Of a DNA stretch of 38,665 nucleotides, positions 1 to 38,665 are shown in pieces (position 1 is the stretch's first letter; each line of letters opens with the position of its first letter). A program made the translations under genes and the position numbers. The DNA is from Coriobacteriia bacterium (GTDB lineage: Bacteria > Actinomycetota > Coriobacteriia > Anaerosomatales > SLCP01), in the NCBI GenBank assembly GCA_007121015.1, contig SKMN01000067.1:1-38665 (forward strand), in the 5' to 3' direction. The notes under the pieces were generated by a model that saw nothing but the letters and a program-made list of their open reading frames with translations, had not been told where the DNA came from and did not search any database.

Positions 1-2
1 CG

Positions 3-929
3 CGCCGCGTGGTGCTCGAAGAGGGCCGCAAGCACGAGCGCGCCGAGATCCTCGGCAAGCTCGCCAAGGGCCAGATCCTGCCGGGTCACGTCTCGAGCAT
101 CGTCGACTTCGGCGCGTTCGTCGACCTCGGCGGTATCGACGGTCTCGTGCACATCTCCGAGCTCTCCTGGAGCCACGTCAACCATCCGTCGGAGGTCGTC
201 AAGGTGGGCGACGCCGTCGAGGTCAAGGTGCTCGACGTCGACTTCGACCGCGAGCGTATCTCGCTCGGTCTCAAGCAGACCCAGCCCGACCCGTGGCAGG
301 AGCTCGTCCAGAAGTATCCGGTCGGCTCGATCATCGAGGCCACCGTCACCAAGCTCGTGCCGTTCGGCGTGTTCGCCGAGCTCGGCGACGGCATCGAGGG
401 CCTCGTGCACATCTCCGAGATGGCCAAGGTCCACGTCGAGACCCCCGAGCAGGTCACCGCGGTGGGCGAGAAGATCATGGTCAAGGTCAAGGAGGTCGAC
501 CTCGATCGGCGCCGAATATCGCTGTCGATGAAGGACGCCGCCGACGCGCTCGGCCAGGTCATCGAGGTCACCCCGCTCGAGACGAGCGCCGAGGTCGAGA
601 CCGAAGAGGACATCGTCGACATCGAGGCCGAGGTGCCCGCGACCGACGAGATCGTCGACGAGGAGGCCGGCACCGTCGAGGACGTGCCCGCCGAGGTCGA
701 CGAGATGGTCGAAGACGTGATCGAGGAGCACGCCGAGGCGGGTGCCGACGCCGAGGTCGGCGTCGAGGAGGAGGCCGTCGCGGAGTCGCCCGAGGAGGAG
801 GCTGTCACCGAGGAGGTCGCCGAAGTCGAGGCTGCCGAGGACGAGGAAGTCGTCGCGGAGGCCGAAGAGGTCGCGGAGGCCGAAGAGGTCGCTGCGGAGC
901 CCACCGCCGAGGACGAGACCGAAGAGTAA
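3..929 (+). CDS. rpsA: 30S ribosomal protein S1, C-terminal part (5' end outside window)
   Basis: S1 binds mRNA on the 30S subunit and helps initiation. The frame is open from the window edge, starting within the linker read as [10 protein letters not shown], so earlier S1 repeats lie outside the window. Two complete S1 RNA-binding domains are visible, at roughly residues 20-95 and 103-175 of the visible part. Each carries the FGxF...GLVHISE core ([20 protein letters not shown] and [20 protein letters not shown]). They are followed by a tail of about 125 residues made almost only of E, D, V and A, which is much more acidic than the folded part. A hairpin sits about 30 bases after the stop codon. 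The next gene is coaE, a neighbour often seen beside rpsA in actinobacteria. The identification is firm; only the 5' end is missing. Confidence 0.95.
853..888 (+). repeat. 18-bp perfect tandem repeat in the S1 acidic tail
   Basis: Two identical adjacent copies of tcgcggaggccgaagagg encode the doubled peptide VAEAEE in the acidic C-terminal tail of S1. Slippage-type expansion of a low-complexity tail is the likely origin. Confidence 0.85.
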
Positions 930-959
930 CGCGGCTTCGTACGTCACCGATCCGAACAT

Positions 960-998
960 CGGGGCCGGGCAGTGGCGGTAACGCCGAGCCCGGCCCCG
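960..998 (+). terminator. strong hairpin after rpsA (terminator without U-tract)
   Basis: An 11-bp perfect inverted repeat (960-970 cggggccgggc with 988-998) encloses an inner 4-bp stem, 974-977 with 982-985, capped by a GTAA tetraloop. It begins about 30 bases after the rpsA stop and ends 47 bases before coaE. There is no T-run, so it may be a terminator of the U-less kind common in high-GC genomes, or an mRNA 3' end stabiliser. Confidence 0.65.
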
Positions 999-1045
999 AG
1001 TGCTAGGAAGCGCCGGAGAGCAGTGCGAGAGAAAGGTGCCCGCCG

Positions 1046-1654
1046 ATGTACGTTCTGGCTGTGACCGGTGGTCTTGGTGCCGGCAAGACGACCGCGACCG
1101 ACTTCCTGCGTTCGCGGGGCGCCGTCGTGCTCTCGCTCGATGACATCGCCAAGCACCAACTCGCGCCGGGGACGCCCGTGTTCGATCAGGTCGTCGCGGC
1201 GTTCGGGCCCGTCGTGCTCGACGAAGACGGGCGGATCGACACCGACGCGCTCGCTCGTGAGGCGTTCTCCTCGGCGGAGCGCGCACGCGAGTTGAACGCC
1301 ATCGTCCACCCGGCGGTGTTGCGCGAGGTCGCACCCGGCCTCACCGAGATGGGGCTGTTGCCCAACCCGCCGCGCATGGTCGCCATCGATATCCCGCTGC
1401 TCGTGGAGGCCCCGGTCTTCGGCGAGCTCGTCGACGAGGTGGTCACGATATCGGCGCCCGAGGAGGTGCGCATCGAGCGTGCCGTGTCCCGCGGGATGTC
1501 CGAGGCCGACGCCCGCGCCCGTATCGCGTGCCAGGCGACCGATGCCGAGCGCGAGGCGGTGGCGGACCACGTCATCGTCAACGACTCCACGCTCGAGGAG
1601 TTCCACGAGCGTCTCACCCGGTTCTGGGACGACGTGATCGACGATGCCTCGTAG
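1046..1654 (+). CDS. coaE: dephospho-CoA kinase
   Basis: The enzyme phosphorylates the 3'-OH of dephospho-CoA with ATP, the last step of coenzyme A synthesis, in the cytoplasm. The 202-residue product is full length for CoaE. The P-loop GGLGAGKTT lies at residues 8-16, followed by SLDDIAK (the D of the substrate site), the IDIPLLVEA strand near residue 113 and the lid region around SRGMSEADARAR. The ATG at 1046 is preceded by a GAAAGGTG ribosome binding site. The 3' end overlaps the next gene by 11 bases, so the two are probably translationally coupled. Nothing looks abnormal. Confidence 0.95.
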   Translation: MYVLAVTGGLGAGKTTATDFLRSRGAVVLSLDDIAKHQLAPGTPVFDQVVAAFGPVVLDEDGRIDTDALAREAFSSAERARELNAIVHPAVLREVAPGLTEMGLLPNPPRMVAIDIPLLVEAPVFGELVDEVVTISAPEEVRIERAVSRGMSEADARARIACQATDAEREAVADHVIVNDSTLEEFHERLTRFWDDVIDDAS

Positions 1655-2222
1655 CCACCCACTCGCACCGCACCGGGTCGCGATCGTCGCCGTCGTGGCG
1701 GTGCTCGCCGCCCTCGCGTTCCTCGCGTTGCGTGGGCCGGAGAGCTTCCAGCGGCTGTTCTACCCGCTCGATTACACCGCCGAGATCGCCGACTCGGCCG
1801 AGCGGCACCGCATCAACCCCTACCTCGTGGCCGCCGTTATCAACGAAGAATCAGGCTTCGACGCCGGGATCGAGTCGCGTGCCGGAGCCGTCGGGCTCAT
1901 GCAGGTCATGCCGGCGACCGCCGACGAGCTGAGGCTTCGCGGATTCGTCGACGACGAGGTCGTCGTAGCGGGCGACCTCACGCACCCGGCGGTCAACATC
2001 GAATACGGCACCGCGTACCTGCGCCTACTCGTCGAGCGGTACCACGAGGTCGAGACCGCGCTCGCGGCGTACAACGCAGGCCTCCGCCATGTGGACACGT
2101 GGGCCGCCGAGGGAGGCGACATCCGCGAAGCGATAGCGTTTCCCGAGACGCGCCACTTCGTCGTACGTGTGGTGAGGGCCAAGGAGCGGTACGAAGAGTT
2201 GTACCCTGACGCGTTCGAGTGA
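1644..2222 (+). CDS. membrane-anchored lytic transglycosylase (SLT domain)
   Basis: The protein is predicted to cleave peptidoglycan between MurNAc and GlcNAc with 1,6-anhydro ring formation. A single membrane segment at residues 12-29 puts the rest outside the membrane. The SLT fold follows: the catalytic glutamate is E69 in NEESGF, then RAGAVGLMQVMP (the GLMQ motif), then a later YGTAYL helix and ALAAYNAG. At 192 residues it is a minimal Slt/MltE-like catalytic domain with no extra binding domain. It overlaps coaE by 11 bases and ends 12 bases before uvrB, so it is inside a coaE-SLT-uvrB transcription unit. The substrate specificity cannot be read from sequence. Confidence 0.9.
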   Translation: MPRSHPLAPHRVAIVAVVAVLAALAFLALRGPESFQRLFYPLDYTAEIADSAERHRINPYLVAAVINEESGFDAGIESRAGAVGLMQVMPATADELRLRGFVDDEVVVAGDLTHPAVNIEYGTAYLRLLVERYHEVETALAAYNAGLRHVDTWAAEGGDIREAIAFPETRHFVVRVVRAKERYEELYPDAFE

Positions 2223-2234
2223 GAGGCCCTGAGC

Positions 2235-4319
2235 GTGGAGCGTGAGCGGAGCGAGAACCGGTTCGTCGTCGAGTCGGCGTTCGAGCCCGCGGGCGACCAG
2301 CCTGCGGCGATAGAGGCACTGGCCCGGGGCGTCAACGACGGGCGGCGCTACCAGACACTCCTCGGCGTGACGGGATCCGGCAAGACGTTCACGATGGCCA
2401 AGACCATCGAGGCGGTCCAGAAGCCGACCCTCATCATGGCCCCCAACAAGACGCTCGCCGCCCAGCTCGCCTCGGAGATACGCGACTTCCTGCCGGAGAA
2501 CGCCGTCGTCTACTTCGTGTCGTACTACGACTACTACCAGCCTGAGGCGTACGTGCCCACGACCGACACGTTCATCGAGAAGGACGCCTCGATCAACGAG
2601 GAGGTCGAGAAGCTTCGCCACGCCGCAACGGCTGCGTTGCTCTCGCGCCGCGACGTCGTGGTAGTCGCGAGCGTCAGCTGCATCTACGGCATCGGCTCGC
2701 CCGAGGACTACGCCGGCATGGCCGCGTTCCTGCAGCTCGGCGCGGAATACGACCGCGACCGGCTCATCCGCGACCTCATCGAGATCCAGTACGACCGCAA
2801 CGACTACGAGCTCCAACGCGGCTCGTTCCGCGTGCGCGGGGACGTGCTCGACGTCTTCCCGCCCTACGCCGACCACCCGGTGCGTGTCGAGTTCTTCGGT
2901 GACGAGATCGAGCACATTGCCGAGGTCGACCAGGTCACCGGCGAGGTGCTCATGACCTACAAGTGGCTGCCGGTGTGGCCCGCGACGCACTACGTCACCG
3001 CGCCTGAGCGGCTCAAAGTCGCACTCGATACGATCGCCGCCGAGCTCGAGGTCCGACTCGGCGAACTGAAGGCCGAGGGAAAGCTGCTCGAGGCCCAGCG
3101 GCTCGAGATGCGCGTCAACTACGACCTCGAGATGCTCGAGACGATGGGGTTCTGCTCGGGGATCGAGAACTACTCACGCCACCTCGACGGGCGTGCGTCC
3201 GGCGAGCCCCCCAACACGCTCATCGACTACTTCCCCGACGACTTCTTGTGCGTCATCGACGAGAGCCACGTCACCGTGCCGCAGGTCCGCGGTATGTACG
3301 AGGGCGACCGTTCGCGCAAGCTCACGTTGGTCGAGCACGGCTTCCGCCTGCCGAGCGCGCTCGACAACCGGCCGCTGCGCTTCGACGAGTTCGAGAAGCG
3401 GGTGTCGCAGTTCGTCTACGTCTCGGCCACGCCCGGCGACTACGAGGGGCGCGTGTCCGAGCAGGTCGTCGAGCAGATCATCCGGCCCACCGGACTCGTC
3501 GACCCGGAGGTCGTCGTGCGACCGGTCAAGGGGCAGGTCGACGACCTCATCGAGGAGGTGCGCGCGCGTGTGGAGCGCGACGAGCGCGTACTCGTCACGA
3601 CGCTCACCAAGAAGATGGCCGAGGACCTCACCGACTACCTCTTCGAACAGGGCCTCAAGGTCCGCTACCTGCACTCCGACATCGGCACGCTCGAGCGCGT
3701 CGAGATCCTGCGCGACCTGCGGATGGGCACCTTCGACTGTCTCATCGGCATCAACCTCCTCCGCGAGGGACTCGACTTGCCCGAGGTCTCGCTCGTCGCC
3801 ATACTCGACGCCGACAAGGAGGGGTTCCTCCGCAACCACCGCAGCCTCATCCAGACGATCGGCCGGGCCGCCCGCAACGTATCCGGTCAGGTCATCCTCT
3901 ACGCCGACACCGTAACAGGGTCGATGCGTCTCGCCATCGACGAGACGAACCGCCGCCGTGCGATCCAGGTCGCCTACAACGAGAAGCACGGCATCGAGCC
4001 GCAGTCCATCCGCAAGGCGATCGCCGACATCGTGCAGTACGCGCGCGAGGGTGACGCACAGCTCACGACGGCCGCCGAGACCGCGCGCGAGCTTGCGAAG
4101 ATGCCGCGAGACGAGGTGATGCGGCTCATCTCGACGCTCGAGGAGGACATGGCCGTCGCCGCCGACGCGCTCGACTTCGAGTCTGCCGCGCGCCTGCGCG
4201 ACCAGGTCGTCAAGTTGCGTGCCGAGGTGGAGGCGACGTCGGCTGACGAGGTCCTCGGCAGGCTGAAAGAGGGGGCGCGCAAGGGGAGTGCGTATGGGAA
4301 GCGTAAGCGGCGCAGGTGA
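2235..4319 (+). CDS. uvrB: excinuclease ABC subunit B
   Basis: UvrB is the damage-verifying helicase-like subunit of nucleotide excision repair; it is loaded by UvrA and recruits UvrC. The 694-residue protein is full length. Walker A is GVTGSGKT at residues 44-51. The beta-hairpin that probes DNA contains [12 protein letters not shown] near residue 100. The DEAD-like box reads DESH, motif VI reads QTIGRAARN, and the C-terminal UVR motif (residues about 625-660, [20 protein letters not shown]) contacts UvrC. The start is GTG. uvrA and uvrC lie 26-31 kb downstream in this window, so all three uvr genes are present but in two groups. No LexA box was seen immediately upstream of uvrB. Confidence 0.97.
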
Positions 4320-4368
4320 GGATGTCGCGACGGTAGGGAATCTTTGTGTCACGGAAGGGGCGTTGCGG

Positions 4369-5271
4369 ATGCAGGTGGTCGAGACGCGCGGACTGACGAA
4401 GTTCTATGGCCGCGATCGCGGCGTGGAAGATGTGACGCTGGCGGTGGAGGCGGGGACGACGTTCGGGTTCCTCGGCCCCAATGGCGCCGGCAAGACCACC
4501 ACCATCCGCTGCCTCCTCGGCATGCTCAAGCCCACGTCGGGTGAGGCCCGCGTACTCGGCGAGCGTGTGACGCTTGACGGCGCGGCGCTGCGAGGCCGCG
4601 TCGGCTACGTTGCCGGCGAAGTGCGTGCGTTCGAGCGGGAGACCGGTGCGTGGCACATCGACTACATCGCCCGGCTGCGCGGCGCGCCCGCGCCCTCCGC
4701 GCTTGCGCTCGTCGAACGGCTCGAGTTCGACCCGTCGCGCAAGGTCCGCGAACTCTCGAAGGGCAACAAGCAGAAGCTCGCGCTCATCCTCGGGCTCATG
4801 CACGATCCGGAGTTGCTGATACTCGACGAGCCGACGAGCGGGCTCGACCCGCTCAACCAGGAGACCGTCTTCGAGGTCGTGGGCGAGCGGGTGTCGCGCG
4901 GCGCGACGCTGTTCCTGTCGAGCCACATCCTCTCGGAGGTCGAGCGCCTTTGCGAGCGGGTCGGCATCATCCGCGACGGGCGCCTCGTGGCCGAGGAGGA
5001 TGTGGGCGACCTCATCGCCAAGCAGCTGCGGGACGTGTCGGTGACGTTCGACGGGCCGGTCCCGACAGGCGTGCTCGACGGCCTCGACGGGTTGAGCGAC
5101 GTGGTCGTCAGTGGCGAGGCGACGCTCTCCGGCCGCATCCGCGGCGACGCGATCGACGCACTCGTGAAACGCCTGGCGCCTCACACGCTCGTCGACCTCA
5201 CGGTCGCTCACGCCAGGCTCGAGGACGTCTTCCGCGAGTACTACGCCCACGACACGGAGGTCCGCTCGTGA
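4369..5271 (+). CDS. ABC transporter ATP-binding protein (ABC-2 exporter type)
   Basis: This is the nucleotide-binding subunit of an ABC exporter. Walker A is GPNGAGKTT (residues about 38-46), the signature is LSKGNKQK, Walker B is LLILDEP, and the H-loop is in LSSHIL. The 300-residue length and a C-terminal extension of about 80 residues after the H-loop fit the CcmA/drug-exporter class. An in-frame ATG at 4288, inside the uvrB end, would give an unrelated 27-residue extension. I chose the ATG at 4369 because GGAAGGGG (4353-4360) precedes it and homology begins at MQVVETRGLTKFYG. The stop overlaps the GTG start of the permease. The substrate is unknown. Confidence 0.9.
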   Translation: MQVVETRGLTKFYGRDRGVEDVTLAVEAGTTFGFLGPNGAGKTTTIRCLLGMLKPTSGEARVLGERVTLDGAALRGRVGYVAGEVRAFERETGAWHIDYIARLRGAPAPSALALVERLEFDPSRKVRELSKGNKQKLALILGLMHDPELLILDEPTSGLDPLNQETVFEVVGERVSRGATLFLSSHILSEVERLCERVGIIRDGRLVAEEDVGDLIAKQLRDVSVTFDGPVPTGVLDGLDGLSDVVVSGEATLSGRIRGDAIDALVKRLAPHTLVDLTVAHARLEDVFREYYAHDTEVRS

Positions 5272-6065
5272 GTTGGACGGTGCTCGTGGCGACGCTCCGC
5301 CAGCGGCGGTGGATGCTCCTGTGGTACTCGCTGGGACTCGTGTCCTACTCGTGGGTCATGGTGTGGTTCTGGCCGCAGTTCCAGGGCACCGAGTACGTCG
5401 ACCTCATCGAGCGTCTGCCCGAGGAGCTCACCGCGATCCTGGGCGGATCCGCAGCCGACATCGGCACGTTGGGCGGGTACTTCGAGACCGAGTACCTCGG
5501 CCTCATGTGGATGCTGATCGTCTCGAGTGCCGTGATCCTCTACGCGATGAAGGCGGTCGCGACCGAGGTGAGCGCGGGCACCATGGAGCTCGTGCTCGCA
5601 CAGCCCATATCGCGCATGCGATTCATCGTGACGCGTGTGGTAGGCCTCGTGATCGTATCCGCCGTGCTCACGGTGGCGACGTTCGCGCCCATCCAGCTCT
5701 TCGGGCCTCGTTACGATATCGACCTGCCCGGCGAGACGTACGCGCTGCTCTACGGGCTCGGCATGTTGTTTGTGCTCTCGATAGGCGGCATCTCCCTGGC
5801 GCTCTCGGCGGGCGCGCGCGAGGCGGGGCGTCCCGCGGCGATCGTCGGTGGCGTGCTCGGCGGTATGTGGATACTCCACATCCTAGCCGAGGTATCTGAC
5901 ATCGCCGGGTGGTTCGAGCCGTTCAACCTGCTCAGGTATTGGCGGCCGGCCGACATCATCAACGACGGTACGGTCGCCGCCGAGGTCTGGTGGGTCTATG
6001 CCGGGGTAGCAGCCGCCTCGCTCGCGGTCGCGGTGGTGCGGTTCGTGAGGCGTGACGTCGCCTGA
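5268..6065 (+). CDS. ABC-2 type transporter permease
   Basis: This is the membrane subunit partnering the preceding ATPase. The 265-residue product has about six hydrophobic segments. It carries a characteristic cytoplasmic stretch ATEVSAGTMELVLAQPISR (residues about 98-116), the E...GT..ELxLxxPxSR pattern of ABC-2 exporters that contacts the ATPase. The GTG at 5268 overlaps the upstream stop as GTGA and is preceded by GGAGG at 5256-5260. Much longer open frames extend upstream in this frame, but they are shadows of the ATPase gene. The substrate cannot be assigned. Confidence 0.87.
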   Translation: MSWTVLVATLRQRRWMLLWYSLGLVSYSWVMVWFWPQFQGTEYVDLIERLPEELTAILGGSAADIGTLGGYFETEYLGLMWMLIVSSAVILYAMKAVATEVSAGTMELVLAQPISRMRFIVTRVVGLVIVSAVLTVATFAPIQLFGPRYDIDLPGETYALLYGLGMLFVLSIGGISLALSAGAREAGRPAAIVGGVLGGMWILHILAEVSDIAGWFEPFNLLRYWRPADIINDGTVAAEVWWVYAGVAAASLAVAVVRFVRRDVA

Positions 6066-6107
6066 GCTGCCTGGGACGGTCCACAGCTCTCATGCACGGG
6101 TCCCGCG

Positions 6108-6743
6108 CTACGGTAGGTACTGCTCTTCGATCGCGACGACCACGCCGTCTTCGAGCGTGATCCAGTATGGCACGTGGCGCACGACCTCCATGCCCGGACT
6201 CATGCCGATGAAGCGGTCCTGCCACTGGCCGAGCGTGATCGTGTAGGCTTCGAGGTTCGGATCGCCCTGATGCACCTGGACCATGCTCCCTGCTTGCACT
6301 GGGAACGTCCGGAGCCGGGGGTTGTCGTTGACGATGTAGTAGTCGTTGGGCGGCGGGGACTCGTCCCCGCGGGCAGCCGCCGTGGCCGCAGCCTCATCGC
6401 CCATCAGGAACTGCGCGTAGTCGACGGTGATGAACGTGTCCTCGGCGGTGGTCTCGATGTTGGTGACGTAGCAGAACTGCCGCCCGGACTCGGTCGCGTC
6501 GGTGGTCGGCGTCTCGGACTCTGGTTCCTCGGCAGGCGGCTCGTCGGGCAGCGCGGCCGGTACCTCCGGTTCCTCGGCGACCGGCTCGACGGTCGGGGTC
6601 GCCTCCGCCTCGGCCAGGCGCTCCTGTAGCTCGGCCACCTCGGCAGAGCGGGCCGACCAGCCGATCAACCCCCCTGCGAGCAGCGCGACCAGCGCGATGG
6701 CGAGCGGCACCATCCACTTCTTGGCCTGTGTCATGTCCGCCAT
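6108..6743 (-). CDS. membrane-anchored protein of unknown function
   Basis: I do not recognise a family. The 211-residue protein has a short cytoplasmic head, one membrane segment at residues about 11-28, a short charged helix that could be a coiled coil (residues 30-45, VAELQERLAEAEA), and a Pro/Glu-rich linker (48-80). A C-terminal extracytoplasmic domain of about 120 residues has a single Cys in FCYVTNIE. The domain is rich in beta-type sequence and ends in GVVVAIEEQYLP. The first ATG is supported by an AAGGGGGA ribosome binding site on the minus strand. It lies 60 bases downstream of the PEP-synthase-like gene on the same strand, so co-transcription is possible. Confidence 0.75.
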   Translation of the reverse strand: MADMTQAKKWMVPLAIALVALLAGGLIGWSARSAEVAELQERLAEAEATPTVEPVAEEPEVPAALPDEPPAEEPESETPTTDATESGRQFCYVTNIETTAEDTFITVDYAQFLMGDEAAATAAARGDESPPPNDYYIVNDNPRLRTFPVQAGSMVQVHQGDPNLEAYTITLGQWQDRFIGMSPGMEVVRHVPYWITLEDGVVVAIEEQYLP

Positions 6744-6803
6744 GGTATCCCCCTTGATACGAGCCCCCGATGCGCCCCAGTATGCTCCCGGAAGCGGCGG
6801 ATG

Positions 6804-8954
6804 TCACCGCCCGTCATGCGTTTCGAGCGCTGCGATGCGTCGCTTGACCTCGGCGAAGAAGGGGAGCGACACGCCGATGGCGTCGTAACCGGCCTCCACG
6901 AGGTGGCCGAGGAGCGCCTCGTCGCGCGCGCTCTCGCCGCACGCGCACGTGAAGACGCCCGCCGCACGCGCGGTCTCGGCGATACGTGCGATCACCTCGA
7001 TGACGGCGGGATGGCCGGGCTCGAACAGGTCCGCGATGCGCTCGCTTTCCCGGTCGAGCGCGAGCACGCACATCACGAGGTCGCTCACGCCTACGCTCAC
7101 GAAATCGGCACCGAGCGCGAGTACGTCGGCGAGGCGCATCGCGATGCCCGGGGTCTCGACCGACACGCCCACGTCGACGTCGGTGTGCGGCTCCAGCCCC
7201 GCACGCCTGATCGCGTCGAGGGCGGCAGCGTACTCCTCGGCGAAGCGCACGAACGGGAGCTTGATACCCACGCGTCCCGCACCGGCCTCGAGCGCGCGGC
7301 GCACGGCGCGCAGTTCGAGGTCGAGCAGGTCGGGCTCGGCGAGCTCCCGGCCGATGCCGCGCCAGCCGAGGAGGGGGTTGCGCTCGTGCGGTTCCTCGTC
7401 GCCGCCGTCGAGGCGGCGGAACTCGTCGGTGGGTGCGTCGAGCGTCTTGTACCAGACCGGCTTGCCCGCGAACAGTTCACTCGTGGTGACGATGCCGCAG
7501 GCTATCGTCTCCTCGAGCTCGCGGGACCTGCCGGAGCGCACCATCTTGGCAGGGTGCACGCCGGACTGCAGGAGGAAGTAGTCGTTGCGCAGCGAACTCA
7601 CCCCGTCGGCGTGGGGGGCGAGCGCGGCCGCCTGCGCGGGCACGAGGACCGAGAGGAACACCTGCATCCGGGTCTCCGGCGCCACGCCCACCTCGGCGGG
7701 CCTGAGTGCGAGATCGCCCTCGTAGACGATGCCGCGGTACCCGTCGACGGTCACGACGTCACCGTCGGCGAGGACGGCCGTCGCCGAGCCGGTGCCGAGC
7801 ACGCACGGCACGCCGAACTCGCGCAGGATGTTGGCGCCGTGGCTCGTGGCGCCACCCTCGTCCACGACGACGGCCGCAGCGCGGCGCAGATGGACCGCGA
7901 GGTCGTTCGTGAGGCGATGCAGCACGACCACGGTGTGCGGCGAGAGGATGTGGACCTGGTCGTCGCGGGCCCGCACGACCTCGCCCGAACCGACCGCCGG
8001 GCTCGCACCGATCCCGCGCACGAGCACGGTGTGCTCGCCGATCTGGGGGAAGACCATCTCGTCGTCGGCCGAGAAGACGAGCGGGCGGGACTGCAGCAGG
8101 TAGAACTCTCCATCGGCGTAGGCCCACTCGATGTCCTGAGGCTTGCCGAAGATCTCCTCGGCCGTGCGCGCCCAGCGTGCGAGCAGTGCGACCTCCCGGT
8201 CGGTCAGCTTGCGCGAGCGTGTTGCCGAGCCACCGGAGACGAGCGTGACGCGATCGTCGGCGGGGGAGAACTCGTAGCGCTCGGGCGTCACCTCGCCGGA
8301 GACGAGGTCGTCGCCCATGCCCTGGATCGCCTCGACGATGACCACGTCCGCTTCTTGCCTGGCCGGGTCGCGTCCGAACGCGAGCCCGGATCGCTCCGAG
8401 CGCACCTGACGCTGCAAGACGACCGCTACCTTGGTCGCGCTCGGGTCGTGGCCGAGGTCGAGCGCATACAGCACCGCACGCCGGTTGAACGCCGATGCCC
8501 AGCACTGCTTGACCGCGGCGTACATCTCCTCGGCGCTGCGAACGTCACCGATCGACGACAGCATCCCCGCGTAGCTCGCGGACGCGCTGTCCTCGACCGT
8601 CGCCGAGCTGCGGACCACTACTGCGTCCCCGCGCGCGGCGAGCGAGACGAATGTGCGCGCAAGTTCGGCCGCCAGTCCGGTCGAGAGCGGCGTGGTGGTG
8701 ATGGTCTCGCGGACCGCGTCGGCGGCCCTGGCGAGCGCGTGCCGCGTGACGTCAGGCTGGCCGAGGAGGGCGATGGCAGCGGCCACCGACTCGTCGGCGC
8801 AGAAGCGCTCGAACTCTCCGACCGGCACGACGAACGCCTCGGGCACCGGGAGGTCCGTCGTGGCGAGGCGCGCGAGGCTCGCAGCCTTGCCACCCACTGC
8901 GGACGCGTCGAGCGCGGCCGCTTCGGCGAGCGTCACGATGGTCGGTCCGAACAC
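6804..8954 (-). CDS. PEP-synthase-like phosphotransferase (ATP-grasp, phospho-His and PEP-binding domains)
   Basis: The family transfers phosphate between ATP, a swivelling histidine and pyruvate/PEP. The N-terminal ATP-grasp part begins GGKAASLARL and contains VVVRSSATVEDS and VVIVEAIQGMGDDLVSG. The swivelling domain has the phospho-histidine H372 in GGATSHGANILREFG. The C-terminal barrel has NPLLGWRGI, SVETPGIAMRLADVL and the catalytic-type Cys in CGES (about residue 672). At 716 residues it is shorter than classical PEP synthase (about 790), and the C-terminal signature CGES replaces the usual CGQ. I chose the GTG at 8954 because AAGGGAGG lies four bases upstream. Pyruvate,water dikinase is likely, but the substrate could differ. 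Confidence 0.85.
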   Translation of the reverse strand: MFGPTIVTLAEAAALDASAVGGKAASLARLATTDLPVPEAFVVPVGEFERFCADESVAAAIALLGQPDVTRHALARAADAVRETITTTPLSTGLAAELARTFVSLAARGDAVVVRSSATVEDSASASYAGMLSSIGDVRSAEEMYAAVKQCWASAFNRRAVLYALDLGHDPSATKVAVVLQRQVRSERSGLAFGRDPARQEADVVIVEAIQGMGDDLVSGEVTPERYEFSPADDRVTLVSGGSATRSRKLTDREVALLARWARTAEEIFGKPQDIEWAYADGEFYLLQSRPLVFSADDEMVFPQIGEHTVLVRGIGASPAVGSGEVVRARDDQVHILSPHTVVVLHRLTNDLAVHLRRAAAVVVDEGGATSHGANILREFGVPCVLGTGSATAVLADGDVVTVDGYRGIVYEGDLALRPAEVGVAPETRMQVFLSVLVPAQAAALAPHADGVSSLRNDYFLLQSGVHPAKMVRSGRSRELEETIACGIVTTSELFAGKPVWYKTLDAPTDEFRRLDGGDEEPHERNPLLGWRGIGRELAEPDLLDLELRAVRRALEAGAGRVGIKLPFVRFAEEYAAALDAIRRAGLEPHTDVDVGVSVETPGIAMRLADVLALGADFVSVGVSDLVMCVLALDRESERIADLFEPGHPAVIEVIARIAETARAAGVFTCACGESARDEALLGHLVEAGYDAIGVSLPFFAEVKRRIAALETHDGR

Positions 8955-9047
8955 GGGGCCTCCCTTCGGCGACGGGCGGTCACGGCGTGGAGAAGGTGCG
9001 CGGGTCGTCACTTCATCACGTATGCAGGAGTATTCCCGGTCGACAAG

Positions 9048-9078
9048 TTGACGGAACCCCCGGGTAGTGGGATATACA
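9048..9078 (+). promoter_or_regulatory. promoter of the metal-sensor/ATPase operon, probably leaderless
   Basis: A good -35 box TTGACG (9048-9053) is followed by an AT-rich -10 region, GATATA at 9071-9076 (17-base spacer) or TATACA at 9073-9078 (19-base spacer). A transcription start 6-8 bases beyond would fall at about 9084-9088, on the ATG at 9086. No Shine-Dalgarno sequence precedes that ATG, so a leaderless mRNA is the simplest reading. Confidence 0.6.
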
Positions 9079-9085
9079 TGAATAT
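9072..9085. promoter_or_regulatory. probable operator for the SmtB/CadC-type repressor
   Basis: The sequence ATATACATGAATAT is a palindrome of the form ATAT-n-CATG-n-ATAT. It covers the -10 region and abuts the repressor's start codon. SmtB/CadC repressors bind AT-rich imperfect palindromes at their own promoters, so autoregulation by blocking RNA polymerase is likely. It is the most AT-rich patch in this part of the window. Confidence 0.55.
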
Positions 9086-9478
9086 ATGAGCAGACGTTCA
9101 GATGACATGCCCCCGCCTCGGTGCGCAGGGGACGAGTGTAGCGTCGAGAGTATCGACGCCGCTGCGGTGGGCCGTGCTGCGGCGGTCGTGCCCGACGACG
9201 TGCGCCTCAAGACGATGTCCGACATCTTCTCCGCACTCGCCGATCCGACCCGTTTGCGCATCCTCACCGCGCTCACCGCGGGCGAGTTGTGTGTCTGCGA
9301 TCTTGCCGAGGTGACCGGCGTGAGCGCCTCGGCCGTGAGTCACCAGCTCCGCGTCTTGCGCGACCGTGACCTCGTGACGTTCACGCGGGTGGGCCGCCAG
9401 GCGATCTACCGGCTCTCCGACGAGCACGTCGCCTCCCTCCTCGAGCAGGGATCCGAGCACGCCGGGGAGCACCGATGA
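9086..9478 (+). CDS. ArsR/SmtB/CadC-family metal-responsive repressor
   Basis: A winged-helix repressor that releases DNA when it binds metal. The 130-residue protein shows three kinds of metal ligand known in this family. First, N-terminal cysteines C13 and C18. Second, the alpha3 motif ELCVCD with C69 and C71; together these correspond to the CadC site for Cd/Pb/Bi. Third, a perfect alpha5 zinc site D-x-H-x10-H-x2-E (D112, H114, H125, E128) near the C-terminus. The DNA-recognition helix is in VSASAVSHQLRVLRDRDLV. Its stop overlaps the ATPase start codon (ATGA), so the pair is an operon. Cd/Zn/Pb sensing is the expected role; the actual metal is not known. Confidence 0.92.
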   Translation: MSRRSDDMPPPRCAGDECSVESIDAAAVGRAAAVVPDDVRLKTMSDIFSALADPTRLRILTALTAGELCVCDLAEVTGVSASAVSHQLRVLRDRDLVTFTRVGRQAIYRLSDEHVASLLEQGSEHAGEHR

Positions 9479-11694
9479 GCGCCGGGCCCGCACAGGCCAC
9501 CTACCGTCTCACCGGCCTCGATTGACCGGATTGCGCGCGCACCGTGAGTGCGTCGGTCGAGCAGATACCCGGCGTCATCCGCGCCGAGGTGAACTTCGCG
9601 AGCGGCGTCATGGTGCTCGACTACGATCCCGCAGCCGACCCGCGGGAGCGGGCGGTGGCCCTCGTGCGTTCGACCGGGCACGGCGTCGAACTCCTCGCCG
9701 GCGCGGGCGCACCCGCCGAGGGGCTCCGTACAACCTGGTGGGTCGAGCGCGGACACGCGGTGACGACCGCTGCGGCCGCCGTGCTCATCGTGAGTGCCTG
9801 GCTGCTCGCGCGCAGCGGCGTGGAGTGGGGTCCCTCGGCCTCCGTCGCCCTCTACGCGGCGGCGATCGTGTCGGGCGGCTGGCTCATCTTCCGCCGGGCG
9901 ATCGTGTCCGCGCGAGCCCGCTCCCTCGACATGAACGTGCTCATGACTGTCGCGGTGATCGGTGCGATGCTCATCGGCGAGTGGGCCGAGGGCGCCGCGG
10001 TCGTCTTCCTCTTCTCGGTGGGCGGCTGGCTCGAGTCGCGCTCGCTCGCGCGCACGCGCCGCTCGATCCGCGACCTCATGGACCTTTCGCCGCCGGTCGC
10101 GCGCGTGCGCGAAGCCAGCGGCATCGAGCACGAGCGCCCGGCTGCAGACGTCGAGGTGGGCCAGGTCGTGGTCGTACGCCCCGGCGAGCGCCTCGCGCTC
10201 GACGGCGAGGTCGCGCGAGGCGAATCTTCCGTCGACGAGAGTCCTATCACCGGCGAGTCCGTGCCCGCCGCCAAGGCCGCGGGCGACCACGTCTGGGCGG
10301 GCTCGCTCAACACGACCGGCGTGCTCGAGGTCCGCGTCACCGCGCGCGCCGCCGACTCGACGCTCGCGCACATCATCTACCTCGTCGAGGAAGCGCAGGC
10401 CTCCCGCGCTCCCGTCCAGCAGCTCGTCGACCGCTTCAGCTCCTACTACACGCCCGCCGTCATCGCGCTCGCGTTCCTCATCGCCACCGTCCCGCCCGCG
10501 GGCGGCGCGCTCCTCGGCGTGGAGTGGGGGACGTTCGAGACGTGGTTCTACCGGGCGCTCGTCATGCTCGTCGTCGCGTGTCCGTGCGCGCTCGTGATCT
10601 CCACCCCGGTGTCGATCGTCTCGGCGATAACGCGCGCCACCCGCGACGGCGTGCTCGTCAAGGGCGGCACGCACCTCGAGACCGCCGCGCGCGTCCGCGC
10701 CGTCGCGTTCGACAAGACCGGCACGCTCACGTGCGGCGCGCCCGAGGTCGTCGACGTACTCGCGCTCACCGGCACCGGTACCTCCGACATCCTCTCCGTC
10801 GCAGCCACGCTCGAAGCATCCTCGGCCCACCCGCTCGCCGCCGCCGTCGTGCGTGCCGCGGGAGAGGCGTCCCGCGTGCACCTCGACTGGTTCGAGGACC
10901 TTCCCGGTCGAGGCGTGTCCGGCACCGTCGACGGCGTGCTGCACTCGGTGGTGAGCCCCGCGCACGCCGAGGAGACCGGCGCGCTCGACGCCCAAGCTGC
11001 CGAGGAGATCGCTCGTCTCGAGGCCGATGGCCGCACCGTGCTCGTGTTGGTGAGCGACGGGCGGGCTGCGGGGCTCATCGGCGTGGCCGACGAGGTGCGT
11101 CCGGCCTCGCAGGCGACCGTGGCCGCGCTGCACGGCCTCGGCATGGACCACGTCGTCATGCTCACCGGCGACAACGAGCGCACCGCCGCGGCGGTTGCCG
11201 CGCGCGCGGGCGTACGCGAGTTCCTCGCGCGGCTACTGCCCGGCGACAAGGTCGACGCGGTCAGACGCCTCAAGGAGCAGTACGGCATCGTCGCGATGGT
11301 GGGTGACGGCATCAACGACGCCCCGGCGCTCGCCGCGTCCGACCTCGGCATCGCGATGGGGGCGGCGGGCAGCGACACCGCGCTGCAGACCGCAGACGTC
11401 GCACTCATGTCCGACGACCTGACCCAGGTGCCGCGCTTCCTCGACCTCGGCCGGCGGACCGTCGCCATCATCAAGCAGAACGTCGCGGTGTCGATCGGCA
11501 TCAAGGCCGCCGTGCTCGTGCTAGCGGCGACCGGGCACGCGACGCTGTGGATGGCGGTCTTCGCCGACATGGGCGTGTCGCTGATGGTGACGCTCAACGG
11601 GATGCGCCTGCTAGGCGCGCGTCCCGGTGCAGGGGCGGCCGCGCAGGGGAAGAACGAAGGAGACATCGCCGCTCCGTGCGGCGCAGACGCGTGA
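9475..11694 (+). CDS. P1B-2-type metal-exporting ATPase, probable selenoprotein (Sec17 from UGA 9523-9525)
   Basis: Predicted to export Zn2+/Cd2+/Pb2+ or similar soft metals using ATP. From the ATG at 9475 (overlapping the repressor stop) the frame reads through one in-frame TGA. Residues 14-21 are G-L-D-U-P-D-C-A, where heavy-metal-associated domains have GxDCxxCA, so the UGA replaces the first metal-binding Cys. The rest is canonical: actuator TGES (259-262), transmembrane CPC at 369-371 in CPCALVISTP (the P1B-2 CPC-x4-SxP), phosphorylated D413 in DKTGTLT, SAHPLA, GDGINDAP around 611, and D698 in the ADMG motif of the last transmembrane region. With Sec the protein is 739 residues. Without read-through, a GTG at 9544 would give 716 residues lacking the metal motif. 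Confidence 0.88.
9524..9558 (+). promoter_or_regulatory. candidate bacterial SECIS element in the ATPase mRNA
   Basis: Directly after the UGA an apical 5-bp stem, CGCAC (9538-9542) with GTGCG (9548-9552), holds the five-base loop CGTGA. The loop begins 17 bases after the UGA and has a G in its first two positions, as the bacterial SECIS consensus asks. A lower 5-bp stem, GACCG (9524-9528, including the GA of UGA) with CGGTC (9554-9558), extends the hairpin, with an asymmetric internal loop on the 5' side. SelB recognition is inferred, not shown. Confidence 0.6.
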
Positions 11695-11705
11695 GAGGTG
11701 GGAGC

Positions 11706-12071
11706 GTGGACACTCAGCAGTTCATGCGGTTCATGGCGGCGTGGGCGCTCGTGCACGAGACCGCCGACGAGGGCTGGAAGTCAGCGGTCGAGCGCGGTCG
11801 CGCGCAGGCCGCTGGCGAGATGGCCGACGGCGGTCCCGAGGCGTTCGTCGACGGACTCTCCGCGATGATCGCCGAGGAGACCGAGCGTCTCAAGGCCGCA
11901 CTCGCCGAGGGCGGGGTGGAGGGCGCCTCGAAGGCCGAGGTCGCCGAGCGGCTCGACGAGCTCGCGTTCGAGGTCGGAGAGCTCCGCGGGCGCATCGAGA
12001 CGCTGCAGGCCTCGATCGACGCCCTCGACGCGTCGCGCGACGCGTCGCACGACTCCGTACGCGACGAGTAG
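11706..12071 (+). CDS. small coiled-coil (phasin-like) protein, function unknown
   Basis: I do not recognise a specific family. The 121-residue protein is almost entirely helical by composition. The N-terminal half has a repeated A/E pattern (FMRFMAAWALVHETADEGWK), and residues about 78-112 (EVAERLDELAFEVGELRGRI and onward) have heptad-like leucine spacing of a coiled coil. There is no signal peptide or membrane segment. The GTG at 11706 is preceded by GAGGTGGGAG. It sits 11 bases after the ATPase stop and 12 bases before an ABC1/UbiB kinase-like gene. The last pair resembles the association of small phasin-like helical proteins with UbiB-like kinases, so a partner role is a reasonable guess only. 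Confidence 0.7.
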   Translation: MDTQQFMRFMAAWALVHETADEGWKSAVERGRAQAAGEMADGGPEAFVDGLSAMIAEETERLKAALAEGGVEGASKAEVAERLDELAFEVGELRGRIETLQASIDALDASRDASHDSVRDE

Positions 12072-12083
12072 CTGGCGCCCGCC

Positions 12084-13445
12084 GTGTCGCGCCGCTCGCG
12101 CACCGTCGCCAGCACGTTCGTCCGTCACCTCGCGGGAGCATCCGTGCGCGCGCGCTTCGGGTTCGCGCCCCGCTCCCGGAGACGCGCCGCTTTCGCGCGG
12201 GGCACGCGGCTCGCGCTCGAGGACCTCGGCCCGGCGTTCGTGAAGCTCGGGCAGGTCGCGAGCGTGCGCCCCGACCTCGTGCCGCCGGAGTACGTGTTCG
12301 AGTTCGAGCGGCTTCAGGATGCGTGCGCGCCGGTCCCGGCGGCCGATATCGAGCGCGCCGTGACACGTTCGCTCGGTCGTCCGCTGCGCGAGTTGTACGC
12401 CGAGTTCGACCCGGTGCCGGTGGCGTCGGCCTCCATCGCCCAGGTGCATCGGGCGACCCTCGCTCGGCCCGTGCGCCCGGTGTTCGGCGACATGCTGCCG
12501 GCCGGCACGCCGGTCGCCATCAAGGTCGTGCGTCCCGGGGCCGCCTGCCAGATCGCCGCCGACATCGTCGAGGCGCGCCGCGTGCTCGGTCGTGCCCACC
12601 GGCTCGGGCTCGCCCGCTACCTCGACGCGCCCCGCCTCCTCGAGGAGTTCGCCGTCTCCCTGGGAAGCGAACTGGACCTGCGCACCGAGGGTCGGGTCGC
12701 CGACCGCTTCGCCTTCGACTTCCGCGACGACCCGCTCGTGTTCGTGCCGAGGATCGTCTGGCCGCTGTCGGCGCGCGGGGTGCTCACGATGGAGTTCGTC
12801 GAGGGGTGGCGGCTCACCGACCTCGACGATGCGACCCGGCGCGGGATCGACGCGTACCGGCTCGCGCTCCACGGGGCCGAGGTGTTCATGCGCCAGGTGC
12901 TCGTCACCGGCCGCTACCACGCCGACCTCCACCCCGCGAACCTCTTCGTCACCCCGGACTCGCGCATCTGCTACCTTGACTTCGGCATCGTGGGAACGAC
13001 GGCTCCGGCGCAGCGTGTCGCGATCGCGCAGGTGCTCGCGGCCACCGTCTACGGCGACGCCGACCGCGCGCTGCGGTACTCGGCAGAGCTCGGACTCGTG
13101 GTCCCGCCGGAGCGCGAGGCGGAGGTGCGCGCGCGGGTCGAGGAGCTCATGGCGACCACGCTGCGGGTTCCCGGGCAGCCCGCCGACATCCGCGGGTTCG
13201 CGGTCGGTTTCCTCGGCATCATGGCCGACGTGCGCGTGGCGATCCCCGCAGGCTACGGACTGCTCGTCAAGGCGCTCGTGACGGTGGAGGGGGTCGCGCG
13301 GGCGATCTACCCCGACATCGACATCGTGACGGCGGCCAAGCCGTTCGCGACCCGACTGATCGCCGAGGAGATGGTGCGGCCGGCGCGGCTCGCCGAGCGT
13401 ATCCCGGCCGCGCTGCGTGCGGCGATGGCAGAGCTCGCGCGGTAG
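12084..13445 (+). CDS. ABC1/UbiB (AarF)-family atypical kinase-like protein
   Basis: UbiB-family proteins are protein-kinase-like ATPases that support isoprenoid-quinone or lipid metabolism at membranes. The 453-residue protein shows the diagnostic KxGQ motif in FVKLGQVASVRPDLVP (about residue 53), the A-rich loop ASASIAQVH, the conserved lysine in AIKVVRPG, ExD in SELDLRTE, the catalytic HADLHPANLF and the metal-binding LDFG. The helical C-terminal tail, usually membrane-associated, is present. The start is a GTG with no strong ribosome binding site, 12 bases after the upstream coiled-coil gene, suggesting coupling. It converges on larE with a 7-base gap. The substrate is not known for this family as a whole. 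Confidence 0.9.
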   Translation: MSRRSRTVASTFVRHLAGASVRARFGFAPRSRRRAAFARGTRLALEDLGPAFVKLGQVASVRPDLVPPEYVFEFERLQDACAPVPAADIERAVTRSLGRPLRELYAEFDPVPVASASIAQVHRATLARPVRPVFGDMLPAGTPVAIKVVRPGAACQIAADIVEARRVLGRAHRLGLARYLDAPRLLEEFAVSLGSELDLRTEGRVADRFAFDFRDDPLVFVPRIVWPLSARGVLTMEFVEGWRLTDLDDATRRGIDAYRLALHGAEVFMRQVLVTGRYHADLHPANLFVTPDSRICYLDFGIVGTTAPAQRVAIAQVLAATVYGDADRALRYSAELGLVVPPEREAEVRARVEELMATTLRVPGQPADIRGFAVGFLGIMADVRVAIPAGYGLLVKALVTVEGVARAIYPDIDIVTAAKPFATRLIAEEMVRPARLAERIPAALRAAMAELAR

Positions 13446-13452
13446 ACGTGTG

Positions 13453-14277
13453 CTAGTTCTCGGCGGCGATCGCCGGGAGCGTCTCGTTGAGGCTGCCGGT
13501 GCGGTAGCCGTCGAGATCCTGGGCGGCGAAAGCGAAGCCGGCCTCGCGCAGCGCGACGGCCATCTCACCGCGGCGGTCCCACGCGAACTGCATCTCGGGC
13601 GGATCGACCTCCACGCGCGCGACGTCGCCGTGGGCGCGCACGCGGAACTGGCTGAGCCCGAGGCGCCGGAGCGCGTACTCGGCCTCGGCCACGCGGCGCA
13701 GACCGTCCTCGGTGATCTCTTCGCCGTATGGGAACCGGGACGCAAGACATGCCATCGACGGCTTGTCCCAGTTCGGGAGGCCGAGCATGTGCGCGACGTC
13801 GCGGATGTCGTCCTTGGTCATGCCGGCGAGTTGCAGCGGGCTCACGACCCCGAACTTCTCCGCGGCGCGTTGTCCGGGGCGATGGTCGTCCAGGTCGTCG
13901 ATGTTCGAGCCGTCCGCGACGTGCGTCAGACCGCGGCTGTGGGCGAGTGTGCGCAACAAGCCGAAGAGCTCGACCTTGCAGTGATAGCAGCGGTCCGGCG
14001 TGTTGGCGCGGAACTGCGGGTCGACGAGTTCATGGGTCTCGACCTGGTGGATCTCGAAGCCGAGGTTGCGGGCGACCTGGCGTGCCTCTTCGCACTCGGA
14101 CTCGGGGTATGTGTCCGAGATCGCGAGCACGGACAGGCAGCGGGACCCGAGCACGGCGTGCGCAGTGAACGCCAGGAGCGTCGAGTCGACGCCGCCGGAG
14201 TAGGCGACGAGCACGCTATCGAGCGACCGCACGATGTCTCGCAAGCGGTCGTACTTGGAAGAGGCGTCCACCAACAT
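13453..14277 (-). CDS. larE: ATP-dependent sacrificial sulfur transferase LarE
   Basis: LarE adds sulfur to the pyridinium ring during assembly of the nickel-pincer cofactor of lactate racemase-type enzymes. The 274-residue product has the PP-loop SGGVDST at residues 27-33, the adjoining pair C97 and C100 in PDRCYHCK, and the conserved cysteine C177 in KPSMACLASRFPYG, which aligns with the sacrificial C176 of the Lactobacillus enzyme. The extra CxxC pair would suit the [4Fe-4S] subtype of LarE; that is inference. The ATG at 14277 abuts its GAGGGG ribosome binding site. A GTG at 14271 has better spacing and may be the true start. No larA, larB or larC gene is in the window. Confidence 0.88.
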   Translation of the reverse strand: MLVDASSKYDRLRDIVRSLDSVLVAYSGGVDSTLLAFTAHAVLGSRCLSVLAISDTYPESECEEARQVARNLGFEIHQVETHELVDPQFRANTPDRCYHCKVELFGLLRTLAHSRGLTHVADGSNIDDLDDHRPGQRAAEKFGVVSPLQLAGMTKDDIRDVAHMLGLPNWDKPSMACLASRFPYGEEITEDGLRRVAEAEYALRRLGLSQFRVRAHGDVARVEVDPPEMQFAWDRRGEMAVALREAGFAFAAQDLDGYRTGSLNETLPAIAAEN

Positions 14278-14403
14278 CCCCTCGGAACGACAGGCTCCCA
14301 GTATAGCCCGATGAGCCTCGCCGATGGCAAGGAGTGTCGGATGAACTAGTCGTGCGGAGCGCACCGATATGCGAGCGGCGCGAATGAAACGACGAACGGC
14401 TAC

Positions 14404-14432
14404 TTGATTCCCTCGAGGCGGATGCCGATACA
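14404..14432 (+). promoter_or_regulatory. possible promoter for the secreted CWB2 protein
   Basis: TTGATT at 14404-14409 and GATACA at 14427-14432 are separated by 17 bases, about 80 bases before the chosen ATG at 14512. The match is moderate, and the divergent larE promoter should lie in the same 234-base gap. Confidence 0.35.
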
Positions 14433-14511
14433 TGAGGTGTCGTCCGGACCGGTTCGAGTATCCTATACCGGATGCGTTCCCGGCAGGAGATCCATCACGA
14501 GAGGAGACGGT

Positions 14512-16788
14512 ATGAGGGCACGTGAAGTATCGGAGTCCGGCGGACGGCTGAGGAGGGCGCTCGTCGTCACCGTGCTCGCCGCCGCGCTCCTGGTCGCCCA
14601 GGGTGCTCTGCCCGCAGGGGCGACCTGGCAAAGCTTCTTCTACCCGCAGCTCGTCTCTGTCAGCAGCGATGGAGTGCTCGGGAACCACGACTCGCGGAGC
14701 CCGGCCATCAGCGCGGACGGTCGCTACGTCGCGTTCAGGTCGCGCGCGAGTAACCTCGTGCCGGGTCTCCTCGGTACGAGCCACTATCGTATCTACCGCC
14801 ACGACCGTCTGACGCAAGAGACGGTGCTCGTCAGCGAGTCGACGGTGCCGGACGAGATCGTCGACAAGGACTCCTACGAGCCGCGGATCAGCAGCTGCGG
14901 CAGGTACGTCGGGTTCATCAGCGATTTCTCGTTCGTCGCCGAGGACACGAACGACGCTTGGGACATCTACGTCCGCGACATGGAGACCGGCGAGTACGCG
15001 CTGGTCGACTTCTTCGGGGACGGTTCGCCACTTCCGCAGATATGGTGGGAGACCATCAAGTTCACCGGTGATGCAAGTTTCGTGATCTTCACGTCGTGGG
15101 GCCAAGACCTGCTCGGTACCGGGAGGACGAGCGCCAGCTACAACGTCTGGGGCTACGACCTCATGTCCGAGGAAGCCACCCTCGTGAGCGTTCCCACCAC
15201 CGGCACCGCGGTCGCGACTCAGAACACCTACCACAACGACATCTCCAGTGACGGCAAGTACGCGGTCTTCTGGACTCACAACGACTGGGACCCCGCGGAC
15301 ACCAACAACGGCTGGGACCTCTACGTCAAGGACATGGAGACCGGCGAGCTTACCTGGGTCGACTTCTACGGGGACGGCTCGGCGCTCGAAAACAACTATG
15401 GGTACTCGCTGACCCTCAGCGGTGACGGGTCGCGCATCGCGTTCGACGCGTGGCACTCGCTTCTGCCAGGGGACACGTTGGCATACCGGGACGTCTACTC
15501 CTACTGCCTCGCCTCTGAAGAGGCAACCCTCGTCAGCGGTCCGCACATCACCGACCGCGGCTCGCGCACGCCGAGTATCACCGACGACGGGCGTTACGTC
15601 GCCTTCTTCACCGGTCAGCCGTTCGCCGACGACGACGTGAACGGTGACCAGGACATCTACATCAAGGACATGGAGACCGGCGAGTTCATCCGTGTACCGG
15701 TCATGGGGGTCGATGCACTGCCCGGCAGCGACGTGCGGGATATCGTCATGTCGGGCGACGGCGAGCATCTCGTGTTCAGGGACAGGAGCGGGCTGACCCC
15801 GGCAGATACGAACGGCCGTGACGACATCTACTACGCTCCCGTGGTGCGTCCGGCTCTCTCCGATGGGCCGACGCGCCTCGAGGGCGCGAACCGCTACCAG
15901 ACAGCGGTGAACGTCTCCGAGGAGGCATTCCCGCTCGGTGCGCGGACCGTGGTGATCGCGACCGGTGAGAACTGGCCCGATGCGCTTGGCGGCTCCGCGC
16001 TGGCGGGTGCTGTCGATGGGCCCGTGTTGCTGACGCGCTCCGGCGCGCTCACCGGTGTGACCAAGGCGGAACTCGAACGCCTCGGCGCGCGGAACGCCTA
16101 CATCCTCGGCGGCCACGATGCCATCTCGCCTGCGGTCGAACTCGAACTCGAAGCACTGCTGCCCGGTTTCGTGTGGCGCATCGGCGGACCCGACCGCTAC
16201 GCGACCTCCAAGGCGGTCGCCAACCGCGTGGTCGAACTCCTCGGCCACCAGTGGGACGGCAAAGCGTGCGTCGCGACGGGCATGGACTTCCCGGACGCGG
16301 TGGGTGCGGCACCGCTCGGTGCCGGCTTGGGTTGGCCGGTTGTGCTCGTCTGGCCGAGCGACCCGTACGTGTTGCTGCCACCCGGTACCCAGAGCACGGT
16401 CATCCTCGGCGGGGAGAGCGCCGTGGGTCCGTCGATCGAGGCGTACCTCGAGTTCATCCTCGGCGCGGGGAACGTCGACCGTGAGGGTGGCGTCAACCGC
16501 TACGAGACCTCCGCGATGGCAGCCCAGTACGGCATCGATCACGGTCTGCTGTGGAACCAGGTCGGCATCTCGACCGGTGCCAGCTACCCGGATGCGCTGA
16601 CAGGTGGCGTGGCGCTCGGTCTGCACCGCTCCACGCTGCTGTTGACGCCGTCGACGTCGCTGCACGGTGCTGCGGCCGCGAAACTCGAAGCCAACAAGGA
16701 CGATATCGACACCGTGAACTTCCTCGGCGGCAACGCTGCTCTCGATGCGGCCGTCGAGGGCCAGGTGAAGATGCTCCTCGGCATGTGA
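14512..16788 (+). CDS. secreted beta-propeller (PD40/TolB-like) protein with three cell-wall-binding CWB2 repeats
   Basis: A Sec signal peptide (basic n-region RRAL, hydrophobic core to about residue 39, cleavage near PAGA-TW) directs export. Residues about 45-450 hold beta-propeller-like repeats: SxDGRYVAFxSxASNLVPG blades and three copies of DIY/DLY-(V/I)-(R/K)-DMETGE. Residues 457 to the end are three CWB2 (Pfam PF04122-type) repeats, each beginning with a GxNRY or GPDRY motif (RLEGANRYQTA, RIGGPDRYATS, REGGVNRYETS) and containing an ATG..WPDAL-like strand and ILGG. CWB2 repeats bind anionic cell-wall polymers. I chose the ATG at 14512 because GAGGAG precedes it at 14501-14506. The length is 758 residues. 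What the propeller binds is unknown. Confidence 0.9.
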   Translation: MRAREVSESGGRLRRALVVTVLAAALLVAQGALPAGATWQSFFYPQLVSVSSDGVLGNHDSRSPAISADGRYVAFRSRASNLVPGLLGTSHYRIYRHDRLTQETVLVSESTVPDEIVDKDSYEPRISSCGRYVGFISDFSFVAEDTNDAWDIYVRDMETGEYALVDFFGDGSPLPQIWWETIKFTGDASFVIFTSWGQDLLGTGRTSASYNVWGYDLMSEEATLVSVPTTGTAVATQNTYHNDISSDGKYAVFWTHNDWDPADTNNGWDLYVKDMETGELTWVDFYGDGSALENNYGYSLTLSGDGSRIAFDAWHSLLPGDTLAYRDVYSYCLASEEATLVSGPHITDRGSRTPSITDDGRYVAFFTGQPFADDDVNGDQDIYIKDMETGEFIRVPVMGVDALPGSDVRDIVMSGDGEHLVFRDRSGLTPADTNGRDDIYYAPVVRPALSDGPTRLEGANRYQTAVNVSEEAFPLGARTVVIATGENWPDALGGSALAGAVDGPVLLTRSGALTGVTKAELERLGARNAYILGGHDAISPAVELELEALLPGFVWRIGGPDRYATSKAVANRVVELLGHQWDGKACVATGMDFPDAVGAAPLGAGLGWPVVLVWPSDPYVLLPPGTQSTVILGGESAVGPSIEAYLEFILGAGNVDREGGVNRYETSAMAAQYGIDHGLLWNQVGISTGASYPDALTGGVALGLHRSTLLLTPSTSLHGAAAAKLEANKDDIDTVNFLGGNAALDAAVEGQVKMLLGM

Positions 16789-16833
16789 ACCTGAACCCGG
16801 GCAGCGGATAGCGCGAGTCATCCGTTGATCGAT

Positions 16834-16867
16834 GGGCGGCTCCACTCCTGCGGGGGTGGGGCCGCCC
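16834..16867 (+). terminator. 15-bp hairpin terminator after the CWB2 protein gene
   Basis: Arms 16834-16848 and 16853-16867 pair over 15 positions (two G-U pairs), with a four-base loop tgcg. It lies 46 bases after the stop codon. There is no T-run. The stability and position argue for transcription termination before acs. Confidence 0.7.
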
Positions 16868-16947
16868 GTGCATTGGCGCGACGGCACACCGCGGCGCGAC
16901 TTCCGCAACGCCCCCGTCTGCTCCGTCGGCACGTGCCGCCCGCAGAC

Positions 16948-16959
16948 GGGTATGTACCC
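16948..16959. promoter_or_regulatory. short palindrome upstream of acs, possible operator
   Basis: GGGTATGTACCC has 5-base inverted arms and sits about 80 bases before the acs start codon. An outer CGGGT/ACCCCCG context strengthens the symmetry slightly. No known operator consensus was recognised. Confidence 0.25.
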
Positions 16960-17039
16960 CCGTGTACGCCGCCGGGCGTGTCGACTGCCATTCGCAGCCG
17001 CACGGGCGCTGGACCGAACCGCCGACCACGGGAGGCCCC

Positions 17040-19037
17040 ATGGCCGAGGGAACCGCCGACAAGGGATTCGAGCACCTGTCCGTCGACGACGACGCGATCG
17101 AGCCGCCAGCCGAGTTCGCCTCCGCTGCCGTCATCTCCGGGATGGAGCGGTACCGGGAACTCCACGACCGCTCCGTGAGCGACCCCGACGGCTTCTGGCT
17201 CGAGATGGCGACCGAGCATCTCGAGTGGATGAAGCCTCCCACCAAAGGCCTTGAGGGCGGCTTCGAGGACCTCGACCATACGTACTTCGCCGACGGAACG
17301 CTCAACGTCGCGGCGAACTGCCTCGACCGGCACGTCCGCACGTGGCGGCGCACGAAGGCCGCGCTCATCTGGGAGGGCGATGACGGCTCGAGCCGCACCT
17401 ACACCTACCAGCAGCTCCACTACGAGGTCTCGCGCTTCGCCAACGTGCTACGTAAGAAGGATATCGAGCGCGGCGACCGCGTTGCGCTCTACCTGCCGAT
17501 GATCCCCGAGCTCCCTATCGCGATGCTCGCGTGCGCGCGGGTGGGCGCGATCCACTCGGTCATCTTCGGCGGGTTCTCCTCCTCGGCGCTGCGCGGGCGC
17601 ATCCAGGACTGCGGCGCCAAACTCCTCATCACCGCCGACGAGGGCATCCGCGGCGGCCGCAAGGTGCCGCTCAAGGCCTCCGCCGACGAGGCGCTCTTCG
17701 AGTGTCCGAGCGTGGACGCGTGCATCGTGGTGCAACGTGGCGCGGGTGACGTCGACATGGAGCCGGGCCGCGACACGTGGTGGCACCACGAGATCACCGC
17801 GCCGGAGGTACGTAAGCCTTGCGTGCTCGAGGAGATGGGTGCCGAGGACCCGCTCTTCATCCTCTACACGTCCGGGTCGACCGGCACGCCCAAGGGCGTG
17901 CTCCACACGACCGCCGGCTACCTGCTGTATGCCGCACTCACGTTCAAGACCGTCTTCGACTACCGCGACGAGGACATCTTCTGGTGCACTGCCGACATCG
18001 GCTGGGTGACCGGTCACAGCTACATCGTCTACGGCCCGCTCGCCGCCGGTGCGACTACGCTCATGTTCGAGGGCGTGCCTACCTACCCGGACCCGGCGCG
18101 CTTCTGGGCGGTCGTCGAGAAGTACCGCGTCAACTCGTTCTACACCGCGCCCACCGCCATCCGCGCGCTCATGCGTCACGGCGACGGCTGGCCCGCTCGC
18201 TACGACCTCTCCAGCCTGCGCCTCCTCGGCACGGTGGGCGAGCCCATCAATCCCGAGGTCTGGATGTGGTACCGCGACACCATCGGCCGAGGAGACCTCC
18301 CGATCGTCGACACGTACTGGCAGACGGAGACCGGCGGGTTCCTCATCACGCCGTTCCCCGGCGCCACGCCGATGAAGCCGGGGAGCGCCTCGGTGCCGTT
18401 CTTCGGGGTCGAGCCGCAGGTCGTGCGCGAGGACGGGAGCCGCGCCGACGTCGATGAGGGTGGGTACCTGGTGGTCGACAAGCCGTGGCCGGGCATCCTG
18501 CGCGGCACGTGGGGCGACCCCGACCACGACCGCATGCGTGAGGTCTACTTCGAGCGCTTCCCCGGGAAGTACTTCACCGGAGACGGCGCGCGCGTGGACG
18601 CCGACGGCTACTTCTGGCTCCTCGGCCGCGTCGACGACGTCATCAACGTGAGCGGGCACCGGCTCGGGACCGCCGAGATCGAGAGCGCGCTCGTGAGCCA
18701 CGAGGCGGTGGCCGAGGCGGCGGTCGTCGGGTTCCCGCACGACGTGAAGGGGGAGGGCATCCACGTCTACGTGTTGCTGCGGGACGGACAGCACCCCTCG
18801 GCAGACCTCGCGAAGATCCTCTCGGGGCACGTGCGCAAGGTCATCGGCCCGATCGCCAAGCCCGACCGGATCCAGTTCGCGCGCGACCTGCCCAAGACGC
18901 GTTCGGGCAAGATCATGCGGCGCATCCTGCGCAAGATCGCCGCGGGCGAGAAGGAGATGGAGGCGTTTGGAGACATCTCGACGCTCGCCGACCCCAAGGT
19001 CGTCAAAGAGCTCGTCGCGGGCGGGGAGACGTACTGA
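17040..19037 (+). CDS. acs: acetyl-CoA synthetase (AMP-forming)
   Basis: The enzyme activates acetate with ATP to acetyl-AMP and then forms acetyl-CoA, in the cytoplasm. The 665-residue product is full length. The ATP-binding signature is [14 protein letters not shown]. The adenylation motifs [21 protein letters not shown] (typical of acetate-specific enzymes), TYWQTETGG and [30 protein letters not shown] follow in order. The C-terminal K624 in TRSGKIMRR is the lysine regulated by acetylation in homologues. The ATG at 17040 has GGGAGG just upstream; a longer frame from 16962 adds unrelated residues. The probable Sec cytochrome starts 19 bases downstream on the same strand. Confidence 0.96.
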
Positions 19038-19056
19038 GGAAAGTGGGTGGTACGGG

Positions 19057-19608
19057 ATGAAGACGAAGACCCTTGCGGTCGCCGGAGTGGTCCTCGTGCT
19101 GATCGGCATTGCGGGTCTTGCTCTCACCTGGGCCGTCACGACCGGCAACGGCGAGCGCCCTTTGTCAGCGAGCTGGTTCGAGATGATGTGCCCCGATTGA
19201 CCCCGGTGGTTCGGTCCGGGACCGGGGCGTCCTGGCGAAGAGTTCGAGTCCGAGGGTGAGCGTATCTACTTCACGGGGATCAGCGAGCGGGGAGCCATCC
19301 CCCATACGACGCCGCGCGGAGTCGGGGGCATGATGACGGGCCGCGGATGCGCGGCGTGTCATGGGGCGGACGGTCGCGGCGGCGTGCTTCGAGGGCCGAG
19401 GAGGACGCTCATCGAGGCACCCGACATCCGGTACGAGGCGCTGACGAGGCCGGCTCACGGATGGACGGACGCCGACATCGCGCGTGCGATCCGGGAGGGC
19501 GTCGACCCTGAAGGCGAGCGACTCGATCCGGCGATGCCACGGTGGAGCATGACCGACGGAGAGGTTGGCGAAGTGATCGGATACCTGGAGGAGTTGAGCG
19601 CACGATGA
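19057..19608 (+). CDS. membrane-anchored c-type cytochrome, probable selenoprotein (Sec48 from UGA 19198-19200)
   Basis: Predicted extracytoplasmic electron carrier. The frame starts at the ATG at 19057, has a membrane anchor at residues 7-27, then C45-P-D-U48-P, where U is an in-frame TGA. It continues without stop through GERIYFTGISERGA (residues about 68-81), the heme motif C98-A-A-C101-H102 and a likely axial Met in DPAMPRW, to residue 183. Between the UGA and the ATG at 19330 there is no ATG, GTG or TTG in frame. A restart would lose both the export anchor and the conserved GERIYFTG segment that I recognise from this cytochrome family. CxxU is a classic redox motif. It is 19 bases downstream of acs and overlaps the SHOCT gene. 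Confidence 0.85.
19201..19227 (+). promoter_or_regulatory. candidate bacterial SECIS element in the cytochrome mRNA
   Basis: Immediately after the UGA, two stems can form. CCCC (19201-19204) pairs with GGGG (19224-19227), and after a bulged GGU (19205-19207) GGTTC (19208-19212) pairs with GGACC (19219-19223). The six-base loop is GGTCCG. A bulge ending in U below a small stem with a GGUC loop resembles the E. coli fdhF SECIS. The loop is 12 bases from the UGA, closer than the usual 16 or more. An alternative 7-bp stem CCCCGGT/ACCGGGG with a 13-base loop uses the same bases. Confidence 0.55.
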
Positions 19609-19868
19609 TGTGGGGCTGGGGACACGGTGGAGGCGATTGGTTCGCCATGGGGATCATGATGTTCTTCTGGGTGCTCGTGATCGTGGGGGTAGTGCTGCTG
19701 ATCGTATGGGTGGTGCGAGCGGCGTCGGGACCGGGTGACGGGGGATATCAGGGTCGTTCCCGGGAGCCTGGCCGCGATTCCGCTCTCGAGATCGCGCGCG
19801 AACGTCTTGCCCGGGGCGAGATCGACCCGGAGGAGTACGAACGCATCAAGAACGCTCTCGGCCGCTGA
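19605..19868 (+). CDS. small membrane protein with C-terminal SHOCT domain
   Basis: The 87-residue protein has a Trp/Gly/Met-rich start (MMWGWGHGGGDWF), one membrane segment at residues about 15-40, a short linker, and a SHOCT motif at the C-terminus (ALEIARERLARGEIDPEEYE, followed by RIKNAL). SHOCT domains are short oligomerisation-type helices, often on small membrane proteins. The ATG at 19605 overlaps the cytochrome stop as ATGA; a second ATG follows directly at 19608. GGAGGAG lies 11 bases upstream. Overlap with the cytochrome gene suggests the two work together at the membrane, but the role is not known. Confidence 0.85.
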   Translation: MMWGWGHGGGDWFAMGIMMFFWVLVIVGVVLLIVWVVRAASGPGDGGYQGRSREPGRDSALEIARERLARGEIDPEEYERIKNALGR

Positions 19869-19887
19869 GGTTCGTGGGAGGCGGTTA

Positions 19888-20472
19888 TCAGCTAGGCTCG
19901 CGCGGCTCCCAGAAGACGTCGCCCGCGCCGCACGTGTGGTCGACGTAGCGCGCGGCGGTGAAGAGCAGGTCGGAGAGGCGGTTCACGAACGCCAGCACGT
20001 CTGAGTCGACCGGGTCTGCAGCGACGAGGTCGAGGACCCGGCGCTCGGCCCGGCGGATCACCGCGCGGGCGACGTGGAGGCGTACGGCGGCCTCGCACCC
20101 GGCGGGCAGCACGAAGTGGTCGATCTCCCCGATCTCGGCGGTCATCTCGTCGATGGCGCGTTCGAGTTCCGTGGTGTCGCCTGGAGTGACGCGCGGCGTG
20201 CGGTCCGAGGCTGCTTCGGCTGGGGTCGCGAGGTTGCTCGCGCAGTCGAAGAGGCGGTTCTGCACGAACGCCAGCGTCCCGTCGAGGGCTGCGAGGGCAG
20301 GGTGTGGCGCCGCAGCTTCCGCAAGGGCTGTGCGTGCGAGCCCGATCGCGCTGTTGGCCTCGTCGACGGTTCCGTACGCCTCGACCCGCACGCTGTTCTT
20401 GGGCACCCGGACGCCGCTCGCGAGCGACGTCTCGCCGCTGTCTCCTCGGCGGGTGTAGATCGGACCGCTCAT
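19888..20472 (-). CDS. cob(I)alamin adenosyltransferase, PduO type
   Basis: The enzyme transfers the adenosyl group of ATP to cob(I)alamin to make coenzyme B12. The 194-residue protein is full length. The N-terminal ATP-binding loop IYTRRGDSGETSL (residues 5-17) is typical. It is followed by VEAYGTVDEANSAIG, the conserved NRLFDCASNLATP helix, and the C-terminal catalytic helices with RAERRVLDL and NRLSDLLFTAARYVDH. The ATG at 20472 has GAGGAGG nine bases upstream on the minus strand. It ends 19 bases from the convergent SHOCT gene and is divergent from the flavocytochrome gene. No cobalamin-dependent enzyme is nearby. Confidence 0.95.
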   Translation of the reverse strand: MSGPIYTRRGDSGETSLASGVRVPKNSVRVEAYGTVDEANSAIGLARTALAEAAAPHPALAALDGTLAFVQNRLFDCASNLATPAEAASDRTPRVTPGDTTELERAIDEMTAEIGEIDHFVLPAGCEAAVRLHVARAVIRRAERRVLDLVAADPVDSDVLAFVNRLSDLLFTAARYVDHTCGAGDVFWEPREPS

Positions 20473-20585
20473 CGCGGTGGCCTCCTCGTCTAAGGTGTGT
20501 GGCGCTCCCCGGTGTGGGAGAACCTGACCCGTTCATACCCCACCCGTCCGCAGGATGCCAGGGCGATTTGGGTATCGTCCGAGGT

Positions 20586-21956
20586 ATGACCGGTCAATCG
20601 TGCAATCGGGAGTGCAGGCCTGTGAGTCCGACATCGGGGCAGAAGCGTTTCAGCGGCCGCCCGGCGTGGGCCGGTGCCGCCACCCGGTCGAACAGTCGGC
20701 GAGCTCTGCGCTCACGGGCACTCTTGCTCGCTGCCATCGTCGCCGTGCACTCGACCATATGGGTCCTCGGTCTGCTGGTGACCGACGCGGAGCTCACCCT
20801 CCGTCAGGCGGGAGCGGAGTTCGGCGCGACGCTCGCGCTGGTCCTCGCCTCGGTGAACCTGGTGCTTGCGGCACGGGTGCGGGTGCTCGAGCGCTGGCTC
20901 GACGGCCTGGACAAGCTCTTCATCACGCACCGGCTGATCGGGATCACTGTCGGACTCATCGTCATCGTGCACGCCTTCGGGATCCCGAAGTCCGACGAGT
21001 ACACGCTGGCGAGACTCGGCGGGCTGGTCGTACTGATCGCGCTGGTCGGCTCGGTGATCGTCGCGGCCGCGCCCCGGGCTCCGTGGAGACGGCTCGTGCC
21101 GCTCAGGTACGACCTCTGGAAATCCGCTCACCGCTTTCAAGGGTTCATCATCGTTGCGGCTGTGGTCCACTCGCGCCTGCCCGAGACGATCGTCGGTGAG
21201 ACGCCGCTGCTCATGGTGTACATCTATGGGTTCGCGGCCGTGGGGCTCGCCGCATGGGTGTACCGCGAGGTGCTGTTCGGTCGCCTCGGACCGGTGAGCA
21301 CACACGCGGTCGAAGCGACGGGCCACCCGGCAGACGACGTCATCGAGGTGCGGCTCGACGCGGAGTCGGCACGGTTGGAGCGGGCGCCGGGACAGTTCGC
21401 CGCGATCTCGTTCGCCGAGGGGCCCTCGGCAGAGCAGCACCCGTTCACCATCAGCAGTCCGCCAGGCGAGCAGGTGCGCTTCTCGATCAAGGCCTCCGGG
21501 GACTTCACCGACCGGCTTCTTGGCGACGTGCCGGTCGGCTCGGCGGTGCGTCTCGAGGGACCGTACGGCCGTTTCGACCACCGGCGCGGTCTCCCGCACC
21601 AGCTCTGGCTCGCCGGCGGGATCGGCATCACGCCGTTCCTCGCCATGGCGGGTGATCTGGACGCGTCGCATGACGTCACGCTCGTGTGGAGCGTGAGCGA
21701 CGCCAGGGAGGCCGAGGTCTACGCCGAGGAACTCGCTTCGCGCGTCGCGGGTGGCGCGAAGCTCGACGTCCACGTGCATCCGAGCTCGGAACGGGGCCAC
21801 CTCGAGATCGCCTCCCTCGATCTCGACCCTCCGCTCGCCAGTCGCTCGGTCTTCGTGTGCGGGCCTGTCGAGATGCGGCGCTCTTTGCTCGAGCAGCTCT
21901 CCGAGGAGGGCGTTCCCGAAGAAGAGACCTACTTCGAGGAGTTCCGGCTGCGGTAG
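20586..21956 (+). CDS. ferric-reductase/NADPH-oxidase-like flavocytochrome b
   Basis: Predicted to move electrons from NAD(P)H through FAD and two b hemes across the membrane. The N-terminal part has about six hydrophobic segments with two histidine pairs placed for bis-heme binding: H115/H129 (THRLIG...VIVHAFG) and H182/H195 (SAHRFQG...VVHSRLP). The C-terminal part has the FAD motif HPFTISSPP, the pyridine-nucleotide motif GGIGITPFLAMA, a FVCGPVEM strand and an aromatic-containing terminus FEEFRLR. The length is 456 residues from the ATG at 20586, whose GAGG is very close. A GTG at 20622, with GGGAG nine bases upstream, is a possible alternative start. The acceptor (ferric chelate, oxygen or other) is not determinable. 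Confidence 0.88.
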   Translation: MTGQSCNRECRPVSPTSGQKRFSGRPAWAGAATRSNSRRALRSRALLLAAIVAVHSTIWVLGLLVTDAELTLRQAGAEFGATLALVLASVNLVLAARVRVLERWLDGLDKLFITHRLIGITVGLIVIVHAFGIPKSDEYTLARLGGLVVLIALVGSVIVAAAPRAPWRRLVPLRYDLWKSAHRFQGFIIVAAVVHSRLPETIVGETPLLMVYIYGFAAVGLAAWVYREVLFGRLGPVSTHAVEATGHPADDVIEVRLDAESARLERAPGQFAAISFAEGPSAEQHPFTISSPPGEQVRFSIKASGDFTDRLLGDVPVGSAVRLEGPYGRFDHRRGLPHQLWLAGGIGITPFLAMAGDLDASHDVTLVWSVSDAREAEVYAEELASRVAGGAKLDVHVHPSSERGHLEIASLDLDPPLASRSVFVCGPVEMRRSLLEQLSEEGVPEEETYFEEFRLR

Positions 21957-22006
21957 TCCGCGCTGGGAGGCACGCGTCAGGCCTTGCGCCTCGGTGCCGC
22001 AGTGCG

Positions 22007-24271
22007 TCAGAGCTCCCGCAGCCGCATCTGGAGCTGGCCGAGCGCGCCCGAGCCCGCCCCTTCCGCGAGCGCGAGGCGGAAGGTGTCCTCGGCCCACCCG
22101 GCGCGGGACGTGGCGGTCAGGCCGCGCACGTCGAGTCCGCTCTCGGCGATGGCGCGGGCGATGTCGTGCAGAAGGCCCACGCGGTCGGGCGCGCGCACGT
22201 GCAGCGTGGCTCCCGCACCGGTCTCCTCGATCCGTGTCTCCAGCGCACCAGCCACGCGTGGGGTGTAGTGCCGGCGGCGCTCGGCGAGTCTCACCGCGAG
22301 CGCGAACCGGCCCGCGAGCGCGGCGGTGAGCGTGCGCTCGACGCGGCTCCACGTCTCCGGGCCGATGGGAGCGAGCGTGGCCGAGGCGACCACGAACGTG
22401 TCGGCGGTGGTCCCTGCACGGGCGGGCACCGAGCGCGCCGTGAGGATGTCGAGTCCGGCGAGTGCGAAGGTGCCGGCAAGGGTCGCGAGGACGCCGGGGC
22501 GGTCGTGGGTGGCGACGGCGACCCGGAAGGAGCCGGGGACGGGACCGGGTGCTATGTCGAGCGCGTGCGCGCCGGGCGTGCGGTCCTCGGCGACGCGTGA
22601 GGCGAGGGCGTCGAGGCGCGGGTCGGTGGCCGTGGTGTCGGCGTCCGTGTCCGCGGGCGGTGCGGAGGGAGATCCCGCGAGCAGCAGTTCGCGCTCGAGA
22701 CCCCGCACCAGCGTGGCCACGAGCGCTGCGTGCCACTCACTCCACGCTCCCGGGCCGGTCGCGAGCGAGTCGGCGATCGTGAGCACGTGGAGGGGGGCGA
22801 GGAGTTCGCGGTCGCAGAGGGTGTCGGCCGCCGCGGCGATAGCCGACGGGTCGTCGAGGTCGATGGTGGCGGCGGTCTGGCCGAGGAAGAGGTGGTGGCG
22901 AACGAGTGTGGCCACGTGCGCGGCCGCCGCTTCGCCGAGGCCGAAGTCCCGCGCGACACTCTCCGCGACGGGCGCACCGCGTTCGCTGTGGCCGGGTCCC
23001 GGCTCCATCTTACCGACATCGTGTACGAGCGCGGCGACGAGCAGCGCGTCGCGGTCGAGCACCCGGCGGTGCTCGGGCTCGGCGAGCAGGGCCGCAGCGT
23101 TCGTCGCGCACGCGAGCGAGTGGGCGCCCACGGTGCGGATGTGTGCGATGCTCGGACGCCGCAGCCACATGAGTTCGCGCATCCCGGGCACGAGGTGGTC
23201 GAGGCGGCCCGCCCACGCCGCCTCTTCGAGTTCGGGGAGCGCGTCGGGGCCGCGGTGGAGGAGTGCGAGCGCGTCGATGGCGGGAAGCGCGGTGTCGTTC
23301 GGCGCGTCGGAGGTGCGGGCGGGTGAAGTGCGGACCGTCGTGCGGCTGGGGTCGGTCGCGTCCGCTCCGGAGTTCCTGGCGAGCATCCCCCACCCACGTC
23401 GGCGTCTGCCCGCACCCGCACGCGCAGCGACACGTCCCCGCACGCGGAGTAGGAGGTGGTGGGTGTCGGCAAGCGCGCGCTGGACTTCGGTGGGAGCGAC
23501 GGTGGTGAGGTCGTCGGCGGCCTCCTCGGCCATGAGCGAACCGCTCCCTCCTTCGCCTGCGAGCTGCAGCTCCCACCGCGCCGTCGCGACCGTCTCAGCG
23601 GCAGCATCGAGCATCGCGGACTCGTCGGGCTCGAGCATGCCGAGGGAAACGAGCGCCTGCGGATCGCGCTGCGGGGCGCCGGTGAGCACGGCGGCGGTCC
23701 AGGTGAGCTCGTCGTAGTCGCGCCGCCCGCCAGCGCCCTCCTTCAGGTCGGGTTCGAGCAGGTACGGCGAGCCGGGGCGGGGGCGTGCGTGGATCTCGGC
23801 GAGTATCCGGTCCCAGCGCTTCGCGGCGTCGCACGCGCACGCACGCAGCACCTCTTCACCGAGCGCCTCGTCCCCCGCGATCGCGCGCCCGGTGAGGGTG
23901 GCGGTCAGCGTGGCGAGATCGGCACGCACCGCCGCGACCTGCTCGCGACGGGAGCGCACCTGGTGGCCGACCGAGAGTCGCGCGTCCCACAGCGGGTAGA
24001 GGAGTGCTTCGACGAAGGGCCTGAGTGTGGCAGCCGATGCGTCGGACACCACGAGCAGGTCGAGGTCGGAGGCGGGCAGGAGCGCACCTGCGCCGTACCC
24101 GCCGAGGGCGACGAGCGACCAGGGTGTCCGGCGAGGGAGGCGTGCGGCGGCTCGTCCCTCGGCCAGCGAGAGCAGCATCTCGTCGGTGAGGCGAGCGAGC
24201 CGCCGCGCCGAGTCGGTCCCCGGCACGGCGGCTGCGATGAGCTCCCGCCGCTGTGTCTCGTAGCGGTGCAT
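22007..24271 (-). CDS. glnD: PII uridylyltransferase / uridylyl-removing enzyme
   Basis: GlnD modifies PII (GlnK) in response to glutamine. The 754-residue protein has the nucleotidyltransferase motif GGYGAGALLPASDLDLLVV with D69 and D71. A central HD domain follows with H417-D418 in LVHDVGKM, responsible for the removing activity. Two C-terminal ACT domains sense glutamine (VATHDRPGVLATLAGTFA and HVRAPDRVGLLHDIARAIA). It is shorter than the E. coli enzyme (about 890 residues), with the reduction in linker regions rich in Ala. It lies 25 bases after glnK in the same direction; no strong ribosome binding site precedes the ATG at 24271. Because the nucleotidyltransferase can use ATP in some actinobacteria, adenylylation of PII is an alternative. 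Confidence 0.93.
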   Translation of the reverse strand: MHRYETQRRELIAAAVPGTDSARRLARLTDEMLLSLAEGRAAARLPRRTPWSLVALGGYGAGALLPASDLDLLVVSDASAATLRPFVEALLYPLWDARLSVGHQVRSRREQVAAVRADLATLTATLTGRAIAGDEALGEEVLRACACDAAKRWDRILAEIHARPRPGSPYLLEPDLKEGAGGRRDYDELTWTAAVLTGAPQRDPQALVSLGMLEPDESAMLDAAAETVATARWELQLAGEGGSGSLMAEEAADDLTTVAPTEVQRALADTHHLLLRVRGRVAARAGAGRRRRGWGMLARNSGADATDPSRTTVRTSPARTSDAPNDTALPAIDALALLHRGPDALPELEEAAWAGRLDHLVPGMRELMWLRRPSIAHIRTVGAHSLACATNAAALLAEPEHRRVLDRDALLVAALVHDVGKMEPGPGHSERGAPVAESVARDFGLGEAAAAHVATLVRHHLFLGQTAATIDLDDPSAIAAAADTLCDRELLAPLHVLTIADSLATGPGAWSEWHAALVATLVRGLERELLLAGSPSAPPADTDADTTATDPRLDALASRVAEDRTPGAHALDIAPGPVPGSFRVAVATHDRPGVLATLAGTFALAGLDILTARSVPARAGTTADTFVVASATLAPIGPETWSRVERTLTAALAGRFALAVRLAERRRHYTPRVAGALETRIEETGAGATLHVRAPDRVGLLHDIARAIAESGLDVRGLTATSRAGWAEDTFRLALAEGAGSGALGQLQMRLREL

Positions 24272-24296
24272 GTCGCGTATTCGCGCGTCCCGCGCT

Positions 24297-24638
<342 letters not shown>

Positions 24639-24681
24639 TCAGCATCCTTCCTCGTGTCGCGCGGGGTGTATCGCGCGTCTC

Positions 24682-25908
24682 CTACAGCACGTACCCGGAC
24701 TCGGCGTGCTCGGACAGGTCGCAACCGGCCTCCTCGGCCTCTTCGTCGACGCGCAAGCCGATGACGAGGTCGATGAGTTTGAGGATGATGAAGCTCGCGA
24801 CGAACGAGAACACGATGGTCACGACGACGCCGATCGCCTGCTCGAGGATGAGCCCACCACGGCCAACGTTGGCGAGCGTCTCGGCGATGTCGGGATCGAT
24901 GAGCGTGCTGGCGAACACGCCGGTCAGGATCGCACCTACCGTGCCGCCCACGCCGTGGATGCCCACGACGTCGAGCGAGTCGTCGTAGCGGAGCTTCTCC
25001 TTGAGGGCGACGCCGACGTAGCAGCCCGCGCCTGCGGCGAGTCCGATCGCGATGCCGGCCATCGGGGTCACGAAACCGGCTGCCGGCGTGATGCCCACGA
25101 GGCCCGCGACCGCACCGGAGGCCGCGCCGAGCGCGGTGGGCTTGCCCCGCTTGATCCACTCGACGGCGAGCCAGCCGAGCATACCGGAGGCGGCTGCGAG
25201 GTGGGTGGCGAGGAACGCGGTGCCGGCGAGTTCGTCGGCGGCGAGCGCGGAGCCCGCGTTGAAGCCGAACCAGCCGAACCACAGCATTCCCGCACCGAGC
25301 ACGGTCATCGGCAGGTTGTGCGGGGTGAACGCGGTGGTGCCGTAGCCCTTGCGCCTACCGAGCGCGATCGCACCGGCGAGTGCGGCGGCGGCGGAGGCGA
25401 TGTGCACGACGGTACCGCCCGCGAAGTCGAGAGCACCCCGCTCGGCGAGGAAGCCGCCGCCCCAGACCATGTGCGCCATGGGCGCGTAGACGACGACCGA
25501 CCACACCGCGATGAAGATCGCGTACGCACTGAACTTCATGCGCTCGGCGAACGCGCCTGAGATGAGCGCGGCGGTGATGACGGCGAACATACCCTGGAAC
25601 GCGATGAAGACGGGCAGCGGGATCGTGCCCTCCATCTCGCCGAGGGTGCCCGCGAGTCCGAGGTGCTCGAAGCTGCCCATGAACGAACCGAGCGCCCAGT
25701 CGGTCGAGCCGAAGGCGATCGTGTAGCCCACGAGCGCCCATACGACCGAGATGATGCCCATCGCGAAGAACGAGTGCATGATCGTGGAGAGCACGTTCTT
25801 GGAGCGCACGAGGCCCCCGTAGAACAACGCGAGCCCCGGCACCATGAACAGCACGAGCGCCGAGGACATCAGTATGAACGCAGTGTCCCCGTAGTCTATC
25901 TGTGGCAT
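24682..25908 (-). CDS. amt: ammonium transporter
   Basis: Amt/Rh channel for ammonium uptake. The 408-residue protein has 11 hydrophobic segments. The twin pore histidines are H169 (GTVVHIAS) and H318 (GIHGVGG), matching the E. coli AmtB pair. FQGMFAVITAALISGAFAER, FDFAGG-type (LDFAGG) and FNAGSAL signature segments are present. The cytoplasmic tail ends EHAESGYVL, a conserved PII-contacting region. The ATG at 25908 has GAGAGGAG seven bases upstream. A GlnR-type box lies 86-126 bases upstream. Confidence 0.96.
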   Translation of the reverse strand: MPQIDYGDTAFILMSSALVLFMVPGLALFYGGLVRSKNVLSTIMHSFFAMGIISVVWALVGYTIAFGSTDWALGSFMGSFEHLGLAGTLGEMEGTIPLPVFIAFQGMFAVITAALISGAFAERMKFSAYAIFIAVWSVVVYAPMAHMVWGGGFLAERGALDFAGGTVVHIASAAAALAGAIALGRRKGYGTTAFTPHNLPMTVLGAGMLWFGWFGFNAGSALAADELAGTAFLATHLAAASGMLGWLAVEWIKRGKPTALGAASGAVAGLVGITPAAGFVTPMAGIAIGLAAGAGCYVGVALKEKLRYDDSLDVVGIHGVGGTVGAILTGVFASTLIDPDIAETLANVGRGGLILEQAIGVVVTIVFSFVASFIILKLIDLVIGLRVDEEAEEAGCDLSEHAESGYVL

Positions 25909-25993
25909 CCGCCCACTCCTCTCATTCCTACCGCACGGCGCCTGGTTCCCGGTCTGGGGCAGGCGGTGGATTCCCGTGCGCCTTTGCCAACGT

Positions 25994-26034
25994 GTTTCGT
26001 CGACGTTACGGGGAGCGTGTTTCGGAGGTGTTTC
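25994..26034 (-). promoter_or_regulatory. GlnR-type nitrogen-control box upstream of amt
   Basis: Read on the minus strand there are three GAAAC elements and one GTAAC: GAAAC-N6-GAAAC-N9-GTAAC-N6-GAAAC. The last pair, GTAAC-gtcgac-GAAAC (26009 down to 25994), is a perfect match to the actinobacterial GlnR half-box GTnAC-N6-GAAAC. The 11-base period fits one helical turn. The position, about 90 bases before the amt start, is that of an activator. GlnR itself is not in the window. Confidence 0.65.
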
Positions 26035-26109
26035 GGTGTGGTTGCGGGGAGGTGAAAGGTTTGGGGGAGGGGTGGGGAAGCGGCTCAGCCGATCAGGCGC
26101 ACGGCCACC

Positions 26110-26976
26110 TCACGGATGGCCTGAGGTCTGCCACCATCCCGCATGCTCGCGCACGAAGAACTCGAGCACGCCTTCGTCGAGCAACTCGCCGAGGAACCCT
26201 TTGACCGTCGCGACCGCGAGCCAGTACGCCGGGGGCGTCTCACGCAGGCCCCGCTCGGCCGATACCATCGCGATCGCGGCCTCGGTCGTGTGCGGCTTCG
26301 TGAGGCGGTCCACGATGAGCTCGCGTATCTCGGCGAGCTGCGCGAGGTGGAAGTCGAGGTGCCCCTCGGCAGCCTCGCGCTCGACGGGAAAGCCGTGCCC
26401 GGGGACGAGCCACGTGAACCCGGTCGCCCGGATGCGCTCTAGCGACGAGGCGACCTTGCTCGGCTCAATGAGGTAGGGGAGCGGGTGCTGCTGCCAGATC
26501 TCGCGCTGGTAGAGGGCGTCCCCGGTGAACAGCACGCCGTCGCGCGTCAGGAATCCGTGGTGGCCGAGGGTGTGCCCGGGCAGCGGAATCGGAGTCGCGC
26601 GCGGGTCGTCCCACTCCTCGACCGAGCGGTCCACAGGGCACGGCAGGCCGCGGAAGAGCTTGGTCGTGAGGACATCGCCGGGCTTGGCCCACGAGAACAT
26701 CCCGCGGATGTTGATGTCGGGGTTCTCCACGAGCGACGCATCGTCGCGTGCCGCCGACACGCGGACACCACGGGCGTGCAGCGCGTGGCCGATGGAGAAG
26801 TGGTCGGCGTGCCCGTGCGTGATGGCGAGGTGGTCGACGTCGACGAGCGCGTAGGGCGCCTCGTCGTCGCACGTGTCGATGACGAGGCCGTCGACGAACC
26901 CGCTGTTGGTGAGGCCCGGGATCACGTACGTGTCGCCTGCGAGGTGCCGGGCATTGTAGGGGAGCGCGTTGGACAT
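26110..26976 (-). CDS. MBL-fold (metallo-beta-lactamase-like) hydrolase
   Basis: The 288-residue protein has the binuclear metal motif THGHADHFS (residues about 53-61), further ligands in PGHTLGHHG and TGDALY, and the terminal ligand PGHGFPVE. The last part (residues about 210-288) is a helical extension like that of the glyoxalase-II/lactamase-B2 type. I chose the ATG at 26976 because homology begins at the NARHLAGDTYVIPG strand; an upstream in-frame ATG at 27036 adds a dissimilar 20 residues. No clear ribosome binding site is seen. The substrate is unknown. It runs toward amt, 200 bases away, and is divergent from hisG. Confidence 0.88.
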   Translation of the reverse strand: MSNALPYNARHLAGDTYVIPGLTNSGFVDGLVIDTCDDEAPYALVDVDHLAITHGHADHFSIGHALHARGVRVSAARDDASLVENPDINIRGMFSWAKPGDVLTTKLFRGLPCPVDRSVEEWDDPRATPIPLPGHTLGHHGFLTRDGVLFTGDALYQREIWQQHPLPYLIEPSKVASSLERIRATGFTWLVPGHGFPVEREAAEGHLDFHLAQLAEIRELIVDRLTKPHTTEAAIAMVSAERGLRETPPAYWLAVATVKGFLGELLDEGVLEFFVREHAGWWQTSGHP

Positions 26977-26997
26977 ACGCGTAGTATCGCACGCGTA
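26977..26997. repeat. direct repeat ACGCGTA with 14-base spacing upstream of the MBL gene
   Basis: Two identical heptamers, at 26977-26983 and 26991-26997, immediately precede the MBL-hydrolase start codon. They may be an operator or a chance CpG-rich repeat. Confidence 0.3.
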
Positions 26998-27151
26998 TCG
27001 CGCGTGGCCGAGGGGTCGCGGCGCGCTCGGCAACACCTCCGGGACGCATCATCGAGGGCTTCCCCCGGTTGCTGCATCACAGTACAGTGGCGGCATGCCC
27101 TGCGGCGAAGCGTCGGGCCTTAATGTCCGTCCGTCATCGCGAGGAGAGCAC

Positions 27152-28024
27152 ATGCTGTCGCTGACCATCCCCAAGGGCTCGCTCGAAGAGCAGACATTGC
27201 TCCTGTTCGCCGAGGCCGACATCGAGGTCCGCAAGTCGAGCCGCGCGTACAACCCGACCTGCGCCGACCCGCGGATAGAGCGCGTCAAGATCCTGCGGCC
27301 GCAGGAGATCCCGATCTTCGTGCAGGACGGCTACTTCGATCTCGGCATCAGCGGGCACGACTGGATCCGCGAGTCCGGCGCCGATGTGGTGGAGGTCGCC
27401 GAGCTGCCCTACGCCAAGACCGGCACCGGCGTGGTCAAGATGGTGCTCGCCGTACCACAGGAGTCCCCGATCTCCTCGGCCAGCGACATCGCGCCAGGCA
27501 GCCGCATCACCACAGAGTTCCCTCGCTCGACCAAGGCGTTCTTCGACGAGCTCGGCATTCCGGTCGAGGTCTTCTTCAGCTACGGCGCGACCGAGGCCAA
27601 AGTGCCGGAGATGATGGACGCGCTCGTCGATCTCACCGAGACGGGTTCCACGCTGCGTCACAACGGGCTCAAGATCGTCGACACCATCCTCACCTCGACG
27701 ACGCGTCTCGTGGCGAACAAGGACTCGTGGGCCGATCCGGTCAAGCGTCGCGAGATCGAAGAGGTCCGCACGCTGCTGCTTGGCGTCATCGAGGCCCGCG
27801 GGCGTGTGCTGCTCTCGATGAACGTCGCAGCCGATCGGCTCGACAGCGTGGTCGCGGTGCTGCCGGCGATGAAGCGGCCCACCGTCAACCCGCTGTACGG
27901 CTCAGAGGGCTTCGAGGTAACCACGGTCGCCGACAAGTGCACGGTCAACACGCTCATCCCGGCCCTGAAAGCCGCCGGGGCCGAGGACATCCTCGAGATC
28001 CCTATCACCAAGATCGTGCGGTAG
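27152..28024 (+). CDS. hisG: ATP phosphoribosyltransferase, long form
   Basis: HisG catalyses the first step of histidine synthesis, ATP plus PRPP to phosphoribosyl-ATP. The 290-residue length marks the long form with its own C-terminal regulatory domain, which binds histidine, so no HisZ partner is needed. Visible motifs are LTIPKGSLEE at the start, DLGISGHDW (residues about 65-73), RITTEFP, DLTETGSTLRHNGLKIV for PRPP binding, and the PII-like regulatory end VLPAMKRPTVNPLYG. The ATG at 27152 has GAGGAGA seven bases upstream; the in-frame upstream ATG at 26969 is rejected. No other his gene is nearby. Confidence 0.95.
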   Translation: MLSLTIPKGSLEEQTLLLFAEADIEVRKSSRAYNPTCADPRIERVKILRPQEIPIFVQDGYFDLGISGHDWIRESGADVVEVAELPYAKTGTGVVKMVLAVPQESPISSASDIAPGSRITTEFPRSTKAFFDELGIPVEVFFSYGATEAKVPEMMDALVDLTETGSTLRHNGLKIVDTILTSTTRLVANKDSWADPVKRREIEEVRTLLLGVIEARGRVLLSMNVAADRLDSVVAVLPAMKRPTVNPLYGSEGFEVTTVADKCTVNTLIPALKAAGAEDILEIPITKIVR

Positions 28025-28040
28025 CGAAGCGTAGCGCATT

Positions 28041-28061
28041 GGGTCGCCCCTCCGGTGGCCC
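28041..28061 (+). terminator. hairpin after hisG
   Basis: GGGTCGCC pairs with GGTGGCCC over 8 positions (two G-U pairs) with a five-base loop, 17 bases after the hisG stop. There is no T-run; a moderately strong terminator candidate. Confidence 0.5.
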
Positions 28062-28116
28062 ACAGTCAAAAGTGAAACCGCGAGCAAACCCTTAAGGTTT
28101 CGATTGTGACGGCCGA

Positions 28117-28122
28117 TACAAT
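28117..28122 (+). promoter_or_regulatory. -10 box TACAAT upstream of the secreted propeller gene
   Basis: TACAAT matches the consensus TATAAT at five of six positions. The -35 region is not clear. The implied transcript start near 28129 lies downstream of the GTG at 28106, arguing against that codon as the translation start. Confidence 0.4.
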
Positions 28123-28195
28123 AGCCATGACGGATGGCGCTGTCACGCAGCGGCGCTTCGTGCGTACGTGTGCGTGTTCCGAGGGACGTGGAGCA

Positions 28196-29188
28196 GTGGG
28201 GGGTTCTGGCAACAGGCGACTGGTCGGGGTGGCGCGCATCGTCATGGCGCTGGCTGTGATAGCTGCAGTCTACCTCGGTTCGACCGCAGAGACGGTCGCA
28301 AGCACCGTGCGGTTCGAACGCACGATCACCGATGGGGATTTCATCCTCAAGCCGTCCGTCGATGGGGACCGCCTCGTCTACGTCCGGCGGGACGAGAGCG
28401 TGAACGCGGTCTGGCTGAAAGACCTCGGCACTGGCGAGTCTCGCAGACTGTCGAGCAAGGAGAGCTTCGGTGCGTACGCTCCGGACATCCATGGCGATCG
28501 CGTCGTATGGGAGGAGACCTTCCGGCGCGGTAGCGTGATCACGCTCCACGACCTGGAGACGAAGGAGACCCGTGCAATCACCCTCGGTCCGCACGACTAC
28601 GCCCCGTCGGTCTGGGGCGACACCGTCGTATGGACCCGCGAACGTCACTATAACGCCTGGTTGATGATCATGGACCTGCGCACAGAGGAGACCGTCTCTC
28701 TCGTGCCGGTGTCGTGCGGCACGACGTCGGACATCTTCGAGCACACGGTCGCGTACTGCAGCGGAGGCGACATCCACACGATCGACCTGCGCACTGGCGA
28801 GCAGGCGACACTGGTCGAATCACCGCGGTGGAGTGAGTTCCCCGCGCTCTACGGCGACGTCCTGGCGTATGCGCAGTGGGACGACGAGCTGAGCCGGATA
28901 CACCTGCTCGATCTGCGGACGGGGGAGTCCGTCGTGGCGGCAGGAGGGCCCGGCTGCGCGTTCGCACCGGCGCTCTCGCACGACAGGCTCGCATGGGAGG
29001 CGTACGACCGACCGGCGTGCACCGAGGTGCAGGTCGCCCGGCTGCCTGCGGGCTTCGCGTCCGACGAGGTCACGGCGACATCGGGCTGGCTCGCGAACGC
29101 CGGCTTCGTGGTGCGCGACGGATTGGGCCGGTTGATGCGGCTCATCGGCTCGCTCCATGCTGTCTCGATCGTGGTGCTGGTCGGGTAG
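28196..29188 (+). CDS. secreted or anchored beta-propeller-like (TolB/WD40-like) protein
   Basis: No enzyme motif is visible. A hydrophobic segment (residues about 10-32, IVMALAVIAAVYLG) acts as signal peptide or anchor. After it come about six repeats of the form (D/G)xxLVYVRR...VWLKDLGTGESRR, then DxxxGDRVVWEE...ITLHDLETKE, and so on, a blade pattern with conserved LxDLxTGE and VW motifs. The protein ends in a short hydrophobic tail (HAVSIVVLVG). I chose the GTG at 28196, with GGAG just upstream. The frame is open from the GTG at 28106 and the ATG at 28127, so the true start is uncertain. Ligand unknown. Confidence 0.75.
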   Translation: MGGSGNRRLVGVARIVMALAVIAAVYLGSTAETVASTVRFERTITDGDFILKPSVDGDRLVYVRRDESVNAVWLKDLGTGESRRLSSKESFGAYAPDIHGDRVVWEETFRRGSVITLHDLETKETRAITLGPHDYAPSVWGDTVVWTRERHYNAWLMIMDLRTEETVSLVPVSCGTTSDIFEHTVAYCSGGDIHTIDLRTGEQATLVESPRWSEFPALYGDVLAYAQWDDELSRIHLLDLRTGESVVAAGGPGCAFAPALSHDRLAWEAYDRPACTEVQVARLPAGFASDEVTATSGWLANAGFVVRDGLGRLMRLIGSLHAVSIVVLVG

Positions 29189-29220
29189 CGTCGCCCGCCC
29201 GCCTGCCCTGACGAACGTAG

Positions 29221-29508
29221 TTACGGGTGCGTGACGACCTCGTAGCGCTCGACCGACGTGATCCTCCCCGATACCGCCGAGGAGGTCTCGGCGCGCAGCT
29301 CGTCTGCGGCGGCCTCGCTGTCGCGCATGGCCTGCTCGTCTTTCCAGAGCGTCATCGACATCGTCATCCCCGTGTCCTTGTCGACGAGGTAGTACAAGCC
29401 GAGCGACCCCGGTATCCCCGCGACCTTCTGTGCGGTCTCGTCGACGCCGTCGATATCCTCGGCCAACTTGTCGAGCGGGACCTCGTACCTGCTCACTCGT
29501 GCGAACAT
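29221..29508 (-). CDS. small ABM-like (dimeric alpha-beta barrel) protein
   Basis: The 95-residue protein resembles antibiotic-biosynthesis-monooxygenase-type ferredoxin-like barrels in length and pattern: MFARVSRYEVP at the start, then a helix, LGLYYLVDKDTGMTMSMTLW, and a C-terminal strand ending SVERYEVVTHP. No catalytic residue is obvious. The ATG at 29508 has GGGAGGTG six bases upstream; an in-frame upstream ATG at 29523 is weaker. A strong inverted repeat lies 30 bases upstream. Function unknown. Confidence 0.75.
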   Translation of the reverse strand: MFARVSRYEVPLDKLAEDIDGVDETAQKVAGIPGSLGLYYLVDKDTGMTMSMTLWKDEQAMRDSEAAADELRAETSSAVSGRITSVERYEVVTHP

Positions 29509-29537
29509 GACGCACCTCCCCATACGTTGAAGCCCTA

Positions 29538-29568
29538 TCTCTCACCTATACCCAGGTTGGGTGAGAGA
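29538..29568. terminator. 10-bp inverted repeat between the surface-protein gene and the ABM gene
   Basis: TCTCTCACCT (29538-29547) pairs with GGGTGAGAGA (29559-29568), one G-U pair, with an 11-base loop. It lies 46 bases after the stop of the minus-strand surface protein and 30 bases before the ABM start codon. It could be a terminator of the former or an operator of the latter. Confidence 0.5.
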
Positions 29569-29613
29569 GCAGGCTCGCGGTGCGGTAGAGCAGGATCGAC
29601 CGGGGCGCGCCCG

Positions 29614-30480
29614 TCAGGCCTCCGGCGGTTTCCGACCCTCGCGGATCTTCAGGACGAGTAGCGTGCCCGCTACGAGCAGCGCGCCGGCGAGCAATGCGGG
29701 GAGCACGATCGTGCTGATGGGCCTGTCCTCCGGCTCCGTGATCTCGTCTACCGGAGCCGGAGCTGCGGTCTCAGTCTCCGGTTCGGCTTCTGGCCCGGTC
29801 TCTGCCTGTGGGCTTTCGCCGTCGGTGCCCATCATCTCGTCGAGTTCCGGCGCCCGGCCGGTGACGACGGTTCCTGCGATCTCGAGCCGGTCACCGACTT
29901 CCACGGGACGCTTCTCGACCGTATACGTTATCTCGTCCGGTTGAAAGGCGACTATGGGTTCCGGGTCCACGCCTTCGAGGTGTGAGGCGAGAGACATCCT
30001 GGCGCCCACGCGCGCACGGTCCGCAGTGCCTGCGGCGACCCATGCGAACTCGATCCGGGTGCCCTCGGCCGTGGAAGTCAAGATGCCCTCGGGTACGCTC
30101 ATCTCGATATGGACGTAGTGCACCTCGCGCATGGTGAATCGCAGGAGGTCGTGGTCGCCGCGCTGGTCGCGCGAGGTGATCTCGATCTCGGAGACGAGCT
30201 GCCCGTCGCCGGTCATCTCGTTCGCCCCGGTGACCGTCCCGCCTCGCGGCACGGGGAGTGCGACCTCCACGGGGAGCTCGGTGTCTATGGGAAGCCCCGC
30301 GCCTACTAGTAGTACCGGTTCTCCGTCGCCGTCAAGGTCGGCCACGATGAGGCTGACCGACTCCCACCGGTCCTCCGGTGTCGTCGATGCCGGGGCCTGA
30401 GCTGTGAGGGAGAAGAGGGCCGCCGCGACGACGAAGAGGACGAGCGCGGGTCGTATCGAGCGCTGTGCGAGCCTGGTCAT
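29614..30480 (-). CDS. secreted, C-terminally membrane-anchored surface protein, unknown function
   Basis: I do not recognise a family. The 288-residue product has a signal peptide (residues about 10-32, ending near APAS-TTPED), a beta-rich ectodomain of about 180 residues (SVSLIVADLDGDGEPVLLVG and onward), an acidic Pro/Glu/Thr-rich linker (about 220-250), one C-terminal membrane segment (ISTIVLPALLAGALLVAGTL) and a basic tail KIREGRKPPEA. It has no LPxTG sortase motif. I chose the ATG at 30480 for GAGGAG nine bases upstream. It is divergent from uvrA. Confidence 0.75.
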   Translation of the reverse strand: MTRLAQRSIRPALVLFVVAAALFSLTAQAPASTTPEDRWESVSLIVADLDGDGEPVLLVGAGLPIDTELPVEVALPVPRGGTVTGANEMTGDGQLVSEIEITSRDQRGDHDLLRFTMREVHYVHIEMSVPEGILTSTAEGTRIEFAWVAAGTADRARVGARMSLASHLEGVDPEPIVAFQPDEITYTVEKRPVEVGDRLEIAGTVVTGRAPELDEMMGTDGESPQAETGPEAEPETETAAPAPVDEITEPEDRPISTIVLPALLAGALLVAGTLLVLKIREGRKPPEA

Positions 30481-30524
30481 GGTGTGTGACTCCTCGGTTC
30501 TCGGCGATGTCGTTGCAGGATGGC

Positions 30525-30555
30525 TGACGCACACCCTGCAGCGCGGCGTGCGTCA
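30525..30555 (-). promoter_or_regulatory. hairpin in the 5' leader of the surface-protein gene
   Basis: TGACGCAC (30525-30532) pairs perfectly with GTGCGTCA (30548-30555) around a 15-base loop that contains CTGCAG. It lies near the predicted transcript start (about 30552), about 45 bases before the start codon, and may stabilise the mRNA or be an operator. Confidence 0.45.
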
Positions 30556-30558
30556 CCG

Positions 30559-30587
30559 ATGGTGGCGACTGCGCGACCGCCTGTCAA
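30559..30587 (-). promoter_or_regulatory. minus-strand promoter with perfect TTGACA -35
   Basis: On the minus strand TTGACA (30587-30582) is followed after 17 bases by CACCAT (30564-30559). The -35 is exact; the -10 matches three of six positions. It would serve the minus-strand surface-protein gene starting at 30480. Confidence 0.45.
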
Positions 30588-30602
30588 TCAGGCGGTCTGC
30601 GC
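30571..30602. promoter_or_regulatory. 9-bp perfect inverted repeat overlapping the -35 box
   Basis: GACCGCCTG (30575-30583) and CAGGCGGTC (30589-30597) are exact reverse complements around tcaat. With one bulged T the stem extends by four more pairs to 30571 and 30602. It includes the minus-strand -35, so an operator is as likely as a terminator. Confidence 0.5.
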
Positions 30603-30605
30603 TCT

Positions 30606-30619
30606 CGAACGTGCGTTCG
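30606..30619 (+). promoter_or_regulatory. LexA (SOS) box upstream of uvrA
   Basis: CGAACGTGCGTTCG is a perfect match to the Gram-positive/actinobacterial LexA operator CGAAC-N4-GTTCG. It overlaps the -35 region of the uvrA promoter, so uvrA is expected to be damage-inducible. Confidence 0.85.
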
Positions 30620-30633
30620 CTCCCCACGCGAGG

Positions 30634-30639
30634 TACAAT
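30634..30639 (+). promoter_or_regulatory. uvrA promoter -10 box TACAAT
   Basis: TACAAT lies 14 bases after the LexA box and about 50 bases before the GTG of uvrA. The -35 would fall within the LexA box. Confidence 0.6.
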
Positions 30640-30688
30640 GAATCCTTGGCCGGAATTACTCTCCACCGCGTAAGGCAGGTCACGCCCC

Positions 30689-33550
<2,862 letters not shown>

Positions 33551-33599
33551 GCTGGGGGAGACGCGACGCGGGACGGGGAGACTGGCCGAGGAGACAGAG

Positions 33600-33626
33600 G
33601 TGGACGAGGTGGACGAGGTGGACGAG
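33600..33626 (+). repeat. three 9-bp tandem copies of gtggacgag at a start codon
   Basis: The repeat encodes VDE three times and supplies three in-frame GTG codons, only the first of which has a well-spaced Shine-Dalgarno sequence. Confidence 0.85.
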
Positions 33627-34910
33627 ACGCCACCGAGAGGCGCATCGTGGCGGCGTGGCGCCGGTGCCGTGGCGCTGCTCGCGCTGCTCGTGGTCGGTTT
33701 CGCGCTCATGCACGCGCTGCGCGAGAGCAGGCCCGACCCGATCGCGCCATCGGCTCCGGTCGAGGTGGTCGAGCGCACGTTGCGGCTCGCCGGGCTCGAT
33801 GCTGCAGCGGAAGCGCAGCCCGGCACCGCGACGGTCGATGTCGACGCGTCGCGCCTCGGCTCTGTCGCCGACGCCGAGATCGCGTATCAGACCGCGTTCG
33901 CCGCGCTTGCCTCCACGTGGCCGCGGACGGACGCCTACGTGGTGCGGCTCGCACGGGACGGCTTCGTGCTCGCCGAGGTGAAGGCGGATGGTGCGAGCGT
34001 GCGGGAGGCGGTCGTTGCCGACGACGCCACCGCGCTCGTAGCGCTGCTTGAACCGCGGTTGCGAGCGGTCGCGTGTGAGCAGACCGCGAACGACACACCC
34101 GCGTTCGACGCCTCCTACGCCCGCTACCTCGACGCGAAGAACCGGGCCGCCGGGCTCCTCGGCCAGGAAGGTCCTGAGGGAGAGCATGCCGAGCGGCTGA
34201 TCGAGACCGTCGAGGCGATGCGCCGCGACGCTCCCGGCGTGCGCGCGCCGAGACGCGGTGAGACCGCCTTCGACCTGCACGTCACCCGCATCGAAGCAGC
34301 GCTCGCGGCCGCGGGCGATCGGCTCGCCGGGGCGCAGGAGGTTCGTCGCTGGCTCGATTCGCTCGGGACCGACCCGACACGCGAGGAGGTCGCACTCGTG
34401 CGGCAGGCGGCAGCGGTAGCTGAGGCGCTCGTGGGCGGACCACCCCTCGGCTCGCTGCTCGCCGACACCGCCGAGATCGCGCAGCAGGCGGCCTTCACGC
34501 GCATCGGCCCCAGCGCGTACGCCGAGGCAGTGCGCGCCGCCGCGCGCGACCCGCGCGCCCCGTCGAGCGCGCTCGAGATCGCGTCATTCGAGCGCGTACC
34601 CGAGCTCGACGCGTCGCCCGTGAGCCCTCAGGTCACGCTCGCCACGCGCGTACTCGAGCGTCACGGCACCGCCGCCGTCCCGTCCGCGCTCGCGTGGGAC
34701 GACCCCGACGCGGGGCCCTCGGTGGTCGCGCCCGACGTCTGGCCCGCGTACCGCCGTGCGGACGGCGCCCTCTACTGGCGCGCCGGCGACGGTGGCCCCG
34801 TCGCGCTCACCGACCACTCCGTGCGCGGTTGGGCGTTCGCGGCCGACATCGCCGCGCTCGTCGACGCGGCCGACGTCGAGCGCGTGCTCGCGGTCTACCC
34901 GGTGGAGTGA
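33600..34910 (+). CDS. membrane-anchored protein of unknown function between uvrA and uvrC
   Basis: I do not recognise a family. The 436-residue protein starts with a threefold VDE repeat, then a basic stretch WRRG and one membrane segment (residues about 21-40), followed by a long soluble, mainly helical domain. Ala is very frequent; a patch near residues 215-290 (ETAFDLHVTRIEAALAAAGD and onward) looks coiled. The terminal domain contains WPAYRRADGALYWRAGDGGP. The GTG at 33600 has GAGGAG six bases upstream; GTGs at 33609 and 33618 in the repeat are alternative starts. Its stop overlaps the region of the uvrC start, so it is probably co-transcribed with uvrA and uvrC. Confidence 0.75.
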   Translation: MDEVDEVDETPPRGASWRRGAGAVALLALLVVGFALMHALRESRPDPIAPSAPVEVVERTLRLAGLDAAAEAQPGTATVDVDASRLGSVADAEIAYQTAFAALASTWPRTDAYVVRLARDGFVLAEVKADGASVREAVVADDATALVALLEPRLRAVACEQTANDTPAFDASYARYLDAKNRAAGLLGQEGPEGEHAERLIETVEAMRRDAPGVRAPRRGETAFDLHVTRIEAALAAAGDRLAGAQEVRRWLDSLGTDPTREEVALVRQAAAVAEALVGGPPLGSLLADTAEIAQQAAFTRIGPSAYAEAVRAAARDPRAPSSALEIASFERVPELDASPVSPQVTLATRVLERHGTAAVPSALAWDDPDAGPSVVAPDVWPAYRRADGALYWRAGDGGPVALTDHSVRGWAFAADIAALVDAADVERVLAVYPVE

Positions 34911-34915
34911 TCGCG

Positions 34916-36802
34916 GTGCCCGAGCGCCCCACACTCGCCGAGGAGGTCTCGCGCGTCCCGGACTCGCCCGGCGTCTACCTCTGGAAGGACGCCAGGGGCG
35001 CCGTGCTCTACGTGGGCAAGGCGAAGTCGCTCCGCAAGCGGATGAAGCAGTACGTCCTCGGCCAGGACGAGCGCGAGAAGGTACCGCTCCTCATGGCCGA
35101 GACGGCGACGTTCGACTACGTGGTGACGCGCACCGAGGTCGAGTCGCTCATTTTGGAGAAGAACCTCATCAAGCAGTTCGCGCCCCCGTACAACGTGGGG
35201 TACCGCGACGACAAGTCGTATCCCTTCATCGGGATCACCGTGGGCGACCCGTTCCCCGCGATCAAGTTCACCCGCGAGAGGCACCGTCCCGACACGAGAT
35301 ACTTCGGTCCGTACACCGACGCCCGCGCCGCGCGCGAGACCGTCGACACGGTGCGGCGCATCTACCCGATCTGCTCGGCCCAGTGCGTCGAGTGGAAGCG
35401 CGTCAACGCGCGCGGCGGCGAGCCGAGCGGCAAGGCGTGCTTCGACTACAACGTGGGCAAGGGGCCGGGCCCGTGCGTGGGCGCGGTGACGCACGAGCGC
35501 TACGCGGAGAACGTGGCGCACGTCATCGGGTTCCTGCAGGGACGGCATTCGGGCGTGGCCGAGGAGCTCGAGGAGCGCATGCGCGCCGCCGCCGCCGACC
35601 TCGACTTCGAGCGCGCCGCGCGCTTCCGCAACCGGCTCGAGGCGGTGCGCCGCATCCAGGAGAAGCAGACGGTCGTCTCGAGCCGCCCGCTCGATTTGGA
35701 CGTCGTGGGGCTCTACCGCGAGGAGACGATCACCGGCGTGCACGTGTTCGTCGTGCGCGAGGGGCGCGTACTCATCGGCAACGAGTTCGTGCTCGACAAG
35801 GGGCTCGACGTGCCGGCGCCCGAGCTCGTCGAAGGCTTCCTGCTCACCTACTACGACCAGTCCGAGCAGGTCCCGCGCGAGGTCGTCGTCCCGGAACTGC
35901 CGGAGTCGGGTGATGCGGTGGCCGAGTGGCTCTCCGGTCTGCGCGGTGCGCGCGTGCGCGTGGCGGTGCCCCGGCGCGGGGAGAAGCGCCGCCTCCTCGA
36001 GAACGCCGAGGTCAACGCGCGCCACGCGCTCATGCGCCACAAGGTGCGTACCCGCTATGACGAGGAGCGCATCAACCGCGCGCTCATCGAGCTCGAGAGC
36101 GCGCTCGCCCTGCCCGCCGCGCCGCTGCGCATCGAGTGCTACGACATCTCGACGCTGCACGGGCGGCACTCGGTCGGCTCGATGGTGGTGTTCACGAACG
36201 GCCGCGCCGACACGAAGGCGTACCGCCGTTTCCGCGTCCGCCGCGATGAGGGCCACGCCGATGACGTCGCGATGATGGCCGAGGTGCTGCGCCGCCGCTT
36301 CTCCGAGGAGCGCACCGCCGACGAGCGCTTCGCCGCGGCCCGCCCTGACCTCGTCATCGTCGACGGCGGCAAGCCGCAGCTCGGCGCCGCACGCGCCGCG
36401 CTCGCCGAGGCGGGTGCCGTCGACGTCCCGCTCGCCGCGCTCGCCAAACGCGAGGAGGAGCTGTTCGTGCCCGGCTTCGACGAGCCGGCAGTGCTGCCCG
36501 CCGGCTCGCCCTCGCTCTACCTCGTCAAACGCGTCCGCGACGAGGCGCACCGCTTCGCGATCACGTACCACCGCGAACTGCGCGGAAAGGCGATGACCGC
36601 CAGCGTCCTCGACGACATCCCCGGCGTGGGCCCTGCGCGCAAGAAGGCGCTCATGCGCGCGTTCGGCTCGGTGAGGCGGCTGCGCGAAGCCGACGTCGAG
36701 GCGGTCGCGGCCGTACCCGGCATCCCGCGCGACGTGGCCGAGGAGATCGTCGCGGTTGTGAGACAATCTGCGCAGGTCGAGGAGTCACCAGCCGAGGAGT
36801 GA
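34916..36802 (+). CDS. uvrC: excinuclease ABC subunit C
   Basis: UvrC makes the two incisions flanking a lesion. The N-terminal GIY-YIG nuclease is at residues about 15-95 (SPGVYLWKDARGAVLYVGKA). Cysteines that would hold the Fe-S cluster reported for this family lie in IYPICSAQC, KACFDY and GPGPC. The UVR motif that binds UvrB is at about 217-245 (EELEERMRAAAADLDFERAA). The RNase-H-like nuclease contains ECYDIS (about 405) and VIVDGGKPQLGAA, and a C-terminal helix-hairpin-helix pair begins at about 565 (DIPGVGPARKKAL). I chose the GTG at 34916 (628 residues) because GGTGGAG is eight bases upstream. A GTG at 34907, overlapping the previous stop, is the alternative. Confidence 0.96.
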   Translation: MPERPTLAEEVSRVPDSPGVYLWKDARGAVLYVGKAKSLRKRMKQYVLGQDEREKVPLLMAETATFDYVVTRTEVESLILEKNLIKQFAPPYNVGYRDDKSYPFIGITVGDPFPAIKFTRERHRPDTRYFGPYTDARAARETVDTVRRIYPICSAQCVEWKRVNARGGEPSGKACFDYNVGKGPGPCVGAVTHERYAENVAHVIGFLQGRHSGVAEELEERMRAAAADLDFERAARFRNRLEAVRRIQEKQTVVSSRPLDLDVVGLYREETITGVHVFVVREGRVLIGNEFVLDKGLDVPAPELVEGFLLTYYDQSEQVPREVVVPELPESGDAVAEWLSGLRGARVRVAVPRRGEKRRLLENAEVNARHALMRHKVRTRYDEERINRALIELESALALPAAPLRIECYDISTLHGRHSVGSMVVFTNGRADTKAYRRFRVRRDEGHADDVAMMAEVLRRRFSEERTADERFAAARPDLVIVDGGKPQLGAARAALAEAGAVDVPLAALAKREEELFVPGFDEPAVLPAGSPSLYLVKRVRDEAHRFAITYHRELRGKAMTASVLDDIPGVGPARKKALMRAFGSVRRLREADVEAVAAVPGIPRDVAEEIVAVVRQSAQVEESPAEE

Positions 36803-36810
36803 GGGGAGCC

Positions 36811-38665
36811 ATGGTGGCGCGCTACGCAGACGCGTGGGCCGAGATCGAGCGCATCGACTTCCTGCTCGACGACCTTGCACGCGCCGTCGAGCGAGGCGAG
36901 GTCGCCCGCGAGTCCTACGACGCCATCGCACCCCGGCACCTCGCCAGACGCGCGCAACTGGTCGTCGAGATCGAGCGCACCCGCGCCCGCTGGCAGGCGC
37001 CGGCGAGGGCCGCAGCGAACGCGAGGACCGTGAGCGAAGTGCCCGCGGCGGCACCTGCGTCCCGCCAGGTCCGCTGGACGCAGGTGCTCGCGTACACCGG
37101 TGCCTTCCTCGTCATCGTCGCGGCCGCCATCTTCACGGTCGCGGTCTGGGAGGCCGTCTCCACGACCGCCAAACTCGCGTTCCTTGCCACCTTCACCGCC
37201 GGTTTCTACGCCGGCGGCGTGTGGGCGTGGCGTTCCGGCGTGCGGGGAGTGGGCGTCGCGCTCGTCGCGGTAGGCGGTGCGCTCCTGCTCTTCGACGGCT
37301 GGATCGCCATCGATGGCTACGGCCTGTCCGGCCCATGGCCGTGGGCGGTGCTGTTACTACTCTGCTCCGCCGTTTACTGGCTGACCGAGGTCCGCCTCGC
37401 GGGGCGGTTCTTCGGGGTCATCGGCGCGGCGACGCAGGTCGGCTGGTGGTGGCTTCTCGGCCAGGGACTCGGGTGGACGGTCGCTCCCCGGCTGGCAGGG
37501 ATCGCGGCCATCGCCGCACTCTGGGCGCTCGCAGCCGAACGCGCACGCGGACGTGAGGAGTTCGAGTCGCTTGCCCGCGTGCTGCGCGTGACGGCCCCGG
37601 TGGTTGCGGCGGGAGCGGCAGCCGGCATCCTCGTAGACCTCCCCCTCGACCCGGTGCGCTGGGGCGATGTGGGCGCCGCCGCGATCGTGGCCCTCGCGGT
37701 CACGGCGGTCGCCGACGGCTACGGCCGCATCTGGCGCGCGATCGCGGCCCTCGGCCACGTGCCGCTCCTGATATCGCTGGTCGCCGTCACCGAGGTGGCG
37801 GGCGTGACGTGGGCCGTGTTCGGCGCGTTCGCCGCCGTCTCCCTCGCGACCGGCGGGTACGCGCTACTGCGCGACGGCAGCGGACACCTTGCGGTCGCGC
37901 TCGTGGCAGAGTTCGGCGCGTGGCTCGCGCTTGCGTCGGTGCTCGACGCGACGGCCCGGGGCACGGTCGCGCTGCTCGCGGCAGTGGCGGTGAGCTGGCT
38001 CGTGACAGCACGGCTGATGAGGGGCGAGGCAGCGGAGATCGTCGCCGAGGCCCCCGCCGCCCGGCGGGTCGTGTTCGTGGCCGGTTGGGTGCTGCTCGGC
38101 GCGGTGACGCTCTTCACGTCCGTCGATGGGACGACACTCGTCGCCGGGTCCGCGCCCGCCCACGAGGCGCTCCTCGCGTGGTGGCTCGTCGCGATGTGGG
38201 TCGTCGGCGCGCGGGTGGCCCGTTCCTGGGTCGCGGGCGTGCTCGCGATGCTCGTGACCGTGTTCGCAGCCGCCGTCTCTTCGCTCGCGTGGGTCGAACC
38301 GGCGTGGGACAGTGCTGCCCACGGCCTCGCGGTCCTCGGCGTGGTGGCCGTATGGCGGCACGTGCGAGTGCTGCGCGGGTTGGTCTCGGCGGATCGGGCG
38401 ATGGTGATCGCCACGCGGATCGTGGCTGTCGGTGTGGCAGGCTGGACGGCGCTCATCATGTTGCCGACGTACGCGACCGGGTCGTGGCTCGTCGTCGCGG
38501 CGTTCGGCGCACTCGCGCTCTTCGCCCTCATCGACGCGCTGGCCGCGCGGGAGGGCAGGCCGCTCGCAGGCGCAGGGCCCGCGCTCGCGCTCGCCGCCTT
38601 CGCCGCCGCGCCGCTTGCAGTCGATGCCCCTGTGCGAGATGTCGTCGGCGCGGGGATCGTCGCCG
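36811..38665 (+). CDS. large polytopic membrane protein, 3' end beyond the window
   Basis: The ATG at 36811 has GAGGGGAG four bases upstream and begins 8 bases after uvrC. The frame is open for all 618 codons to the window edge. The first 90 residues are a soluble helical head (YADAWAEIERIDFLLDDLAR and onward) with an A/P-rich linker. Then come many hydrophobic segments, about 15-18, separated by short loops, with W-rich turns such as GYGLSGPWPW and VGWWWLLGQGLGW. The pattern resembles the DUF2157/SCO7613-type family of actinobacterial membrane proteins of unknown function. I could not identify a catalytic motif. Confidence 0.8.
   Translation, partial: MVARYADAWAEIERIDFLLDDLARAVERGEVARESYDAIAPRHLARRAQLVVEIERTRARWQAPARAAANARTVSEVPAAAPASRQVRWTQVLAYTGAFLVIVAAAIFTVAVWEAVSTTAKLAFLATFTAGFYAGGVWAWRSGVRGVGVALVAVGGALLLFDGWIAIDGYGLSGPWPWAVLLLLCSAVYWLTEVRLAGRFFGVIGAATQVGWWWLLGQGLGWTVAPRLAGIAAIAALWALAAERARGREEFESLARVLRVTAPVVAAGAAAGILVDLPLDPVRWGDVGAAAIVALAVTAVADGYGRIWRAIAALGHVPLLISLVAVTEVAGVTWAVFGAFAAVSLATGGYALLRDGSGHLAVALVAEFGAWLALASVLDATARGTVALLAAVAVSWLVTARLMRGEAAEIVAEAPAARRVVFVAGWVLLGAVTLFTSVDGTTLVAGSAPAHEALLAWWLVAMWVVGARVARSWVAGVLAMLVTVFAAAVSSLAWVEPAWDSAAHGLAVLGVVAVWRHVRVLRGLVSADRAMVIATRIVAVGVAGWTALIMLPTYATGSWLVVAAFGALALFALIDALAAREGRPLAGAGPALALAAFAAAPLAVDAPVRDVVGAGIVA

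Follow-up and report, generated by a model that had tools for sequence, protein, structure and literature searches.

The window analysed here, a stretch of 38,665 nucleotides from a Coriobacteriia bacterium, contained 2 overlapping genes, one for a putative metal-sensing repressor and one for a putative metal-exporting ATPase with an in-frame UGA codon (Table 1). The genome to which it belongs is a 98% complete MAG of 1.94 Mb in 85 contigs, and the order, class and phylum referred to below are those containing this genome. The ATPase frame opened at an ATG that overlapped the stop codon of the repressor gene (TGA, 9476 to 9478), ran through a single internal TGA and closed at a stop codon at positions 11692 to 11694, giving a product of 739 residues, and these coordinates agree with a sequence-only reading of the same DNA, which had traced the frame through one TGA to a complete ATPase. 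Immediately downstream, on the same strand, was an open reading frame for 121 amino acids without any Pfam match (11706 to 12071), followed by an ABC1-type-kinase-like gene.

Table 1. Features of the repressor and ATPase genes, in window coordinates
Feature	Positions	Strand	Basis
ArsR/SmtB-family metal-sensing repressor	9086..9478	+	NF033788, HTH_5, motifs by eye
Shine-Dalgarno-like GGGGAG 5' of the ATPase ATG	9464..9469	+	By eye
Metal-exporting ATPase of the P1B-2 type (739 aa) with a single in-frame UGA (predicted Sec)	9475..11694	+	Frame, profile and structure matches, motifs
N-terminal HMA domain with UxxC	9499..9681	+	PF00403; 1mwy, 2aj0
UGA codon, predicted Sec 17, first metal ligand of CxxC	9523..9525	+	Comparison of loci
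SECIS-like hairpin CGCAC-CGUGA-GUGCG; loop 9543-9547, G second in loop	9538..9552	+	Comparison
GTG, table-11 start (716 aa)	9544..9546	+	Frame reading
CPC transport-site motif, transmembrane helix 6	10579..10587	+	Sequence VVACPCALVIST

The predicted protein was recognized as a complete P1B ATPase, with an HMA domain (PF00403) at residues 9 to 69. The UGA codon corresponded to residue 17, within the sequence GLDUPDCA, which bears out the claim that it stands exactly at the first cysteine of the heavy-metal-associated motif. The protein scored 585.2 bits against the heavy-metal P-type model TIGR01525 (cut-off 346.25) and 502.1 bits against TIGR01512 (cut-off 313.5), and fell under the cut-off of the copper model TIGR01511 (382 versus 397). 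The nearest solved structure by sequence was ZntA (4umv, E 3e-122), and the HMA domain matched the structures of the HMA domain of ZntA (1mwy) and of CadA (2aj0). The motifs of the P1B-2 class, CPC in transmembrane helix 6 and N-x7-K and DxG in transmembrane helix 7, were present both here and in the full-length orthologues, and together with the scores against the curated models they place the protein in this class. In all of these motifs, including the DCxxC-type motif of the HMA domain, the protein resembles the ZntA and CadA ATPases for Zn2+, Cd2+ and Pb2+, whereas the first HMA ligand is cysteine in those proteins and predicted to be selenocysteine (Sec) here. The motifs point to Zn, Cd or Pb, rather than Hg, as the probable substrates.

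The earlier reading had also paired the ATPase with its own sensor, and the gene overlapping its start was indeed assigned to the ArsR/SmtB family (NF033788, 102.7 bits versus a cut-off of 55, with an additional match to HTH_5). Inspection by eye identified CVC in helix 3 and D-x-H...H-x-x-E at the C-terminus, which we take to correspond to the helix-3 site of CadC/ArsR and to the α5 site of SmtB, respectively; this resemblance suggests that the repressor may sense Zn, Cd or Pb. Homologs of the repressor gene were located upstream of many of the orthologous ATPase genes.

We searched 398 genomes of the class for orthologs of the ATPase and found that most of those across the order contained one internal TGA. 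In total, TGA occupied the same codon in 36 loci of the order, including the window, and the other 35 loci were 53% to 72% identical to it. The codon was the first cysteine codon of GLDxPDC in 35 loci, again including the window; the 36th (L145, genome G123, contig C21) encoded a protein with 2 HMA domains, with Sec in the first and cysteine in the second. The TGA-bearing orthologs spanned several families of the order and included 6 of the 6 other orthologs in the family of the window that retained the HMA domain. Both the YRLTGLD sequence preceding the UGA and the UxxC context were conserved across the order. The alignment of homologs for which the sequence-only reading had called placed cysteine at residue 17 in 13 orthologs of the order and in 5 relatives elsewhere in the class. 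Among the 80 distant homologs, 78 covered the position, with cysteine in 73, another aligned letter in 5 and a stop codon in none, a tally that takes in one paralog from the window's own genome. Furthermore, the tree of the group to which the window belongs, here called group A, required several changes between Sec and cysteine, at least 3 of which were on well-supported branches.

Another ortholog from the same family (L230, genome G097, contig C32, near locus position 2600) appeared to lack the Sec-codon HMA domain cleanly (YRLT-ELLG...), with the pump retained. A few phylum-level matches flagged with one TGA were set aside: in G408 and G739 the aligned part contained no stop codon, in G456 and G695 the stop codon was located elsewhere, near column 70, and in G530 it was found only near the end, in none of the latter 3 at the HMA cysteine.

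A stem-loop with its loop 17 bases past the UGA had been described for the window, and comparison among the loci confirmed it. Counting the T of the UGA as position 1, the Sec sites of group A contained a full stem of 5 base pairs with the 5' arm at positions 16 to 20 in all 36 cases, and the loop, nearly always CGUG, started at position 21, that is, 17 nucleotides after the UGA. The 3' arm was located at positions 26 to 30 in 12 genes, including the window (CGCAC-CGUGA-GUGCG), and at positions 30 to 34 in 23 genes (CGGAC-9 nt-GUCCG), and likewise in L145, where the stem was intact only after the Sec-bearing HMA domain. A full stem in either register was found at none of the cysteine sites examined, a few of which retained 4 of the 5 pairs, as expected after a loss of Sec. 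The pair formed by positions 19 and 27 was A-U in some group A genes and G-C in others. Random synonymous recoding was expected to yield 2.9 of 35 stems, and the value for the window alone was 5%, in a test that is somewhat favorable to the 2 registers since these were recognized on the same sequences, and with locus counts that are not independent since the loci are related. The fold energy of the window hairpin was only slightly better than that of shuffled sequences (z = -1.1), and the evidence at the RNA level is therefore comparative. Rfam likewise gave no match within the window, so that its SECIS was judged by comparison.

A search of the genome for the Sec-decoding genes, which the sequence-only reading had called for, was successful for the proteins and not for the tRNA. 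The selD, selA and selB genes were located together on one contig (C35), and selD itself was of the Sec type, reading SSKAGUAAKW through its own in-frame TGA. The gene for tRNA-Sec (selC) was not found in the contigs of this genome with the Rfam model, with BLAST using a sister gene or with ARAGORN on the sel region; those Rfam matches in the genome that were checked proved to be tRNA-Ser, tRNA-Leu and others. In another MAG of the same genus (G133), neither tRNA-Sec nor the ATPase was found. Matches to tRNA-Sec were obtained in 56 of the 69 genomes of the order, several of them in the same family, with the reservation that the weakest matches, of about 48 to 54 bits, may be other tRNAs; 5 loci of the same family were identified by ARAGORN as tRNA-Sec with the anticodon TCA. 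In 2 relatives the tRNA-Sec gene was located directly downstream of selB, a place taken by other genes in the window's genome. The genes downstream of selB there include candidates for YedE/YeeE and for a TusA/SirA-like protein (L023, 9557 to 11022), which are often linked with selenium use. Several relatives carried the tRNA-Sec gene near a contig end; in G117 the contig stopped 4 nucleotides past the matched stretch, and in some others the gene was within about 150 nucleotides of the contig start. Because of these positions, a loss of the tRNA-Sec gene in assembly is a plausible explanation for its absence. Contig C9 encodes a small HMA protein, flagged with one TGA, that was considered as a second metal-binding selenoprotein and rejected, as its TGA is the terminal stop codon and its motif is CGSC.

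Taken together, the presence of selA, selB and selD, the exchange between TGA and cysteine codons at one residue across the order, and the association of the SECIS hairpin with the Sec state support the proposal of the sequence-only reading that a P1B ATPase has Sec within the CxxC that binds metal. We consider it very likely that the gene encodes a P1B-2 ATPase of the Zn/Cd/Pb type in which Sec serves as the first metal-binding residue of the HMA domain and that the UGA is decoded by means of the downstream hairpin. SelB and Sec-tRNA would decode the codon because the hairpin located 17 nucleotides downstream would serve as a bacterial SECIS. The ATPase would export divalent soft metals resembling Zn, Cd and Pb, probably under the control of the overlapping CadC/SmtB-like repressor. 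In ZntA, metal is bound at the N-terminal DCxxC site, which either regulates the pump or supplies it with metal; here, a selenolate and thiolate pair (D-U-x-x-C) may bind the incoming metal and act on the pump in either of these ways. A regulatory role of the site fits with the apparent loss of the HMA domain from the pump of G097. The transport site (CPC, N...K, DxG) would be an ordinary one, free of Sec. On chemical grounds, the selenolate would be expected to hold Cd, Hg or Pb more tightly, as the sequence-only reading had proposed.

Alternatively, the UGA could be a true stop codon, in which case the working protein would be a form of 716 amino acids initiated at GTG 9544, either by termination and reinitiation or following pseudogenization of the N-terminus. 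This frame, which is the product expected from a table-11 gene caller, is indeed open and would dispense with the metal-binding loop, as had been pointed out, and both the missing tRNA-Sec and the G097 pump can be read in its favor. However, the GTG is located within the SECIS loop, has no Shine-Dalgarno sequence and is replaced by GTC in an ortholog (L118). Moreover, the conservation of YRLTGLD and UxxC, the cysteine encoded at the same codon in relatives without the TGA and the hairpin found after the UGA in every case all argue against termination, and we regard it as improbable. Less probable still is a conditional use of the codon, whereby selenium would yield the full Sec-containing pump and its absence would lead to a stop at the UGA, with a shorter, unregulated pump or none, so that metal export would be coupled to the selenium supply. 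Such dependence is a general property of UGA-Sec codons, and an in-frame GTG inside a SECIS loop would suit it, but selection for a restart site is not apparent and the GTG is not universal. A sequencing error or a genome-wide reassignment of TGA to another amino acid has a negligible probability, being refuted by the TGA found at the same codon in the 35 additional loci from other genomes and by the use of TGA as a plain stop codon in both the repressor gene (9476) and the ATPase gene (11692).

With Sec as the preferred reading, the protein would join the cation-transporting ATPase E1-E2, UxxC family. The sequence-only reading had raised the possibility that such an ATPase was undescribed, which does not stand, since the family has appeared in the literature as predicted selenoproteins since 2007, up to reviews of 2022 and 2026 (PMC13188914, PMC2398784, PMC5029168, PMC9312934). 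The original prediction is attributed in later papers to Zhang and Gladyshev (2007), with ABB15669.1 (COG2217/TIGR01525) as an example. The GOS study gave 1 Sec form and 882 cysteine forms, as we read its table (PMC2398784), Peng 2016 gave the figures 25 and 32, which we read as organisms and genes (PMC5029168), and the review from 2022 mapped the family to COG2217 ZntA with UxxC (PMC9312934). No relevant paper on selenoproteins in Coriobacteriia was found in the library searched.

The window protein shares with this family, as exemplified by the description of ABB15669.1, the predicted Sec in the first position of UxxC and the cysteine in most homologs, and we found the UGA at the first cysteine codon, the SECIS hairpin and SelA, SelB and SelD. 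It was also compared with NF041115, a small separate family of UxxU metal-binding (seleno)proteins with a similar HMA-like domain and Sec metal site, of which it is not a member, as its score of 24.5 bits is below the cut-off of 95. Whereas the papers on the UxxC ATPases report few members, the ATPases described here were widespread in a single order, formed 2 paralog groups and carried a hairpin tied to Sec. Judged by these comparisons, they form a lineage that is new within an already predicted selenoprotein family, with unusually strong comparative support; new relative to the previous reports are the much stronger support for Sec insertion, the 2 paralog groups and one more Sec site, located in the second of 2 HMA domains in an ATPase from G430. 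Most of the selenoproteins studied are redox enzymes; the Sec considered here is predicted to serve as a ligand for metal in a transport protein. Since natural Sec and cysteine versions occur within one order, they would allow a clean test of what selenium contributes to metal binding and export. Standard gene callers would misannotate such genes as truncated pumps.

The second group of paralogs, group B, consisted of 12 genes (L161 to L172) with an identity of about 45% to 48%, which formed one clade with full support in the tree and contained GITULDC or GVTUMDC, with Sec in all 12. Their hairpin was conserved among them and unlike that of group A, consisting of GUUC-GAGAA-GAAC, with the loop GAGAA, inside GGCCA/UGGCC or GGCGA/UCGCC, which includes a paired change from C-G to G-C; 2 of the 12 members retained only 8 and 6 of the 9 pairs. 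It was also noted that a genome outside the class and within the same phylum encoded an ATPase with 2 HMA domains (L223, G430, C15:16800-20400), the first containing GLDCPDC and the second GLD-TGA-PDC. Sec may have been taken up more than once at the same metal ligand, by group A, by group B and by the G430 ATPase (second HMA domain), with repeated switching to and from cysteine and 2 SECIS registers within group A, a scenario to which we give an even chance. If true, the HMA domains of metal-efflux pumps would be a recurrent site for selenium, selected for metal binding rather than for redox catalysis. As for the surroundings of the group B genes, an ArsR-like gene was located divergently to several of these ATPase genes.
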